Shown here: in pieces, positions 1 through 64,000 of the stretch
Position numbering within the stretch: position 1 is the first letter of the stretch
Layout of the letters: each line of letters begins with the position of its first letter
Origin: Terriglobia bacterium
Lineage (GTDB): Bacteria; Acidobacteriota; Terriglobia; Bryobacterales; Bryobacteraceae
Assembly (NCBI GenBank): GCA_020073145.1
Contig: JAIQFS010000005.1
Coordinates: 62,001-126,000, forward strand
Length of the DNA: 64,000 bases
Direction of reading: 5' to 3'
The notes under the pieces: generated by a model
Told to the model about the DNA's origin: nothing
Database searches by the model: none
The model's input: only the letters and a program-made list of their open reading frames with translations
Made by a program: the position numbers and the translations under genes

Positions 1-1
1 C

Positions 2-484
2 TCAGCGCTTGTAGCCGATCATTCTCAGAAAAGCCCGGCGCTTGTCGGCGTCCTCGGCCGTCTCCACTCCCTTTGGGGGGAAGCCGTCGATCACTCCCAG
101 GACACCGCGTCCTTGTTCGCTCTCCGCGACAATAGCCTGCACGGGATTGGCGGTAGCGCAGAAAATCGAACAAACCTCCGGCACGTCTTTGATGCGGCCG
201 AGGACGTTGATGGGGTAGCCTTCCTTCATCACCACCACGAAGACATGCCCGGCCGCGAGCGCCGACGCGTTCTTCTGCGCCAACGCTTTCAAGGTGTCAT
301 CGTTGCCATCGACGCGTGTCAGGCACGGCCCGGAGGCTTCATTGAAGGCCACGCCGAATTTCATCTGCGGCACGGTGTTGACGATGGCCTCGTAGACGTC
401 TTCCACAGTCTTGATGAAGTGGGTCTGCCCGAGGATGAGGTTGCCGCCCTCGGGGACTTCCAGCGGCACCAGCTTGAGTTCCAT
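2..484 (-). CDS. Adenosine-specific kinase family protein (PF04008-like)
   Basis: A complete 160-residue protein that matches, in size and sequence character, the small family annotated as adenosine-specific kinase. Examples of family-like stretches are the N-terminal 'MELKLVPLEVPEGGNLILGQ' and the central 'FGVAFNEASGPCLTR'. It has no signal peptide and no membrane segment, so it should be cytoplasmic. The ATG is preceded by a G-rich stretch (ctggggggcaa) that can serve as ribosome binding site. The biochemical role of the family is poorly established; the kinase name comes from structural work and should be taken loosely. It is divergent from the secreted-protein operon to its right. Confidence 0.85.
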   Translation of the reverse strand: MELKLVPLEVPEGGNLILGQTHFIKTVEDVYEAIVNTVPQMKFGVAFNEASGPCLTRVDGNDDTLKALAQKNASALAAGHVFVVVMKEGYPINVLGRIKDVPEVCSIFCATANPVQAIVAESEQGRGVLGVIDGFPPKGVETAEDADKRRAFLRMIGYKR

Positions 485-644
485 TTGCCCCCCAGGATAG
501 CAGTGGGCGCGAAGCCAGTCACGGCGTTTTGGAATTCTGTTAACTGGCGCGTTGGCCTGTGGTTAGGGCGATTCGGGCGATGCGGCACGGGAGCCGCGCC
601 GGGGGCTGGGAACTACACTGAAAGCGGCAGGAGGGTTCGCTTTC

Positions 645-1268
645 TTGAAAACATTCTTCCGCACGGTTTCGGCGGCGTTGCTGCTGATGGAGGCCGGGTT
701 GGCCGGTCCACCGCTCACCACGATTCAGGACGTGATCTACAAGGCGGATGGCACGCGCTTCACGGGCATGCTGACCATCTCATGGAACGGCTTTGAAGCC
801 TCCGACAGGTCGGCGATCGCCACCCAGATGGTGACCGTCAAGGTGGTAGACGGCAATCTGCGCGTGAAGCTGGTGCCCAACACCAGCTCGAACCCGCCGG
901 GTTTCTACTCGGTGGCGTACAACAGCGATGGCCGGGTTCAGTTCACCGAATCGTGGGCAGTCCCGGACAGCCCGCTCGCTTTGCGCCTGCGCGAAGTGCG
1001 GGTCACCACACCGCCGGTCAGCCCCCAACCCACTCCGATTCAGATGTCGGATGTGGCGGGGCTGACCGCCAGCCTGGACTTGCGACCGATGAAAGCTGCG
1101 GGGTACGCCGCCGGGCGAGTGCTGATGGTGAATCCACCGGGCACCGGTCTGGATTCGGTGACTGGCCAGGCCACAGATTGCGTGCGAGTGGATGGAACGT
1201 CAGCGCCCTGCGGCGGCGGAAAAACATGGTCTGAGCTGATGACGACAACATGGGACTCACTGAGGTAA
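645..1268 (+). CDS. Secreted hypothetical protein, first gene of tail-fibre-like operon
   Basis: A 207-residue protein from a TTG start with a good AGGAGG-like site 10 nt upstream (gcaggaggg). Residues 1-21 look like a Sec signal peptide (MKTFFRTVSAALLLMEAGLA). The rest is beta-rich and ends with 'PTPIQMSDVAGLTASL...', a phrase resembling the joints of phage tail fibres, and a Gly/Cys-containing C-terminus (DCVRVDGTSAPCGGG). No named family was recognised. The stop is 5 nt before the next gene, so the two are almost certainly co-transcribed. Its role as an export-linked partner of the large repeat protein downstream is inference from position only. Confidence 0.6.
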   Translation: MKTFFRTVSAALLLMEAGLAGPPLTTIQDVIYKADGTRFTGMLTISWNGFEASDRSAIATQMVTVKVVDGNLRVKLVPNTSSNPPGFYSVAYNSDGRVQFTESWAVPDSPLALRLREVRVTTPPVSPQPTPIQMSDVAGLTASLDLRPMKAAGYAAGRVLMVNPPGTGLDSVTGQATDCVRVDGTSAPCGGGKTWSELMTTTWDSLR

Positions 1269-1273
1269 ACAGG

Positions 1274-4087
1274 ATGAAAAGAGGATTGATCGTTTTTGGA
1301 TTACTAGTTTGGTGCGCCTTAGGGCAAATTCAGGACATTCCGGGAACCGAGGCGATCGGGGTTTCGCGGCAGAAGATTGTAGACAATTTCAATCTTCTCT
1401 ACTCCGGCAAGGCATCCCTCACGGCGGGGGAGTCGTTGCCGGCAAACTGCACCTACCAGGGGCTGGGACCGGTGGTCCTATTTATCCGAACCTCGGATGA
1501 AACGCTCCACGTCTGCGATCCAAGCGGGTGGCGCCAGATCGGGAATTCCAGTGGCGCCGGTAGCCCGGCGAAGTGGGGTGACATCCTAGGAGCGCTGACG
1601 GACCAGCCGGACTTGACGGCCGCGCTAAATGGTAAGGCGCCGGCGACGCATACACATACGCAGGCCGATGTGAGCGGGTTGAGCGCGGTACTTGCGGATA
1701 AACTGACATCGCTCCAAAACCTCGCGGACCTCAATAGCGCTGCGACTGCCCGACAGAACCTGGGGCTCGGCAATTCGGCGACCCAGAACATCGGCACGAT
1801 TTCGGGGAGCGTGGCGGCAGGGGATCACCTCCATACGGGCATCTATGCCCCTACTTCTCATAACCATGCGGCTGGCGATGTCACCGCGGGAGTCTTTCCC
1901 ATGTCTCGCCTTTCTTCCGGCGGGACGTGCGATGCCGCGGCCGTTCTCTGGGGTGACGGGCGATGCGCTCCGCCGCCGGCTGAAGAGTATACGGCCAGCA
2001 ACCAGGGATCGGCTGGAGTGGGGCCCTACAAGGACATCCTGGGCAGCGAGATCCAGTTCTACAAGCTGAACGCCGCCAGTAATCAAGTGTCGGTTTCTTT
2101 AAATGGGAACGATCATATTGATTTCGATCTGGTGCCCGGCAACGTGTCTCACCAGTTACTTTCCGGCGCAGGGGTCAATACGCACGCGCAGATAGACTCT
2201 CACTTAGCGTCGGTCAGCAATCCTCACAGCACGACGGCGGCGCAGGTTGGCGCTGTTCCGGCGACAGACAAAGGCAGCGCGAGCGGAGTGGCGACGCTGG
2301 ACGCCACCACCAAGGTTCCGCTCGCTCAGATTCCGACCGGCCAGACGGGATCCACCGTCGCTCTTGGAAACGACGCCCGGTTCACGAACGCCCGAACTCC
2401 CACGGCCCATGCCGCCACCCACGGGAGCGGACAGTCGGACGCGTTGTCGCTGGACGCCGCGCAGGTGGTTTCGGGAGCCTTCACGACGGCCCGAATCCCC
2501 GACTTGTCGGCCATGTACACCAAGGTTGCGGACAAGACGGGTGCGGGCTCCAAGGTCGTGAGCGCGACCAGCGTGCCCGCGGACGGGTGCGCCACGTGGT
2601 CCGGCGGTAATGTCTCGAGCACGGGCCTGGCGTGTGGCACAGGGAGCGGCGGCGAAGCCAACACTGCCAGCAACAGCGGAACCGTAGGCGTGGGGCTGTT
2701 CTACCAGAAGGCCGGCATTGATCTCTCCTTTTACAAGTTAAATTCCGCGAACAACAGGCTGGGGATAGCGCTCGTTGGGAGCGACCGGGTGGACCTGACG
2801 ATCAACGAATCGAACTTGGTCCACCAGAACCTGTCAGGTGCGGGGACCAACACGCACGCGCAGATTGACACGCACCTGGCGGCGACGAACAACCCGCACT
2901 CCACGACGGCGGCGCAAGTAGGCGCGCCGGATCTCACGGTCCTGACGACGCGCGGCGATCTGCCAATCCGCGGCGCGGCGGCATGGGGACGGCTGGCGAA
3001 AGGCACGCAGTACCAGACGTTACAGGGCGGGGCGACGGACCCTCTGTACGACGCACTCCATCTGGATCAGGCATCGGCGGTGACCGGCATTCTGCCACGC
3101 GGAAATGGCGGCACGGGCAGCGCGTATTTCGCCATCGCGGGGCCAACGGCCGCGCGCACGTACACGGTTCCGGATGCGAACGCAACGCTGGAATACCAGG
3201 CGAACCGCGCCGCGGCGAACGGGTACGCCTCGCTGGACGGGACCACAAAGGTGCCCATCGGGCAAATTCCAACCGGCACCACGGGAACGACCGTGGCGCT
3301 GGGGAATCATGCGCACGCCGGGGTGTATGAGCCGGTGGACGCGACGATATTGCGGCAGGCAAACCTTGCAGGTAGCGGGACTGCTCTAACGCCTGCGAAG
3401 TCAGACCACGCACATAGCGGGGTCTATGAGCCGGTGGACGCGACCATTGAACGCCACGGATCGGGCGCACGGACGCAAGATACCATCGGGGTTTATGACG
3501 CCAACGGAAAGTTAATTGCTGGCGCCTGCCGGATCAGTGCCGGCGTGCTGTCCTGCGGGGATGGGACGGCGCCGGCCGGACTGGTTTTGCCGGAATTATC
3601 GGCCAATGGCACGAATGATACCCGGATCTACGGCGCTGCGAACCAGGCCGCGGACACTTGCATTGTCATGCCATCCGGGGGGAACCCGACCAATACCCAG
3701 GTACTTCAGGCCACGGCCTCCACAACGTCTCTGGGCGGCAAGACCTGCGCGGTGATGGCGTGGGGCGCCGCCTCCGGCGGAACCACTACGATCGCCAGCG
3801 GCGCTCTGGCCCTGGCGACGAGTTCAATCGCGTCCGCCGCCTGTCAGACCGTGACTCAGGGTTCGGTGAACAGCTCTGCAGCGGCGGGGGTGGCCACCAC
3901 CGACATCGTGTCTTTTACTCCGAATGGAAGCATTAAGGCGGTCACCGGATACGTTCCGGCGACCACGGGCGGCTTGACGATCGCAGCCTATCCCACGGCC
4001 GGGTATGTAAACTTCGACGTCTGCAATTGGACGGCGGGCGCGATCACGCCGGGGGCGGTCACTCTAAATTGGAGAGTCACGAGATGA
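1274..4087 (+). CDS. Secreted protein with phage-tail-fibre-like repeats
   Basis: A 937-residue protein starting at ATG 1274, which has GAGG at 1262-1265 and begins with a signal peptide (MKRGLIVFGLLVWCALGQ). An ATG at 1250 in frame would bury the signal, so it is rejected. The body has tail-fibre-type joints: 'HTHTQADVSGLSAVLADK', 'TARQNLGLGNSATQNIGT', 'GDHLHTGIYAPTSHNH', 'LPRGNGGTG'. Residues 239-327 and 463-551 are an internal duplication of 89 residues (about 50 identical), both ending in NPHSTTAAQVGA. A shorter unit H-A-H-x-GVYEPVDATI occurs twice near residues 680-720. No phage head, tail or lysis genes are nearby, so this looks like a chromosomal secreted or surface protein built from fibre modules. 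Its stop overlaps the next start (ATGA). Confidence 0.7.
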   Translation: MKRGLIVFGLLVWCALGQIQDIPGTEAIGVSRQKIVDNFNLLYSGKASLTAGESLPANCTYQGLGPVVLFIRTSDETLHVCDPSGWRQIGNSSGAGSPAKWGDILGALTDQPDLTAALNGKAPATHTHTQADVSGLSAVLADKLTSLQNLADLNSAATARQNLGLGNSATQNIGTISGSVAAGDHLHTGIYAPTSHNHAAGDVTAGVFPMSRLSSGGTCDAAAVLWGDGRCAPPPAEEYTASNQGSAGVGPYKDILGSEIQFYKLNAASNQVSVSLNGNDHIDFDLVPGNVSHQLLSGAGVNTHAQIDSHLASVSNPHSTTAAQVGAVPATDKGSASGVATLDATTKVPLAQIPTGQTGSTVALGNDARFTNARTPTAHAATHGSGQSDALSLDAAQVVSGAFTTARIPDLSAMYTKVADKTGAGSKVVSATSVPADGCATWSGGNVSSTGLACGTGSGGEANTASNSGTVGVGLFYQKAGIDLSFYKLNSANNRLGIALVGSDRVDLTINESNLVHQNLSGAGTNTHAQIDTHLAATNNPHSTTAAQVGAPDLTVLTTRGDLPIRGAAAWGRLAKGTQYQTLQGGATDPLYDALHLDQASAVTGILPRGNGGTGSAYFAIAGPTAARTYTVPDANATLEYQANRAAANGYASLDGTTKVPIGQIPTGTTGTTVALGNHAHAGVYEPVDATILRQANLAGSGTALTPAKSDHAHSGVYEPVDATIERHGSGARTQDTIGVYDANGKLIAGACRISAGVLSCGDGTAPAGLVLPELSANGTNDTRIYGAANQAADTCIVMPSGGNPTNTQVLQATASTTSLGGKTCAVMAWGAASGGTTTIASGALALATSSIASAACQTVTQGSVNSSAAAGVATTDIVSFTPNGSIKAVTGYVPATTGGLTIAAYPTAGYVNFDVCNWTAGAITPGAVTLNWRVTR

Positions 4088-5457
4088 GGACGCTAGTAGC
4101 CGGTCTTCTGTTCGTAGGGGCTCTATTCGGCCAGTCGGTGCCGATGGGGCCGGTATTTCCGGTCAGTGCAGGCGGTAGGGTGTCAACCTTCGTGAGTGCC
4201 ACGTCCTCTTCGGCGAACACTACAACTTATGCCAGTGCAGCCTTCAGTCCTGCTGTAGGCGATGTGTTATTGGGCATAGTGAGTGCTTCCGCCACGGTCG
4301 ACATCTTCCCGACGATGACGGATTCCACGGGTGAAGCGGTGTTTACGTGTTGGATGCAAGCGGGCAGCAACACGGCCGCTAATAGTATTTATATTTGTGC
4401 TGGCGACACGAAGACCACCAGCACCACCAGCCGCACGCTCACTTTTGGTTGCCCAAACGATGCCGCAACAGGGGCCGTGATCAGTATCTATCGGCTTTCT
4501 GGTATGACTCACACCGGCACGGGGGCAATTAAACAGATCGCCTGGGAGCAAGCAAAGACCACGGGCGGTACACCTGCTCCGGTCTTTCCTTATGCGGTAA
4601 CCAGCACCAATCCGGTTATTGCGTTTGCAAGTAACGCCACCAACCCGGCCGGGATCACGCAACCAACAGGGTTTGCTCTCGATGCAGGAGGGGGCACTAA
4701 TGCCTACTTTGCGACTCCCACAATTGGCACGATCTCATCCAGTATCGATAGCGGAAGCACCAGCACTACTCTAACCTTTGGTTCAACCTCCGCCAGTGCG
4801 TACGGCGACGTAGCCTTGGAGATTGATGCAAGTGCAGCACCGAGCGGCGTCTATCTCGCGGGAACCTGCCAGCCAGCCAACCTGGCCAGCGGCACATCGT
4901 TTACCGTCCCGTGTCATGGGGTGGTTGCAGGCCAAATCATTTCGGTAGGCGGATGGATTCACGGGGGGACCGCATTGTCTCCAGCACCTGTCTGCACAGA
5001 CGGATCGAGCACGTATAGCACAATCGTCTTCGGCACGGATGCGGCCGGAGGCCAGGCGTTCGAGTGTCACACGCTCAGTGCCGTCCCATCCGGCGACGTT
5101 ACGATTACCGTCTCTTGGACCGTGACGGCTCAGTATGGGGTAGGCTTCGGTGCAGTGATTGCCGGAGCTAGTGCTTTAGATCAAGGGGCGGGTGGATTAA
5201 TCAGTTCCACTGCCTCTTGGGTTTGGCCTTCCGTTGTCAACACGGCTACTGGTATCACACTCGGATTTGGCGGAAATGTCAGTGCATCGGGCACGTATAT
5301 TCCAACGGGGGGATACCTACTAGTGGGCAGTTTTACTGACGACAACGGACAGGATGGCGTAATGGTTTATAAACTAACCTCCAGCGGTTCGCAAGCTCCG
5401 ACTGCCACGCGCTCCGCTGCATCGGACGGCACGGTTTACACGGTGAGTTTCAAATGA
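4084..5457 (+). CDS. Secreted Ser/Thr/Gly-rich beta protein, function unknown
   Basis: A 457-residue protein beginning MRTLVAGLLFVGALFGQ, a clear signal peptide. The start ATG overlaps the previous stop as ATGA, which fixes it and implies coupled translation. The mature chain is rich in Ser, Thr, Gly and Ala with few charged residues, and contains paired motifs such as 'GDVLLGIVSASAT' and 'YGDVALEIDAS' typical of extracellular beta-sandwich repeats. No enzymatic motif was found. The DNA is visibly less GC-rich than the flagellar region, in line with foreign origin. The name is limited to what can be seen. Confidence 0.65.
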   Translation: MRTLVAGLLFVGALFGQSVPMGPVFPVSAGGRVSTFVSATSSSANTTTYASAAFSPAVGDVLLGIVSASATVDIFPTMTDSTGEAVFTCWMQAGSNTAANSIYICAGDTKTTSTTSRTLTFGCPNDAATGAVISIYRLSGMTHTGTGAIKQIAWEQAKTTGGTPAPVFPYAVTSTNPVIAFASNATNPAGITQPTGFALDAGGGTNAYFATPTIGTISSSIDSGSTSTTLTFGSTSASAYGDVALEIDASAAPSGVYLAGTCQPANLASGTSFTVPCHGVVAGQIISVGGWIHGGTALSPAPVCTDGSSTYSTIVFGTDAAGGQAFECHTLSAVPSGDVTITVSWTVTAQYGVGFGAVIAGASALDQGAGGLISSTASWVWPSVVNTATGITLGFGGNVSASGTYIPTGGYLLVGSFTDDNGQDGVMVYKLTSSGSQAPTATRSAASDGTVYTVSFK

Positions 5458-7565
5458 GAAAACTACTCATAGGGTTGGCACTCGCGGCGGGAATCGGGTG
5501 GGCTCAAACCCAAGTAACTACACAGGCCGGGTTTAACACCTGTGCGGGCACAGCAGGCGCGGTCTGCAACGTCCACAGCAATGCGAGTGGGGGGCAGGCC
5601 AGTTACACCGCTCCGACCGTAGCCAGCGGCAGCGTGGGGGCGGTCACTACTCTTCAGGCGAACTCTGGCGAAACCGTAACGATCACGACCGGGTTCAGCG
5701 TAGCGGGCAAGTCCTATATCCGCATCACGGGATTCCAGGGCACAATCAGCGGAACTTGGATCTCCGCCGACGCCAGCACGAACCATGTCCTGATCGACAA
5801 CAATCATGTTGTCAGCAGCAGCGGCGGCAGCCTATGGCGCAACAGCGATCCGGGCGGGGCGTCGGACAATGCGATTGTAAATAACTACTACCAGATCACG
5901 AGCGCCCCGGCGAACAATGTTGGGATCTATTTGGCCGGTAGTCGAAACCTGATGGATCACAACGAACTGATTAACACAGCAGGGGATTGCCACGACATTT
6001 TCGGCGACCATCTCGTGATCCGTAATACCTACTGTCACGAATTGAACGAATCCAGCGGCCAGCACATCGACTTCATTCAGGAGCAACCGTCGCCGCCAAA
6101 CGATCAGTTCATCCTCACGGAAGGCAACATCGAGAAAAACTGCCACGGTGGGTTAAACTGTCATTTCATGGAAATGCGCGGTGACAGTTCCCTCCAGTAT
6201 ACGAACAACATCGTCCGATTCAACTACGTGAACATCACCGACAGCGGCGGAGTGGATAACGGGTCGGGGAGTGGCGATGTCGTTCTGAAAACGCAGGTTT
6301 ACAACAACACACTGACCCAAATCGCCAGTCAGGTCCTAAGCTGCAATGGTTCAACTGCTGGTGGAATTTCGGTCAACAACGTGTCCTACCAATCGGCGGG
6401 AGGGGGCCAAGCCTATTCATGCAGCACAACTGGGGATGGCTTCCTGTATCTGGGAAATAACTTTACGGACGGAACTACCTCGTTTTGTGCGGATGGTAGC
6501 CATACTTGTCGCACCGGTAGTCCAGGGTTCGCCAATTACCCGACCGATGGCACATTGACATCAGGATCTCAGTTACGAGGTACGGGCTCCTCTCTCGCCA
6601 CCACCAACGGAACAGGATCGAACAGCCAAACTCTGATTGTCAACAACGGAGCCCCGTTTCAACCGGGATCACTAGGGGGATGGGGGCCAAACTGGCCGAC
6701 CTCTCCTGGCGGACTCGCCACGGTTCTTGGGGACTGTATCCGGGTCGGAGATACGGTCGGGTCGCCCACAACCTGCGTCACCGCGGTCAGCGGCAATACA
6801 ATTACTGTTAGCCCAGCGATCTCGTGGAGCAATGGGGTAGGGGTCTATCTATATAAAAAATCAGATGGCGTTGTTGTGCTGGATCTAGCGAATGCCAAGC
6901 CAGACATTGGCGCTTTTCCGTATGGGATGTCCGCTCCATCGGCTTCCGTCTCCCCCACTAGTCTAGGACCCTGGACGAACGGACAAGTCATCACGTCGGG
7001 TTCGGCGGGCGGAACGCTCACGGCCAGCAATTTTGCGGGTACGGTCACCTGGTCAAAGTTGAGCGGTACTCAGCCAACCGGACTAGCCGGAACCTGTTTT
7101 ACGGGCACCACTGGAACGTCCTGCACGCAGACAGGGACCCTGACTGCCGCGGGCACTTTCACGTTCACGATCAGAGCCACTGACGGAACGAGCACGGTCG
7201 ATACGACGTTCTCTAACGTCGTAGTCAACGCAACGCCAGCGATCACGACCAGTTCGCTACCTGGCGGGACGGTTGGGACGCCGTACTCACAGGTGCTAGC
7301 CACCAGTGGCGGCACTGGGGCGGTGTCGTGTTCGCTGGCGTCCGGCTCCCTGCCGAACGGACTTTCGTTGACGGGAACGGGAAACTGCACCATCAGCGGC
7401 ACTCCCACGGTGGCGAACCTGTTTGGTTTCTCCATTACGCCGACCGATAGCAATTCAGTTGCCGGCATCGCGGCGGCGCTACCGATTCTGATTTCCGGTG
7501 CAGGGGCCGGGCAGGGCGGCTCACTGACGGGAGCGGCCTTAGCCGGCGGCGCCCGAATGCAATAG
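5454..7565 (+). CDS. Secreted right-handed beta-helix protein with C-terminal Ig-like domains
   Basis: A 703-residue protein with a signal peptide (MRKLLIGLALAAGIGWAQ) and an ATGA overlap with the preceding gene. Residues about 80-300 carry the Asn/His-rich coils of pectate-lyase-like parallel beta helices (for example 'NHVLIDNNHVV', 'NAIVNNYYQI', 'RNLMDHNELINT'). The C-terminal part holds at least one putative Ig/He_PIG-type repeat ('GTVGTPYSQVLATSGGTG ... LPNGLSLTGTG ... ISGTPT'). These folds suggest polysaccharide binding or cleavage at the cell surface, but no catalytic residues can be assigned. It is the last gene before a strong hairpin. Confidence 0.75.
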   Translation: MRKLLIGLALAAGIGWAQTQVTTQAGFNTCAGTAGAVCNVHSNASGGQASYTAPTVASGSVGAVTTLQANSGETVTITTGFSVAGKSYIRITGFQGTISGTWISADASTNHVLIDNNHVVSSSGGSLWRNSDPGGASDNAIVNNYYQITSAPANNVGIYLAGSRNLMDHNELINTAGDCHDIFGDHLVIRNTYCHELNESSGQHIDFIQEQPSPPNDQFILTEGNIEKNCHGGLNCHFMEMRGDSSLQYTNNIVRFNYVNITDSGGVDNGSGSGDVVLKTQVYNNTLTQIASQVLSCNGSTAGGISVNNVSYQSAGGGQAYSCSTTGDGFLYLGNNFTDGTTSFCADGSHTCRTGSPGFANYPTDGTLTSGSQLRGTGSSLATTNGTGSNSQTLIVNNGAPFQPGSLGGWGPNWPTSPGGLATVLGDCIRVGDTVGSPTTCVTAVSGNTITVSPAISWSNGVGVYLYKKSDGVVVLDLANAKPDIGAFPYGMSAPSASVSPTSLGPWTNGQVITSGSAGGTLTASNFAGTVTWSKLSGTQPTGLAGTCFTGTTGTSCTQTGTLTAAGTFTFTIRATDGTSTVDTTFSNVVVNATPAITTSSLPGGTVGTPYSQVLATSGGTGAVSCSLASGSLPNGLSLTGTGNCTISGTPTVANLFGFSITPTDSNSVAGIAAALPILISGAGAGQGGSLTGAALAGGARMQ

Positions 7566-7569
7566 AGGG

Positions 7570-7591
7570 CTGCGCTTGTTGACAAGCGCAG
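7570..7591. terminator. Hairpin between convergent genes
   Basis: A perfect inverted repeat with a 9-bp stem (ctgcgcttg / caagcgcag) and a TTGA loop, 4 nt after the stop of the beta-helix gene and just beyond the stop of the convergent peroxidase gene (7598). There is only a weak T-rich stretch afterwards (gcaattta), so it is a likely bidirectional terminator or transcript end rather than a textbook intrinsic one. Confidence 0.65.
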
Positions 7592-7597
7592 TGCAAT

Positions 7598-8614
7598 TTA
7601 CTGTGGCAACTGGGCGGGAGGCTGCGCCTGCTGCCAGCCTTCGCCACTGAGCGCCTTCAGAAACGCCACCAGATCTTTCTTTTCCTGCTCGGTGAGATTC
7701 AGCTTCTTGATGTTGGCATCGAGATTCTGGTTGGGAATGCCGCCCTTGTCGTAATAGTCCACCACCTCTTCGAGCGTTTTCAGGCGTCCATCATGCATGT
7801 AGGGCGCCGTGTGCTCGATGTCCCGCAGAGTTGGGACCTTGAAGACGCCCCAGTCGCGCGGGTCTTTCGTGATGACATAGCGTCCCAGGTCGGGATTGGG
7901 CTTATCCATGCCAATGCCGATGTTGTTATACGCGTTGAGCGTGAAATTGGTGTTCTCATGGCAGCGGTCGCACTTGGCCTTGTCGAAGAAGACGGACATG
8001 CCGCGGACCTGTTCGGGCGTCAGTGCCTTCTTGTCGCCCTTTTTGTAACGATCGTACGGCGAATCCCCGGAGAGGATGGTCCGTTCAAAGGTGGCGATGG
8101 CCAGGGCCACGCGGTCGATATCGATCTGGTCACTGCCAAAGGCGGTGGCAAACAGCGGAGGATATCCCGGAATCCTCCGTAGAGTGGCGACCACCGCATC
8201 ATGCGTGTTGCCCATCTCGATGGGGTTGGCGATGGGGCCCTTGGCCTGTTCTTCCAGAGTGACGGCGCGGCCGTCCCAGAACTGGGCCAGCGAAAACGCG
8301 CGGTTGATCACGGTAGGCGCGCTCCGCCCGCCCTTCTGGCCGCGAATTCCGGTGGAGACCGGCGCACCGTCCGTGAACCCGAACTGGGGGGAGTGGCAGG
8401 TGGCGCAGGAGATGGTCTCGTCCGCGGAGAGGCGCTTATCGTAATACAGATCGCGGCCCAGTTCCGCCTTGGCAGCGGAGTAGCGATTATCCTTAGGCCA
8501 CTCGATTTTCGGAAGTCCCAGCGGTTCGCGGGGCGCTTTGTCCGCGGCCCACGCCGCGCCGCAAAGGGCCGCGAGCGCAACCGCCGCAGCCCCTTGAGAG
8601 GAACCCATGCGCAT
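7598..8614 (-). CDS. Di-haem cytochrome c peroxidase (CcpA/MauG family)
   Basis: A 338-residue periplasmic protein with a Sec signal (about residues 1-23) and two haem-binding CxxCH motifs, CATCH at 70-74 and CDRCH at 215-219. The spacing and the conserved flanks ('GRDLYYDKRLS', 'RSAPTVINRAF', 'FKVPTLRDIEHTAPYMHDG') are those of bacterial di-haem peroxidases, which reduce hydrogen peroxide with electrons from small cytochromes. MauG relatives can oxidise other substrates, so the exact substrate is open. Its ATG directly abuts the stop of the upstream Cys-rich protein; a second in-frame ATG (8608) is possible. It is the last gene of a minus-strand group with the M28 peptidase. Confidence 0.9.
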   Translation of the reverse strand: MRMGSSQGAAAVALAALCGAAWAADKAPREPLGLPKIEWPKDNRYSAAKAELGRDLYYDKRLSADETISCATCHSPQFGFTDGAPVSTGIRGQKGGRSAPTVINRAFSLAQFWDGRAVTLEEQAKGPIANPIEMGNTHDAVVATLRRIPGYPPLFATAFGSDQIDIDRVALAIATFERTILSGDSPYDRYKKGDKKALTPEQVRGMSVFFDKAKCDRCHENTNFTLNAYNNIGIGMDKPNPDLGRYVITKDPRDWGVFKVPTLRDIEHTAPYMHDGRLKTLEEVVDYYDKGGIPNQNLDANIKKLNLTEQEKKDLVAFLKALSGEGWQQAQPPAQLPQ

Positions 8615-9133
8615 CTATTTCTTGGCTAATCCTTGAACGAAGATCGCGTTGTACCCGCCGACGGACGCTTCGGTGCCGTTGACTTCGACGATGTGGCCCA
8701 TGTGTTCGACTGCGGCGGTGCGAATATCGACACCGCCATCCCGCCTCGGGTCGTGCTCTTCTGCCATCAACACAAAGAGCGAGCCGTCCTTGGTCAACAA
8801 GCCGGCGGCATTGCCGTTCTGCACGCACTTCTGGCCGCACCCGCGGTGCTTCTCCCCGTGCTTGCCCACCTGGAGATAGCAGGAGAAGTCCACGATCTCG
8901 CCGACCATGCTGACGGGTTTGCCCGGTTGCGGCTTGCCGTCGACGCCGGCGGCGACTGTGGTTCCGGACCAAGGGTCGGTAGGCTTCGAGCCTAGCGTCG
9001 CTATGGGCTTATCGTAGCTTCCTTGCTCCACCTTCATCTCGGGATGCAGAATCCCCTTGGTAGCCGCCCAGGCCAGCGTGCCCAAACAGACCGCCGCGGC
9101 GAAACCGATCCACATCGTGCGTGTCACCCTCAT
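8615..9133 (-). CDS. Secreted Cys-containing conserved hypothetical protein
   Basis: A 172-residue protein with a signal peptide (about residues 1-23) and an excellent ribosome site (aggagg, 7 nt before ATG). The core 'GEIVDFSCYLQVGKHG' is followed by 'GCGQKC', giving Cys85, Cys99 and Cys103 together with His92 and His96, which could bind metal or form a disulfide. No named family was recognised. Head-to-tail contact with the di-haem peroxidase suggests a shared periplasmic redox function; that link is inference. Confidence 0.7.
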   Translation of the reverse strand: MRVTRTMWIGFAAAVCLGTLAWAATKGILHPEMKVEQGSYDKPIATLGSKPTDPWSGTTVAAGVDGKPQPGKPVSMVGEIVDFSCYLQVGKHGEKHRGCGQKCVQNGNAAGLLTKDGSLFVLMAEEHDPRRDGGVDIRTAAVEHMGHIVEVNGTEASVGGYNAIFVQGLAKK

Positions 9134-9164
9134 GCCCTATCCTCCTGCAGAAAAGCCTAACACA

Positions 9165-10754
9165 CTACCTGTGAAACTCGTCGCCGGGTTTCCAGTCGGG
9201 AAGCTGGTCCTGATTGGCGATGTCGGTGCCCAGCAGAAGGCCAAATTCGGCGGCCTGCTGGAGGGCGGTGAAATCCCAATCGGAATGAAATTCATCGGAA
9301 GGTTGGTGGTAGTGCTTCTGGTTGAACTCTTCCCAGGCCTTCTGATAAAAGTCGGCGGGCTTTCCGGCAAATTGGGTGGCGTGGTCGATGGAGAACGCCG
9401 GAATCCCCACCTGGGCGAAGGAGAAATGATCGGAGCGGAAATAGTGCCCCTGTTCGGGCTCGCTATCGGGTGAAATGGTGAGATGGAGGCGCCGGGCGAC
9501 GGCCTGGGCCAGCGGCGCGACGGTGGTGCGCTCGGCTCCGTTGATGACCACGTCCTGGGCGCGGCCCCAGGGAAAGAGAGCGTCGTAGTTCAGATCGATG
9601 GCGGTTTTGGCCAGCGGAAACAGAGGATGGGCGGCGTAGAACTGGGAGCCGCGCGTACCGCCTTCTTCGCCGGTCACGGCCAGAAACAGGGCGGAGCGCC
9701 GCGGCTTTTGCGGGCGCGCGGCCCAGGCGCGGGCGAGTTCCAGCAGGACGGCGCAGCCAGTGGCGTTGTCGATGGCGCCATTGTAGATGGCGTCTCCATC
9801 GACCGGATCGCCGACTCCGTAATGATCCCAATGAGCGGAGTAGAGGACCACCTCGTCTTTGAGCTTGGGGTCGCTGCCGGGCACGACGGCGGCCACGTTG
9901 CGGGTTTCGATGCCGCGCACTTTCGACGGGATGCGGCCGCGGATGCGGATGCCGAGCGGGATGGGCCGGAAGTCGCGCGATTCGGAGGCCGCCAGCAGGT
10001 CGTCGACCTTCTTGCCCGCGAGGGCCAGCAGCCGGTCTCCCGCTTCGCGCGAGACCCAGCCGGCGAACGCCAGCGCTGGTTCGCCGGGCGCGAGTTGGAC
10101 CTCCAGATCTTCGCCGCCCCAGGAACTGCGTACCACGTCCCAGCCGTACCCGGCGGTTGGCGTGGTGTGGATGAGGATAGCCGCCACCGCGCCGCGGCGC
10201 AATGCTTCCTCGTACTTATAGGTCCAGCGGCCGTAGTAGGTGAGTGCGCGGCCGTCGAAGAATTTGGGATCGGTGGACGCGGGCTCGTTGGTGAACAGCA
10301 CCAGCACTTTGCCGCGGACGTCCAGGCCTTTGAAATCGTCCCAGTTCCATTCCTTGGCGGCGATGCCGTGGCCGACGAAGACGGCGTCGCCTTCGAATTG
10401 CGTATCCGGTATCTGCTGGAGGCTGGGACCGACGAACTCCGTCAGCCAGGCGAAGGACTCGGTGCGATTCCCGGCCGTCGCGGACAACTCCGCGCCGAGG
10501 CCCGGTTCCACGCCGATGAGCGGCACCTTCTGGAAATAGGTGCCGTTGTCGCCGGCGGGCTGTGCGCCCGCCAGCGCGAACTGGTTGGCGATGTACTCGG
10601 AGGCCAGATCGCCGCCGCGCTGGCCGACGCCGCGGCCTTCGAGCAGATCGCTGGACAGAAACCTGACGTGCTCGCGAATGCGCTCGGCCGAAGGTTGCCC
10701 AGATTGCGCCAGGAGGGGCAGGACCGCAATCACCACCATGCCGATAGACTTCAT
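9165..10754 (-). CDS. M28-family zinc aminopeptidase with PA domain
   Basis: A 529-residue secreted peptidase. ATG 10754 gives a normal signal peptide (MKSIGMVVIAVLPLLAQ); upstream in-frame starts at 10775 and 10823 would add a charged leader and run into the cysD promoter. Residues about 120-250 resemble a protease-associated insert ('VFVGHGI', 'GKVLVLFTNEP'). The M28 metal ligands are visible in order: 'SAHWDH', 'GAIDNATG', 'TGEEGG', 'DLNYDA' and 'FSIDHA'. Family members release N-terminal amino acids or cleave dipeptides in the periplasm or outside the cell. The stop lies 31 bp before the next minus gene. Confidence 0.9.
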   Translation of the reverse strand: MKSIGMVVIAVLPLLAQSGQPSAERIREHVRFLSSDLLEGRGVGQRGGDLASEYIANQFALAGAQPAGDNGTYFQKVPLIGVEPGLGAELSATAGNRTESFAWLTEFVGPSLQQIPDTQFEGDAVFVGHGIAAKEWNWDDFKGLDVRGKVLVLFTNEPASTDPKFFDGRALTYYGRWTYKYEEALRRGAVAAILIHTTPTAGYGWDVVRSSWGGEDLEVQLAPGEPALAFAGWVSREAGDRLLALAGKKVDDLLAASESRDFRPIPLGIRIRGRIPSKVRGIETRNVAAVVPGSDPKLKDEVVLYSAHWDHYGVGDPVDGDAIYNGAIDNATGCAVLLELARAWAARPQKPRRSALFLAVTGEEGGTRGSQFYAAHPLFPLAKTAIDLNYDALFPWGRAQDVVINGAERTTVAPLAQAVARRLHLTISPDSEPEQGHYFRSDHFSFAQVGIPAFSIDHATQFAGKPADFYQKAWEEFNQKHYHQPSDEFHSDWDFTALQQAAEFGLLLGTDIANQDQLPDWKPGDEFHR

Positions 10755-10782
10755 CGTGATTTGGCGGGAGATCATGTATAAT
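10754..10782 (+). promoter_or_regulatory. Candidate sigma-70 promoter for cysDN
   Basis: A perfect TATAAT at 10777-10782 stands about 75 nt before the cysD start. The best -35 at 17-bp spacing (tcgtga, 10754-10759) is poor, so recognition would depend on the -10 or on an activator. It lies in the divergent gap between the M28 gene and cysD. Confidence 0.45.
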
Positions 10783-10857
10783 GAGACAGAAGGACCGGCA
10801 AGGGCGGCCCAATCCCCGACCATAGCACACCGGCACCGCAGTGGAATCTAAGTCCCA

Positions 10858-11763
10858 ATGACCGAACGGATCCTCACGCACTTGCGCGCTCTGGAAGCGG
10901 AGAGCATTCACATCCTGCGGGAAGTGGCGGCGGAATTCCAGAAGCCGGTGATGCTGTACTCGATCGGCAAAGATTCTTCGGTGATGGTGCGGTTGGCGCA
11001 GAAGGCGTTTTACCCGGGCAAGATTCCATTTCCGCTGCTGCACATCGATACCACTTATAAGTTTGGCGAGATGATCGAGTTCCGCGACCGGTTTTGCGCG
11101 GAGCTTGGGGTCCAGCTGATTGTGCACACCAATACCAAGGCAATCGAGGACGGGGCCAACCCGTTCCGGCTGGGCACGCAGAAATGCTGCGCGCTGCTGA
11201 AGACGCGGGCGTTGCTGGATGCGCTGGAACAGGGCGGATACGACGCCGCCTTCGGCGGGGCGCGCCGCGACGAGGAAAAGTCGCGCGCCAAGGAGCGGGT
11301 CTACTCGTTTCGCGATTCCTTCGGCCAGTGGGACCCGAAAAACCAGAGGCCGGAGTTGTGGAACCTGTTCAACAGCCGCCTGGATAAAGGCGAGACCATT
11401 CGCGTGTTTCCGCTCTCCAACTGGACCGAGCTGGATGTATGGCATTACATCTACCTGGAGAACATTCCGATTGTGCCGATGTATTTCGCCAAGGATCGGG
11501 AGATGCTGGTGCGGGGCGGATCGCTGATTCCGCTGGAGCACAACCTGCCGCTCCTGCCAGGGGAAAAGCCGCAGATGGTGATGAGCCGCATGCGCTCATT
11601 GGGCTGCACGTACTGCACGGGTGCGATTCACTCGGAGGCGGACACGCTGCCCAAGATCATCGGGGAGATGATTCAGTTCCGCCGGTCGGAGCGGGAGAAC
11701 CGGGTAATCGACCACGACCAGGAGGGTTCGATGGAGCTGAAGAAGCGGGAGGGGTATTTCTAG
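10858..11763 (+). CDS. cysD: Sulfate adenylyltransferase subunit 2
   Basis: A 301-residue protein of full family length. CysD is the adenylyl-transferring subunit that, with the GTPase CysN, makes adenosine 5'-phosphosulfate from sulfate and ATP in the cytoplasm. The PP-loop '[10 protein letters not shown]' is at residues 35-44, followed by the family hallmarks 'LHIDTTYKF', '[16 protein letters not shown]', '[12 protein letters not shown]' and the C-terminal 'GCTYCTGAI'. The stop TAG shares its G with the GTG start of cysN. The ribosome site before ATG is weak. Confidence 0.95.
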
Positions 11764-13442
11764 TGGTCTCTCCCGAAGTGGATGTCGAGACGGCGGAATG
11801 GCTGGTCAAGACTGCTCAAACTGAACTGCTGCGCTTCACGACGGCGGGCAGCGTGGACGACGGCAAATCGACGCTCATCGGCCGCCTGCTCTACGATTCC
11901 AAGGGCGTGTATGAGGACCAGCTGGCCTCGGTGCGTAAAGCCACGCGCAACCTGACCACCAATGGGCTCGACCTTTCGCTGCTGACCGATGGGCTGCGGG
12001 CGGAGCGCGAGCAGGGCATCACCATCGACGTGGCCTACCGCTACTTTGCGACCGCCAAGCGAAAGTTCATCATCGCCGACACACCGGGGCACGAGCAGTA
12101 CACGCGCAACATGGCGACCGGGGCCTCGACCGCCAACCTGGCGGTGATCCTGATCGACGCGCGCTACGGCGTGCTGCCGCAATCGCGCCGCCACGCGTTC
12201 CTCGCCACGCTGTTGGGGATTCCGCACCTGGTGGTGGCAGTAAACAAGATGGACCTGGTGGACTATCGGGAAGAAGTGTTCACCTCGATCCGCGCCGATT
12301 TCAAAGCCTTCGCGGATCAGTTGAAAGCCGGGGACATCCAGTTCATTCCGATCAGCGCGCTGCAGGGCGACAACGTGGTGGAACGGAGCGCGCGCACGCC
12401 GTGGTACCGCGGGCCGAGCCTGCTGGAACACCTGGAGACGGTGCCGATCGACCGCGATCTCAACCTGACCGACCTGCGTTTCCCGGTGCAGTACGTGATC
12501 CGGCCGGACCTGGATTTTCGCGGCTTCGCCGGGCAGATCGCGTCGGGCGTGATGCGCAAGGGGGACGCCGTTACGGTACTGCCTTCGGGCAGAACCAGCC
12601 GGGTCAAGTCGATTGTCACCTATGACGGCGAGCTGGAAGAGGCGTTTGCGCCGATGTCGGTGACGGTTTGCCTGGAGGACGAAATCGATATCAGCCGCGG
12701 GGACATGCTGGTGCGCGCCGACAATGCGCCGTACGCCGGGCGGCGCTTCGAAGCTACGGTAGTGTGGATGAACGAGAAGCCGATGGAACCGCACCGGCCG
12801 TACTTGTTGAAGCACAGCACGCAAATGGTGCAGGCGCGGGTGCGGGAGATCCGGCACCGGGTGGACATCAACACGCTGGGCCACGAGCGCGCCAGCCACC
12901 TGCAGCTCAACGAAATCGGCGTGGTGGCGGTGGAAGCGCAGCGGCCCGTGTTCTTCGACGCGTACCGCCAGAACCGCGCCACCGGCGCGTTTATCCTGAT
13001 CGACCCCATCACCAATGAGACCCTGGGCGCGGGCATGATCGCGCGTCCGGACACGCACCACCATTCCGGCCCGGTGACGGAAGCGGAGCGACTGGCGCGG
13101 ATCGGGCACCGGCCGTACGTGATCCGGCTGGGCAAGGGGACTCTGGAGACGGCGCAACTGGTCGAGCGGCATCTATTCGATCTGGGCTACCTGGTGCATG
13201 TGGCGGCGGGGCGGGAGCCCGGTGCGGAGGCGGTCCGCACTGCGTTTCAAGCCGGCCTGGTGTTGATTCAATTCGGCGCTCCGGCGGAAACCGCGCTGCC
13301 GGGTGGAATTCCGGTCGATCAGGTGGTCACACTCGACTGTGCGCAGTTCGCCGAAGACAGCGATCTGCTGGAGGCGGTGGTCGGGATCCTGGGCAGCGGC
13401 AACGCGGGCAATGTGCGGCTGACCGACGGCGCGGGGATCTAG
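11763..13442 (+). CDS. cysN: Sulfate adenylyltransferase subunit 1 with degenerate APS-kinase-like tail
   Basis: A 559-residue GTPase starting at GTG 11763, which overlaps the cysD stop by one base and has GGGAGGGG about 9 nt upstream. G1 is 'GSVDDGKST' (29-37), followed by 'DTPGHEQY' (G3) and 'VNKMDLVD' (G4), then EF-Tu-like beta-barrels. Ordinary CysN ends near 475 residues and CysN-CysC fusions near 620-640. Here residues about 446-559 resemble the shape of an APS kinase ('[19 protein letters not shown]', '[13 protein letters not shown]', '[13 protein letters not shown]') but the P-loop GLxGSGKS and the DGDNVR motif are missing. The tail is therefore probably non-catalytic. No separate cysC is in the window. 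Confidence 0.92.
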
Positions 13443-13468
13443 CGCGGGACCGGTGCGTCGGAGCAGCG

Positions 13469-13885
13469 TCACTCCTCCGGTTCAATCCCGAGCGTTTCCA
13501 GAATGGCGTCCACGTCGGCGAGGCGCACGCAGACGTCCTGTTTTAGGAGCGCCGGCGTGGCGCGCTCGTCGAACGCCTGAAACAAGGCCATCTTGGCGAT
13601 GGCGTAGCGCTCGGTGGCCGTGAGCGCGCGAGTATGGGCCTGCTCCCAGGCATGGACGGCGTCATCGGCCAGCAACACGCGAACCACGATGCCCGACTTG
13701 CGGCCGGCCCAGACGCGAAAGACGAATTCGGTCCCGGTTTCGGCTCGAGCCTTACGGTACGAACGATACCCTTCGTAGAAGTATTGATAGGCATAGCCGG
13801 TCTGCGCGGAGTAGGTCTTCAGGCGGCGGATGGAAGGCGCGCCGGATAAAGACCCGAGTCTTGTCGAGAAGAAGCTCCGAAACAC
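13469..13885 (-). CDS. Conserved hypothetical protein
   Basis: A 138-residue protein from a GTG start without an obvious ribosome site. It contains an aromatic-rich segment 'TGYAYQYFYEGYRSY' (about 29-43), then 'FVFRVWAG' and an alpha-helical C-terminus with 'ERYAIAKMALFQAFDE'. There is no signal peptide and no recognisable domain. The composition matches the neighbourhood, so it is likely native. It faces cysN tail-to-tail. The start could be a little further in, since the first 20 residues are low-information. Confidence 0.6.
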   Translation of the reverse strand: MFRSFFSTRLGSLSGAPSIRRLKTYSAQTGYAYQYFYEGYRSYRKARAETGTEFVFRVWAGRKSGIVVRVLLADDAVHAWEQAHTRALTATERYAIAKMALFQAFDERATPALLKQDVCVRLADVDAILETLGIEPEE

Positions 13886-13927
13886 GATTAACTGTTCCAG
13901 TAGTACGAAAAAGTACCGCTAAAACCA

Positions 13928-13956
13928 TTGACAAGCATAGCAGGCTGGAGTAAGAC
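13928..13956 (+). promoter_or_regulatory. Possible promoter (perfect -35, weak -10)
   Basis: TTGACA at 13928-13933 is followed after 17 bp by TAAGAC at 13951-13956. The -35 is a perfect match and the -10 is poor. It would start a transcript about 300 nt before the MqnA/MqnD-type gene, running through the structured-looking segment described next. Confidence 0.3.
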
Positions 13957-14150
13957 TGAAGGTGGAATCGGAAGATTCCATGCTGGCTCTCCCAGGGTCG
14001 GCAGGAGGTGACATATAGAGCCGGGCCAGAAACAGGGCGGCCTCACCTCCAGTGAGTGACCATGCGGTAGAGGAAGTACTGAACGGTTGGATTCACCGGT
14101 GCTTGGCAGTACGAAGCACAGCGCTTGATGCGCAAAACGGATGACCGCCA
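13957..14150 (+). ncRNA. Candidate structured RNA or long 5' leader
   Basis: The 387-base gap 13886-14272 has no convincing gene but several nested inverted repeats: a 7-bp stem closed by a GGAA tetraloop (13963-13980); GGAGGTGA at 14004-14011 pairing with TCACCTCC at 14043-14050; and GTACTG at 14076-14081 pairing with CAGTAC at 14107-14112. The second pair would hide an anti-Shine-Dalgarno-complementary sequence. It does not match the conserved cores of tmRNA, RNase P, SRP RNA or a common riboswitch that I can recall. It could be a leader of the next gene or an independent RNA. Confidence 0.3.
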
Positions 14151-14272
14151 ACAGAAGCTTCCGAGGTCGCACACTGGATCGGTGACCGCCCTTTTCGTTT
14201 TTTCGGCGGCTCCTCACCGCCGCGCCCTCGGTTCTCTGATCCCCCCTGGTGTACACTGGAGTATTCCAACTT

Positions 14273-15118
14273 ATGACCTCGGTAGCTCCCCAGGAAATTG
14301 TTGCCGCCCATAGTCCCGATTCCGATGACGCGTTCATGTTCTACGGGCTGGCAACGAAGAAGGTCCGTTCGGCCAGAATCTCGTTCCGCCACGTTCTTGA
14401 GGACATCGAGACCCTGAATCGAAAAGCGATCGAAGGCTGCTATGGGCTCAGCGCGATTTCCTACCACGCGTACCCGTATGTCGCCGATAAGTATGTGCTG
14501 ATGGCCAGCGGCTCCAGCATTGGAGATGGCTACGGGCCGATGATCATTTCCACTCGCCCGATGGAACCCGACGATCTCAAAGGTAAACGCGTGGCCGTTC
14601 CGGGCAAGCTGACTACGGCGTATCTGGCCTGCAAGCTCTTCCAGCCGGATTTCGAGCCCGTGATCACGCGCTTCGATCAGATTACGAACGCCGTGAAGGA
14701 ACGCACGGTGGATGCCGGGCTGATCATCCACGAAGCCCAGCTGACCTTTGATAAAGAGGGCTTCCACCGCGTGGTCGACCTGGGCCGGTGGTTCAAGACC
14801 GCCTACGGTTTGCCGCTGCCGTTGGGTGGCAATGTGCTGCTGCGCTCGTTGGATTCGGACGTTCAAAGCGAGTGCTGCCGGTTGATGCGCGACAGCATTC
14901 AGTACGCGCTGGACAACCACGACGAAGCCCTGCAGTACGCCATGCAGTTCGCGCGCGACATGGAGCCGCGGCTGGCGGAGAAGTTCGTGGGGATGTACGT
15001 CAACCACTTCACGGTGGACGGCGGCGACATCGTGCCCCAGGCCGCGCAGAAACTGCTCGACCTGGGTTTCGAAGCCGGGCTCATTCCCAAGCGCGTCCAA
15101 GTCGAGTTCGTCCGGTAG
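14273..15118 (+). CDS. MqnA/MqnD/substrate-binding family protein (futalosine menaquinone pathway type)
   Basis: A 281-residue protein of the menaquinone-biosynthesis fold related to periplasmic binding proteins. The N-terminal 'AAHSPDSDDAFMFYGL' is the MqnD-type substrate motif region, and 'YGPMIIS', 'GKRVAVPGKLTTAY' and 'DAGLIIHEAQLTF' follow in family order. MqnD converts cyclic de-hypoxanthine futalosine to dihydroxynaphthoate; MqnA makes futalosine precursors. The motif variant SPDSDD (rather than SPCPND) leaves the exact step unsure. There is no signal peptide. ATG 14273 is preferred; GTG 14249 adds eight residues. Confidence 0.8.
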   Translation: MTSVAPQEIVAAHSPDSDDAFMFYGLATKKVRSARISFRHVLEDIETLNRKAIEGCYGLSAISYHAYPYVADKYVLMASGSSIGDGYGPMIISTRPMEPDDLKGKRVAVPGKLTTAYLACKLFQPDFEPVITRFDQITNAVKERTVDAGLIIHEAQLTFDKEGFHRVVDLGRWFKTAYGLPLPLGGNVLLRSLDSDVQSECCRLMRDSIQYALDNHDEALQYAMQFARDMEPRLAEKFVGMYVNHFTVDGGDIVPQAAQKLLDLGFEAGLIPKRVQVEFVR

Positions 15119-15204
15119 GACGAATGCGCCGCCGGGCGGGGAGCCGCCGGGAAAGGCGCTACCGACCGGACACGCCGATTCACCCGCCGGAGTACAGTAG
15201 AAAT

Positions 15205-16473
15205 ATGAACTTCTACCGAGCGGTCCTGGTGACTCTGGTTGCCCTGTTGCCTCTGGCGGCCGCCGACGTGACTCCCAAAGACGTTCGAGAGGCGGCCAAG
15301 GCGGGCTCCAACGCACTTCCGCAACTGCAAGAATTCTTGAAGAACTCGGACCTCGACGTGCGCATCGAGGCGGTCAAACAGATCACGCAAATTGGCACCC
15401 TGCGCAGTCTCGATCCGCTGATTGGGGCCACTCAGGACAACGACCCCGAAGTGCAGATCCGCGCCACCGACGGTCTGGTGAATTTTTATCTGCCGGGCTA
15501 TGTGCAGACCGGCTTCGCCTCCTCGATCAAGCGCGTCGGCAGCAGCATTAAGGGGAAGTTCACCGACACCAACGACCAGGTGATCGATGCGTACATGATG
15601 GTGAGGCCGGAGGTGATCGCCGCGCTCGGGAAACTGGCGCGAGGCGGGGGCGACACGGAGGCGCGGGCGAATGCGGCGCGCGCCGTCGGGATTCTGCGCG
15701 GCAAGGCGGCCGTGCCCGATCTGCTGGAGGCGATCCACTCCAAGGACACCGACGTAATCTACGAGTCGCTCAGCGCGTTGCAGAAGATTCGCGATGAATC
15801 CGCCGCGCCGCGCATTAGCTTCCTGCTGCGCGATTTCAATCCGAAGGTGCAGGTGGCGGCGATCGAGACCACCGGCCTGCTGCAAAACAAGGACGCGGTT
15901 CCGGACCTGACGGATGCCTTGAACCGGGCGCGGAACGCCGCTGTACGCCGCGCCGCGCTCACCGCCATCGCCATGCTGCCCGTCCCCGCCAGCCGGCCGC
16001 TCTATGAGCGCTACCTGACGGATAAAGACGATAAGATGCGGGCGGCCGCGGCCGAGGGCTTCGCGCGGCTGCACGATCCGGCCGATCTGCCCATGCTCGA
16101 GAGAGCCTGGATGGACGAAGGCAAGACCCCACCGCGGCTGGCTCTGGCCTTTGCGCAGGCGATGCTGGGAAAGACCGAGATCAGTGAATTCAGCCCGCTG
16201 ACCTCCCTGATCAACACGCTGAATTCGTCATCCTGGGAAGGCGTGGCCTTCGCCTACCTGGTGGAACTGGCGCGCGACGAGCGGGTGCGGACAGCGCTGT
16301 ATGCGCCGCTCGACAGCGGCACCAAGGACGAGAAAATCGGACTGGCGCGCGTGCTGGGGCGGAGCGGCGATCAGCAGTCGATCGACCACCTCCAAAAACT
16401 GAGCACCGATCCGGACGCGGAGGTGGCGCAGGAAGGCACACGGGCGCTGCGCACGTTGAAAGCCCGGTTGTAG
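15205..16473 (+). CDS. Secreted HEAT-repeat protein
   Basis: A 422-residue protein starting at ATG 15205 with a signal peptide (MNFYRAVLVTLVALLPLAAA). The mature part consists of HEAT/PBS-like helical pairs about 30 residues apart, for instance 'DLDVRIEAVKQITQIGT', 'DPEVQIRATDGLVNFY', 'NPKVQVAAIETTGLLQN', 'DDKMRAAAAEGFARL' and 'DAEVAQEGTRALRTL'. Such repeats serve as protein-binding scaffolds. No catalytic domain is present. It follows the MqnD-type gene by 86 bp and meets a convergent small gene at its end. Confidence 0.75.
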   Translation: MNFYRAVLVTLVALLPLAAADVTPKDVREAAKAGSNALPQLQEFLKNSDLDVRIEAVKQITQIGTLRSLDPLIGATQDNDPEVQIRATDGLVNFYLPGYVQTGFASSIKRVGSSIKGKFTDTNDQVIDAYMMVRPEVIAALGKLARGGGDTEARANAARAVGILRGKAAVPDLLEAIHSKDTDVIYESLSALQKIRDESAAPRISFLLRDFNPKVQVAAIETTGLLQNKDAVPDLTDALNRARNAAVRRAALTAIAMLPVPASRPLYERYLTDKDDKMRAAAAEGFARLHDPADLPMLERAWMDEGKTPPRLALAFAQAMLGKTEISEFSPLTSLINTLNSSSWEGVAFAYLVELARDERVRTALYAPLDSGTKDEKIGLARVLGRSGDQQSIDHLQKLSTDPDAEVAQEGTRALRTLKARL

Positions 16474-16504
16474 CGGGACTTCGGCGCGGGAAGCGTCTGA
16501 AAAA

Positions 16505-16714
16505 CTACTTCGCCTTCTTCTGCTTCTGCTGGCCGACGCGGACCTTGAAGTGGAGGACCTTGGATTCCTGGAACGCCTTGTGATCGTGGCGCGCCACGGC
16601 GTCCGACAAGTACTTGTCGACGCTGGCGTCCTTGGGGAGGACGGCCATCAGGGTGAAATTGTCATTGCAGGTGGGGCAGAAGGGCCGGAATCGCTTTACA
16701 TTCGGAATCGCCAT
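16505..16714 (-). CDS. Small CPTC-motif protein
   Basis: A 69-residue protein. ATG 16714 has GGAG upstream and begins 'MAIPNVKRFRPFCPTCNDNF'; longer in-frame extension lacks conserved character. The single CPTC pair near residue 13 resembles half of a zinc ribbon or a redox CxxC site, and the C-terminus is strongly basic (GQQKQKKAK), suggesting nucleic-acid or ribosome contact. With only two cysteines it would have to dimerise to form a full zinc site. No family was recognised. Confidence 0.5.
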   Translation of the reverse strand: MAIPNVKRFRPFCPTCNDNFTLMAVLPKDASVDKYLSDAVARHDHKAFQESKVLHFKVRVGQQKQKKAK

Positions 16715-16752
16715 AACTCCATTTATTCTACCAAAGAGCGGCGGCCGGCGGA

Positions 16753-18534
16753 TCACTCCCGTCCGGCGTACAGTTCGTTGATGTGCTCCTGAAAGTTTTC
16801 CAGGGCGCGGGTGCGCCGTACTTTCATGGTGGCGGTCAGTTCGCCGCGCTCGATGGAAAAATCGCGCGGCAGCACGCGGTACTTGCGAACCTGCTCGAAC
16901 GGGGCGAGTTGCCGGTTGACCCGCTGGACCGTCTTCTGAATCTCGGCCAGGACGGGCGGGGCTTGCGCCACTTCGTCGGCCGGGCGGTTCTTCCATTCCC
17001 CCATCCCTTTCAACCCCACCGCCGCGCCCGGGTTGACGGTGAACAGCGCCGTCAGGTACGGCAGGCGGTCGCCGATCAGCAGCACCTGGCTGATGAGCGG
17101 CTCCATCTTGAAGAGGTTCTCGACCCGCGCGGGAAAGACTTTCTTGCCGGTGGAGGAAACGATCAGCTCCTTCTTGCGGCCGGTGATGAAGACGTAGCCG
17201 CGGGCGTCGATGTGGCCCAGGTCGCCGGTATGCAGCCAGCCGTCGCGCAAGACTTCGGCGGTGGTGGCGGGATCGTGAAGGTAGCCGAGGAACAGGCAGG
17301 CGCTCCGGATGAGCAGTTCGCCATCCTCCGCCAGCCGCATCTCAACGCCGGGCAGAGGCTTTCCGATGCTGCCGGGTTGCGGGGCGTCGAGCGGATTGAG
17401 GGTGGCCACGCCGCCTTCGGTCAGCCCGTAGCCTTCGATGAGCGGCATGCCGATGGCTTCGTAGAATTCGGCCAGGTCTTTGCCCAGCGGGGCGGCGCCG
17501 GACGCGGCCACGCGGATGCGCCCGCCGAAGCGCGCCCGGATCTTTCGGAAGAGCAGCCGGTCCGCCAACGCCAGCGGCGCCCGAAGGCGTAGGGGAACGG
17601 GCTGGCCCTGGCGCCGGTGGCGCGCCGCCGCCAGCGATAATCCCAAGGCCGCGTAAAACACTTTGCGCACGGCGGCCGGGCGCTTGTTGAGCTCCGTGCA
17701 GATGCTGGAATAGATCCTCTCCCACATGCGCGGAGGGGCCAGCAGGATGGTGGGGCGAACGGCGCGGATCTCCTGCGGCAGTTTTAAGAGGCTCTCGGAA
17801 AACGTCACCGGCATGCCGCAGCGCAGCGGCAAAAACTCCATCACCACGCGCTGCGCGATGTGCGCCGAAGGAAGAAACGCGACGGTAGCGTCGGCGGGGC
17901 CGAGTGGCAGCACCGCCGGTCCCATATCGATGTTGGAAACCAGGGCGTGATGGGAGACCAGCGCCATTTTGGGTTCGCCGGTGGCGCCGGAGGTGAGATA
18001 GAGGATGGCGGGATCGGACGGCTGCACCGCGTCGCGCAGGCGTTCGCCGAGCCCCGGGTCTTGGGCCAGCGCCGCGCGCCCTTGCTCGCGCAGCGCATCG
18101 AGAGAGAGCGCTCCCTCGGCTTCCCCGGTGAGCAGAATCCAATGCCGCACGGCGGCGCCGCGCAGGGGTTGCCAGGTCTTGGGATCTTCGACAAACGCGG
18201 CGACAGCGCCGGCCGTCTGCAGCGTCGCAATCAGGTCGGCGGCGGGGTAGTTGGGATAGAGCGCGGCAGAGACCGAGCCGTTCGCCATGATGCCCAAATC
18301 GGCGAGGTAGAACTCCAGCCGGGTTTCTGAATTCAGGGCGACAATGTCGCCGTTGCCGACTCCCAACGCGCGGAGACCGGCGGCAATTTCTTCGGCGGCG
18401 CACCGGTATTGGTTCCAGGAAACCGTGACGTAAGCGCCGCGGGAAGCGGGCTGGCGCAAGGCGGGTGCATCGCCGTACTGGCGCGCGGTTTCTTCGAGAA
18501 CCTGGCAGACGGTTCGCGGCGGCACACCCTGCAC
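16753..18534 (-). CDS. AMP-dependent long-chain acyl-CoA synthetase
   Basis: A 593-residue member of the ANL adenylating superfamily, normal in length for FadD/FAA1-type fatty acid-CoA ligases. The AMP-binding P-loop 'YLTSGATGEPKMALVSH' deviates slightly from the usual TSGTTGxPKG. Other landmarks are 'EGYGLTEGG', 'DGWLHTGDLG' and the C-terminal lysine region 'MKVRRTRALENF'. The family activates fatty acids to acyl-AMP and then acyl-CoA. The substrate cannot be told from sequence. It is a single-gene unit on the minus strand. Confidence 0.9.
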   Translation of the reverse strand: MQGVPPRTVCQVLEETARQYGDAPALRQPASRGAYVTVSWNQYRCAAEEIAAGLRALGVGNGDIVALNSETRLEFYLADLGIMANGSVSAALYPNYPAADLIATLQTAGAVAAFVEDPKTWQPLRGAAVRHWILLTGEAEGALSLDALREQGRAALAQDPGLGERLRDAVQPSDPAILYLTSGATGEPKMALVSHHALVSNIDMGPAVLPLGPADATVAFLPSAHIAQRVVMEFLPLRCGMPVTFSESLLKLPQEIRAVRPTILLAPPRMWERIYSSICTELNKRPAAVRKVFYAALGLSLAAARHRRQGQPVPLRLRAPLALADRLLFRKIRARFGGRIRVAASGAAPLGKDLAEFYEAIGMPLIEGYGLTEGGVATLNPLDAPQPGSIGKPLPGVEMRLAEDGELLIRSACLFLGYLHDPATTAEVLRDGWLHTGDLGHIDARGYVFITGRKKELIVSSTGKKVFPARVENLFKMEPLISQVLLIGDRLPYLTALFTVNPGAAVGLKGMGEWKNRPADEVAQAPPVLAEIQKTVQRVNRQLAPFEQVRKYRVLPRDFSIERGELTATMKVRRTRALENFQEHINELYAGRE

Positions 18535-18586
18535 TGTAACATGACCCCCCGGGCGGGTCTGCCGGGCCGGGAGGGGAGGCTGGGCT

Positions 18587-18772
18587 CTAGAGGGCCTCGC
18601 GGGTCTCGGGTTTGGGGGGATGGGCGGTATCGGAGGCGTGCGACAGGTAGAGCAGGGCTTGGCGGGCCAGTTCCGGGACGGTGGGATCGGGATGACGGAG
18701 CAGGGTCACGAGCAGGCGGATCCAGGGCAATTCCTCAGTGCGCAGCCCGATCATTGGCACGCTATGGGCCAT
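18587..18772 (-). CDS. Possible small HEAT-like protein
   Basis: A 61-codon reading frame inside the 453-base gap between the acyl-CoA synthetase and flaG. The translation 'WIRLLVTLLRHPDPTVPELA' followed by 'RQALLYL' looks like one HEAT-type helical pair, which is more structured than random read-through. No ribosome site is visible before either ATG (18772 or 18754). It may be real or may be a shadow. The rest of the gap holds the flaG promoter and otherwise nothing recognisable. Confidence 0.35.
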   Translation of the reverse strand: MAHSVPMIGLRTEELPWIRLLVTLLRHPDPTVPELARQALLYLSHASDTAHPPKPETREAL

Positions 18773-18901
18773 GGTGCGTTGGTCTCTAGGAGTGCTTATC
18801 GGCCGGTCCGTGCTCGGTTTGAGCCCAAGGTCGCGGGGGCGCTGGGAGCAGGGCAACCCGGTACCGGCGGCGACGCCAGCCGGGCAAGGGCGGCGGCGCG
18901 G

Positions 18902-18929
18902 TACAAGCTTTCGGGCGGCGAACCGATAA
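18902..18929 (+). promoter_or_regulatory. FliA (sigma-28)-type promoter of flaG-fliS
   Basis: TACA (18902-18905), 16 nt, then ACCGATAA (18922-18929), close to the flagellar consensus TAAA-N15-GCCGATAA. The arrangement and 16-nt spacing are the same as in the promoter in front of flgM (40722-40749). It lies 58 nt before flaG, fitting class-3 expression of flaG and fliS by the FliA factor encoded at 34683. Confidence 0.65.
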
Positions 18930-18987
18930 GCAAGGGTGAGGAAGAGGCCGTGGCGGGCAGCCCGTCGGGCTTCTCAAAGGAGCCGTT

Positions 18988-19269
18988 ATGGATATCAGCT
19001 CGGTCGGCAACCTCATGCAGCCCGCGACGGCGCCGGTGGCGCCTGTGGAGCTCCCCGCTGCCCAGCGTGAAATCGTTCAGGCTGTGAAAGCGGTGAATGC
19101 GACCGAAATGTTCGGCCAGGAAAATGAGCTCATGTTTCAAATGGACCGGCAGTCGCGCCGCATCGTCGTGCAGGTGGTGAACCGCAAGACCAAAGAAGTG
19201 GTGTCGCAGATTCCGCCGGAGTACGTGTTGCGCATGGCGGAGGATCTGCAGTCATCCAAGGACCAGTAG
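18988..19269 (+). CDS. flaG: FlaG family flagellar protein
   Basis: A 93-residue protein with the FlaG pattern: a variable Pro/Ala-rich N-terminus and a conserved C-terminal half 'LMFQMDRQSRRIVVQVVN' ... 'VVSQIPPEYVLRMAEDL'. FlaG influences filament length in several bacteria; its mechanism is not settled. GGAG lies 8 nt upstream of ATG. It is followed 84 bp later by fliS, a common pairing, and preceded by a FliA-type promoter. Confidence 0.85.
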   Translation: MDISSVGNLMQPATAPVAPVELPAAQREIVQAVKAVNATEMFGQENELMFQMDRQSRRIVVQVVNRKTKEVVSQIPPEYVLRMAEDLQSSKDQ

Positions 19270-19353
19270 AGGCCGGCCGCGCCTGTTCCGCTGGGTGGCG
19301 CGGTCCGCAAATAGAGCCGAAGTGTGGAGCGAGGAGTCGGAGGGAATAGACGC

Positions 19354-19806
19354 ATGTGGAACAGCGCTCATGATACCTATCTGGAAAGCCGGGTTCTTTC
19401 GGCGAGCCCGCTTGAGTTGATCCGCCTGCTGTATCAGGGGGCTCTGGGCGCGGTCCGCGAGGCGCGCCGCTTTCTGGCGGAAGGGAAGATTGCGGAGCGC
19501 TCCCGGTCGATTTCCAAAGCTTGCGAAATCGTCATCGAGCTCAACGCTTCGCTTCACCACGAGCAGGGAAGCGAAATTGCCACTCGACTGGCCGCCCTCT
19601 ACGACTACATGTTGCGCCGGCTGCTCGAAGCCAACCAGCGGCAAAGCGATGAGCCTCTGGCCGACGTGTTGGGGCTGCTCTCGACGCTCTCGGAGGCGTG
19701 GGCGGCGGCAGTTCCCTTAGCCGAACCCGTGATCGCGGCTGAAAATCCCTGGTCGGTCCCGCCGGAAACCGCGACGGCCGTGGCTTCCCAGGCCTGGAGT
19801 CTCTAG
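19354..19806 (+). CDS. fliS: Flagellar export chaperone FliS
   Basis: A 150-residue cytosolic helical protein. ATG 19354 has GGAGGG 8 nt upstream and begins 'MWNSAHDTYLESRVLSASPL', the typical FliS N-terminus; the earlier in-frame GTG at 19324 lacks family resemblance. The core 'ELIRLLYQGALGAVREAR' and 'ISKACEIVIELNASL' are family signatures. FliS binds the C-terminus of flagellin and prevents early polymerisation. The C-terminal 25 residues are extra and low-complexity. No flagellin gene is in the window. Its stop shares a CTAG palindrome with the stop of convergent flgJ. Confidence 0.9.
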   Translation: MWNSAHDTYLESRVLSASPLELIRLLYQGALGAVREARRFLAEGKIAERSRSISKACEIVIELNASLHHEQGSEIATRLAALYDYMLRRLLEANQRQSDEPLADVLGLLSTLSEAWAAAVPLAEPVIAAENPWSVPPETATAVASQAWSL

Positions 19807-20126
19807 CCCTCCGGTTCTGGTTTCGGCGCCAGCCCCTGCGAGATCAACGCCGCCAATCCCAGCCCGCCTTGCTCCGCCAGCAGGCGCGCAAACTGCTGTT
19901 CGGCGAAATCGGTGGCGCAATCTCCGGTCGCGTCTCCCCCCGAACCCAGCCAGCCGCCGCCGCTCTCGCGCACGCTGCGCAGAATCTGCCCCAACAACAA
20001 GGCTTCGAATTGCTGAGCGGCATCCCGCACTTGGGCCGGGTCGTCCTTCGCGGTTCCGCCCGGTCGGGGGACGGCCGCTTGTGTCGCATCCGGCAAGAGA
20101 ACCGCCGGTACAGAAAGTCCGTTCAT
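19803..20126 (-). CDS. flgJ: Rod-binding protein FlgJ, N-terminal domain only
   Basis: A 107-residue protein corresponding to the rod-capping domain of FlgJ ('AAQQFEALLLGQILRSVRES', 'CATDFAEQQFARLLAEQGGLG'). The C-terminal muramidase domain of enterobacterial FlgJ is missing, as in many other phyla, so peptidoglycan must be opened by another enzyme. It starts 3 bp after flgI ends and is the last gene of the flgF-G-A-H-I-J operon. Confidence 0.85.
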   Translation of the reverse strand: MNGLSVPAVLLPDATQAAVPRPGGTAKDDPAQVRDAAQQFEALLLGQILRSVRESGGGWLGSGGDATGDCATDFAEQQFARLLAEQGGLGLAALISQGLAPKPEPEG

Positions 20127-20129
20127 GCC

Positions 20130-21230
20130 TCAGATCACCTCCAGTTCGGCATTCAGCGCGCCGGCCCGGCGCAGGCTCTGGAGAATCGCGATGACGTCCC
20201 GCGGCGTAGAGCCGATGGCTGCCAGGCCGCGCACCAGCTCTTCCACCGTGGCGCCATCTTTCAGCACCAGGCTGCGCGCTTTCTCCTCTTTGGCCGCCAC
20301 ATCGGTCTGCGGCACCACTTGGGTAGTGCCCTGGGCCAGCGGCGCCGGCTGCGAGACTTCCAGACGCGTCTGGATCTCCACGCTCAGATTCCCATGCAAA
20401 ATGGCGACCGGCGCGATGCGCACGTCTTTGCCCAGGACGATGGTTCCGGTGCGCTCGTTGATCACCACGCGCAGCGCATGGTCGGCCTCCACCGTGAGGC
20501 CTTCCAACTCGGCCACGAATTCGGTGGGGCGGGCGGCGTATTCGGCGGGAATCGGGACGCTGATCAGGCCGGGATTCTCGGCGCGCGCGGCCGCACCCGA
20601 AGAGCCGCCGAATTTCCGGTTGACCGCTTCCACAATCCGCGCCGAAGTGGTGAAGTCGGATTCCCGCACCTGCAGCCGGACCGTCGTGCGGGGCTCGACC
20701 GACGGCGCGGGACGTTCCACGATGCCGCCGTTGGGCGTTCGTCCCACCGTGGGATGGTTCACGCTCTGGCTGGCCCCGCCGCGGCCCGCAGTGAAGCCGC
20801 CGGTCATCACCGGCCCTTGCGCCACGGCGTAGACCTGGCCATCGGCGCCGCGCAGCGACGTCAGGACGAGAATGCCGCCCTGCAGGCTGGCCGCATCCCC
20901 AATGGCTGCCGCGGTGGTATCGATGCGCAGCCCGGGCTGCGCGAACGCCGGCAGCGTGGCCGTCACCATCACCGAAGCCGTGTTGCGCACCTGGATCGAA
21001 CTCGGCGGCACCGAGACGCCCATGCGCTGCAGCAGGTTGGTTAAACTCTGCGCGGAGAACATGGTCTGCTTCCGGTCGCCGGTTCCGGCCAGCCCCACGA
21101 CCAGCCCGTAACCCACCAGCTGATTCTCGCGGACGCCTTCCACCGAAACCAGGTCCTTCAAGCGCGCCGCCACCGCGTCCGCCGGCGGCAGGCACGCGAT
21201 CAACAGCCAGGTCCACAAACGTCTCTTCAT
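20130..21230 (-). CDS. flgI: Flagellar P-ring protein FlgI
   Basis: A 366-residue secreted protein with a signal peptide ending near 'PPADAVAA'. It has the strongly conserved FlgI sequence: 'RLKDLVSVEGVRENQLVGYG', 'GLVVGLAGTGD', 'LTNLLQRMGV', 'GGAR' replaced here by 'GRGGASQSVNHPT', and C-terminal 'TVEELVRGLAAIGSTPRDVI'. FlgI forms the periplasmic P ring around the rod. It follows flgH after 3 bp. Confidence 0.95.
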   Translation of the reverse strand: MKRRLWTWLLIACLPPADAVAARLKDLVSVEGVRENQLVGYGLVVGLAGTGDRKQTMFSAQSLTNLLQRMGVSVPPSSIQVRNTASVMVTATLPAFAQPGLRIDTTAAAIGDAASLQGGILVLTSLRGADGQVYAVAQGPVMTGGFTAGRGGASQSVNHPTVGRTPNGGIVERPAPSVEPRTTVRLQVRESDFTTSARIVEAVNRKFGGSSGAAARAENPGLISVPIPAEYAARPTEFVAELEGLTVEADHALRVVINERTGTIVLGKDVRIAPVAILHGNLSVEIQTRLEVSQPAPLAQGTTQVVPQTDVAAKEEKARSLVLKDGATVEELVRGLAAIGSTPRDVIAILQSLRRAGALNAELEVI

Positions 21231-21233
21231 AGT

Positions 21234-21932
21234 TCAGAAAGGAAGTAATCCCAACAACAAGCGATAGAGGAAGAACGGCCGCCGGATGGCGTCGCCCACC
21301 ACGCCCTTCCCGTTCACGCGCACTTCGAGGTCGGCCAGGCGGTCCGACGCCACGGTGTTGTCGGCGCCGATATCGGCCGGCCGCACCACCCCGCGCACCG
21401 AGATGGTCTGCCGTTCGGAGTTGATCTCGATGTCCTTGGTGGCCTCCACCAGCATGGCCCCATTGGGCAGTACGCGAGCCACCCGGGCCGACAGGTTGGT
21501 GCTCAAGGTCACGTCGCGGCTGGTGGTCCCTTGCCCCGCCACCTGGCTGTTTCCCGACACGCCGGCCAGGTTGGCCCAGGGCCCCGCCGTCCGGGTCACG
21601 CCCGCCAACGCGCTGACCGAATTCTGGGTGCTCGACTGGCGCTGCGTCTTGGTGACTCCCGACGCCACCGCCGAGGCTTTGTCCACCACCAGAATGGTCA
21701 CCACGTCATCGATCTGGCTGGCCCGCAAGTCGCGCGCCGCGTCGGCCAGACGCGAGCCCGGCGACCACAGCGACCCCGGCGTGGCGGCCGCCGCGGCCGC
21801 CGATCCCGCGGTGGCCTCGGTCACATAGCGGTCGAGCGGAGACGCCGCACCCGGCTTGTCTTTCTTTTTGTCGCGCCCCGGCGCGCTCCCCGCCAGAGCC
21901 GCGCAGAGCAGTGCCGCGATCCACGGCTTCAT
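21234..21932 (-). CDS. flgH: Flagellar L-ring protein FlgH
   Basis: A 232-residue protein. ATG 21932 has a perfect AAGGAGG site and a signal-like N-terminus (MKPWIAALLCAALAGSAPG), and overlaps the flgA stop (ATGA). The FlgH pattern is clear: 'GSLWSPGSRL', 'DDVVTILVVDKASA', 'LSARVARVLPNGAMLVEA', 'RQTISVRGVVRPADIGADNT'. FlgH makes the outer-membrane L ring and so shows the organism is diderm. I see no lipobox Cys near the signal cleavage point, unlike the lipoprotein FlgH of enterobacteria. Confidence 0.92.
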   Translation of the reverse strand: MKPWIAALLCAALAGSAPGRDKKKDKPGAASPLDRYVTEATAGSAAAAAATPGSLWSPGSRLADAARDLRASQIDDVVTILVVDKASAVASGVTKTQRQSSTQNSVSALAGVTRTAGPWANLAGVSGNSQVAGQGTTSRDVTLSTNLSARVARVLPNGAMLVEATKDIEINSERQTISVRGVVRPADIGADNTVASDRLADLEVRVNGKGVVGDAIRRPFFLYRLLLGLLPF

Positions 21933-22789
21933 GACTCCTCCTTGCCGACCGAAACCCGTCCTTTGGCCTCCACTCGCGCAAAAAAACGCTTCCCGGAAAC
22001 CGGATTGCGCAGCGCCACCCGCTGCCCCACCCGAGCGGCCCCTTCCGCCCGCGCCTCGAATCGGAGGTAGGCCGCCCCGCTCCACACCTCGACCGTCACC
22101 GTGTCGCCCGGCGCCACATCGGGCGCGGCGTGCAGAATTTGCGCCGGCACCCGGGCGCCGGCCAGAATCGAACGCCACGGCAGCTTGCCCACCGCCTCTT
22201 CCAACGCCGTGACGAAGCCGGTCTGCGGGAAATCGTCGCGCGTTTCCAGGCGCACTTGCGCGGCCTCAATGGGACGGCCCGGCTTCAGCTCCTCGGCCGC
22301 CACCACCACCGGCGCGGACACCCGCACCTGCACCTTAGCCCACACCGCGAAGCGCCGGCCGCCGCCGTAGCGCACGAAGCCGTTCCAATAGGTGGCGCCG
22401 GCGCCGCGCCCGAATCCGCTCAACGGGAATTCCAGGACGCCTTCGGGCACGGGCTGCCGGCTGTAGTCGAGCACGGTGATTGCGCCTCCCGGCACCTGCG
22501 CTTGGAGCGCGGTCTGCACGCGCGCCGGATCGAGAGGCCCCACCGGCCGTTCCACGCACAGCCCCTCCTGCGGGGCTGGCGCCGTCCCGAAGCGGGCCGC
22601 GAGACGCCGCAATTCGGCCGGCGAGAAAACGCGCGCGATGCCCGGCGCCGGAGCCCAGCCGAGCGCGGTATCGGCGGGAAGCCCGGCGAAAGCGGGAACC
22701 GCCGCCGCCAGATCCCCCGCCCGCACCTGATCCGACGCCGCGCGGAGGGCCAGGCACGCGGCCAGGGCGACAGGAGGGAGCCCGATCAT
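21929..22789 (-). CDS. flgA: P-ring assembly chaperone FlgA
   Basis: A 286-residue periplasmic protein with an N-terminal signal (LPPVALAACLALRAAS). The C-terminal SAF-type domain ('ELKPGRPIEAAQVRLETRD', 'SILAGARVPAQIL', 'GDTVTVEVWSGAAYLRFEA', 'RVGQRVALRNPVSGKRF') is that of FlgA, which helps polymerise FlgI. It overlaps flgG upstream and flgH downstream by 4 bp each, a fully coupled order. Confidence 0.88.
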   Translation of the reverse strand: MIGLPPVALAACLALRAASDQVRAGDLAAAVPAFAGLPADTALGWAPAPGIARVFSPAELRRLAARFGTAPAPQEGLCVERPVGPLDPARVQTALQAQVPGGAITVLDYSRQPVPEGVLEFPLSGFGRGAGATYWNGFVRYGGGRRFAVWAKVQVRVSAPVVVAAEELKPGRPIEAAQVRLETRDDFPQTGFVTALEEAVGKLPWRSILAGARVPAQILHAAPDVAPGDTVTVEVWSGAAYLRFEARAEGAARVGQRVALRNPVSGKRFFARVEAKGRVSVGKEES

Positions 22790-23577
22790 CGCACCAGATT
22801 GTTGACTTGCTGCGCCATATTGTCGGCGGCCGTCACCACCTTGGAGTTCGCCTCATAACCGCGCTGGGCCACGATCAGGTTGATGAACTCTTCCACCACC
22901 GAGACATTGGATTGCTCGACGTAGCCTTGCAGCACCGATCCCAGGCCTTCCTGCCCGCCCGGCGTCCCCAGCGTGGGGTCTCCGGAAGCGTCGGTGGGCG
23001 CGTACAGATTCCCGCCCAGGCTGTTCAGCCCGGCCGCGTTGGGAAACAGCGCCAGTTGAATCTGGCCGGCCTGCTGCGACGCGGTCTGGTTGGGCTGGGT
23101 GTAGCTCACGGTACCGTCCGTGGCGATGGTGATCTGCTGGGCCTGCGGCGGGAGCGTGATCTGCGGTTCCAGCGGATCGCCGTTGGCCGTCACGATGTTG
23201 CCGTCTTTGTCCATGTGGAACGACCCGTCGCGGGTGTAGGCGAGCTGGCCTGAAGGCTGCCGGATCTGAAAGAAGCCGTTGCCCTGAATCACCAGGTCGA
23301 GCGGATTGTTGGTCTGCGCGAAGTTCCCCTGGGTTTGGACGATCTCATTCGATGACGGCCGGGCTCCCAAACCTAGTTGCAGGCCTGTGGGAACCACCGT
23401 CTGCTGTCCGGCGGCGGCCCCCGGCTGCACCACGCTTTGGTAGAGCAGATCCTGGAATTGAGTGCGCCGCGCCTTGTAGCCGTTGGTGCTGCCATTGGCC
23501 AGGTTGTGCGCGATATTGTCCACGTTCATTTGTTGCGCCGTCATGCCGCTGGCGGCGCTATAGAGCGCTCGTGTCAT
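22786..23577 (-). CDS. flgG: Flagellar distal rod protein FlgG
   Basis: A 263-residue protein of normal FlgG length. N-terminus 'LYSAASGMTAQQMNVDNIAH', 'NLANGSTNGYKARR' and C-terminus 'VEEFINLIVAQRGYEANSKV' are the rod/hook signatures forming coiled coils in the axial structure. 'GNGFFQIRQPSGQLAYTRDG' is the usual central motif. It overlaps flgA by 4 bp and follows flgF by 21 bp. Confidence 0.96.
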   Translation of the reverse strand: MTRALYSAASGMTAQQMNVDNIAHNLANGSTNGYKARRTQFQDLLYQSVVQPGAAAGQQTVVPTGLQLGLGARPSSNEIVQTQGNFAQTNNPLDLVIQGNGFFQIRQPSGQLAYTRDGSFHMDKDGNIVTANGDPLEPQITLPPQAQQITIATDGTVSYTQPNQTASQQAGQIQLALFPNAAGLNSLGGNLYAPTDASGDPTLGTPGGQEGLGSVLQGYVEQSNVSVVEEFINLIVAQRGYEANSKVVTAADNMAQQVNNLVR

Positions 23578-23598
23578 TGCTTCCTCCCTCTCCTCTCG

Positions 23599-24318
23599 TT
23601 ACGACCCCACCCGCGCCACCTCCTGGATGGCGTGCTGGTTCATGCCGTCGCCCAGGGCCGCGGCCTTTTGCAGCATCTCGAACTGGCGCATGATGCTGAT
23701 CAGCCGCACCGCGGCTTCGGCGCTACCGGTGTTGGAATCCTCCAGATGCCCCTGCGCGACCGCCGTGGCCGCCGGTCGCGACGCCAGGCCCGCCGACCGG
23801 AAATAATTGCGACCCTGCTTCACCATCCCGGCGGTGCTGGTGAAATCCGCGATCTCGAGCTGCCCGATGACGGCGCCGTTCTGGCGGACAGTGCCGTCGT
23901 TTGAGATTTCGAGCGGGCCGGCAGCGCTCACCGTGAGGGCCGCGCCGCCCGTGCCCCGGACGGAGTAGCCGTCGCTCGTGACCAATGCCCCGTTGGCCGC
24001 GACCTGAAAGCTGCCGTTGCGCGTGTAGAGCGGCCCGGAGGGCCCGTTGACCGAAAAAAAGCCCTTGCCGGAAAGCGCCAGATCGAGCGGGTTTCCGGTG
24101 GCCCGCAGGGTTCCCTGGGAAAAATCGGTCCAGGGACGTTCGATGACCGGCATGACGGCATCCGTGTTGGCGGCTTCCGGGGCGGCGTACAGACTGTAGA
24201 ACTCGCGGTCGGATTTGTAGCCGCCGGTGGTCGCGTTGGCCATGTTGTTGGCCAGCATGTCGAGCGACTCCATGCGGGAACGAAGCCCGCTGGCGGCGAG
24301 GGCGGTCAGAGGATCCAT
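23599..24318 (-). CDS. flgF: Flagellar proximal rod protein, FlgF type
   Basis: A 239-residue rod/hook-family protein. ATG 24318 gives the expected start 'MDPLTALAASGLRSRMESL', then 'DMLANNMANATTGGYKSDRE'; upstream in-frame sequence is arginine/proline-rich noise and is excluded. 'GKGFFSVNGPSGPLYTRNGS' is the shared central motif, and the C-terminus is 'AVRLISIMRQFEMLQKA'. Position directly before flgG supports FlgF rather than another rod protein. It heads the minus operon. Confidence 0.9.
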   Translation of the reverse strand: MDPLTALAASGLRSRMESLDMLANNMANATTGGYKSDREFYSLYAAPEAANTDAVMPVIERPWTDFSQGTLRATGNPLDLALSGKGFFSVNGPSGPLYTRNGSFQVAANGALVTSDGYSVRGTGGAALTVSAAGPLEISNDGTVRQNGAVIGQLEIADFTSTAGMVKQGRNYFRSAGLASRPAATAVAQGHLEDSNTGSAEAAVRLISIMRQFEMLQKAAALGDGMNQHAIQEVARVGS

Positions 24319-24332
24319 GGCACCCGGTCCCG

Positions 24333-24348
24333 TGCACGAGCGGTGCCG
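24333..24348 (-). promoter_or_regulatory. Possible sigma-54 promoter before flgF
   Basis: Read on the minus strand this is CGGCAC-CGCTC-GTGCA, which keeps the GG (-24) and GC (-12) dinucleotides at 10-bp spacing and matches TGGCAC-N5-TTGCW with two mismatches. Transcription would begin only a few bases before the flgF ATG at 24318, which is unusually close. It is noted because a sigma-54 activator is encoded in the same locus. Confidence 0.25.
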
Positions 24349-24423
24349 AAACCGGGTTCCGGAGCTAAATCTCTCAAATGGCAGCGGCGCGCGCCGAAAA
24401 GAGAGACAGCAGAGAGACTCCCC

Positions 24424-24443
24424 CGCGGCAAGGCTTTGCCGCG
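24424..24443. other. Inverted repeat in the flgF/fliK divergent gap
   Basis: Perfect 8-bp arms (cgcggcaa / ttgccgcg) around a GGCT loop, midway in the 221-bp region between the two major flagellar operons. There is no T-run, so it is not a terminator; a dyad operator or an activator-binding site is possible. The remaining gap is otherwise without recognisable elements. Confidence 0.35.
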
Positions 24444-24539
24444 ACGCCCGGCAGTGGCATTTTGCTGCCGCGCGCGCCGCGACTAACCCCTTGAAAAGGA
24501 GCTTCCTCTCGTTGGCCTCCCGCCTGCAATTGCCTCCGC

Positions 24540-26243
24540 GTGACCGCCCTCGCACCGCTTCCCGCCACGATCCCCGCCGCAGCCGATTCCGGCGAGGCGG
24601 CTCCGCCGTCCGGGAGTGCGGGCGCCGCGGCCCAGAATCCGGCCGGGGCCCCGGCCTCCGGAGCGCGCAGCGCATCGTTTCCGGAACTGCTGCAGGGCTT
24701 TTTGAAGGACGGCGCGGGGCAGAAGAAGGGCACGGAGAAGAAGGACGACGCTTCGTTTCCCGCGCTTGCCGGCGTGGGGTTGCCCCCGTCGGCCCTTCCG
24801 CCGCCCGTGCCGGAGGATCTGAGCGCCTGGATGGGAATCCGGCCGGCGTCTCCGGCTCCGGTCGCAGCGGAGGCCGCAGGGGCGACGCCGGCTTCGGAAG
24901 ACGGGCCGGTGAGTGAGGGAAGCACCCGGGCCCGCATTCCCGGGAATCACGCGGATTCGTCCCGGTTGTCGGCCGGTCCCCCAGCGGCGCCAGTGCCGGC
25001 GGCGGGAGCGGCCCCGGTCGCCGAGCTCGAGGTCCCCACGGCTGCCCCCGAACTCCCGGTCGCATCGGACCGTTCCGCCGCTGCCGCCGTCCGGATCGAA
25101 CGTCCGCCCGAGATCCGAACGGCCCCGGCGCCGGCCGCCGAATTCTTGCCCGAGTCCGCACCGGCGCCCCGGGCGACGGCGTCGGCCGCGGCTCCCAACC
25201 CGCCGACGGCCCCGCCGCTTCCTGACCCGCCGGTCGCGCCGGCTCGCGAGGCGGAGCCAGCCGCCCGTGTCCCCGAGCGACGTCCGCCAACATTGGCAGC
25301 GGCGGTGCCTTCCCCGGACGAGCCGAGCCGGCCGCGGACCACGTTGCGCCAGGCAAGCCGTATGATCCGGGACCTCGGGTCCAGACCGGACGAGGGGGAG
25401 ACCAGCGGTGGTGTCAAATCAGTGTCTCTCGAAAGTACGCCTCCGGCGCCCGCTTCCGAAGACCGACCGGCCGGTCTCGCCTTTGGCGCGCGCCTGACTC
25501 CGCTGGCGCCTAAGCCGGCCGAGGCTCCCCGGCCTTCGGGCAAGGGTGGGACGCCGCCGGCCCTACCGCTGGCCTCTCCCGAGAGGCCCCCCGAGGCCCC
25601 CGCAGTTTTGCCGGACCCGCGCGCATCCCGGCGGCCCGCCGCCGGAAAGGGGGCCGCCGAACCGGCGCCCTCGGCCGGCGATCCTCCGCCAGCCGGAACG
25701 GGCTTGGCGGACAGCCGCCCCGCCACCACGGTGCCGGTCGCGGAAGCCGCCAGGCCGGGATCGAGGCCGGCTGAACCCGGCCCTGCCGCGTCTCCTGCGC
25801 CGTGCCAGCCGGCCGCCCCGGCGCCTCCGGCCGCGGCGCCCGCCGCGGCCCATGAAATCCGTCTCCAGGTTGCGGGCGAGGAGCGCCGCGTCGAGGTGCG
25901 GCTGACGGAGCGCGGCGGAGAAGTGCAGGTGGCCGTGCGCACTCCCGATTCCCGGCTGGCCGGTGCGCTGCGCGAGGACTTGCCCGCGCTTTCGGCCCGC
26001 CTCGAGCAAACCGGATTTCGCACCGAGACCTGGCTGGCCGCCGGAACCACGGCCGGACACCACGGACCGGCCGCCGCCGAAACCCGCTTCTCGGGGGCGA
26101 CTCCCGATGGCCAGCAACCGGGAGGGCAAAGCGGCCGGCAGCAGCCGCAGGACTCTCCGGGCCGCGAACCCTCACCCGACGCCGAGCCGGGCGGCGAGTC
26201 TTCACCGGAGGAATTCTCATGGCTCTTGTCATCGCAGCGTTGA
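24540..26243 (+). CDS. fliK: Flagellar hook-length control protein FliK
   Basis: A 567-residue protein whose first 430 residues are an extended, Pro/Ala-rich low-complexity ruler-like region, with few conserved positions. The C-terminal domain (about 430-510: 'HEIRLQVAGEERRVEVRLTE', 'GGEVQVAVRTPDSRLAGALR', 'LPALSARLEQTGFRTETWL') is the FliK hook-length domain that switches FlhB specificity. GTG 24540 is the only start in the open frame after a stop at 24492; no ribosome site is apparent. It opens the large plus-strand operon and precedes flgD and flgE. Confidence 0.85.
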   Translation: MTALAPLPATIPAAADSGEAAPPSGSAGAAAQNPAGAPASGARSASFPELLQGFLKDGAGQKKGTEKKDDASFPALAGVGLPPSALPPPVPEDLSAWMGIRPASPAPVAAEAAGATPASEDGPVSEGSTRARIPGNHADSSRLSAGPPAAPVPAAGAAPVAELEVPTAAPELPVASDRSAAAAVRIERPPEIRTAPAPAAEFLPESAPAPRATASAAAPNPPTAPPLPDPPVAPAREAEPAARVPERRPPTLAAAVPSPDEPSRPRTTLRQASRMIRDLGSRPDEGETSGGVKSVSLESTPPAPASEDRPAGLAFGARLTPLAPKPAEAPRPSGKGGTPPALPLASPERPPEAPAVLPDPRASRRPAAGKGAAEPAPSAGDPPPAGTGLADSRPATTVPVAEAARPGSRPAEPGPAASPAPCQPAAPAPPAAAPAAAHEIRLQVAGEERRVEVRLTERGGEVQVAVRTPDSRLAGALREDLPALSARLEQTGFRTETWLAAGTTAGHHGPAAAETRFSGATPDGQQPGGQSGRQQPQDSPGREPSPDAEPGGESSPEEFSWLLSSQR

Positions 26244-26271
26244 CGCCTTCCCAGGATTGGAGGACCATCCC

Positions 26272-26568
26272 ATGACCCCAGCGGTCTCTTCTTCGAATTC
26301 GTCGCCGACCGGCGCCAGCCCGGCCGCGACCGTGCCCGCCGCCGCCGCGGACAAGAACATGTTCCTGAAGCTCCTGGTGGCCCAGATCCGCAACCAGGAT
26401 CCTCTCAACCCATCCGATCCCATGCAGTTTGTCACCCAGCTCGCGCAATTCACGCAGCTCGAACAGTCCATGGGAATGAGCGCCGACCTCGCAGCCATCC
26501 GTCAGGACATGGACCGGCTCGTGCCGAAAACCGGGTCGGGACAGACCTCGGACGGATCGTCCTCGTAG
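26272..26568 (+). CDS. flgD: Hook-capping protein FlgD, short form
   Basis: A 98-residue protein that holds the N-terminal FlgD assembly domain ('KNMFLKLLVAQIRNQDPLNP', 'SDPMQFVTQLAQFTQLEQSM'). Typical FlgD has 200-230 residues with C-terminal Ig/tudor-like domains that form the cap; these are absent and the frame simply stops after 'DRLVPKTGSGQTSDGSSS'. GGAGG stands 8 nt before ATG 26272. Its place between fliK and flgE supports the call. A short FlgD is known in some lineages, so it may work as it stands. Confidence 0.85.
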   Translation: MTPAVSSSNSSPTGASPAATVPAAAADKNMFLKLLVAQIRNQDPLNPSDPMQFVTQLAQFTQLEQSMGMSADLAAIRQDMDRLVPKTGSGQTSDGSSS

Positions 26569-26597
26569 GAGGCAGTTTTTTTTAAGGAGAAACGAAT

Positions 26598-27866
26598 ATG
26601 CCAGGCTCATTTTCAACAGCACTTTCGGCGCTCAGCGCCATGGGGACCGCGGTGGACGTGGTCGGCAACAATCTGGCCAATCTGAACACCCCGGGCTTCA
26701 AGGCCAGCACGGTCAGCTTCCGCGATCTGGTGACCCAGTCGATGGGATCGGGCCTGGGAGAAACCCAGGTGGGGTTCGGCACGGCCCTGCCGCTCACCTT
26801 CCGCCAGTTCAACCAGGGCTCGGTGCAGACCAGCTCCGGGTTACTGGACGCGGCCATTCAGGGCGACGGATTCTTCATCATCAAGGACGACGCGGGCAAG
26901 ACGATCTATACGCGCGCGGGCAATTTTCTGACGGACAAGAACGGAAATCTGCTGACCAACACCGGCCTGCACGTGCAGGGATGGTCGGCCATCAACCCGC
27001 TGACCAATGAAGTCGACACGGTCGGCGCGGTGGGCAACATCATCGTTCCGGTGGGGACGCTGAAGGCTCCGACCGTGACCACGAACTTCACCGTCGACAT
27101 GAACCTGGACTCGACGGCGGCGGCCGACGCGACGTCCCAGTACTCCACGCCGATGATGGTGTACGACAGCCTGGGGACTTCCCATGTGCTGACCCTCCAC
27201 TTCCAGAAGACCGCGGCCAATCAGTGGACCTATAACGTCACCATTCCCGGAGAAGAGGTGACGGGCGGAACGGCCGGGACCCCCTTTGACATCGTGGGAG
27301 CCAGCGGCACCCTGACGTTTGGCAGCAACGGAAAGCTGACCGATCCGGCGTGGGGCGCCCCCATCGCCTTCACCATTCCGGGGCTCGCCGACGGCGCCTC
27401 CGACATGAATCTGGCCTGGGATCCGTACACGGCGGCCGGGGTGGCCCGCATTACCCAATACGGGCAGCCGTCGGCTTCGTCCGCCAGTTCCCAGAACGGC
27501 TCGGCGGCGGCGCAACTGATCCGCGTCGGCCTGGCCAACGGCGGCGGGGTTCTGGCGCAGTATTCCAATGGGGACCAGGTGGTGGTGGCCCAGCTCGCTC
27601 TCGCCAGCATCCGCAACCCGGACAGCCTCCTGGCGGCCGGCGACAATAACTTCGCGCTGAGCGCGCGCACGGCGATTCCGGCCATCGGCACGCCCGGCAC
27701 CGGAGGCCGCGGCACCATCGCCGGGGGTTCCATCGAAGCTTCGACGGTGGACATCGCCCAGGAATTCACCCACTTGATCGTGTACGAGCGCGGCTACCAG
27801 GCGAACTCGCGCGTGATCACCACCCAGGATCAATTAAGCCAGGAGACCATCAACCTGATCCACTAA
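26598..27866 (+). CDS. flgE: Flagellar hook protein FlgE
   Basis: A 422-residue protein of normal hook-protein size. The start 'FSTALSALSAMGTAVDVVGN' and 'NLANLNTPGFKASTVSF' plus the end 'EFTHLIVYERGYQANSRVIT' are the axial coiled-coil parts. The centre 'TTNFTVDMNLDSTA' and 'PMMVYDSLGTSHVLTLHF' are FlgE D2-type sequence. AAGGAG precedes ATG by 8 nt, after a run of eight T (26576-26583). The protein is exported by the gate encoded downstream. Confidence 0.96.
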   Translation: MPGSFSTALSALSAMGTAVDVVGNNLANLNTPGFKASTVSFRDLVTQSMGSGLGETQVGFGTALPLTFRQFNQGSVQTSSGLLDAAIQGDGFFIIKDDAGKTIYTRAGNFLTDKNGNLLTNTGLHVQGWSAINPLTNEVDTVGAVGNIIVPVGTLKAPTVTTNFTVDMNLDSTAAADATSQYSTPMMVYDSLGTSHVLTLHFQKTAANQWTYNVTIPGEEVTGGTAGTPFDIVGASGTLTFGSNGKLTDPAWGAPIAFTIPGLADGASDMNLAWDPYTAAGVARITQYGQPSASSASSQNGSAAAQLIRVGLANGGGVLAQYSNGDQVVVAQLALASIRNPDSLLAAGDNNFALSARTAIPAIGTPGTGGRGTIAGGSIEASTVDIAQEFTHLIVYERGYQANSRVITTQDQLSQETINLIH

Positions 27867-27873
27867 TCCGCCG

Positions 27874-28122
27874 ATGACTCCCCAAGAAGAGATTGCCCCG
27901 CTGGCGGAAGTCCCGCTGGACATCGAGGTCGAACTCGACCGGCAGATCATGCCGACGCGCCAAATCCTCGAACTGGAGGAAGGCAGTGTCATCGGCACCC
28001 AACGCTCGGCCGGCGAGAACATCGACATCTATATCGGTGGCGTGCTGTGCGGATCGGGCGAGATCGTGGTGATCGAGAACGCGCTGGGCGTGCGGATCAC
28101 GGACTTCCGCGATGACGGATGA
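27874..28122 (+). CDS. fliN: Flagellar motor switch protein FliN (short)
   Basis: An 82-residue SpoA-domain protein: 'VPLDIEVELDRQIMPTRQIL', 'LEEGSVIGTQRSAGENIDIY', 'GGVLCGSGEIVVIENALGVR'. FliN forms the lower C ring and takes part in export. It is short because the variable N-terminus of FliN is almost absent. A second, larger SpoA protein is encoded at 35435. It starts 7 nt after flgE without a clear ribosome site. Confidence 0.9.
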   Translation: MTPQEEIAPLAEVPLDIEVELDRQIMPTRQILELEEGSVIGTQRSAGENIDIYIGGVLCGSGEIVVIENALGVRITDFRDDG

Positions 28123-28138
28123 ATGAGGAGGCGAAACC

Positions 28139-28414
28139 GTGGAGATCCTGCGACAAGCGATGGCGGTGGCGGCGGTGCTGGCGCTCCTCGGAGGGAGTTT
28201 GTGGTGGCTGCGCCGGCGCGGGTTCGCTGCCGTGGTCCGGCCTCGCCGCGGAGGCCGTCTGTTGAAAACCCTGGAACGCCTGCCGCTCGGCCCGCAGCAC
28301 GCACTGCACCTGGTGCGCGTGGGCGACCGGGTGCTGGTGGTGGGTTGCGCGCCGGGAGGGTGCACCTTGCTGGCCGATGTGGGTCACGAAGCGTCCGGCG
28401 AGCTTCTGCAATGA
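28139..28414 (+). CDS. fliO: Flagellar biosynthesis protein FliO
   Basis: A 91-residue protein from GTG 28139 with GAGGAGG upstream. One transmembrane helix (about residues 8-25, 'MAVAAVLALLGGSLWWLRR') is followed by a small cytoplasmic domain with 'LKTLERLPLGPQHALHLVRV', the FliO pattern. FliO assists FliP assembly in the export gate. Position before fliP supports the call. The stop TGA is embedded in the first ATG of the mini-ORF ladder. Confidence 0.85.
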   Translation: MEILRQAMAVAAVLALLGGSLWWLRRRGFAAVVRPRRGGRLLKTLERLPLGPQHALHLVRVGDRVLVVGCAPGGCTLLADVGHEASGELLQ

Positions 28415-28482
28415 GAGGGGTTCTGCAATGAGAGCGGTTCTGCGATGAGAGGGGTTCTGCGATGAGAGAGGTTCTGCGATGA
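28411..28482 (+). repeat. Four 17-bp tandem repeats making a ladder of 6-codon ORFs before fliP
   Basis: Starts lie at 28411, 28428, 28445 and 28462, and the fifth, 28479, is the fliP start: exactly 17 bp apart. Each unit reads ATG AGA GxG GTT CTG CxA TGA, i.e. peptides MRGVLQ, MRAVLR, MRGVLR and MREVLR, and each TGA overlaps the next ATG as ATGA. Because 17 is not a multiple of 3, successive units use different frames. Each unit also holds an AGAGG-like site 7 nt before the next ATG. The unit resembles the true fliP start (ATGAGACGATTCCTGCG), so it probably arose by repeated duplication of that junction. Confidence 0.9.
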
Positions 28483-29219
28483 GACGATTCCTGCGCGTCG
28501 GCGGCCTGATCGGCCTGGCCGCGCCGCTGCCGGCGCTGGCGGCTCCGTCCTCGCTGCTCTCCTCGCTGGGCATCGGCCCCGCCGCGAATGGCGGCCTCAG
28601 CGTCCCCATGCAGATCGTCATCCTGCTCACCCTGCTGACGTTGTTACCGGCCGCGGTGATGTCGGTGACTCCCTTTCTGCGCATCATCGTGGTGCTGCAC
28701 TTTCTGCGCCAGGCGCTGGGCACGCAGTCGACGCCCTCCAATCAGGTCTTAATCGGGCTGGCGTTGTTTCTGACCATCGTGATCGTGCAGCCGGTGGCGG
28801 CCGACATGTACCACCAGGGGTGGGAGCCGATGGAAGCGGGCAAGCTGTCGGCATCGCAGGCCCTGGACGCGGGGGCCCAACCGCTGCGGATGTTTCTGGC
28901 GCGGTTCGCGCGTGAGAAAGACATCGCGCTGTTCCTCGAAATCAGCCACCGGCCGGCCCCGCGGAACCGGGACGCCCTGGACCTGGTGGTTTTGATTCCC
29001 GCCTACGTTTTGTCGGAGCTGAAGACCGGGTTCCAGATCGGCGCGGTGCTGTTCCTGCCGTTTCTGGTGATCGACCTGGTCGTGGCCTCGGTGACCCTTT
29101 CGGTGGGAATGGTGCAGCTGCCGCCCATCATGATCTCCGCGCCCTTCAAGATCCTGCTGTTCGTGCTGGTGGACGGCTGGAATCTGGTAGTGGGTTCGCT
29201 GATGCGGAGTTTTTATTGA
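28479..29219 (+). CDS. fliP: Flagellar export gate protein FliP
   Basis: A 246-residue membrane protein of the export gate. It has a cleavable-signal-like N-terminus ('LRVGGLIGLAAPLPALAAPS'), then four hydrophobic segments and the family signatures 'VILLTLLTLLPAAVMSVTPF', 'RIIVVLHFLRQALGTQSTPS', 'ALFLTIVIVQPV' and C-terminal 'LPPIMISAPFKILLFVLVDG'. FliP forms the pentameric core with FliR and FliQ. Translation is expected to be coupled to fliO through the 17-bp repeat ladder. Confidence 0.96.
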   Translation: MRRFLRVGGLIGLAAPLPALAAPSSLLSSLGIGPAANGGLSVPMQIVILLTLLTLLPAAVMSVTPFLRIIVVLHFLRQALGTQSTPSNQVLIGLALFLTIVIVQPVAADMYHQGWEPMEAGKLSASQALDAGAQPLRMFLARFAREKDIALFLEISHRPAPRNRDALDLVVLIPAYVLSELKTGFQIGAVLFLPFLVIDLVVASVTLSVGMVQLPPIMISAPFKILLFVLVDGWNLVVGSLMRSFY

Positions 29220-29232
29220 GCCCGAGGAAGCC

Positions 29233-29502
29233 ATGACGCCCGATGCCGCCGTCGCGATCATCCGCCAGGCCCTGATGGCCACCTTCTGGCTGGGGGCGCC
29301 GCTGCTGGCCATCGGGTTCATCGCCAGCATCGTAGTCAGTCTGGTGCAGATCGCCACCTCCATGCAGGACACGGCCTTCAGCACCATTCCGCGGCTGGTG
29401 GCATTTTTGCTGGGCCTGCTGCTGCTGATGCCCTGGATGCTCGAGCGGAGCATGGCGTACACGGTCAGCCTGCTGGGAGACTTGAGCCGGTATGCCCGCT
29501 GA
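29233..29502 (+). CDS. fliQ: Flagellar export gate protein FliQ
   Basis: An 89-residue protein with two transmembrane helices ('ATFWLGAPLLAIGFIASIVV', 'LVAFLLGLLLLMPWMLERSM') separated by the conserved loop 'SLVQIATSMQDTAFSTIPRL'. This is the FliQ/SctS pattern. GAGGA lies 6 nt before ATG. It overlaps fliR by 11 nt. Confidence 0.95.
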   Translation: MTPDAAVAIIRQALMATFWLGAPLLAIGFIASIVVSLVQIATSMQDTAFSTIPRLVAFLLGLLLLMPWMLERSMAYTVSLLGDLSRYAR

Positions 29503-30265
29503 ACTGACGCTGTCGGCGGGTAGTTTGTGCGGATTCGCGCTGGTGCTGGCGCGGGTGAGCGGAGCGCTGGTGTTTGTGCCGCTGCCGGGGATGCACACGG
29601 CGCCCGAGACGGCGCGGGTGGCGCTGGCGGGGTGTGTGACCCTGGCGCTCGCGTCCCGCTGGCCGGCGGTGGATGCCGCTTCGATTTCGGCGGCGCGGCT
29701 GGCGGGATGGGCGGCTGCCGAAGCGGCCGTCGGAATCGCGATCGGGGTGACGGTCGCGTTCGTGCTCGAAGCCTTCGTGCTGGCGGCGCAGGTGCTGGGC
29801 CTGCAGGCCGGGTACGCCTACGCGTCCACCATTGACCCCAACACCCAGGCCGATTCCGGCATCTTATTGATCTTCGCGCAACTGGCCGCCAGCCTGTTAT
29901 TCTTCGCCGCGGGCCTCGATCGGGAGGTGGTGCGTCTGTTCGCGTGGAGTCTGGAGCACGTGCCGCCGGGCGCGTATGTCTTCGGCCCGTCCGCGACGCG
30001 GGCGCTCATTCGCCTGGGGGCCAGCGTGTTTACGGTCGGGTTGCGGCTGGCTCTTCCGGTGGTGGCGCTGCTGGTGATGGTGGACGTGGCGCTGGCCTTG
30101 CTGGGGCGGGTCAACGCCCAGTTGCAGCTGCTCTCTCTGGCCTTTCCGGTCAAGATGGCGCTGGCCCTGGTCGTGCTGGCCTGGGGCAGCGTGCTGTTTC
30201 CCCGCATTCTACGAGAACTTGCCGGCCAGGCGTGGAGCACCGCGCGCCAGTTGCTCGGGCCATGA
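29492..30265 (+). CDS. fliR: Flagellar export gate protein FliR
   Basis: A 257-residue protein with about six membrane segments and the FliR/SctT signatures 'ARVSGALVFVPLPGM', 'GLQAGYAYASTIDPNTQADS' and 'LALPVVALLVMVDVALALLG'. FliR joins FliP and FliQ in the gate. Start ATG overlaps the end of fliQ by 11 nt, so the two are coupled. Confidence 0.95.
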   Translation: MPAELTLSAGSLCGFALVLARVSGALVFVPLPGMHTAPETARVALAGCVTLALASRWPAVDAASISAARLAGWAAAEAAVGIAIGVTVAFVLEAFVLAAQVLGLQAGYAYASTIDPNTQADSGILLIFAQLAASLLFFAAGLDREVVRLFAWSLEHVPPGAYVFGPSATRALIRLGASVFTVGLRLALPVVALLVMVDVALALLGRVNAQLQLLSLAFPVKMALALVVLAWGSVLFPRILRELAGQAWSTARQLLGP

Positions 30266-30271
30266 GACGCC

Positions 30272-31378
30272 GTGGCGGACCGCTTTACCCAGACCGAGCA
30301 ACCCACCCAGCGGCGCCTGGACAAGGCGCGGCGCGAAGGCCAGTTCCTGACCGCCCGGGAATTAGTGGGCGCCCTCCAATTCATGGTCTTCCTGGCCTTG
30401 CTGGGGGCCGGCGGGGCCCGCTGGTTTGCGACCTTCTGCCAGACGACGCGGCGCCTGCTCGAGCAGGCCTTCGCGGCGGAGCTGGCCCCGGCCGATCTAT
30501 CGCGCCTGGGCTGGCAGCTGTTCTGGCGCAATCTGCTGCCGCTGGCGCTGGCCGGGGCGGCGGTGGCGGCGGCTACGCTGGCGTTCCGGCTGGGCACGAC
30601 CCGGTTCGGGTTCAGCCTGAAGAAGCTGGCCCCCGATGTGAAGCGGCTCGACCCGGTGGCCCGGCTTCGCGAGCTGCCGCGCCAGAACCTGCCCGCGCTG
30701 GTGCAGGCCGTGGTGCTGCTCCCGGTGTTCCTGGCAGCCACCTACTGGGTGGCGCGCAGCCAGCTCGACCGCTTTCTGCTGCTCCCGCTGGGCACCGCGG
30801 AAAGCGGGGTGCGTCTGTTGGGAGCGTCCCTGATGGACCTGTTTTGGAAAGCCGCGGTGGCATTTCTGGCTTTCGGCGCGGCGGATCTGTTCCGCCAGGC
30901 GCGCCGCTACCGGCGGGATCTGCGGATGTCGAAGCAGGAGGTCCGGGAGGAGCTGAAGGACCTCGAAGGCAATCCTCAAATGAAGGCGCGGATCCGCCGC
31001 TTGCAGCGCGAGCGCCTGCGCCGCCAAATGATGAAGGAAGTGCCCCTGGCCACGGCGGTGGTGGTCAATCCCACGCACTTCGCGGTGGCGCTGCGCTACC
31101 ACATGGACGGCATGGCGGCTCCGCTGGTGGTGGCCAAGGGCAAGAATTATCTGGCATTGCGCATCCGCCAGCGCGCGGTGGAGCACCAGGTCCCCATCAT
31201 CGAAAACCCGCCCCTAGCGCAAGCCCTCTATCAGTCGGTGGACGTCGGCCAGGAGATTCCGCCGCATCTCTATCGCGCGGTGGCCGAGATCCTGGCCTAT
31301 ATCTTCAAGCTCATGAATGGCACGCTGCCAGGACCGGCGCCCGCCGGCCACGCCCAGACGGGAGCCGCGCCGAGGTAA
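30272..31378 (+). CDS. flhB: Flagellar export substrate-switch protein FlhB
   Basis: A 368-residue protein from a GTG start 6 nt after fliR. The N-terminus 'TQTEQPTQRRLDKARREGQF' and four membrane segments are typical. The autocleavage site NPTH is at residues 266-269 in 'ATAVVVNPTHFAVALRY', and the cytoplasmic part has 'KNYLALRIRQRAVEHQVPII'. Cleavage lets FlhB change specificity from rod/hook to filament proteins, in response to FliK. Confidence 0.96.
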   Translation: MADRFTQTEQPTQRRLDKARREGQFLTARELVGALQFMVFLALLGAGGARWFATFCQTTRRLLEQAFAAELAPADLSRLGWQLFWRNLLPLALAGAAVAAATLAFRLGTTRFGFSLKKLAPDVKRLDPVARLRELPRQNLPALVQAVVLLPVFLAATYWVARSQLDRFLLLPLGTAESGVRLLGASLMDLFWKAAVAFLAFGAADLFRQARRYRRDLRMSKQEVREELKDLEGNPQMKARIRRLQRERLRRQMMKEVPLATAVVVNPTHFAVALRYHMDGMAAPLVVAKGKNYLALRIRQRAVEHQVPIIENPPLAQALYQSVDVGQEIPPHLYRAVAEILAYIFKLMNGTLPGPAPAGHAQTGAAPR

Positions 31379-31382
31379 GCTC

Positions 31383-33461
31383 ATGACGCCGTCGAAAGCG
31401 CTGGCTCCCGTTCCGCCAAAATGGTTCGACGCTGTGCCGCTGGCCACACTGGGGGAGATGGTGCTCCCGCTGGCCGTGCTGGCCATCGTGATCGCGCTCA
31501 TCACGCCGCTGCCGAAGTTTGTGCTCGACCTGCTGATCGTCAGCGACATCTTGATGTCAGTGACGGTGATGATGGTCTCCCTGTACATCATCCGGCCGGT
31601 GGAATTCACCTCGTTTCCCACCACCCTGCTGCTGCTCACGTTGTTCCGTCTGGCCTTGAACGTATCCTCGTCGCGGCTGATCCTGCTCAACGGGAACACC
31701 GGCGCCACCGCGGCCGGGGAAGTGATTGGGGCTTTCGGCAGTTTCGTGGTGGGCGGCAATTATGTGATCGGGGCGGTGATTTTCCTGGTGCTGATTGCCA
31801 TCCAGTACGTGGTGATCAACCACGGCGCGGTGCGCATTTCCGAGGTTACCGCGCGCTTCACCCTGGATGCGCTGCCGGGCAAGCAGATGTCCATCGACTC
31901 GGATTTGAACGCCGGGTTGATCGACGAGCACGAAGCCAAGTTCCGCCGCAAGATGCTGGCCAAGGAAGCCGAGTTTTACGGGGCCATGGACGGGGCCTCG
32001 CGGTTCACCCAGCGCGACGCGGTGGCCAGCATCCTGATCACGGCCATCAACATCATGGCCGGGTTTCTCATCGGAGTGTTGCAGCACGGCATGGAATTTC
32101 GGAAGGCCCTGGAGACCTATACCGTGCTGACCATCGGGGACGGGCTGGTGACGGTCATTCCGGCGCTCATGATTTCGGTTTCGGGTGGCCTGATTGTCAC
32201 CCGCGCCGGTTCGGACGCGCGGCTGGGGGAGGAATTCCGGCGCCAGATTCTGGGCAACGCGCAGCCGCTGCTGCTGGCGGCGGGAGTGCTGGTGGCGGTG
32301 GCCGCTCTTCCGGGGCTGCCCAAGCTGCCCTTCCTGCTGCTGGGTGGAGGAGCAGGGGCGGCGGCCTGGAGGATGCGCCAGAAGGAAATCCGAGCGGCGG
32401 CCGCGCCCGCCGAGCCCAAACCGGCGGCGGCGCGCGAAAATCTGGAGGCCTTGCTGCGGGTCGAGCCGCTGGCGCTCGAAGTCGGTCTCGGCCTGGTGGG
32501 TCTGGTGGACAACGGACAGGAGTCGCCGCTGCTGCGCCGCATCGCGTCCATCCGGCGGCAGTTGGCGAGCGAGCTGGGATACCTGCTGCCGGCGGTGCGC
32601 GTCACCGACAACCTGGCATTGAAGAGCCGGGAATACGTGATCTCGCTGAAGGGCGTCGAGATCTCGCACTACGAGCTGCCGCAGGGCTGCGAGCTGGCGA
32701 TCCCCACGGTCCGGGGCGAGGCCGCTCTCGAAGGCCAGGCGACGCGCGATCCGGCTTTCGGCATGGCGGCGCTGTGGATTCCCGCCGAGCGCGCCGACGC
32801 GGCGCGGCAAGCCGGCTACACCGTGGTGGACGGGGTGAGCGTGATGGGAACCCATCTGGCGGAGGTCATCCGCCGACACGCCCACGAACTGTTTTCGCGC
32901 CAGGACGCCAAGAAGGTGCTCGATCGGGTGAGCGTGGAGCATCCCAAGGTGGTGGAAGACCTGGTGCCCAAGCTGCTGCCGCTGGCCACGGTGCAGAAGG
33001 TGCTGCAGAACCTGCTGCGCGAGCGGGTCTCGATCCGGGACGCGGTTTCCGTGCTGGAGGCGCTGGGCGAGGCCGCCGCCATCACCCGCAACCCGGTGTT
33101 GCTGACGGAGTATGTGCGTCAGGCCATCCGCCGCGCGGTGGTCAAGCCGTACCTGAACCGGGCGGGCGACCTGCCGGCCTGGTTCCTCGATCCAGCGATC
33201 GAACAGACGGTGGAGTCGGCGGTGGAGCACGGCGAGCAAAGCAGCCACATCAACCTAGCGCCGCAGATCATCCGCGACATCGTCAACCGCCTCTCCGGCC
33301 CGATTGCCGCGCTCGAGACGCCGGTGGTGGTGATCACCGCCTCCGGGGCGCGGTATTTCCTCCGGCAGATGGCGGAGCCGGCGCTCCCCAACCTGGTTTT
33401 CCTGGCGCACAACGAAGTGCCGCCGGGGCAGAAGGTGCAATCGCTGGGGAATATCGCATGA
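31383..33461 (+). CDS. flhA: Flagellar export gate protein FlhA
   Basis: A 692-residue protein of normal FlhA length. ATG 31383 lies 4 nt after flhB; earlier in-frame codons overlap flhB. The membrane half has 'LLIVSDILMSVTVMMVSLYI', 'PTTLLLLTLFRLALNVSSSR', 'LITAINIMAGFLIGVLQHGM' and the FHIPEP-type loop 'RISEVTARFTLDALPGKQMS', 'FYGAMDGASRFTQRDAVASI'. The C-terminal half is the nonameric cytoplasmic ring that receives chaperone-substrate complexes. Confidence 0.97.
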   Translation: MTPSKALAPVPPKWFDAVPLATLGEMVLPLAVLAIVIALITPLPKFVLDLLIVSDILMSVTVMMVSLYIIRPVEFTSFPTTLLLLTLFRLALNVSSSRLILLNGNTGATAAGEVIGAFGSFVVGGNYVIGAVIFLVLIAIQYVVINHGAVRISEVTARFTLDALPGKQMSIDSDLNAGLIDEHEAKFRRKMLAKEAEFYGAMDGASRFTQRDAVASILITAINIMAGFLIGVLQHGMEFRKALETYTVLTIGDGLVTVIPALMISVSGGLIVTRAGSDARLGEEFRRQILGNAQPLLLAAGVLVAVAALPGLPKLPFLLLGGGAGAAAWRMRQKEIRAAAAPAEPKPAAARENLEALLRVEPLALEVGLGLVGLVDNGQESPLLRRIASIRRQLASELGYLLPAVRVTDNLALKSREYVISLKGVEISHYELPQGCELAIPTVRGEAALEGQATRDPAFGMAALWIPAERADAARQAGYTVVDGVSVMGTHLAEVIRRHAHELFSRQDAKKVLDRVSVEHPKVVEDLVPKLLPLATVQKVLQNLLRERVSIRDAVSVLEALGEAAAITRNPVLLTEYVRQAIRRAVVKPYLNRAGDLPAWFLDPAIEQTVESAVEHGEQSSHINLAPQIIRDIVNRLSGPIAALETPVVVITASGARYFLRQMAEPALPNLVFLAHNEVPPGQKVQSLGNIA

Positions 33462-33546
33462 GGCCGCGTGTGCAGTCCCGCCGCCGGTCCGCCGATAGAG
33501 GGAACGAGGCCGCGGGCGGAGAGCGCTGCCAGCGGCCGCCACGCCA

Positions 33547-34674
33547 ATGAGAATCAAATCGTATTTCGCGCGCACGGTCGAAGACGCGATGGGCCAGGCG
33601 CGGCAGGAGTTGGGGGCGGAGGCGATGCTGGTGCAGAGCCGCCGGGCGCCTCCCGAAGCCCGGCACCTGGGGGAATACGAAGTGGTATTCGCCGCGGGGA
33701 TGGCGGGCGAGTCGCTGCCGGCCGCATCCGGGGGCGATGCTCCCGCGCCCGGGCGTCTGGCCGAAGAAGTCGGGGAACTCAAGAAGCAGTTGGAGGGGAT
33801 GCGGCGCGCGCTCACCAAATCGGCCTTCGCGCCGGCGCAATGGTTGGGCGGGGCGCCCGAGGTCGCGGAATCCTACGCCCAGTTAGCCGCGCACGATGTG
33901 GCCCCGGAGTTGGCGCGGGACATCGTGCAAGCGGCGGCCTCGCGCGCCGGGCGGGAGAGCCGGCCGGCGGACGCCGGCGAGGCGCGAGGTCTGTGGCAGG
34001 CGGCACTGGCCGAGGAGATCGAAACCCGGTTTCGAGTAGAGGCCGTGCTCGGGGTGGGGGAGAACCGGCCGCGGGTGGTGGCTCTGGTAGGGCCGCCCGG
34101 CGCCGGCAAGACTTCAAGTCTGGTCAAGCTGGCGGTGACGTACGGACTGGCCTGCCGGCGGCCGGTGCTGCTGGCTTCCATGGACACGTACCGGGTGGCG
34201 GCCGCCGATCAGTTGCGTTCCTATGCGGCCATCCTGGGGGTCGGGTTCCAGGTGGTGGAGACGGCCGGCGCGCTCGCCCAGACTCTGGAAGAAAACCAGG
34301 GAAAGGAATTGATTCTCATCGATACGCCGGGGTGCGGCTTTGCCGAGTTGGACCGGGGTTCGGAGCTGGCGCGGTTTCTCGCCGCCCGCCACGAGATCGA
34401 CACCCAATTGGTCCTATCGTCTTCCATGAAATCCGCCGATCTATCCCGTGTGATCGATGGTTACGAGATTTTCCGGCCGGGACGGCTGTTGTTTACCAAG
34501 CTGGATGAAACGACAGCACCGGGTCCGATCCTCAACGAGACCGTGCGCACCGGAAAGCCGCTCTCGTTTTTTGCCGCTGGGCAGCGAATTCCCGAGGATC
34601 TGGAGGCGGCCACGCCGGCCCGGCTGATTGAGCTGATTCTTGGCAACGGCCTCGCGCAGGTGCTGGCGGCCTAA
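33547..34674 (+). CDS. flhF: SRP-type GTPase FlhF
   Basis: A 375-residue protein. The N-terminal 'MRIKSYFARTVEDAMGQARQ', 'ELGAEAMLVQSRR' is specific to FlhF; the NG domain has 'ALVGPPGAGKTSSLVKLA' (P-loop), 'ASMDTYRVAAADQLRSYAAI' and 'LILIDTPGCG'. The G3 motif reads DTPG, with 'CGFAEL' after it rather than the more common DTAGR. FlhF sets the site and number of flagella, usually with FlhG. No flhG follows; fliA comes next. The 85-bp gap before it has no gene. Confidence 0.92.
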   Translation: MRIKSYFARTVEDAMGQARQELGAEAMLVQSRRAPPEARHLGEYEVVFAAGMAGESLPAASGGDAPAPGRLAEEVGELKKQLEGMRRALTKSAFAPAQWLGGAPEVAESYAQLAAHDVAPELARDIVQAAASRAGRESRPADAGEARGLWQAALAEEIETRFRVEAVLGVGENRPRVVALVGPPGAGKTSSLVKLAVTYGLACRRPVLLASMDTYRVAAADQLRSYAAILGVGFQVVETAGALAQTLEENQGKELILIDTPGCGFAELDRGSELARFLAARHEIDTQLVLSSSMKSADLSRVIDGYEIFRPGRLLFTKLDETTAPGPILNETVRTGKPLSFFAAGQRIPEDLEAATPARLIELILGNGLAQVLAA

Positions 34675-34682
34675 GGGAACCC

Positions 34683-35438
34683 GTGAACTCGTATGGGGTG
34701 TCTGAAGTGATCGGAGACGCAGAACGGGAGCGGCTCATTTTGGAGCATCTGCCGCAAGTGCGGCTGATTGCCCGGAAGATCCAAGAGCGCTTGCCGGAGA
34801 ATATCAGCCTGGAAGACCTGGTGTCGACGGGCGTGCTGGGGCTGATCTCGGCCATCGACAATTTCGATCCTGCCCACAACGTCAAACTGAAGACGTACGC
34901 CGAGTACAAGATCCGGGGCGCGATTCTCGACAGTCTGCGCGGTCTGGATTGGGCGCCCCGCCAAAAGCGGCGCAAAGCCAAGCAGATTGAGGCGGCCATC
35001 GCCCGCGCCGAGCAGCGCCTGCAGCGGGCTCCGGTGGAAGACGAAATCGCGGCCCAGCTCTCCATCACGCTGGAGGAGTATCACCAGTGGCTGGTGGAAA
35101 TCCGCGGGTTGAACATCGCCAGCCTGGAGTACGTCGGCCAAGAACAGGGCCGCGACCTGCTGCACTATATTCCCGACACGGAAGAGAGTCTTCCGTCCAC
35201 CTTGCTCGAGCAGTCGGAGCTGCAGCGCCTGGTGGCGGAGAGTATCGATGAGATCCCGGAGATCGAGCGCACCGTGCTTAGCCTGTACTACCACGAGGAA
35301 CTGACGCTTCGCGAGATCGCGCAGGTGGTGAAGCTGCACGAGTCGAGGATTTCGCAGCTGAAGTCGCAAGCCATCCTGCGGCTGCGCGCCCGTCTGGCCT
35401 CGCAGTGGCCGGCCTCGCGCGGCGTGGTGACGGCATGA
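34683..35438 (+). CDS. fliA: Flagellar sigma factor FliA (sigma-28)
   Basis: A 251-residue sigma-70-family factor of the FliA/WhiG group, from GTG 34683 with AAGGGA upstream. Region 2 includes 'LPQVRLIARKIQERLPENIS', 'LVSTGVLGLISAIDNFDP' and 'KLKTYAEYKIRGAILDSLRG'; region 3 'APVEDEIAAQLSITLEEYHQ'; region 4 'IPEIERTVLSLYYHEELTLR', 'EIAQVVKLHESRISQLKSQA'. It should read the GCCGATAA-type promoters found before flgM and flaG, and be held by FlgM (40775). ATGA overlap with the next gene. Confidence 0.93.
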   Translation: MNSYGVSEVIGDAERERLILEHLPQVRLIARKIQERLPENISLEDLVSTGVLGLISAIDNFDPAHNVKLKTYAEYKIRGAILDSLRGLDWAPRQKRRKAKQIEAAIARAEQRLQRAPVEDEIAAQLSITLEEYHQWLVEIRGLNIASLEYVGQEQGRDLLHYIPDTEESLPSTLLEQSELQRLVAESIDEIPEIERTVLSLYYHEELTLREIAQVVKLHESRISQLKSQAILRLRARLASQWPASRGVVTA

Positions 35439-36331
35439 GTCCCCCTGGCCCCGAAGGTCCGCTCCCGCTCGACTCCCATGAGAACCTGCGCGCGGTGATG
35501 GACGAATTCGCGGCTGGCTTGGTGCAGGTGCTCGAAACCATGACCGATCAGCGGCCGGAGGTCCACTGGCAAGCGGTCAGCGGCACGCCGGCGGACGCCG
35601 GCGCCGGCGCCGAGGCGGACGTCCTGTGGTGGGAACAGCCCTTTCAGTTCGCCCCGGACGCCGAGGTGTGGGTGGCCTCGCCGCGCGCCAGCTGGGAGTA
35701 TGCCGGGACACTGACGCTGAAAGCGTCGGGCCTCGAAACCGTCCCGGACGGTGAGGTGCAAAAGACCTGGCTGGAAATTCTCGGCCAATGGCTTTCGGGG
35801 CTGGCGCGGTCCGTCGGGTCGGTGCTCGGCCGCGAGGTGACCTGCGCCGCGGGGGCCGAGAGAGCTCCGGCCGAAGACCGCGCCGCGTGGGCCGCAGTGT
35901 CGGTAGCTTTCGGCGAGACCGTACTGGCGCCCCTCGCGGTGACGTTCAGCGCTCCGTTGGTGGCCCTGCTCACGGCGAAGTCCCCGCCGGACGTCCCCGA
36001 GGTTCAGCCGGGGCCCGAGGGCCGGTCGGAGCCCATGGACGAACCCTTACTCCAAAAGACACCCCGACCGTCGCGCACCATGGACCTGCTCCTCGACGTG
36101 GACCTGCCGGTGAGCATCTCATTCGGGAAAACGCAACTCCCTCTGAAGGACGTCTTGAAACTGACCACCGGGTCCATCGTCGAATTGAATCGCGGCGTGA
36201 ACGAGCCGGTTGAAGTGTTGGTCAACCATTGCCTGGTGGCGCGCGGAGAAGTCGTGGTGGTGGACGGCAATTACGGCATCCGCATCCAGCAGATCGTCAG
36301 CCGCCAGGACCGCCTGCGCAGCCTCCGCTAG
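35435..36331 (+). CDS. Large SpoA-domain protein, FliY/FliN-like
   Basis: A 298-residue protein; ATG 35435 overlaps the fliA stop (ATGA). The C-terminal 80 residues are a FliN-type SpoA domain: 'LLDVDLPVSISFGKTQLPLK', 'LKLTTGSIVELNRGVNEPVE', 'LVNHCLVARGEVVVVDGNYG', 'IRIQQIVS'. The first ~200 residues are a separate domain with 'FQFAPDAEVWVASPRASWEY' and 'AAWAAVSVAFGETVLAPLAV', possibly a degenerate CheC/FliM-middle fold, without the CheC phosphatase motif that I can see. It may be a second C-ring component beside the short FliN. It is the last gene of the fliK operon. Confidence 0.75.
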   Translation: MSPPGPEGPLPLDSHENLRAVMDEFAAGLVQVLETMTDQRPEVHWQAVSGTPADAGAGAEADVLWWEQPFQFAPDAEVWVASPRASWEYAGTLTLKASGLETVPDGEVQKTWLEILGQWLSGLARSVGSVLGREVTCAAGAERAPAEDRAAWAAVSVAFGETVLAPLAVTFSAPLVALLTAKSPPDVPEVQPGPEGRSEPMDEPLLQKTPRPSRTMDLLLDVDLPVSISFGKTQLPLKDVLKLTTGSIVELNRGVNEPVEVLVNHCLVARGEVVVVDGNYGIRIQQIVSRQDRLRSLR

Positions 36332-36549
36332 ACTCCTGGAGCCACCAGACTAGATGCCAAGGCGTTCAGTTTGGACCGCCGGGACGTCGAGACCCAGAGG
36401 AATCCAGAATCGGGTTGGCTCGGCGCACCGGCGGTTTCGACAGGTGCCAGTCTGAGCCGCAGCCTCCGCTCAACTGCGCCCGTTCGCCGCTCGTCTCCCC
36501 GCAGTGCCCCATAATAGGATCTGGAAATAAGGAGTCGGATAGGAAGACC

Positions 36550-37392
36550 ATGACTGTCGAGATCGAAGGCGTTCCCTTGCACCTGGCCCACCCCGATGAG
36601 CTCACCATTCAGTGGGTGGGGCAGGAAGAGCTCATGCGGCAGTTGCTGGCGGCCTGGATGGTGGTGCATGAGCTGGATGTTCCTATGAATCCCCGGCTGC
36701 TGGGCAAGCCGGGCGTGGGGAAGACCACGCTAGCCTACGCCGCGGGCAAACGCATGGGCCGCGATGTCTACATTCTCCAGGCCACTTTGGATACGCGCCC
36801 GGATGACCTGCTGGTCACTCCGGTGCTCCAAGGCGAAGGCAGCTTGCGCTACGTCGCCTCACCGCTGGTGACGGCCATGATCCGCGGCGGCATCGCCATT
36901 CTCGACGAGGGCAACCGCATGAGCGAGAAAAGCTGGGCCAGCCTGGCGCCGCTGCTCGACAACCGGCGCTACGTGGAATCCATCGTGGCCGGCATCAAGA
37001 TTAAAGCCCATCCGCAGTTCCGGCTGGTGGCCACCATGAATGACGACGCCTCCACGTTCGAGCTGCCCGAGTACATTCACTCGCGCCTGCAGCCGCAGAT
37101 CTTGATCGACTTCCCCGAACGCGATGAGGAGTATCACATCCTGCGCGAGAATCTGCCCTTTGCCGAAGACCGCATCCTTCACTACGTGACCGACTTTCTG
37201 CAACTGGCGCACGCCGCCGACGAGCGGTACACCGTGCGCGACGGCATCAACGTGGCGCGCTTCGCCATCAAGCTCAAAAGCCTCGCCACCGAGAAGAGCC
37301 ACGAAACCGAAGCCCTCGAAACGGCCATCACCGAGGTGCTGGGAGAGGAGGCGTTGCGGTATGCCCGAAGAAACCGGCCTGCCGCTTCCTGA
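36550..37392 (+). CDS. MoxR/NorQ-type AAA+ ATPase
   Basis: A 280-residue AAA+ protein starting at ATG 36550 with AGGAAG upstream. Walker A is 'GKPGVGKTTLAY' (about 52-63), Walker B 'GGIAILDEGNRM', sensor 1 'FRLVATMND', then 'IHSRLQPQILIDFPERDEEY' (arginine finger region). Proteins of this class remodel partner proteins, often together with a vWA protein. Here the partner candidate is the protein that overlaps its end by 32 nt. It sits after the flagellar operon with a 218-bp gap that holds no gene. It is not a usual flagellar component. Confidence 0.85.
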   Translation: MTVEIEGVPLHLAHPDELTIQWVGQEELMRQLLAAWMVVHELDVPMNPRLLGKPGVGKTTLAYAAGKRMGRDVYILQATLDTRPDDLLVTPVLQGEGSLRYVASPLVTAMIRGGIAILDEGNRMSEKSWASLAPLLDNRRYVESIVAGIKIKAHPQFRLVATMNDDASTFELPEYIHSRLQPQILIDFPERDEEYHILRENLPFAEDRILHYVTDFLQLAHAADERYTVRDGINVARFAIKLKSLATEKSHETEALETAITEVLGEEALRYARRNRPAAS

Positions 37393-39229
37393 CGCCGGTG
37401 CGCCGGGCCCGGACGCCGGCGGCCTCCAGCGCGGGCGCTTCACCTATTTCCCGGTAGCGCCCGGCCGCCTGGAGTTCGCGGCCGAAGTCCGCCAGGCGAT
37501 TCTTCGCGAGAGGCCGCAGGTGGTGGCGGTCGAGTTGCCGGTCACCTTGCAGGAGGCGTGGCTGCGCGCGGTGGCGCGGCTGCCCGAGATCTCGGCGATC
37601 GTGTATCCGGACGAACCGGCAAAAGCAAACCCCGAAGAAGAGCGCGCCGTCTACGTGCTGGTCGATCCCGCCGACCCCTTTACCGAAGCCGTGCGCACGG
37701 CGCGCGAGATCGGCGCGGAGGTGCTGTTCGCCGATCCGGACTCCGGGCGCCGTCCGCACCTCGAGGATACCTATCCGGATCCCTACGCCATTCGCCACAT
37801 CGGTCTGGCGCGCTATATCGAGGCGTACCGGGTCTACCCGCAGCCGCGGTCGGACGAAATCGCGCGCCACGCCGCCGGCATCGCCTGGAAGTTGCAGGGC
37901 GCCGATCCCGAGGCGCGCGTGCTGGTGGTGGTGGGGCTCAACCTGCTCGACCCGGTGCTCGACGCCATGGAGGAGCCGCAGGCGCAGCCGCTGGCGCACA
38001 CCCGCCGGGAAGGCATCGAACTGCTCAACCCGCACCCCGAGTGTTTGGCAGAGATCACCGTCGAGTATCCCGCGCTCCAGTGGCGGTATGAGACCTTCCG
38101 CGCCGCGATGAACGAGGAGCGTCTCATCGACCGCCGCCATGCGCAGCTGGCATTGTTCCGCGAGGCCGAAAAGGAGCACGAAATTCATACCGGCGAGCGC
38201 ATCGCCCACTGGCAGCGCCGCCTGCTCGCCCGCTACACCCGCAACCTGGCGCTGGCCGACCGGAATCTGGCCGCCGGGATCTTCGACCTGACGGTGGCCG
38301 CGCGCGCCCTGGCGGACGACAACTATGCCTGGGAGGTCTGGGAAGCAGCCGGCCGCTATCCGGCGCAGAGAACTGAGTCGGATCTGCCCACCGTCCGCAT
38401 ATCGGGCGAAGAGGTCTGGATGGACACCCGCCGCATCCGCTTGCGCCGCCGCCTGCCCGGCACCAAGCGCCGTCTGCGCCCCTACGGGTTGAAGCCTCGC
38501 AAGAAAGAGAAAGTCCCGGGTGAATGGGCCAGCCAGTTGAACGGCACCAGCATCTGCTCCTATCCTCCCGAAGATCTGGTCATCGAGGACTACGGCCGAT
38601 TTTTGAAAAAGAAGGGCAAAAGCCTTCTTTCCGAAGAGCGCTCGCGGGTGGAGCCGTTCACCACCTCCATCCTGGATGGCGTCGATATGCGCGAGACCAT
38701 CCGCCGCTGGCATGAAGGTCGGATTTACGTGCGCCAGTTTCAAAAGATTCACGGCGAGGTGGGTTCGGTCGTAGTGATCTTCGACGAAGACCGCGACAAC
38801 CGCTACTCGTACATGACCACCTGGCTGGGCGAGAACCAGAACGAGTCGGATATGGCCTTCTACTCCACGTTCCCGTTCGACAACCTGGCGGGCCCCGGCA
38901 TCGGACGCGCCGAGTACGGCGGCTTCCTCATGAGTTTGCCGCCGCGCCGCATGTACGATGTGTGGCAGGACGCGGATTACGAATTTGCCGAGAGCAAGCC
39001 GGAGCGCCTGCTGCTGGCGGCCATCGACTACTCCATCCACCACTACGTGGTTTACGTTGCCGCGCGGCCGCCGCGCTCCATTTTCAAGACCATTGCCGCC
39101 CGCGCCAGCCGGACCATTCTCTATATCCCGTTGGGGCAGTTGTCGCCCGTCTCGCTCAAGAAAATCCGGGTCGTGCACGTGCTCGACGGCTATGACAAGC
39201 GCGAAACCGCCAAGGACTACCTCTGGTAG
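37361..39229 (+). CDS. Large hypothetical protein coupled to MoxR-type ATPase
   Basis: A 622-residue cytoplasmic protein overlapping the ATPase gene by 32 nt. The N-terminal part ('PQVVAVELPVTLQEAWLRAV', then 'AIVYPDE', 'DPFTEAVRTAREIGAEVLFA') has the layout of DUF5682/TraB-like domains in which a 'your-parent-decides' Glu/Pro pattern precedes alternating beta-alpha units; this is a resemblance by eye. A basic linker 'RRRLPGTKRRLRPYGLKPRK' separates it from a C-terminal domain with 'VGSVVVIFDEDRDNRYSYMT', 'WQDADYEFAESKPERLLLAA'. No metal or catalytic site was identified. It likely acts with the ATPase. Confidence 0.65.
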   Translation: MPEETGLPLPDAGAPGPDAGGLQRGRFTYFPVAPGRLEFAAEVRQAILRERPQVVAVELPVTLQEAWLRAVARLPEISAIVYPDEPAKANPEEERAVYVLVDPADPFTEAVRTAREIGAEVLFADPDSGRRPHLEDTYPDPYAIRHIGLARYIEAYRVYPQPRSDEIARHAAGIAWKLQGADPEARVLVVVGLNLLDPVLDAMEEPQAQPLAHTRREGIELLNPHPECLAEITVEYPALQWRYETFRAAMNEERLIDRRHAQLALFREAEKEHEIHTGERIAHWQRRLLARYTRNLALADRNLAAGIFDLTVAARALADDNYAWEVWEAAGRYPAQRTESDLPTVRISGEEVWMDTRRIRLRRRLPGTKRRLRPYGLKPRKKEKVPGEWASQLNGTSICSYPPEDLVIEDYGRFLKKKGKSLLSEERSRVEPFTTSILDGVDMRETIRRWHEGRIYVRQFQKIHGEVGSVVVIFDEDRDNRYSYMTTWLGENQNESDMAFYSTFPFDNLAGPGIGRAEYGGFLMSLPPRRMYDVWQDADYEFAESKPERLLLAAIDYSIHHYVVYVAARPPRSIFKTIAARASRTILYIPLGQLSPVSLKKIRVVHVLDGYDKRETAKDYLW

Positions 39230-39297
39230 CGCGGGGAGGCGGAGCGCCGGTCCGGCGGTTCCGGGCGGCATACCGGTCGTCCAGGCCGTGGACGTTC

Positions 39298-40644
39298 TTA
39301 AGCCGCCGAGGCATCCAGGCTGCGTACCTTGGCGGAAAGAGTGGTGCGTTTGAGGCGGAGCATGAGCGCCGCCGCCTTTTTGTTTCCCCCAGTCTTGCGC
39401 AGCGCCTGCTCGAGGATGCTGCGCTCGATGCACGCCAGAGTCCGTTCGTAATCGAGGCCGGCGTCCGGCACCGGGACCAGCGGCCGGTCCTGGGAAAGCG
39501 GGGCGGGGACGGCGGCGGATGCCGGCAGCGGAAAATCGGCGGCGGTCAGCTCCACGCGATCGCCGCTCAGCACCACCGCCATTTCCACGGCGTTCTCCAG
39601 CTGCCGCACGTTGCCCGGCCAGGGGTATGCGCACAGGCGATCGAGCGACGTCCGATCGAGCCGTCGCCGCGCGATTCCCTCGGCCCGGCAGACTTTCTCC
39701 ACGAAATGTTCGGCCAGCAGCGGAATGTCGCCGGCGTGCTGGCGTAAGGACGGCATGGCCAGAGGCACCACGTTGAGCCGGTAGTACAGATCCTGGCGGA
39801 ATCGTCCGCAGTCGATTCGTTCGGCCAAGTCGCAGTTGGTGGCGGCCACCACCCGAACGTCGACCGGAATGCTCTCGGAACTGCCCAGCCGCTGCAATTC
39901 CCGCTCCTGTAATACCCGCAGCAGCTTGCTCTGCAGTTCCAGAGGAAGGTCGCCGATTTCATCCAGTAGCAGCGTGCCGCCCTGGGCCTGCTCGAAGCGG
40001 CCCAGGCGGGTTTGCACCGCGCCGGTGAAGGCGCCGCGAACGTGGCCGAACAGCTCCGCCTCCAGCAGGTTCTCCGGGAGAGCGCTGCAATTCACCGCCA
40101 CCAGGGGCGCGCGCCGCCGCGGGCCGGCCTGGTGTAACGCCCGCGCCGCCAGTTCCTTGCCCGTTCCCGTCTCCCCGGTGATCAGCACGGTGGCGCGGCG
40201 CGGTCCGATCAGGCGGATGACCTCGCAGACGTGCTGGATTGCGAGGCTGGTCCCGACCAGCAACGATCCCTGCGGGTTCGACGGGTCAGCCGCGGCGGGA
40301 GCAGGGCCCTCGAGAGCCTCCCGAAGGACTTCGGTATCTCCCGGATCACCGGTCAGCAGGGCGGTCAGGCCCAGGTGTGCCAATTGGACCGCTTCGGGGA
40401 CGGTGACTGCGGGGTTGCGCATCAGCACCGGAAGATGGGGGGCCAGTTGCCGCACCTGCCCAAGCAAGGCCCGAGGCGTCCACGAGGGCAGCGGGAACTG
40501 CAGGACGACCGCATGAAACTCATGATTCTTCAGCTCGTTAAGGGCAACGGCAGGAGGTTGGCGCAAGGTTTGCCAGGAAGGGCCGGAGAGGCCCGGTTCG
40601 AGAGCGGTGGCAGCGGAAACCCAGAGAACCCGTCGAGAGAGCAT
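39298..40644 (-). CDS. FleQ/FlbD-like sigma-54 activator
   Basis: A 448-residue regulator. ATG 40644 is preferred; ATG 40665 adds seven residues. Residues 1-112 look like a receiver fold, but the expected phospho-acceptor Asp is Gln49 ('HAVVLQFPLP'), as in FleQ-type proteins not controlled by phosphorylation. The AAA+ domain has 'GETGTGKE' (157-164), the sigma-54 contact 'GAFTGA' (204-209) and 'GGTLLLDE' (222-229). A Fis-type helix-turn-helix closes the protein ('LRKTGGNKKAAALMLRLKRT'). It is divergent from flgM, and likely controls the rod/hook and export operons. Confidence 0.88.
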   Translation of the reverse strand: MLSRRVLWVSAATALEPGLSGPSWQTLRQPPAVALNELKNHEFHAVVLQFPLPSWTPRALLGQVRQLAPHLPVLMRNPAVTVPEAVQLAHLGLTALLTGDPGDTEVLREALEGPAPAAADPSNPQGSLLVGTSLAIQHVCEVIRLIGPRRATVLITGETGTGKELAARALHQAGPRRRAPLVAVNCSALPENLLEAELFGHVRGAFTGAVQTRLGRFEQAQGGTLLLDEIGDLPLELQSKLLRVLQERELQRLGSSESIPVDVRVVAATNCDLAERIDCGRFRQDLYYRLNVVPLAMPSLRQHAGDIPLLAEHFVEKVCRAEGIARRRLDRTSLDRLCAYPWPGNVRQLENAVEMAVVLSGDRVELTAADFPLPASAAVPAPLSQDRPLVPVPDAGLDYERTLACIERSILEQALRKTGGNKKAAALMLRLKRTTLSAKVRSLDASAA

Positions 40645-40721
40645 GGCGGCGATACACCCAGCCATCGGCGCGTTTGGTGAGAACTTTAACCAAAGTCGAC
40701 GGAATTGGGTCTCGGTTTTCG

Positions 40722-40749
40722 TAAAGACCGGGGGGCCCGCCGCCGATAA
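40722..40749 (+). promoter_or_regulatory. FliA (sigma-28) promoter of flgM-flgN-flgK-flgL
   Basis: TAAA (40722-40725), 16 nt, then a perfect GCCGATAA (40742-40749). It lies 25 nt before the flgM start, in the divergent gap next to the sigma-54 activator gene. The enterobacterial consensus has 15 nt; the same 16-nt spacing occurs before flaG. Confidence 0.8.
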
Positions 40750-40774
40750 GAGTAATAGCCAGTGATGGCGGGTT

Positions 40775-41080
40775 ATGAGAGTCCAAGATCGAATCTCGAT
40801 GGGGCCGTCCGCTGCCGAAACCGGGCGGACGGCGGAGAGCCAGCAGGCGCGCCAGCAGGCGGCCGGACGAAGCGGGGCGGCAGGGTCGGCGGATGGGGAC
40901 CGCGTCGAACTCTCCAGCACCCTGGGACAGCTGTCCCAGGCCATCGCCGCCTATGGATCGCAGCGCGCCCAGCGCGTGCAATCCCTGGCCACGGAGTATC
41001 AGGCCGGGCGGTATCGGCCCAATTCGGCGGCCACCAGCCGGGCCCTGATCGCCGACGCACGCAGTGCAGAAAGCCGGTAG
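40775..41080 (+). CDS. flgM: Anti-sigma-28 factor FlgM
   Basis: A 101-residue protein with the FlgM pattern: a disordered Gln/Ala-rich N-terminus and a C-terminal sigma-binding part 'GDRVELSSTLGQLSQAI', 'RVQSLATEYQAGRYRPNSAA', 'TSRALIADA'. FlgM binds FliA until it is exported through the completed hook. Its own FliA promoter makes a feedback loop. It is followed closely by flgN and flgK. Confidence 0.88.
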   Translation: MRVQDRISMGPSAAETGRTAESQQARQQAAGRSGAAGSADGDRVELSSTLGQLSQAIAAYGSQRAQRVQSLATEYQAGRYRPNSAATSRALIADARSAESR

Positions 41081-41084
41081 CAGG

Positions 41085-41447
41085 ATGGCGCCGCTGAGCG
41101 AGCGGCTGGCCGCCGCCCGAACGGAAGTGGAGCGCGCCTGTCACCTGCTGCTCTCTCCCACCCCGGAACAGTTGGACCAGAGTGCGCGCCGGCTCAGCGA
41201 CGCCGTTGCGGCCGTCACCGCGTGCCGCGAGGCAGCCCGCGGCAGCTCCCAGCCCCCCGGCCCGTCGGTGGCGGCCGAAGCCCGGAGTCTCCAGCAGTCG
41301 ATCGGCCGGGCGCGGCGCCTGCTCGAAGCGGCTGCGGCCTTTCATGCGAACTGGGTCCAGTATCTGGGCGCACTGTGTGCCGGATACACCGATCGCGGCG
41401 AGGCGGCCGCGGTCGAACGCGCTTCCCGCCTCTGTGCTCGAGGGTAA
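41085..41447 (+). CDS. flgN: FlgN-like export chaperone
   Basis: A 120-residue, helix-rich protein from ATG 41085 (GTG 41064, overlapping flgM, is an alternative). The sequence is weakly conserved: 'LSERLAAARTEVERACHLLL', 'SLQQSIGRARRLLEAAAAFH', 'ANWVQYLG'. FlgN family members share little sequence, so the call rests on the size, helical makeup and place between flgM and flgK. It should chaperone FlgK and FlgL. Confidence 0.7.
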   Translation: MAPLSERLAAARTEVERACHLLLSPTPEQLDQSARRLSDAVAAVTACREAARGSSQPPGPSVAAEARSLQQSIGRARRLLEAAAAFHANWVQYLGALCAGYTDRGEAAAVERASRLCARG

Positions 41448-41452
41448 CCGGC

Positions 41453-42898
41453 ATGGCGAATCTCCTCTCCACCTTGTACAACTCGTCCAATGCGCTCAGC
41501 GCCTACGACCGGGTTCTCGAGGTGACCCAGACCAACGTGGCCAACGCCTCCACGCCCGGTTACGCCAAACAAAGCCTGCGCATGGAAGCTCTGCCGTTCG
41601 ATCCGTCCCTGGGACTGACGGGCGGCGTCACCACCGGGCAGATGGAGAGCGCGCGCAACGAGTATGCCGAACGGGCGGTCCGCCGGCAAAGCAGCGGGCT
41701 GGGACGCCAACAACAGGCGGCCTCGAGTCTCACCGATCTCCAGTCCATCTTCGACATCTCCGGAAACACCGGAATCCCGGCCGCCTTGAACAAGTTCTAC
41801 CAGGCGGTCTCCTCCTGGGGCCAGACTCCCGGCAGCACGCCCGCGCGTCAGGCGGTGATCGACCGGGCCTCCGATGTGGCACAGACCTTCCAGAGCGCGG
41901 CCACCCAACTGGTCACGCTGGCCAACGACACCGCCACGCAGATCAACGACACGGTGACCCAGGTGAATAAACTGGTGGGCCAGATCGGGGTCTATAACCG
42001 GACCATCCTCGAGACCGGCTCGGCGACGCGGGATATGGGGATGGATGCCCAAGTGCACGCCACCCTGGAAGATCTGTCCCGCCTGGTCGATTTCACCTCC
42101 ACCCAACAAGCCGACGGGACCACCACCATCCTGCTCGGCGGCTCGGCGCCCCTGTTGATCGGAGACCACCAATATGCGCTCCGCGCCGATCTGCTGACGC
42201 CGGACGATCCGCCGCCCGTCAATGCCAATGCTCCGGGCGCCGTGCGACTGCTGACGCCGGACGGTACCGATGTCACCGCCCGGGTCGCCGATGGCCAGTT
42301 GCGGGCGTTGCTGGACATGCGCAACACCATCCTCCCGTCATATACCGGTGACTCCTATCAGGCCGGCAGTCTGAATCAAATGGCGAAGCAATTCGCCGAT
42401 CGCGTCAACGACGTGCTGACCTCGGGCTATAGTTCCGATGGGCCGCCGCCGGTCGCCGGCGTTCCGCTGTTCGTCTACGATGCCGCCAACGCCACCAACA
42501 TGGCCCGTACGACGGCGGTCGATCCGAACGTGACTCCGGATCAGCTGCCGGCCATCGATCCCGGCCCGCCGTACGTGTCGAACGGGATCCCGCTGGCTTT
42601 GTCCCAGCTGGCGCTACCGAGCGATGACGCCGACCGCATCAACGGCGTCAGCTACAGCGAGTTCTACGGCCAGATGGCGGCCAACGCAGGCAGCAGCCTC
42701 CAGTCCGCCAAGAACGGAGTCCAGGTGCAGCAGTCCCTGCTCGCGCAGGCCCAAAACCAGCGCTCTCAATTGTCGGGTGTCTCGCTCGATGAGGAAGCGC
42801 TCACCCTGGTCGAATTCCAGCGCGCGTACCAAGCCAACTCGCGCGTCATCACTGTGCTCAATGACCTGACCCAGGAGGTCATCAACATTCTCAGGTAA
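41453..42898 (+). CDS. flgK: Hook-filament junction protein 1, FlgK
   Basis: A 481-residue protein starting at ATG 41453 with GAGGG upstream. N-terminus 'LLSTLYNSSNALSAYDRVLE', 'VTQTNVANASTPGYAKQSLR' and C-terminus 'LDEEALTLVEFQRAYQANSR' are the axial D0/D1 signatures; the middle 'TPGSTPARQAVIDRASDVAQ', 'QINDTVTQVNKLVGQIGVYN' is typical FlgK. Shorter than enterobacterial FlgK (about 550), with a smaller central domain. Confidence 0.94.
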   Translation: MANLLSTLYNSSNALSAYDRVLEVTQTNVANASTPGYAKQSLRMEALPFDPSLGLTGGVTTGQMESARNEYAERAVRRQSSGLGRQQQAASSLTDLQSIFDISGNTGIPAALNKFYQAVSSWGQTPGSTPARQAVIDRASDVAQTFQSAATQLVTLANDTATQINDTVTQVNKLVGQIGVYNRTILETGSATRDMGMDAQVHATLEDLSRLVDFTSTQQADGTTTILLGGSAPLLIGDHQYALRADLLTPDDPPPVNANAPGAVRLLTPDGTDVTARVADGQLRALLDMRNTILPSYTGDSYQAGSLNQMAKQFADRVNDVLTSGYSSDGPPPVAGVPLFVYDAANATNMARTTAVDPNVTPDQLPAIDPGPPYVSNGIPLALSQLALPSDDADRINGVSYSEFYGQMAANAGSSLQSAKNGVQVQQSLLAQAQNQRSQLSGVSLDEEALTLVEFQRAYQANSRVITVLNDLTQEVINILR

Positions 42899-42915
42899 CC
42901 ACTCAGGAGGCCCCC

Positions 42916-43836
42916 GTGATCACCAACCTCGATTCTCAGTCGCAGCTTTTCCTGGCGGATATGAACCGCGTGCAACAGCGGCTGGCCGATTCCGAACGGC
43001 AGCTCACGTCGGGCAAGAAAGTGAGCGTTGCCTCCGATGCCCCCGACGTGGTCAGCCAGTTGCTCCGCCTGCGCTCGGCGCTGCAAAAGAATACGCAGAT
43101 CGGAACCAATCTGAGCGTGGCTCAAACCACGGTCAACGTGTCCGATACGGCCCTCGCGTCCTCCATCCAGTTGCTCGACCGCGCCCTCACCATCGGCGCC
43201 CAGGGCGCCAGCGACACCCAGAGTGCCACCAGCCGGCTCGGCCTTGCCGCCGACGTGCAGGCAGTGCAGGAACAGATGATCAGTTTTAGCCGGACCCAGT
43301 CCGGTGGCATCTACGTCTTCAGCGGGGATCAGGAAAGCCTTCCCAGCTATCAGCTCAACCTCGCCAACGATAACGGCGTCGACCGGCTCCTCACCACGTC
43401 CGCCACGCATGCGGTGGAGAACCCGGCCGGCGGCTCGTTTCCGCAGTCCATGACCGCCCAGGATATCTTTGACCACCGCAATCTGGACGATTCGCTGGCC
43501 TCCGATAACGTCTTTGCGGCTCTCAACAACCTGCGCCTGGGGCTCGAGAACAACGACGCCGCCCGCATCAACTCGGCCGTGGGGTCCCTCAAGCAGGCTG
43601 CCGATCACCTCAACATCTGCCAGTCCTTCTATGGCTCGGTCGAGAACCGGATCCAGGATGCCACCGATTTCACCAATCGATACGACGTCCAGCTCAAGAC
43701 CGAGATCAGCCAGAAAGAAGACGCGGATGTGGCGGCGGCTTCGCTCGAATTCAGCCAGGGCACCGTCCAGTTGCAGGCCGCCTTCCAGATGCAGGGACGG
43801 ATTCCGCGCACCACCCTGTTCGACTACCTCACCTAA
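42916..43836 (+). CDS. flgL: Hook-filament junction protein FlgL
   Basis: A 306-residue flagellin-like protein from GTG 42916 with GGAGG upstream. 'LADMNRVQQRLADSERQLTS', 'GKKVSVASDAPDVVSQLLRL' and C-terminal 'ASLEFSQGTVQLQAAFQ' are FlgL/flagellin D0-D1 signatures. Location after flgK shows it is FlgL rather than flagellin. It ends 5 nt before the left copy of a 49-bp direct repeat. Confidence 0.92.
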   Translation: MITNLDSQSQLFLADMNRVQQRLADSERQLTSGKKVSVASDAPDVVSQLLRLRSALQKNTQIGTNLSVAQTTVNVSDTALASSIQLLDRALTIGAQGASDTQSATSRLGLAADVQAVQEQMISFSRTQSGGIYVFSGDQESLPSYQLNLANDNGVDRLLTTSATHAVENPAGGSFPQSMTAQDIFDHRNLDDSLASDNVFAALNNLRLGLENNDAARINSAVGSLKQAADHLNICQSFYGSVENRIQDATDFTNRYDVQLKTEISQKEDADVAAASLEFSQGTVQLQAAFQMQGRIPRTTLFDYLT

Positions 43837-43841
43837 GCCGC

Positions 43842-43890
43842 TACTGCGGCTTGAACACCGATTCTGCCCCGAACCGCCGGTAGTTGCTGT
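43842..43890. repeat. Direct repeat, left copy
   Basis: A 49-bp copy of the 3' end of the gene at 44613-45437 (46 of 49 bases identical to 44614-44662). Read on the minus strand it still encodes the C-terminal peptide 'NYRRFGAESVFKPQ' with its own stop. Together with the right copy it brackets the parDE/methyltransferase remnants. Confidence 0.9.
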
Positions 43891-43923
43891 TCGGCTCGCC
43901 GGCGATGGCTTCTGTGCCAGCGG

Positions 43924-43995
43924 CCCTTCAGCACCGACGACATCGCCTGCTGGTTCCTCGACACGGCCTACAACGGCGAGAGCTTCTTCGTCCGC
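43924..43995 (+). pseudogene. Scrap of a DNA methyltransferase gene (type III Mod-like)
   Basis: About 24 codons in one frame read 'PFSTDDIACWFLDTAYNGES' followed by FFVR. This closely resembles, from memory, a conserved stretch near the C-terminus of type III restriction-modification methyltransferases (IAAWFIDTDYNxESFFVR). Both ends are cut: the left by the direct repeat area and the right by the parE remnant, with microhomology at the joint. No function is possible. The assignment is by recollection of the motif and needs a search. Confidence 0.45.
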
Positions 43996-44304
43996 GAAGA
44001 GACGCCCGATCTCTCTCGCTCCGTGCAACACGCGGACGACTTCCACTCTGCCTGGCCGGGTGAGGTAGAAGATCAGGTACTTGTCAAAGCCCTTCACAGG
44101 GAAGTGGCGCAAACCTGCCAGAGCCGCAACACCCGATTCATAGAGAACCCCACTCCGGGGCTGAGCAGCGAGAAGTTGGCAGGTTTCTTCCACCGCGTCG
44201 AGGTAGCGTTCTGCCAACTCCACGCCGGATCTTTCTCCGAAATAGACGAATTGATCGAGCAGATCGAGACGCGCCCGCGGCCGTTACGTCACCTGCCGCG
44301 TCAT
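43981..44304 (-). pseudogene. parE: parE-like toxin gene with premature stop
   Basis: The ATG at 44304 overlaps the parD stop (ATGA), as in intact parDE pairs. The reading frame begins MTRQVT and then meets TAA at 44284-44286 (codon 7), after which the same frame continues as a typical ParE: 'RPRARLDLLDQFVYFGERSG', 'AAQPRSGVLYES', 'FPVKGFDKYLIFYLTRPGRV', 'EVVRVLHGAREIGRLFADEE'. The normal stop is also missing; the frame runs on into the methyltransferase scrap and beyond. It is therefore broken at both ends. Internal restart at GTG 44223 would give a toxin lacking its first helix. Confidence 0.8.
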
Positions 44305-44585
44305 TTGCGGCGGACCTTTTTGCGATTCCGCAGCCGGGCCAGGGCCTCTTGCTTCAATTCCGACCAGAACCGCGCATCCGCCCCAACCGGCTCGCCGGAG
44401 CCCAACCCTTCCAGCAGCAACGCGTCGAGCTTCTCCTTGGCTCGGCGCTTCTGATCTTCGCGGATCAACTCGCGGACGTACTCGCTCGGCGTGCTATAGC
44501 CAGTCTTGGCCTGCGTTTCGACATACTGCTTGAGCTCTTCCGGGAGAGAAACATTCATCGAGGTCTTTGGCATAAGCAAGGGCAA
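44301..44585 (-). CDS. parD: ParD/CopG-type antitoxin
   Basis: A 94-residue protein with the ParD fold: 'TSMNVSLPEELKQYVETQAK', 'TGYSTPSEYVRELIREDQKR' (ribbon-helix-helix DNA-binding part) followed by an acidic-to-basic toxin-binding tail. It is intact although its partner parE is broken. The first residues MPLLMPKTS suggest the true start could be the second Met (44570). It could still act as a DNA-binding repressor or neutralise related toxins. Confidence 0.85.
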   Translation of the reverse strand: MPLLMPKTSMNVSLPEELKQYVETQAKTGYSTPSEYVRELIREDQKRRAKEKLDALLLEGLGSGEPVGADARFWSELKQEALARLRNRKKVRRK

Positions 44586-44612
44586 AATCTGCCAATTATT
44601 GCCAGTTTATCA

Positions 44613-45437
44613 TTACTGCGGCTTAAACGTCGATTCTGCCCCGAACCGCCGGTAGTTGCTGTAGGCGATGCGCAGACGGATGCGCTGCGGGCCGGTGCGG
44701 AACGGCAGCGCGTCATCGGCGTAGGTGTAGATGGGAAACCAGTGCTGCCCGTCCACGGGTTTACGGATGGTGGTGAAGTGCGGAAACAGATTCTCGTTCT
44801 TCGTCGTCAGGATCTGGGGCACCGCCTGGCCGGCCATGCGCACGATGTTGTAGCCCTTCTTGTCCACCCAGAGCAGGCCGTCGAAGTAGCGCTGGCTGCC
44901 GAGCATCTGGCGCGGCCGCACTTGCAGCACCCAGCAGTCCACGTCGTCCACGGTCTCGTCCCCGCGCGGCTTGGTCTCGTAGTTCCACAGCCGGTCTTCG
45001 GTGAGTACCAGCGGCTGGATGTCGCGGATGTCCTGGAAATCTTCGGCGGTCAAGTGCAGGAACTGCAGAGAATTGGCCGGTTTGCCGATCGCCTCCTCGG
45101 TGCGTTCGTGGGTGGGAGAGAAAATGATGTCGCGGACTTCCCGATACTCGCCGCGCGCGCCGCCGCGCGAGTCCAACTCTTGCAGCGTGACGGTCTGGCG
45201 GTACATGTACTCGTTGCGCTCGGCCTCGGTCTCACTCTCGCGGTGCGCTACCAGTTTGGCCAGATTGGGCGGCGGATCCTCGGCCCAGGCCGGACGCACG
45301 AGCCAGGCGGGCGACAAAAGCGCGGATGCTAGAATGAGGCCAATGACCCTATGGCTCAGGGGATTCCGTGGGGCTCTGCTGTTCGGCTGGGTACCGCTCG
45401 CGGCGGCGGGCCTGTTGTACGCTCGGTTCAAAGACAT
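44613..45437 (-). CDS. Periplasmic protein, outer-membrane-lipoprotein-sorting-like fold
   Basis: A protein of up to 274 residues. A signal peptide is visible at about residues 28-52 ('HRVIGLILASALLSPAWLVR', then PAWA), which means the real start is probably downstream of ATG 45437; only CTG or other weak codons occur near residue 27. The mature part has 'YMYRQTVTLQELDSRGGARG', 'PLVLTEDRLWNYETKPRGDE', 'DCWVLQVRPRQML', 'FDGLLWVDKKGYNIVRM', resembling the LolA/DUF beta-roll used to carry lipids. The N-terminal reading overlaps the divergent CPBP gene. Not named further. Confidence 0.7.
   Translation of the reverse strand: MSLNRAYNRPAAASGTQPNSRAPRNPLSHRVIGLILASALLSPAWLVRPAWAEDPPPNLAKLVAHRESETEAERNEYMYRQTVTLQELDSRGGARGEYREVRDIIFSPTHERTEEAIGKPANSLQFLHLTAEDFQDIRDIQPLVLTEDRLWNYETKPRGDETVDDVDCWVLQVRPRQMLGSQRYFDGLLWVDKKGYNIVRMAGQAVPQILTTKNENLFPHFTTIRKPVDGQHWFPIYTYADDALPFRTGPQRIRLRIAYSNYRRFGAESTFKPQ
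44614..44662. repeat. Direct repeat, right copy
   Basis: The 3' end of the intact periplasmic-protein gene, 46/49 identical to 43842-43890. The gene keeps its own stop (TAA at 44613-44615), so the cassette lies just outside the coding sequence. Confidence 0.9.
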
Positions 45438-46305
45438 TCCCGCTTGGGCGGCTTTGCCCGTTCTGGCCGCCTTCCTCGTGGAGTATCCATTCTATCTGGT
45501 TCCGAGTTCGCCCATTCTCCGCAAGCACGTGAGCGGTAGAATTCTACCTCTGTTCCTGGTAGCGTCGGTCTTGCTGCCGTACCTGATTTGCTACGCGCCC
45601 CTGGGCCAGGTGCATTGGAACGCTGTGGTGCGGTTGGCGGTGCTGGCTCTGGCCCTCGGCCTCTGGTATCTGGTGCTGCCCGTGACGGCGGTGACCGATA
45701 TCCTCTTCCTGGTCTTGCTCGCGGCGGTCCTGCTGGGGAAATACTTCGATGCGATTTATCCCGCGCCTTACCCCGGTTTGAAAATTGCGATCCTCGGTCA
45801 GATTGCGCTGATCCACATGTCCGTTCTGGTGCTGCTCGGGCAGCGCCGCGTCCACCCCGTGGGCTACGGATTTGTGCCGAACTTGCGGGACTGCCGCATC
45901 GGCGTTCTGCACTACCTCGGCTTTCTGCCCGTGGGCGCGGCCGTGGCGCTGCCCCTGCGGGCCGTCCGGCTGGCGCAGCAGCCTGCGCCGCTGTGGAAAG
46001 CCGCCGGCACCTTCCTGGGATTCCTCCTGGTGATCGCGCTGTTCGAGGAGTTCCTCTTCCGCGGCGTGATTCAGCAGTGGATGGAGGAATGGACCTTCAG
46101 CCGGACGGCCGCGCTGCTGTTGACCTCGACGATCTTCGGCCTAGCCCATCTGTGGTTCCGCGATTTTCCCAACTGGCGATGGGCACTCATCGCCGCCATC
46201 CTCGGCTGGTTCTGCGGCCACGCGCGCAACCAGGCCGGCAGCATCCGGGCCGGAGTGCTGACGCACGCGCTGGTGGTGACCACGTGGCGCGCTTTCTTTA
46301 TCTGA
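45343..46305 (+). CDS. CPBP family intramembrane metalloprotease
   Basis: A 320-residue membrane protein with about eight hydrophobic segments. ATG 45343 has GAGG 4 nt upstream; ATG 45334 is an alternative. The CAAX/Abi motifs are present near the C-terminus: 'EEFLFRGVIQQW' (EExxxR), 'FGLAHLWF' (FxxxH) and 'HARNQAGSIRAGVLTHAL' (third motif, N/H). Such proteins cleave prenylated or bacteriocin-related peptides inside the membrane; the substrate here is unknown. It is divergent from the periplasmic protein gene. Confidence 0.88.
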   Translation: MTLWLRGFRGALLFGWVPLAAAGLLYARFKDIPAWAALPVLAAFLVEYPFYLVPSSPILRKHVSGRILPLFLVASVLLPYLICYAPLGQVHWNAVVRLAVLALALGLWYLVLPVTAVTDILFLVLLAAVLLGKYFDAIYPAPYPGLKIAILGQIALIHMSVLVLLGQRRVHPVGYGFVPNLRDCRIGVLHYLGFLPVGAAVALPLRAVRLAQQPAPLWKAAGTFLGFLLVIALFEEFLFRGVIQQWMEEWTFSRTAALLLTSTIFGLAHLWFRDFPNWRWALIAAILGWFCGHARNQAGSIRAGVLTHALVVTTWRAFFI

Positions 46306-46390
46306 GCGTGGAGATCGCGCCTTTCCCGGCGCCGGCTGGAGTGTTGTGGGATGGCGGAGCGCGGGCTCTTTCGGCAGCCCACTCCGCGCC

Positions 46391-47284
46391 CTACTTTGGG
46401 GCGGCGGTTTCGGCGCCGGCCTTCTTGAGCTTCAGCTGATATTCGGGGTACATGGTTTCCGCTCCGCCTAAGGCCGCGGCGAGCGGGATATGGTACTTGT
46501 CGGCGAACTCGCGCAGAAACGGGTTCTGGCCCGGCAGGTAATTCGGCACGTCGCCGGGCGGACGATCGGCGATCTCGACCACGGATTCGCAGGGATACAG
46601 CCAGTTGAGTCCTTCCGGCAGGACCAGTTCGAAGACCTGGCTTCGCACGAAAGGCTCGGTGAGATACACCGGATCGGTGACAATGGCGACGTGACTAAGG
46701 TAGTCCCCATGCCGCGTGAAGTGCTCCACCAGCGTGGCCTGATCGCTCTCCGGCAGTCCGTTACGCCGCACCTCGCCCTGTTTGATGTGGGTGGTGTAGA
46801 CGGTGAGCGTATCGCCTTCCCACTTGCCGGTCGAGAATCCCATCCATGTGTGCGGGGCATTGGGAGAAGGATGCGGACGGCCATCCATCCAGATCGTGCG
46901 GTTCTGCTCGTAGGTGCTGATGTATTGACGGATGGCGATCACGCGCTGCGATTGCGGATCCTTTTCTTCCCAGCTGCGGAAATTGAGCGGCCCGCCGTAG
47001 ATATAGGAAGACACATGGACCTGGCATTGATGTTCGGGAAGAGTCACCCGCGAAGCGCTCCAGGCCAGCCCCCAGGCCCGCGCCCCTTCGGTAATCGGCA
47101 CACCGAAGTACTCGCCGATGGCGGGGTTCCCGGTCAGCTCGTCATGAAAGCGCGCGGGGGACCAACTACCGCTAATGTCGAAACCCGGCGAGGCATTGAA
47201 CGAGCCGGCGAATTGGCCGAAGGCCGGCGCGCACAACAGGCCTGAGAACAGCACCATCCACTTGGTTCGCGCTCTTGGGCCCAT
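46391..47284 (-). CDS. Secreted conserved hypothetical protein of acidobacterial type
   Basis: A 297-residue protein from ATG 47284 with a signal peptide (WMVLFSGLLCAPAFGQ). The mature sequence 'WMDGRPHPSPNAPHTWMGFS', 'TGKWEGDTLTVYTTHIKQGE', 'DPVYLTEPFVRSQVFEL' belongs to a family often seen, in many copies, in acidobacterial and some gammaproteobacterial genomes with no assigned function. No active-site motif is clear. Upstream, 47285-47730 has no convincing gene. Confidence 0.75.
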   Translation of the reverse strand: MGPRARTKWMVLFSGLLCAPAFGQFAGSFNASPGFDISGSWSPARFHDELTGNPAIGEYFGVPITEGARAWGLAWSASRVTLPEHQCQVHVSSYIYGGPLNFRSWEEKDPQSQRVIAIRQYISTYEQNRTIWMDGRPHPSPNAPHTWMGFSTGKWEGDTLTVYTTHIKQGEVRRNGLPESDQATLVEHFTRHGDYLSHVAIVTDPVYLTEPFVRSQVFELVLPEGLNWLYPCESVVEIADRPPGDVPNYLPGQNPFLREFADKYHIPLAAALGGAETMYPEYQLKLKKAGAETAAPK

Positions 47285-47676
47285 GTGACTTCTTGAGGCG
47301 ATTATGCCACGTTTTCCGAGTGATCGGGCACTCCGGCAAAACAAGCCGTCAGCTCGATCAGTTCTGACCTCGTCGGACTGCTGAAGGATTGTATCAGACG
47401 CGCAAGGTCGGCTCCTTGCCCGATTAGCTCCGACATGCGCGAATAGCGCAGCGTGGCTGCCGGTTCGAACCAGGATCCGCGCCTTCCCGGTGATCCGAGC
47501 GGCGCCGTGAGACTCGATATAACCGTCCCCCTGCGTCGCCCGCCCGAATCGGTGGAGGCCCTCTCCGCCGAAAACCGCGCGTCCGCCGGCAAGAAATAGC
47601 ATGGACCGATACCCGTGTCAATCCCCTTGTGTGACTACCGGAGTGGGCTTAAGTCCTGTTTTATCTGTGACTCCGA

Positions 47677-47705
47677 TTGACCGCGCGTAACCAGAGTGAT
47701 AAACT
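47677..47705 (+). promoter_or_regulatory. Sigma-70-type promoter of the DUF1592 operon
   Basis: TTGACC (47677-47682), a 17-bp spacer and TAAACT (47700-47705). Transcription would begin near 47712, 19 nt before the ATG at 47731. It supports that start over the in-frame TTG at 47677, which coincides with the -35. The rest of 47285-47730 shows nothing convincing. Confidence 0.65.
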
Positions 47706-47730
47706 CAGCGCCAGGATTATCAGAGGTGCG

Positions 47731-50211
47731 ATGCCCCACGTGCGCGCAGTCCCAGGCGGCTGTCGGTCGGTGTTTTCCCGGACAGGAATCGGATGGACGG
47801 TAGCCGGTTGCGCCGCGGCACTGATGGTCAGTGCCGGATCTCTCCGGGCGGAGCGCCCCCCGCAAAAGCCAGCGGCTTCTGCCGCAGCCGCGCCGGATCG
47901 GGCTCTTTTGGACCAGTACTGCCTCACCTGTCATAACCAAAAGCTCAAGACGGCCGGTCTGATGTTCGACCGGATGGATCTGCACCAGATTGGCGACCAT
48001 GCCGACGTCTGGGAAAAAGTGGTGCGCAAGCTTCGCGGCGGCATGATGCCCCCTCAGGGCATGCCTCGCCCCGATGCCGCTGCGACGGACGCATTCCTCG
48101 CGAGCCTGGAGACATCGCTCGACCGCGCGGCCAAGGCCGATCCGAATCCCGGCCGGGCCTCGCTGCACCGGCTCAACCGCACCGAATACGGCAACGTGGT
48201 TCGCGACTTGCTCCATCTGAACGTGGACGTCACCGCGCTGCTTCCCGCCGACGACGAAGCCAACGGCTTCGACAATATCGCCGATGTCTTGAAGGTATCG
48301 CCATCGCTCCTGGAGCAATACCTGAACGCTTCGCGCGAGATCAGCCGCCTGGCGGTGGGCGACCCGTCGATTCAGCCGGTCAGCCAGGTCTACCAACTGC
48401 CGCCCGATCTGCCGCAAGACGATCAGATCGAAGGCTTACCGTTGGGAACGCGCGGGGGAATTCTCATCCATCACAACTTCCCGTTGGACGCGCAGTACGA
48501 TCTCAGCGTGGGGCTGCTGCGCAACATTGTCGGCTATATCACCGGCCTCGAGTTCGCGCACCAGCTGGAGATCACGGTGGACGGCCAGCGGGTCTTCCTG
48601 GCGCCGGTCGGCGGTGAGGAAGACAACAAGATGATGGACACGAACCTCGGTGTAGCGGGGGACACGCTGGATGCGCGCTTGAAAACGCGGATTCCGGTGA
48701 CTGCCGGTCCGCACACCGTGGCCGTGACCTTCCTGCGCCGCGATTCGGCCGAATCCGACGAACCGCTGCAGCTCTTCACGCGCGACCACGATTTACAGAA
48801 CATGAACGGTCTCCCGCTGATCGAACGCGTGCAAATTACTGGCCCGTTCGAGGCCAAGGGCCCGGGTGACACCCCCAGCCGCCAGCGGATTTTCACCTGC
48901 CGTCCGGCCGAAGGCGCCGACGAAGTTCCCTGCGCGCGGCAGATTCTTTCGACGCTGGCCCGCCGCGCCTATCGCCGTCCGCTTTCGGACCGCGACATGG
49001 AGCTGCTGCTCAGTTTCTACCAGACAGGTCGGAACCGGGGCAGCTTCGATGGCGGCATCGAGACCGCGCTGCGGCTCATCCTGGCGGATCCGAAATTCAT
49101 TTTTCGCTACGAAGCCGATCCGGCCAACGCGGCGCCGGGTTCCCTCCACCGGCTCAGCGACCTGGAACTGGCGTCGCGGCTGTCGTTTTTCCTGTGGAGC
49201 AGCATTCCCGATGACGAACTGCTGAACGTGGCCGCGCAGGGCAAGCTGCACGATCCCGCGGTGCTGCGGCAGCAGGTGCGGCGCATGCTAGCCGACCGCC
49301 GCGCCGAGGCGCTGGTCAACAACTTCGCCTCGCAATGGCTGTTCTTGCGCAACCTTCCCGCCACCACCCGCGACCAGGGCGAATTTCCGAATTTCGACGA
49401 CAACCTGCGTACGGCGTTTGCGCGCGAAACCGAATTGTTCTTCGGCAGCATCATGCACGAGGACCGCAGCCTGCTCGACCTGATGAACGCCAACTATACC
49501 TTCGTCAATGAGCGGCTGGCCAAGCAGTATGGCATCCCCGACATCTATGGCAGCCAGTTCCGGCGCGTCACCTTGACCGACGATGCCCGCCGCGGCCTGC
49601 TGGGGCAGGGAAGCATTCTCACGGTGACGTCGTATCCCAACCGCACGTCTCCGGTGCTGCGCGGCAAGTGGATTCTGGAAAACATTCTGGGGACGCCGGT
49701 GCCGGCGCCGCCGCCCAACGTGCCGCCGCTCAAGGAAAACAGCGAAGGCGCCAAAGCGAAGTCCATGCGTGAGCTCATGGAAGATCACCGCAAGAACCCG
49801 GCCTGCGCCACCTGCCACAAGATCATGGACCCGCTGGGTTTCTCGCTCGAGAATTTCGATGCCACCGGCGAGTGGCGCACCAAGGAGAAGGCCGGGCCCA
49901 TCGATGCCTCGGGGCAGTTGGCCGATGGAACGCAGGTGGATGGTCCCGTGGCTCTGCGGCAAGCGCTCATGCGGCGCCCCGAGCAGTTTGTGGCGACGTT
50001 TACCGAGAAATTGCTGACCTATGCGCTGGGTCGCGGCCTGGAGTATTACGATATGCCGGTGGTGCGCACCATTGCGCGGGACGCCGCCGCCCACAACTAC
50101 CGTTTTTCATCGATCGTGATGGGGATTGTGGAGAGCGAGCCGTTTGTGATGAAGAAGGCGCCGGAGGCGGAGAGCCCGCGGGTAGACACCGCGGCTGTCC
50201 GGCAGAAGTGA
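47731..50211 (+). CDS. DUF1592/1588/1585 cytochrome-like secreted protein
   Basis: An 826-residue protein with a signal-like segment (about 19-40) and a planctomycete-type haem site CLTCH at residues 64-68. It continues with 'LHRLNRTEYGNVVRDLL' (DUF1587), 'LLLSFYQTGRNRGSFDGGIE' (DUF1595), 'LSFFLWSSIPDDELL' (DUF1592) and 'CATCHKIMDPLGFSLENFD' (DUF1588, second CxxCH), then DUF1585. The family is thought to take part in periplasmic oxidation of polymers or aromatics, but biochemical data are sparse. The next gene, DUF1552, is its regular partner. ATG 47731 has AGAGG upstream. Confidence 0.92.
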   Translation: MPHVRAVPGGCRSVFSRTGIGWTVAGCAAALMVSAGSLRAERPPQKPAASAAAAPDRALLDQYCLTCHNQKLKTAGLMFDRMDLHQIGDHADVWEKVVRKLRGGMMPPQGMPRPDAAATDAFLASLETSLDRAAKADPNPGRASLHRLNRTEYGNVVRDLLHLNVDVTALLPADDEANGFDNIADVLKVSPSLLEQYLNASREISRLAVGDPSIQPVSQVYQLPPDLPQDDQIEGLPLGTRGGILIHHNFPLDAQYDLSVGLLRNIVGYITGLEFAHQLEITVDGQRVFLAPVGGEEDNKMMDTNLGVAGDTLDARLKTRIPVTAGPHTVAVTFLRRDSAESDEPLQLFTRDHDLQNMNGLPLIERVQITGPFEAKGPGDTPSRQRIFTCRPAEGADEVPCARQILSTLARRAYRRPLSDRDMELLLSFYQTGRNRGSFDGGIETALRLILADPKFIFRYEADPANAAPGSLHRLSDLELASRLSFFLWSSIPDDELLNVAAQGKLHDPAVLRQQVRRMLADRRAEALVNNFASQWLFLRNLPATTRDQGEFPNFDDNLRTAFARETELFFGSIMHEDRSLLDLMNANYTFVNERLAKQYGIPDIYGSQFRRVTLTDDARRGLLGQGSILTVTSYPNRTSPVLRGKWILENILGTPVPAPPPNVPPLKENSEGAKAKSMRELMEDHRKNPACATCHKIMDPLGFSLENFDATGEWRTKEKAGPIDASGQLADGTQVDGPVALRQALMRRPEQFVATFTEKLLTYALGRGLEYYDMPVVRTIARDAAAHNYRFSSIVMGIVESEPFVMKKAPEAESPRVDTAAVRQK

Positions 50212-50228
50212 AGAGACCGGGGGGAACT

Positions 50229-51557
50229 ATGCTGATCACGAAGAAACATCTTCCACGGCGCACGTTTTTGCGCGGCGTCGGCGTCACATTGTCGCTGCCG
50301 TTGCTCGACTCGATGGTTCCGGCCCTCACGGCCCAGAGCAAGACCGCCGCCAATCCGCTGCCGCGCATGGGGTTCATCTACGTGCCGCACGGCGCCATCA
50401 TGGATCAGTGGACCCCCAAGACGGAAGGCAAGGACTTCGAGTTCACGCGGATTCTGAAGCCGCTCGAACCCTTTCGCGACCGCCTGAATGTGGTGAGCGG
50501 CCTGCACCATAAGGCGGCGGATACTACCGCCGTCCATTCGCTGAGCCCAACCACCTGGCTGAGCGGCGTGCGCCCCAAACCGACGCAGGGAGAAGATGCG
50601 TATGCGGGCGTAACGGCCGACCAGATCGCCGCCGAGCATATGGGTCAGGACTCGCTGCTGCCTTCCATCGAACTGGCTACCGAAGACCACTCCGGCCTGC
50701 TGGGCGAGTGCGACCGCGATTACGGTTGCATCTACATGAACACACTCTCCTGGCGGACTCCCACCACCCCCATGCCCATGGAGATCAATCCACGCAAGGT
50801 TTTCGAGCGCATGTTCGGGACAGGTGGCACGGCCGCCGACCGGGCGGCGCGTAATCAGGAAGACCGCAGCATTCTGGATGCCGTCACCAGCGAGGCTTCG
50901 GATCTGCAGCGCAGCCTGGGACCGCACGACCGCACCACCATGGACGAGTATCTGGAGAATGTGCGCGAAATCGAGCGCCGCATCCAGAAGGCCGGGACCT
51001 TCCACGCCTCGGAAGTGGCGCTGCCGGATGAACCCGTGGGCATTCCGTATTCGTTCGAAGAGCACATCAAGCTCATGTACGAATTGCTGGCGCTGGCGTA
51101 CCAGGCTAATATCACGCGCGTCGGCAGTTTCATGGTGGCGCGCGAGGTCAGCAACCGAACCTACCCGCAAGTGGGAGTGCCCGACGGCCATCACGCCACG
51201 TCTCATCACCAGAACAAGGCGGAGAAGATCGAGAAGCTGGTGAAAATCCAGAACTACCACATCACCCTGTTCGCGGAATTCGTAAAGAAGTTGCAGTCCA
51301 CGCCCGATGGCGACGGCACGCTGCTCGATCATGCTGTGCTGCTGTACGGCAGCAACATGAGCAACAGCAACCTGCACAATCACTTTCCGCTACCGAACCT
51401 GGTGGTGGGGGGCGCCGCCGGCCGGATGCAGGGAAACCGTCACATCAAGTGTCCGGATCACACGCCGATGACGAACTTGCTGCTGGCCCTGCTGGACAAG
51501 GGTGGAGTTCCGATGGAAAAGCTCGGCGATAGCACAGGCGAGTTGGTGGAGTTGTAA
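50229..51557 (+). CDS. DUF1552 (HXXSHH) secreted protein
   Basis: A 442-residue protein with a twin-arginine signal ('PRRTFLRGVGVTLSLPLLDS') and a G-rich ribosome site. The family motif is 'GHHATSHHQN'. 'LSPTTWLSGVRP' and 'LLYGSNMSNSNLHNHFPLPN' suggest a sulfatase/alkaline-phosphatase-like metal site. It lies 17 nt after the DUF1592 gene, the standard arrangement, and both are periplasmic. No experimentally set function is known to me. Confidence 0.92.
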   Translation: MLITKKHLPRRTFLRGVGVTLSLPLLDSMVPALTAQSKTAANPLPRMGFIYVPHGAIMDQWTPKTEGKDFEFTRILKPLEPFRDRLNVVSGLHHKAADTTAVHSLSPTTWLSGVRPKPTQGEDAYAGVTADQIAAEHMGQDSLLPSIELATEDHSGLLGECDRDYGCIYMNTLSWRTPTTPMPMEINPRKVFERMFGTGGTAADRAARNQEDRSILDAVTSEASDLQRSLGPHDRTTMDEYLENVREIERRIQKAGTFHASEVALPDEPVGIPYSFEEHIKLMYELLALAYQANITRVGSFMVAREVSNRTYPQVGVPDGHHATSHHQNKAEKIEKLVKIQNYHITLFAEFVKKLQSTPDGDGTLLDHAVLLYGSNMSNSNLHNHFPLPNLVVGGAAGRMQGNRHIKCPDHTPMTNLLLALLDKGGVPMEKLGDSTGELVEL

Positions 51558-51558
51558 G

Positions 51559-53061
51559 GTGGCGAAGCGGCGCATTACCCTTCTGGTCCTCGCCACTCTG
51601 CCCGCATTCGCGGCGGATACCCGCCTGCCCGACGCCGCCCAGGCCGCCGACCGCGCCACCGTGCAGACGCTGCTCGATCAGCACACCGATGCCAACGCGC
51701 CCGAAGCGGACGGCACCACCGCCCTGCACTGGGCGGCCCGCCTGAACGATCTGGAAATGGCCGCCCGCCTGATTCGCGCCGGCGCCAACGTGAAGGTCGC
51801 CAACCGCTATGGCGTGACGCCGCTGTACCTGGCCTGTGTGAACGGCCGCGCCGCGATGATTGAGACGCTGCTGAAGGCCGGGGCCGATCCCAACGCCGCC
51901 GTCACCGAAGGCGAAACCGCGCTCATGACCGCGGCCCGCACGGGCAAAGTGGAGGCGGCCCAGGTTCTGCTGGATCACGGCGCCGCCGTCGATACTCGCG
52001 AGAACTGGCGCGGCCAGACCGCCCTGATGTGGGCAGTCTCCGAACGCCATCCCGAGATGGTTCGCGTATTGATCGCGCACGGCGCTGACGTCAATGCCCG
52101 ATCCGCCACCCAGCACTGGGAGCGGCAGGTGACCGCCGAGCCGCGGGACAAGTGGCTCCCCCCGGGCGGCATGACCCCGCTGCTCTTCGCCTCCCGCGAC
52201 AACTGTCTCGAATGCGCCCGCATCCTGATCGACAAGGGCGCCGATGTCAACGTCACCGATCCGGACGGCATCGGCACCGTGCTTTCGGCGGCCATCAACG
52301 GCCATTATGACGTCGGCATCTTCCTGGTCGAAAAAGGCGCGAACCCGAACCTTGCCGATAAGACCGGCCGGACTGCGCTCTACGCCGCAGTGGACGACCA
52401 CACCATGCCCGCCTCGAACCGGCCCTCGCCGAAAGAAATCGACAACCAGCACACCAGCTTGGATCTGATCCAGGCGCTGCTGGCTCATGGGGCCGACGTC
52501 AACGCGCAACTGCTGAAGCAGCAGCCATACCGCACCAAGCTCGACCGCGGCGTGGACACCATGCTGACCACCGGTACCACCCCATTCTTGCGCGCCGCCC
52601 GCGCCGCCGATCTGGAAGTGATGCGGCTGCTTCTGGCCAAAGGCGCCGACGTTAAGCTGGCCACACGCAACGGGATCAATCCCCTGATGGCCGCTGCTGG
52701 AGTGGGCACCAAGGAAGAAGACACCGTAGGCCGCCACAAGACCGAGGCCGAGACCATCGAAGCCATCAAGCTGTGCCTGGATGCCGGTCTCGACCTCAAT
52801 ACGGCCGACCGCAACGGCGAAACCGCCGTGCATGGCGCGGCCCGGGAAGGCTACACCGATGTGGTCCGCTTCCTCGCCGAACACGGCGCCCAACTGGACG
52901 TGAAAAGCAAAAGAGGCCTCACCCCACTGGACGCCGCTCTGGGTCTGGCGGGCGGCGGCGGTTTCGACGGCACCGCCGGCGTGCCGCACCCCGAGACCGC
53001 CGCGCTCCTCCGGCAGTTGATGGGCGTGCCCACGGCCGAGGTTGACGGAAAACGGCAGTAA
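51559..53061 (+). CDS. Secreted ankyrin-repeat protein
   Basis: A 500-residue protein starting at GTG 51559, one base after the DUF1552 stop, with GGAG inside the previous gene. Signal peptide 'RRITLLVLATLPAFAADTRL'. About ten ankyrin repeats follow ('DGTTALHWAARLNDLEMAAR', 'EGETALMTAARTGKVEAAQV', 'NGINPLMAAAGVG', 'NGETAVHGAAREGYTDVVRF'). Ankyrins bind proteins; together with its neighbours it seems to form a three-gene periplasmic unit. The 300-bp gap after it has no gene that I can support. Confidence 0.85.
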   Translation: MAKRRITLLVLATLPAFAADTRLPDAAQAADRATVQTLLDQHTDANAPEADGTTALHWAARLNDLEMAARLIRAGANVKVANRYGVTPLYLACVNGRAAMIETLLKAGADPNAAVTEGETALMTAARTGKVEAAQVLLDHGAAVDTRENWRGQTALMWAVSERHPEMVRVLIAHGADVNARSATQHWERQVTAEPRDKWLPPGGMTPLLFASRDNCLECARILIDKGADVNVTDPDGIGTVLSAAINGHYDVGIFLVEKGANPNLADKTGRTALYAAVDDHTMPASNRPSPKEIDNQHTSLDLIQALLAHGADVNAQLLKQQPYRTKLDRGVDTMLTTGTTPFLRAARAADLEVMRLLLAKGADVKLATRNGINPLMAAAGVGTKEEDTVGRHKTEAETIEAIKLCLDAGLDLNTADRNGETAVHGAAREGYTDVVRFLAEHGAQLDVKSKRGLTPLDAALGLAGGGGFDGTAGVPHPETAALLRQLMGVPTAEVDGKRQ

Positions 53062-53361
53062 TCGGTTCGGGAACTCGGTGCTCAGCCCGAACCCGGCGGG
53101 GCATCGTCAAGATGCTTCCGTCCGAAATCCCGGCGCAGCCAGCTAATTTGCCCCCGCTCATAGACTTGTCCCCGTAACCGCACTTCTCCCGGAAACTGCC
53201 TCCGTGCCACCAGCCGCGCGTGTTATCCTTGGTTACATTGAGGGCTTTAAGCGGATGTGCCCGCATGTTTCGGTTCCCGCCGATTCCGACTGGTTGGTAA
53301 CTTGCGACTTCAGCCGCCACGTCCCTAGTGGTATCGTCTTTTAGAAGAAGAACCGGACGCC

Positions 53362-55641
53362 ATGTTTGAGCTGCTGTTCAAATACCCGGCCAGCCTTTTC
53401 CACAAAGGACACTTCGTCTTTCTCACGCCATGGCCTCTGTGGCTGCTCGGCTTGGGCATCCTGGCGGCGGCCGGCCTGTTGTTCTGGCATGTGCGGCGGA
53501 ATCACGGAATGCTGAGCGGGGCCCGCCCGGTGGCCATCTGGCTGCTCGAAACCGCGCTCATCGCGCTGCTGTTGTTCCTGCTGTGGCATCCGGCGCTGAG
53601 TGTGGCCACCTTGCGGCCGCAGCAGAATGTGGTTGCCGTGCTGGTCGATAATTCGCGTAGCATGACCATCGCTGACGATTCCGGCACGCGGCTGGCGCGC
53701 GAGCAAGCGGTGCTCAACGATGGTCTGCTGAAGGCGCTCGCGGAGCGCTTCCAGGTCCGCCTCTACGACTTCGGCGCCGACGCCCAGCGGATTCAGAAGC
53801 CGCTCGATGCCACTGGCGCCGCTCCGGCCACGCGGATCGGCAACACGCTCGAGCGCGTGCTGGCCGAATCGTCTTCGCTGCCCCTCGGCGCGATCGTCCT
53901 GCTCAGCGACGGCGCCGATAATTCCGGCGGAATCGATCTCGATACCATCGCCGCCATTCGCCGCCAGCGTATTCCGATTCACACCGTGGGATTCGGCCGC
54001 GAACATCCGCAGCGCGACGTGGAAGTCACCGATGCGGTTCTCCCGGCCCGCGCCTTGCCGCAGTCCCGGCTTACGGCGATGGTGACGCTGCAGAGCTACG
54101 GCGTATCCGGCAGCAAAGCCCGGCTGAGTGTCCGAGGCGACGGCAAAGTGCTCGCCTCGCAGGACATTACGTTGAAGGGCGATGGCGAGAACCAGAGCGA
54201 ACCCGTCACCTTCAATGTCGGTCAGGCCGGTCCCAAGACGCTGGAGATCGGCGTGGACCCCGTCTCCGGAGAAGAGAACGCGCTGAACAATAAGATCACG
54301 CGCCTGGTCAACGTGCAGGCGCGCAAGCCGCGCATCCTTTACTTCGACGGCGAGCCGCAGTGGGAGTACAAATTCGTACGTCGCGCCATGGACGATAACC
54401 CCGACATCGTGGTCTTCGCCATGGAGCGCACCACCCAGAACAAGATCTATCGCCAGCCCTGCCCTGCGCCGGACTGTCCGGAAGGCTTTCCCAAGAACCA
54501 GAAGGAGTTGGAGGAGGGATTCCCTTCCAAGCCCGAAGACCTGTTTACCTTCCAGGGGCTGATGCTGGCCAACGTGGAAGCCGGATTTTTCACGCCCACC
54601 CAGGAGCAATTGATTCACGATTTCGTGGATCGCCGCGGCGGCGGGTTGTTATTCATGGGCGGCCGGGCGAGTCTTTCCGAGGGCGCCTATGCGAGTTCGT
54701 CGCTGGCTGATCTGGTTCCCACCAAGCTGCCGCCCAATAAAGGCACCTTTCACCGTGACTTCAGCAAGGTCGAGTTGACGGGACCGGGCCGCCAAAGTAT
54801 CCTCACCCGTCTGGATGAAAACCCGGAACGCAACGTGCAACGTTGGAAAGACATGCCCCAAGTGGCCGACTACCAGGAAGTGGGCGAGCCTAAGCCCGGG
54901 GCCACTACCCTGCTCAACGTGATTCCGCCGAACCGCTCCGCCATCCCCTTGTTGGTGACGGAACCGTATGGCCGCGGCCGTACCGCCGTATTTGCCACCG
55001 GGGGGAGTTGGCGCTGGAAGATGTGGCTCCCGCATGACGACAAGACCCATGCCACGTTCTGGCAGCAGATGTTCCGCTACCTGGTGACGGACGCTCCCGG
55101 CCAGGTCACAGTGACCACGCCCAAGACGGTTCTGTCGGACGAGACCAAGGTGCCGCTGCGCGTCGAAGTGCGCGACAAACAGTTCAAGCCTCTGAGCACC
55201 GCCCGCGTGCAGGCGCGCTTCTTGGAGCCGGACGGCACATCGGCCACCGTCGAACTGGCGCCGCAGCCCCTCACCGAAGGCGTCTACACCGGCGAATGGA
55301 CGGCCGAAAAGCCCGGCTCGTACGTGGCGGAGATTCTGGCCGGAGAAGAACAGCAGGAAGTCGGCCGCGACGTGCTGGCCTTCCGCCGCGAAGACGGCGT
55401 GGCTGAGAACTTCCATACCGGACAAAACCGCGAGTTGCTGCAAAAGCTCTCGGACCAGACGGGCGGCAAATACTACAGCGCAGCCGATGCCTCCAAGCTG
55501 GCCACTGAGATCTCCTATTCGGAGGCCGGCATCACCTCGCGCGAGACCCGCGACCTGTGGGACATGCCCTTCCTGTTCCTGCTGGCCTTCGGCATCCGCG
55601 GTTCCGAGTGGGTGCTGCGCCGGAAATGGGGTGTGGTATGA
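53362..55641 (+). CDS. Membrane vWA protein with GATase-like region
   Basis: A 759-residue protein with two N-terminal membrane helices ('WPLWLLGLGILAAAGLLFWH', 'ETALIALLLFLLWHPALS') and a vWA domain with the MIDAS motif DNSRS at 96-100 and 'VLLSDGADNSGG'. The middle has a class-I-glutamine-amidotransferase-like fold ('ILYFDGEPQWEYKFVRRAMD', 'RGGGLLFMGGRASLSEGAYA'), as seen in BatA-associated membrane proteins; no catalytic Cys is obvious. A final hydrophobic stretch near 740. It heads the operon that runs to the window end. ATGA overlap with the next gene. Confidence 0.82.
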   Translation: MFELLFKYPASLFHKGHFVFLTPWPLWLLGLGILAAAGLLFWHVRRNHGMLSGARPVAIWLLETALIALLLFLLWHPALSVATLRPQQNVVAVLVDNSRSMTIADDSGTRLAREQAVLNDGLLKALAERFQVRLYDFGADAQRIQKPLDATGAAPATRIGNTLERVLAESSSLPLGAIVLLSDGADNSGGIDLDTIAAIRRQRIPIHTVGFGREHPQRDVEVTDAVLPARALPQSRLTAMVTLQSYGVSGSKARLSVRGDGKVLASQDITLKGDGENQSEPVTFNVGQAGPKTLEIGVDPVSGEENALNNKITRLVNVQARKPRILYFDGEPQWEYKFVRRAMDDNPDIVVFAMERTTQNKIYRQPCPAPDCPEGFPKNQKELEEGFPSKPEDLFTFQGLMLANVEAGFFTPTQEQLIHDFVDRRGGGLLFMGGRASLSEGAYASSSLADLVPTKLPPNKGTFHRDFSKVELTGPGRQSILTRLDENPERNVQRWKDMPQVADYQEVGEPKPGATTLLNVIPPNRSAIPLLVTEPYGRGRTAVFATGGSWRWKMWLPHDDKTHATFWQQMFRYLVTDAPGQVTVTTPKTVLSDETKVPLRVEVRDKQFKPLSTARVQARFLEPDGTSATVELAPQPLTEGVYTGEWTAEKPGSYVAEILAGEEQQEVGRDVLAFRREDGVAENFHTGQNRELLQKLSDQTGGKYYSAADASKLATEISYSEAGITSRETRDLWDMPFLFLLAFGIRGSEWVLRRKWGVV

Positions 55642-56555
55642 AACCCGCGATCCTGATGTTGGCGGCCGCCCTTTCCGCGCCCGCCGCCACCTTCTACGTC
55701 ACCCTTTCCGGTCTCGGCGGGGAGCCCGATTACGACCAGCGCTTCAGGATGTGGGCCGACGACATCGATTCCAGCCTCAAGCGTGCTGGCGGCGATGCCA
55801 ATGTGTTCACCCTGATCGCGCCCACCCGGGAGCAGATCCGCACGCGCCTCGGCGACATCGCCCGGCAGGCCAAGCCCGACGATGCTCTCGTGCTGATGTT
55901 GATCGGCCACGGCACCTATGACGGTGTCGACTACAAATTCAATATCCCCGGGCCGGATCTTACGGGAACCGAGCTGGCTTCTCTACTCGACCGCATCTCG
56001 GCGACTCGCCAACTTGTGGTCAATATGACCAGTTCCAGCGGCGGCTCCATCGCCTTGCTGCAGAAGAAAAATCGGATTGTCATTAGCGCCACCAAGAACG
56101 GCACCGAGAAAAATGCTACGGTTTTTGCCCGCTATTGGGCCGAAGCGCTGCGCGATCCGGCCGCCGATACGGACAAGAACGACGCTGTTTCCGCCTTGGA
56201 AGCGTTTCATTTTGCGCAGCGCAAGACCAATGAATCGTTCGACTCCGAGAAACGCCTGGCCACCGAACATGCGGTCCTCGAAGACGCGGGAAAGGGCGAC
56301 GGCGAGCGCGCGCCTTCCGCCGAGAACGGCGAAGGCAAATTGGCGGCCGTCTTTCCCGTGGTGCGTCTGGGGGCCAACGCCGCCGCGGCGCGGGACCCGG
56401 CCAAGCGCCCGTTGCTGGACAAGAAGGAACAACTGGAACAGGCCATCGACCAGCTCAAGTACGATAAGGCCGCCGTACCGGCCGATGAGTACCGCCAGCG
56501 TCTGAACTCGCTCCTTCTGGAGCTTGCCAAGACCCAGGAGGCGCTGGACCAGTGA
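55638..56555 (+). CDS. Caspase/legumain-like (C13) protein without catalytic Cys
   Basis: A 305-residue protein with a signal peptide ('ILMLAAALSAPAATF'). The clan CD layout is visible: 'DDALVLMLIGHGTYDGVDYK' contains the catalytic His91, and 'RQLVVNMTSSSGGSIALLQ' is the strand that normally carries the Cys, but here it has Ser/Thr (131-134). The C-terminus has 'KKEQLEQAIDQLKYDKAAVP'. So it is probably an inactive pseudo-protease or binder. It overlaps both neighbours by 4 nt. Confidence 0.7.
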   Translation: MKPAILMLAAALSAPAATFYVTLSGLGGEPDYDQRFRMWADDIDSSLKRAGGDANVFTLIAPTREQIRTRLGDIARQAKPDDALVLMLIGHGTYDGVDYKFNIPGPDLTGTELASLLDRISATRQLVVNMTSSSGGSIALLQKKNRIVISATKNGTEKNATVFARYWAEALRDPAADTDKNDAVSALEAFHFAQRKTNESFDSEKRLATEHAVLEDAGKGDGERAPSAENGEGKLAAVFPVVRLGANAAAARDPAKRPLLDKKEQLEQAIDQLKYDKAAVPADEYRQRLNSLLLELAKTQEALDQ

Positions 56556-58672
56556 GCCTCTTCCGGATGGCGGCGCCCGCGCTGCTGCTCGCTCTCGTTC
56601 TTCCCGCTCAGACCCTGCAACAGGCGGAAGCCTACACCAAAGCCCGGCAGTACCAGCAGGCGTACGACGCGTTCAAAGCGCTGGCGGCCCGATCCCCCAA
56701 AGACCCGGATCTCAAAGTGAAGTGGGGCCGCATGCTGATGGAGCATGCGCAGAACCCCGATCTGGAAGAAGCCGGCAAGCTCTTCCAGCAGGCTCTGGAG
56801 ATCAAGGAGAACCACCCCGGCGCCTTGCTGGGGCTGGCGCTGCTGGCGGAGGAGAACTTCGAAGGCAAGGCGGAGACGCTGGCGCAAAAAGCGCTCGAAG
56901 CCGATCCCAAGCTGCTCGAAGCCCAGGAACTGATTGCCCGCATTGCGCTTGAAGACAACAACGACGCCAAGGCCACCGCGGAAGCCAAGAAGGCCCTGGC
57001 CATCGACGCCAACTCCGTCCAAGGCAAGGCTGTGCTCGCCACCATCGACCTGCTGGCCGACAAGAAAGACACCGCCTGGGACCCCCATGCCGCCCGCGGC
57101 TACGAAACCATCGGCCATTTCTTTGTCCAGAACCGCCGATACGAAGAGGGAATCGACTACCTTCGTAAGGCGGTCGACATGGACCCCCAGCTCTACACCG
57201 CGCGTTCGGAATTGGGCATCAACCTCATGCGCCTGGGCCATGACGAAGAAGCCTTCAAGCAACTCGAAATCTGTTTCAACAGCGGGTTCCAGGACAACGC
57301 CACCGCCAATTCACTCAAGCTCATCGACAGCTACAAGAACTTCGTCGAGTACAAGACCGACAACATCATCCTGAAGGTGGATAAGAAGGAAGCCGGCATT
57401 CTGCGGCTCTACTTCGAGCCCGAGATGGAGAAGGTCATCGCGACCTACAACCAGAAATACAAGATGAAGCTCGACCGGCCGGTGCAAGTCGAGGTCTACC
57501 CCAACCACGAGGATTTCGCGGTGCGGACCCTCGGCGTGCCGGGCCTGGGCGCCCTCGGCGTCACCTTTGGCTACGTGGTGGCGATGGATAGCCCGTCCGG
57601 ACGGCCGCCTGGCCAGTTTCATTGGGCCTCGACGTTGTGGCATGAAATGAGCCACGTCTACACCCTGACCGCCACCGGGCATCGGGTGCCGCGCTGGTTC
57701 ACCGAAGGGATGGCCGTCCACGAAGAGACCGCCGTGAATCCCGAATGGGGCGATCGCTTGAGTCCGGAGATTATCATGGCGATCCACGGCAAGAAGTTGC
57801 TGCCGGTCGCCGACCTCGACCGCGGCTTCATCCATCCCACCGAGCCCGCGCAGGTCATCGTCAGCTATTTCCAGGGCGGCCGCATCTGCGACTACATCAA
57901 CCAGAAATGGGGCTGGGATACGCTGCTCGCCATGTTGCACGATTTCGGTAACGGGGAGGAAACCCCGGCCGTCATCCGCAAAGAGCTCAAGATCGAGCCC
58001 GAGGAGTTTGACAAGCAGTTCCTTGCTTTTGTCGAAGCCGACACCAAGAAACAGGTTGACAACTTCGACCAGTGGAAGAACGGCATCAAAAAGGTCTCCC
58101 AATTGGCCAAGGACAAGGACTGGGGGGCTGTGATCAAGGAAGGCGCCGCGATCCGTGATCTCTATCCCGATTACGTGGAAGCCGGCAGCGTCTATGAATT
58201 CCTTGCCACGGCCTACACGGAAAAGAACGACAAGCCGGCCGCCATCGCCGAACTCGAAAAGTACGTCAAGACCGGCGGCCGCTATCCCGACACCATCAAG
58301 AAGCTCGCCAAATTGTTGACCGAAGCCGGACAGAAGAAGGAAGCCGCCGAAGTCTTGGACCGGCTGAATTACATTTATCCGCTCGACAACCAGGCCCATG
58401 AGAGCCTGGGCTCGCTGTGGATGGAGCAGGGCAACGCGAGCGGGGCGATTCGCGAATTCCGCGCGATTCTGGCCCACAGCCCCATCGATCCGGCGCAGGC
58501 GCACTACGATCTGGCGCGCGCCTTGAACGCGAACCACCAGCCCGATCAGGCCAAGGACGAAATCTTCTCCGCCTTGGAGGCGGCTCCAAACTACCGGCCC
58601 GCCCAGAAGTTGCTCTTGGAGTTAAGCACCGCAGATAATCGAACTCCGCAGACCGCTGCACCGAAACCATAG
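56552..58672 (+). CDS. TPR protein with gluzincin (peptidase MA-like) domain
   Basis: A 706-residue protein from GTG 56552 (GTGA overlap), with a signal-like N-terminus. TPR-like repeats occur from about 25 to 260 ('YTKARQYQQAYDAFKALAAR', 'NRRYEEGIDYLRKAVDMDPQ') and again after 540. The zinc site is HEMSH at 364-368, followed by the third ligand Glu385 in 'RWFTEGMAVHEE', the gluzincin arrangement. It probably works in the periplasm; substrate unknown. Confidence 0.85.
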   Translation: MSLFRMAAPALLLALVLPAQTLQQAEAYTKARQYQQAYDAFKALAARSPKDPDLKVKWGRMLMEHAQNPDLEEAGKLFQQALEIKENHPGALLGLALLAEENFEGKAETLAQKALEADPKLLEAQELIARIALEDNNDAKATAEAKKALAIDANSVQGKAVLATIDLLADKKDTAWDPHAARGYETIGHFFVQNRRYEEGIDYLRKAVDMDPQLYTARSELGINLMRLGHDEEAFKQLEICFNSGFQDNATANSLKLIDSYKNFVEYKTDNIILKVDKKEAGILRLYFEPEMEKVIATYNQKYKMKLDRPVQVEVYPNHEDFAVRTLGVPGLGALGVTFGYVVAMDSPSGRPPGQFHWASTLWHEMSHVYTLTATGHRVPRWFTEGMAVHEETAVNPEWGDRLSPEIIMAIHGKKLLPVADLDRGFIHPTEPAQVIVSYFQGGRICDYINQKWGWDTLLAMLHDFGNGEETPAVIRKELKIEPEEFDKQFLAFVEADTKKQVDNFDQWKNGIKKVSQLAKDKDWGAVIKEGAAIRDLYPDYVEAGSVYEFLATAYTEKNDKPAAIAELEKYVKTGGRYPDTIKKLAKLLTEAGQKKEAAEVLDRLNYIYPLDNQAHESLGSLWMEQGNASGAIREFRAILAHSPIDPAQAHYDLARALNANHQPDQAKDEIFSALEAAPNYRPAQKLLLELSTADNRTPQTAAPKP

Positions 58673-58685
58673 AAACGGATTCATC

Positions 58686-59708
58686 ATGTCGACTACCGCA
58701 CCGCAGTTGGAGCCCGACGTTCTCAAGGCGCGCATTGAGCGCTTCCGGCAGGTCCAGTCCGAGATCGTGACGCAAGTGCGCCGCGTGATCGTGGGCCAGG
58801 AGGAGGTGCTGGAGCAGGTCATGATCGGCCTGTTCGTGGGCGGCCACTGCCTGATCACCGGATTACCCGGCACGGCCAAGACGTTGCTGGTGCGCACCAT
58901 GGCCCAGACCCTGGGCCTGATTTTCAAGCGCATCCAGTTCACCCCCGACCTGATGCCGAGCGATATTACCGGCACCGACATCATCGAGGAAGACAATACC
59001 ACCGGCCGGCGCACCTGGACCTTCGTGCCCGGACCGATCTTCGCCAATATCCTGCTGGCGGACGAAATCAACCGCACTCCGCCCAAAACGCAGAGCGCCC
59101 TGCTCGAAGCCATGCAGGAGAGGGCTTGCACAGTGCGCGGCCACAACTACGCCTTGCCTTCGCCGTTCTTCGTGCTGGCCACCCAGAACCCTATCGAACT
59201 GGAAGGCACCTACGCCCTGCCGGAAGCCCAGCTCGACCGCTTTCTGTTCAACATTCTGCTCGACTACCTCAACTCCGATGAGGAGCTCAAGGTAGTGGAT
59301 CTCACCACCGTGACCACCATCCCTCAGGCCGACTCGGTCACCAACGCCCAGGAAATCCTCGATTTCCAGCAGTTGGTCCGCATGGTCCCAATCGGCGAGA
59401 GTGTGGCGCGGCACGCTATCGATCTGGTCCGCGTCACCCGGCCGCGTGACGAAAGTGCCCCCGACTTCGTCCAAAAGTACGTGAACTACGGCGGCAGCGT
59501 CCGCGCCGCGCAATTCCTGGTGCTGTCGGCCAAGGCGCGGGCTTTGATGAAGGGCCGGTACCACGTGACGTTCGACGATATCCGCTCGCTCTATATCCCC
59601 GTGCTGCGCCACCGAATCCTGCTCAACTTCCACGCCGAATCGGACCGATTGAAGCAAGACGACATCCTGAAGAAGATCCTGGAGTGGAAGCTGGCTCCGA
59701 GGGAGTAA
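58686..59708 (+). CDS. MoxR family AAA+ ATPase
   Basis: A 340-residue AAA+ protein. Walker A 'GLPGTAKT' (59-66), Walker B 'ILLADEINR', sensor 'VLATQNPIELEGTYALPEAQ', 'LDRFLF' (arginine finger) - the classical MoxR signature. MoxR proteins act with vWA/DUF58 partners as chaperones or metal-insertion factors. The next genes encode those partners. It ends exactly where an intergenic repeat element begins. Confidence 0.93.
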   Translation: MSTTAPQLEPDVLKARIERFRQVQSEIVTQVRRVIVGQEEVLEQVMIGLFVGGHCLITGLPGTAKTLLVRTMAQTLGLIFKRIQFTPDLMPSDITGTDIIEEDNTTGRRTWTFVPGPIFANILLADEINRTPPKTQSALLEAMQERACTVRGHNYALPSPFFVLATQNPIELEGTYALPEAQLDRFLFNILLDYLNSDEELKVVDLTTVTTIPQADSVTNAQEILDFQQLVRMVPIGESVARHAIDLVRVTRPRDESAPDFVQKYVNYGGSVRAAQFLVLSAKARALMKGRYHVTFDDIRSLYIPVLRHRILLNFHAESDRLKQDDILKKILEWKLAPRE

Positions 59709-59857
59709 TTCACCGCCGGGACAGAGAGACGCCGAGATTCAAAGGATGCGAGGCAGTCAGGGCCCATGGTCATTCAATCAGAGCTGAAGCGCGCAGGGCG
59801 AAAGGCGCCGACCTGCGCCCCTCTCAAAACTCGGCGTCTCGGCGTCTCGGCGGCGAA
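59709..59857. mobile_element. Small MITE/REP-like element
   Basis: A 149-bp intergenic segment with imperfect terminal inverted repeats of about 35 bp: left TTCaCCGCCGgGAC...GAGACGCCGAG, right (reverse complement) TTCGCCGCCGAGAC...GAGACGCCGAG. The right arm contains three 8-bp units of CGCCGAGA. Such GACGCCGAGA-type repeats recur in many bacterial genomes. It separates moxR from the DUF58 gene in an otherwise tight operon and has no coding content. Confidence 0.6.
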
Positions 59858-59865
59858 ATAAGAAT

Positions 59866-60756
59866 ATGTTACAGCGATTCCTCGATCCCGCCACTCTCGC
59901 CGCCATTTCCGGGCTCGACCTGGTGGCCAAGACCGTCGTGGACGGCTTCGTGGCCGGCCTGCACCGCTCGCCCGACTTCGGATTCAGTCAGGAGTTTGCC
60001 GAGTACCGCGCTTATTCCGAGGGCGACGATCTCCGCCACGTCGATTGGAACGTGTTTGCCCGCACTGACCGCTGTTTTCTCAAGCGCTACCGCGGCGAAA
60101 CCAACACGCAAGTCCTGGTGCTGCTTGATACCTCGGCCTCCATGGCCTACGGCTCGCAGCCCGTCACCAAGCTCGATTTCGCGCGGTTCCTGACGGCGTC
60201 GCTGTGTTATATGGGCAACCTGCAGCGGGACGCGATGGGCCTGATCATCTTTGACGAGGACGTCGCCAACTACATTCCGCCCTCCACCCGGCAAGGCCAG
60301 ATCTTCCGCCTGTTGCACGCCATCGAAAAGGCGGAGCCAGGCACTCATACGGATTTTGCCAAGCCGTTTTTTCACTTCCAGAACTTCCTGCACCGGCGCG
60401 GCCTGGTGATCGTGGTCTCGGACTTCTACGAAGATCCCGAGGTGATTGTCAAAACGGTGGAGCCGCTGCGTTTTAAGGGCAATGAGGTGGTTCTGTTTCA
60501 CGTCCTCGACCCCCAGGAGATCGCGCCGAAATTCCGCGAGCCGGTGCTGCTGGTAGACATGGAAAACTCGGCAGCCGCCCTCGAGGTCTCGCCCGAATAC
60601 GCCCGCCACGAATATAAGCGCAAGATCGATGGGCATATCGAAGCGCTGAGCTCGAAAGCGCGCAGCCACGGCCTGGATTACTTCCTCATGAACACGGCCC
60701 GGCCCCTGGATGAGGGTTTGCGGGAATATCTGTTCATCCGGCAGGGGAGGATGTAG
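59866..60756 (+). CDS. DUF58 vWA-like protein
   Basis: A 296-residue protein. DUF58 core 'QEFAEYRAYSEGDDLRHVDW', 'NVFARTDRCFLKRYRGETNT', then a vWA-like part 'VLVLLDTSASMAYGSQ' with DTSAS. The pairing MoxR-DUF58 is widespread. There is no ribosome site of note; the start follows the small repeat element by 8 bp, so translation may rely on A-rich leader sequence. It shares its stop base with the next gene. Confidence 0.9.
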   Translation: MLQRFLDPATLAAISGLDLVAKTVVDGFVAGLHRSPDFGFSQEFAEYRAYSEGDDLRHVDWNVFARTDRCFLKRYRGETNTQVLVLLDTSASMAYGSQPVTKLDFARFLTASLCYMGNLQRDAMGLIIFDEDVANYIPPSTRQGQIFRLLHAIEKAEPGTHTDFAKPFFHFQNFLHRRGLVIVVSDFYEDPEVIVKTVEPLRFKGNEVVLFHVLDPQEIAPKFREPVLLVDMENSAAALEVSPEYARHEYKRKIDGHIEALSSKARSHGLDYFLMNTARPLDEGLREYLFIRQGRM

Positions 60757-62762
60757 TGGGTTTCTTCACCCCCTGGTTTCTCGCGGGTGCGGTGGGGGTG
60801 GGGCTGCCCATCTGGCTGCATCTGCTGCGTAAGCACCGCAGCACTCCAACCCCCTTCAGCTCGCTCATGTTCTTCGAGCAGCACATCCAAAGCTCGATCA
60901 AACACCGCCGCCTGCGCTACCTGCTGCTCTTTGCTCTGCGGACTCTGCTGGTTTTGCTGATCGTGCTGGCGTTTGCCCAGCCCTACATCCAGCAGAAGGT
61001 GCTCCCGCTCACGCGCTCCGGCCAGATCACCGTCGTCGCCATCGATAACTCCTTGAGCATGCAGGCGGGCGGCCGCCTGGACCAGGCCAAGCGCATGGCC
61101 AAATCCGAAGTGGGCAGCCTCCACGCCGGCGAGCGCGGTCAAGTGCTGGCTTTCGGATCGCGCGTGCAGGTCATGAGCGAAATCACCGACGACCACGCCC
61201 CGCTCAACGCCGGCATCGACTCCGTCGAACCCTCCGACGCGCGCACCTCTTATGGCGAGCTGGCGCGGTCGCTGCGCTCCATTTCCCAGGCCGCCCACCT
61301 GCCTCTCGAAGTGCATCTCTATTCCGACATGCAGCAGAGCGGAATGCCGGCCAACTTCAACGACTTGCGGCTGAGTGCCGACGTGCGCCTGGTGACCCAT
61401 CCCATCGATGCCAAGGCCGAGCCCAATTTTGCGGTCGAAAACGTGGTGGCGCCGCGGCGCGTCTATGACGCTAAGAAAGCCCGCGTTCTTGTCACGGTCG
61501 CCGGATTCAATAATCAAAAGTCCACGCGCAAGGTGACGCTGCTCCTCAACAATCGTGTGGTCGAAGCCAAGACCGCGGAGGTTCCGGAAGGCGGCCGGAC
61601 CTCCGTTGAGTTCCTCTCGCTCGACGTTCCCTACGGCTTGAACAAAGGCGAGGTCCGCATCGACGCCGCCGACCCTCTGCCCAACGACGATAATTTCTTC
61701 TTCTCCGTGGAACGCGCCGACCCGCGCCACGCCTTATTCGTGCACGAGCCCGAAAATACCAACGGCCTCGTGTATTTCAAGGCGGCGTTGGAATCGTCGG
61801 GCGAATCGGCGTTTGCCATCGACGCCGCCACGGCGGATCAGACCGCCAACCTGCTGCCTTCCAAGTACGCCTTCGTCGTTCTTTCCGACGTGGGCGGGCT
61901 TCCGCCCTCCTTCGAGAACCTCTTGCGCGAATATGTGCGCGGCGGCGGCTCGGTGCTGGTTTCCCTCGGCCGCCAGGCCGTGGCTCGCGCCCGCGTGCCG
62001 GTGTCCGATGCGCGCGTGGAGGCCGCCCGCTACGCCGGGCGAGAGGGCGAGCGTTTTCAGACCGCCATTGGGCTCGACACCTCGCACCCGTCCATCCTCA
62101 AGGACAACCGCTGGGATGATGTCAAGTTCTATCAGGCCATCCGCGTGAGCCCCGGCACCGCTCGTGTGGCGGCCCGGCTCTCCGATGGCACCCCTCTGCT
62201 CATCGATCAGCAGATGGGAGAAGGCCATGTCCTGGTGTTTGCCTCGACCCTCGACAACATCGCCAACGATTTTCCTGTGCACGCGTCCTTTGTGCCCTTC
62301 ATCCAGCAAACCGCGCGCTATCTCGGCCACCTGACGGAAGGCGCCCCCAGCATGGCGGTCGGATCGTTCGCCGAATTGCGCGACTCTAAGCAAAAGGGCG
62401 CGGCGGTCGACGTGGTCGACCCCAAGGGGGAGCGCGCTCTCTCGCTCGAAGAGGCCACCAAGGCCCAGAATATTCAGTTCACAATGGCCGGTTTTTACGA
62501 AATTCGGCGTCCCAACACCCCCAATGAGCTGGTGGCGGTCAATGCCGACCGCCACGAATCCGACCTGACCCCCATTCCCCAGGAGACCCTCACTTTGTGG
62601 CAGAATACAGCCGAGGGGTCACCAGCCGCGGGCGGGTCCGTGCAAGGCGAGCAAAAGCCGCTTTCGGTGTGGTGGTATGTGATGCTCGCGGTACTCGCGC
62701 TGGCTGTGGCCGAGTCCTTATTTGGAAACCGGTATCTATCGGTAGATAAAGAGGCGGCATGA
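60756..62762 (+). CDS. BatA-like membrane vWA protein
   Basis: A 668-residue protein from GTG 60756 (last base of the DUF58 stop) with GGGGAGG upstream. N-terminal BatA domain 'GVGLPIWLHLLRKHRSTPTP', 'RYLLLFALRTLLVLLIVLAF', then vWA 'VVAIDNSLSM' with DNSLS, and a second region similar to GATase-like folds ('REYVRGGGSVLVSLG'). The C-terminal helix is 'WWYVMLAVLALAVAESLFGN'. Probably the membrane partner of MoxR/DUF58. Confidence 0.9.
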   Translation: MGFFTPWFLAGAVGVGLPIWLHLLRKHRSTPTPFSSLMFFEQHIQSSIKHRRLRYLLLFALRTLLVLLIVLAFAQPYIQQKVLPLTRSGQITVVAIDNSLSMQAGGRLDQAKRMAKSEVGSLHAGERGQVLAFGSRVQVMSEITDDHAPLNAGIDSVEPSDARTSYGELARSLRSISQAAHLPLEVHLYSDMQQSGMPANFNDLRLSADVRLVTHPIDAKAEPNFAVENVVAPRRVYDAKKARVLVTVAGFNNQKSTRKVTLLLNNRVVEAKTAEVPEGGRTSVEFLSLDVPYGLNKGEVRIDAADPLPNDDNFFFSVERADPRHALFVHEPENTNGLVYFKAALESSGESAFAIDAATADQTANLLPSKYAFVVLSDVGGLPPSFENLLREYVRGGGSVLVSLGRQAVARARVPVSDARVEAARYAGREGERFQTAIGLDTSHPSILKDNRWDDVKFYQAIRVSPGTARVAARLSDGTPLLIDQQMGEGHVLVFASTLDNIANDFPVHASFVPFIQQTARYLGHLTEGAPSMAVGSFAELRDSKQKGAAVDVVDPKGERALSLEEATKAQNIQFTMAGFYEIRRPNTPNELVAVNADRHESDLTPIPQETLTLWQNTAEGSPAAGGSVQGEQKPLSVWWYVMLAVLALAVAESLFGNRYLSVDKEAA

Positions 62763-64000
62763 AACCTTTGGATCGCTTGTCCGAGTATCTGGGCGCCGTG
62801 GAGCGGCGGCTGCGATGGGTAGCGGTGACCCGCGGAATTGCGGCCACGGCCGCCGCAGCCCTGATCTTCACCGTGGTCGCCGTGCTGGTGGCCAACCACT
62901 TCTCCTTCTCCGATCCCAGCGTCCTGAGCGCTCGTATGCTGCTCTTTCTGGGCTTGGCCTTCGCCATTGCCGTTGCCCTCATCGTTCCCATCATCCGGCT
63001 CAATCGCCGCCGCGCGGCGCGCGAGACCGAAAGCCAGTTTCCGCAGTTTGAAGAGCGCCTCCTGACCTTCAGCGAGCGCGTCGAGCAGAACCCCAGCGAT
63101 CCCTTCCTCCCGCTTCTGGCCGCCGATACCCTCTCCGTTGCTGAACAAGCGGAACCGAAGCACGTAGCCAAGACCTCGCGCATGGCCGGTTTTTCTTCCG
63201 CGGCGGCCGTGGCCGTCGTTACCCTGGTGTGGCTGGCCACCACGCAGGGCTTTCTTGGATATGGCACGGCCCTGCTTTGGGGCGGCCTTCCCAAGAACGA
63301 TGTCAAACCCTTCTACGACATTCGGGTTACGCCCGGCAACAAGACTGTTCGCAAAACCGCTTCTCAGGTGATCGGCGCGCAGTTGCACGGCTTTACCGCG
63401 CCCAACGTGCGGTTTTTTGGCCGCTACTCGAGCGCCTCCCGCTGGGAGCAGGCCGAGATGCGCACCGAGGCCGGCGGATCCGACTATGAGTTCTTCATCG
63501 CCGGCGTGCCCGAAACCATGGAGTATTACGTCGAGGCCGGCGGCGTTCGTTCCAAGACTTATAAGTTGAACGTCATCGACCTGCCTTCGGTCAAGAACAT
63601 CCAGGTCACCTACCATTACCCGCCTTGGACCGGCATGAAAGATACGGTGGAGAACCCTGGCGGCGACCTCCGCGCTGTGGAAGGCACCACCGCCGATGTC
63701 GAGATTCGAACCGACCGGCCGCTATCCAACGGCGCCATCCTGCTGGATACCGGCGCCAAGCTCACCTTGCACGCCGGACCCGGCAACACCCTCCTGGCCA
63801 GCGTGCCCATCCAAAAGGACGGCTTGTATCACATCGCCGCCGCTGGAAACGGCGAGGACGTCCGCCTGACCGAGGATTACTTCATCGAAGCCCTCAAGGA
63901 CCGCGCCCCCGAGGTCAAGATCACCCGGCCCGGCCGCGATTTCCGCGCCTCCCCCATCGAAGAAGTCTCGGTCACCGTGGAAGCCAAGGACGATTTCGGC
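62759..64000 (+). CDS. Large membrane protein, DUF4175-like (partial)
   Basis: Starts at ATG 62759 (ATGA overlap) and stays open to the window end: 414 codons seen. It begins 'MKPLDRLSEYLGAVERRLRW', has two transmembrane helices ('VTRGIAATAAAALIFTVVAV', 'MLLFLGLAFAIAVALIVPII') and a third near 145-165, then a long periplasmic beta-rich part ('VTYHYPPWTGMKDTVENPGG', 'KITRPGRDFRASPIEEVSVT'). The layout resembles DUF4175-type proteins found after BatA-like genes. The C-terminal part is outside the window. Confidence 0.7.
   Translation, partial: MKPLDRLSEYLGAVERRLRWVAVTRGIAATAAAALIFTVVAVLVANHFSFSDPSVLSARMLLFLGLAFAIAVALIVPIIRLNRRRAARETESQFPQFEERLLTFSERVEQNPSDPFLPLLAADTLSVAEQAEPKHVAKTSRMAGFSSAAAVAVVTLVWLATTQGFLGYGTALLWGGLPKNDVKPFYDIRVTPGNKTVRKTASQVIGAQLHGFTAPNVRFFGRYSSASRWEQAEMRTEAGGSDYEFFIAGVPETMEYYVEAGGVRSKTYKLNVIDLPSVKNIQVTYHYPPWTGMKDTVENPGGDLRAVEGTTADVEIRTDRPLSNGAILLDTGAKLTLHAGPGNTLLASVPIQKDGLYHIAAAGNGEDVRLTEDYFIEALKDRAPEVKITRPGRDFRASPIEEVSVTVEAKDDFG

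Follow-up and report, generated by a model that had tools for sequence, protein, structure and literature searches.

The border between fliO and fliP in the window, the whole 64-kb stretch of DNA analysed here, raises the question of how two neighbouring genes might stay linked in translation when their junction has been lengthened. The window lies on contig C85 of a 6.3-Mb genome (G000), and the gene order is fliN-like, fliO, ladder, fliP, fliQ and fliR, with a Pfam family found for each gene. The gap from the fliO stop to the fliP start is made up of four near-identical 17-bp units (28411–28478, plus strand), which we refer to as the ladder. We find that it belongs to a recurrent group of short stop-start ladders in tandem, and we infer that it functions in translation.

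Architecture of the fliO–fliP junction

Every unit is a closed ORF of six codons whose TGA sits within the ATGA of the next unit, and the reading frame shifts from unit to unit (Table 1). The preliminary description, which had claimed four tandem 17-bp ATG-to-TGA mini-ORFs with ATGA overlaps and changing frames, is borne out by the coordinates; of the span that it gave, 28411–28482, the start is correct, whereas the repeat proper ends at 28478, the fliP ATGA taking up the rest to 28482. The fliO stop (28412–28414) falls within the first ATGA of the ladder, and the ATGs that open the four units are followed by a fifth, that of fliP. Five ATGA links in all, each a 4-nt overlap, join fliO through the four mini-ORFs to fliP. 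Apart from the unit starts and the fliP ATG, the ladder holds no further ATG, GTG or TTG. Sequence differences among the units are confined to two positions, and the first 17 nt of fliP (MRRFLR) are identical to unit 4 at 12 of 17 positions, four of which are the ATGA.

Table 1 Features of the fliO–fliP junction, in window positions.
Feature	Position	Strand	Support
fliO, GTG start, 91 aa	28139–28414	+	Pfam FliO, 1.7e-12; TGA within first ladder ATGA
Partial unit TTCTGCA at the end of fliO, matching the unit tails	28404–28410	+	Tandem Repeats Finder array start at 28404
Unit 1, mini-ORF MRGVLQ, stop 28429–28431	28411–28427	+	Sequence
Shine-Dalgarno-like GAGAGGGG, ahead of unit 2 ATG	28413–28420	+	−7.7 kcal/mol; repeated at 28447–28454
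Unit 2, mini-ORF MRAVLR, stop 28446–28448	28428–28444	+	Sequence
Weak Shine-Dalgarno-like GAGAGCGG, ahead of unit 3 ATG	28430–28437	+	−4.1 kcal/mol
Unit 3, mini-ORF MRGVLR, stop 28463–28465	28445–28461	+	Sequence
Unit 4, mini-ORF MREVLR, stop 28480–28482	28462–28478	+	Sequence
Shine-Dalgarno-like GAGAGAGG, last unit, 7 nt ahead of fliP ATG	28464–28471	+	−8.6 kcal/mol
fliP, ATG start, 246 aa	28479–29219	+	Pfam FliP, 6.4e-74; first 17 nt resemble a diverged fifth unit

The array is well beyond chance. Tandem Repeats Finder gave it a score of 134 (28404–28484, 4.8 copies), the next-best array anywhere else in the window scoring only 48, and in a lag-17 self-comparison the best 64-bp stretch showed 60 matches, a count that never exceeded 37 in 60 length-matched first-order Markov sequences. 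The mini-ORFs are too short for an evident product. An in-frame extension of FliP was rejected, the fliP frame being stopped at 28446–28448 with no start codon between there and 28479; nor is the ladder a coding tandem repeat, since 17 bp is not divisible by 3.

The units carry GAGAGGGG, GAGAGCGG, GAGAGGGG and GAGAGAGG in that order, each 7 nt ahead of the following ATG. Pairing energies, computed against the generally conserved anti-Shine-Dalgarno sequence rather than one taken from this genome, were −2.8 kcal/mol at the first ladder ATG, then −7.7, −4.1 and −7.7, and −8.6 at the fliP ATG. The expectation that each unit has its own AGAGG-like site holds with one qualification, namely that the second site is weak (−4.1 compared with −7.7, −7.7 and −8.6 kcal/mol). 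The median energy of the fliP site in 74 relatives was −7.25, and that of random window positions was −2.8. Judging from the energies of −2.8, −8.6 and −7.25, the last unit supplies a strong fliP site that in most relatives is encoded by the end of fliO.

All 200 shuffles of the junction RNA fold more stably than the RNA itself (z +2.92), and an RNA hairpin element was rejected on these grounds; in part, low structure is what any repeat without self-pairing units would be expected to show. The 17-bp unit, with up to two mismatches, occurs at eight places in the genome, four of them in the array and four single (one with one mismatch, three with two), and the reversed control gave seven. A dispersed element or a scattered DNA-binding repeat was rejected, the unit showing no enrichment elsewhere in its own genome. 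The ladder pattern itself was found at one place only in this genome, the fliO–fliP junction.

The fliO–fliP junction in related genomes

The preliminary description had proposed repeated duplication of the fliO–fliP junction, with a comparison of that junction across related genomes as a check. FliP searches returned 111 loci, in 101 of which fliO was located. Once the window's own copy, 12 duplicates and the 10 loci in which fliO was not located had been set aside, 88 distinct junctions were left for comparison; the second fliP of this genome is among them, and a single genome may be represented by two copies. A plain 4-nt overlap was present in 74 of the 88 (67 by a first count and seven initially classed as 'other'), the start lay at +2 in six, and eight had a different arrangement; the ladder was absent from all 88. 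Likewise, a repeat search of the 111 upstream stretches, of which three without fliO are just 22, 27 and 76 bases long, found the 17-bp array in the window's copy only. Within the genus, the three sister species that gave a FliP match (G001, G002 and G004, one genome per species) have a plain overlap and no units, and a FliP match was not found in the sister species G003. Because 74 of 88 junctions are plain overlaps and none is a ladder, the array is best read as a lineage-specific tandem duplication, which supports the proposal.

A scan for chains of mini-ORFs also covered 916 kb of relatives' sequence flanking fliP and 395 kb of this genome, between genes of at least 300 nt, a threshold that makes the scan blind to the window's own ladder because fliO is shorter than this. 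Chains of one or two overlapping mini-ORFs numbered 11 in the relatives and one in this genome, and no ladder of equal units was seen by eye among the 12; one chain (L096) contains a repeated GTGAGATG motif.

Two further junctions may be recorded here. The second fliO–fliP pair of this genome (L002, contig C21) encodes a FliP of 74% identity and has two in-frame ATGs 12 nt apart at its junction. At L063, a 15-bp repeat of 3.2 copies before fliP (about 5890–5945) is in frame with the gene and would lengthen the N-terminus of FliP; in its relative L067 there is no more than a similar but shorter stretch.

Ladders at other gene junctions in the family

The 237 genomes of the family were searched for four ATGA at fixed spacing, with the reversed pattern as control. 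An array was assigned to a junction when the stop of an upstream ORF of at least 80 codons fell between 60 nt ahead of the first ATGA and 15 nt past it, the last ATGA led to an ORF of at least 100 codons, and no longer ORF spanned the array. Sixteen junction arrays with unrelated unit sequences were found in 11 of the 237 genomes, eight at a period of 14, six at 17 and two at 20. Period 17 matched in six of 399 class genomes and in seven of the 237 family genomes (reversed control, two of 237), and six of the seven family places lie at junctions: the fliO–fliP array of the window, and arrays before fliF and downstream of fliE (L139), before gmk, encoding guanylate kinase (L140), before a thiolase gene (L141), before a polysaccharide export protein gene (L128) and before a methyltransferase gene (L126). 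At period 14, eight of 12 places are at junctions, and at period 20 two of three arrays, one of these before motB; COX3 is also among the genes preceded by such ladders. The downstream gene is reached directly at its ATG in 15 of the 16 arrays and through two more overlapping mini-ORFs in L128. A Pfam family was found in 14 of the 15 downstream proteins tested, with L164 left out. Because such ladders also stand before non-flagellar genes, among them those for guanylate kinase, thiolase and COX3, a design specific to the flagellum was rejected and a flagellum-specific purpose is unlikely.

As with fliO, the upstream stop lies in the first ATGA in 10 of the 16 arrays, and in L145 the upstream ORF runs on to a stop in the second ATGA. 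In the remaining five (L126, L139, L141, L151 and L165), the upstream ORF chosen by the rule stops 15–37 nt ahead of the first ATGA. In L165 a second upstream ORF does stop in the first ATGA, and in L139 and L151 the ORF picked by the rule is probably not the real gene. L126 has no unbroken relay from the upstream gene, because its first mini-ORF (MI) falls short of the next ATG, so that its chain begins at the second unit.

Resemblance between the unit and the start of the downstream gene, as in fliP (12 of 17 positions), was also observed in L143 and L148 (12 of 14), before motB (15 of 20) and before the thiolase gene (13 of 17), while in L150, L151 and L152 it was 7 of 14, as expected from the common ATGA and chance. 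The units of L139, L146 and L148 are diverged, with a mean unit identity of 0.78–0.81. Over the 16 ladders, the Shine-Dalgarno site of the last ATG is stronger than that of the first in 10, weaker in five and equal in one (Wilcoxon p = 0.041, the value for L128 being taken at the last array ATG, although its gene starts at TTG). Many family ladders have weak sites at all steps, and the last-ATG energies of L143, L148 and L152 are −1.5, −1.9 and −2.1.

Four genomes (G193, G296, G531 and G537) contain more than one junction ladder, two or three in each case, a hint of slippage or tolerance specific to the lineage. The array L145 (G331, C55:58692–58807) consists of nine ATGA at 14 bp, with eight identical MRLSQ mini-ORFs before a calcineurin-like phosphoesterase gene.

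Unit length and reading phase

A unit closes on the next ATGA only when its length is 2 mod 3, as is the case for periods of 14, 17 and 20. Under the same rule, the off-phase periods 15 and 16 gave junction arrays in one of 23 rows (23 of 26 period-15 places being classified) and two of five rows, in-frame junction repeats of period 15 being undercounted because the classifier drops arrays inside a longer ORF. One period-20 and one period-16 array were counted on both strands, so that the 23 and 28 rows of the two groups are 22 and 27 arrays; the ATGA pattern was matched on both strands in L163 (G193 C3, 20 bp) and L171 (G193 C46, 16 bp). Periods 14, 17 and 20 were at junctions in 16 of 23 rows, as against three of 28 for periods 15 and 16 (Fisher p = 2.4e-5), or 16 of 22 against three of 27 by arrays. 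With equal exposure, two periods each, the counts were 14 and 3 (p = 0.013). Against period 16 alone the difference was not significant, either by rows (14 of 19 versus two of five, p = 0.29) or against two of four arrays (p = 0.56).

The reversed control matched in seven genomes at period 14, two at period 17 and one at period 20, compared with 10, seven and three for the pattern, and off phase in five versus four at period 16 and 12 versus 23 at period 15. Because the reversed control, the places of which are unclassified, also matches, the case rests on position at gene starts and not on the number of arrays. In-frame junction repeats do exist, as in L063, L200, L202 and the 18-bp repeats before gmk. 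These results suggest, but do not prove, a phase filter by which arrays of 2 mod 3 are kept.

Ladders beyond the family

Outside the family, three of 298 genomes of the class match at period 17; L129 (G188) is formally assigned to a junction, through short, low-complexity ORFs. Period-17 junction arrays were found in six of 237 family genomes and in one of 298 in the rest of the class (p = 0.048). Among 326 genomes of the phylum, 31 matched at period 14 and about as many (29) in the reversed control, most of the places being 7-bp microsatellites. Classification covered 31 places in 30 of the matched genomes, one locus each, and assigned five to junctions, three of which are ladders by eye. The upstream stop lies in the first ATGA in L694, 27 nt earlier in L698 and 54 nt earlier in L707, where the links are TGATG.

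Viral contigs yielded 75, at least 120, at least 119 and 109 loci for periods 17, 16, 14 and 13. By the same rule, three of 65 places at period 17 and four of 98 at period 13 were at junctions and, among the matches listed, three of 110 at period 16 and seven of 118 at period 14. There was no phase preference in the viral contigs (for periods 16 and 14, among the matches listed), and period 17 had no clear excess over off-phase periods. The clearest ladder among them, on the minus strand near 7337 of L272, has four identical mini-ORFs (MRTSTI) flanked by ORFs of 146 and 105 codons.

A general route is suggested by L694, L698 and L707 outside the family together with L272 on a viral contig. Tentatively, and at somewhat less than even odds, ladders may be recurrent junction elements of the Acidobacteriota and beyond, in which the relaying phase is kept, coupling is kept despite lengthening, new Shine-Dalgarno sites are brought in and copies can change.

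A proposed route from fliO to fliP and its alternatives

The reading that we favour, with a probability of roughly 0.6, is that a coupled junction was duplicated by slippage and that its 2 mod 3 units relay ribosomes across the gap to fliP. A plain 4-nt stop-start overlap of fliO and fliP would have been duplicated in tandem by slippage, and each copy, with its single ATGA and a length of 2 mod 3, would form a closed mini-ORF and restore the stop-start overlap. A ribosome finishing fliO would then arrive at fliP after five rounds of termination and reinitiation, the ladder bridging a 68-nt displacement that would otherwise uncouple the two genes, unless the ribosome were carried over in this way or fliP were started anew. 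In a study on Escherichia coli, a 38-nt gap cut reinitiation by 80–90% for two gene pairs and abolished it for a third, and coupling required no more than the upstream gene's last 15 nt (PMC10666635). Such a loss of most or all reinitiation makes it plausible that arrays in the 2 mod 3 phase would survive. The last unit also provides fliP with a strong Shine-Dalgarno site, which is absent from the end of fliO here. Five successive reinitiations, each below 100%, would cost fliP some of its translation if de novo initiation gave no help, and we infer that the mini-ORFs are translated, possibly with an effect on the level of FliP. The unlinked upstream stops and the result for the viral contigs weaken this reading a little.

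The array might instead be a neutral scar of slippage, a tolerated duplication without a selected role, with idle mini-ORFs and de novo initiation of fliP at the last unit's Shine-Dalgarno site. We regard this as unlikely, if still a serious possibility. In its favour, any duplication of an ATGA junction by a unit of 2 mod 3 gives the ladder form of itself, and fliP has its own strong site at the ATG (−8.6). Arrays of this kind are rare (16 in 237 genomes over three periods) and stand before functionally unrelated genes, viral contigs have no phase preference (periods 16 and 14 among the matches listed), and the upstream ORF of the rule ends 15–37 nt ahead of the first ATGA in five of 16 arrays. 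What a scar leaves unaccounted for are the weak last-ATG sites of L143, L148 and L152, which de novo initiation at a Shine-Dalgarno site alone fails to explain, and the diverged arrays L139, L146 and L148, which retain ATGA at its exact spacing, although four in a row were a requirement of the search.

Two other accounts carry far less weight. In one, which takes up the preliminary description's suggestions of a tuned gate-core stoichiometry and of copy-number variation between strains, the number of units would set the fraction of ribosomes that reach fliP, and slippage would alter this number between strains. Short tandem repeats such as the ladder units are prone to slippage, L145 has eight identical units, and sister species differ in the copies of another junction repeat (18 bp, before gmk), but units are absent from all three sister species in which FliP was matched, and we consider a dose device of this kind improbable. 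That the array arose in assembly or sequencing is hardly credible: tandem repeats are open to mis-assembly, yet these units differ among themselves at two positions, the array takes up just 68 bp of a 183,574-base contig, and nowhere else in the genome is the ladder pattern found.

Relation to known junction elements

The closest precedent for the ladder is the mycobacterial MIRU. MIRU units are about 46–101 bp long, whereas ladder units are 14–20 bp, local and look as though made from the junction itself. The MIRU is described, in passages of PMC12548453, as a short repeated element with an ORF at the start codon and a 4-nt overlap with the gene, the insertion of which is likely of little effect on expression. 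The ladder shares the 4-nt overlap, with coupling here predicted from the sequence, and differs in that MIRUs appear mobile in the same passages (PMC12548453), whereas the ladder unit is not a dispersed repeat. If the analogy holds, ladders would work on the MIRU principle.

Each step of the ladder corresponds to one plain ATGA overlap of the kind described for termination-reinitiation in parts of PMC6728339 and PMC10666635. Most relatives have a single such overlap (74 of 88), whereas the ladder has five in series by way of four tandem mini-ORFs. In bicistronic designs with short upstream ORFs as boosters, an adjoining short ORF raises the translation of the next gene, according to passages of PMC13255528; these designs are synthetic, and a tandem array is absent from the description there, whereas the ladder is a natural tandem array. 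No description of short tandem stop-start ladders was found among the top matches in open-licence PubMed Central. Taken together, the ladders point to a small recurring way to stretch a gene border while both genes stay linked, and they suggest how a coupled junction can absorb an insertion. The unit length of 2 mod 3 provides a simple rule that can be checked in any genome collection.

Copy number at junction repeats

Natural ladders of three to eight steps offer ready-made tests of how many consecutive rounds of termination and reinitiation a ribosome can carry out. At the junction from a yicC-like gene to gmk in 23 genomes of genus g25, a script found four genomes with an 18-bp repeat, one with a three-unit ladder and eight with a plain overlap, and the overlap looks plain by eye in two further g25 genomes. 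The 18-bp repeat is in frame and occurs in two copies in L228, two in L230, one in L231 and three in L232, and these four loci form a natural copy-number series.
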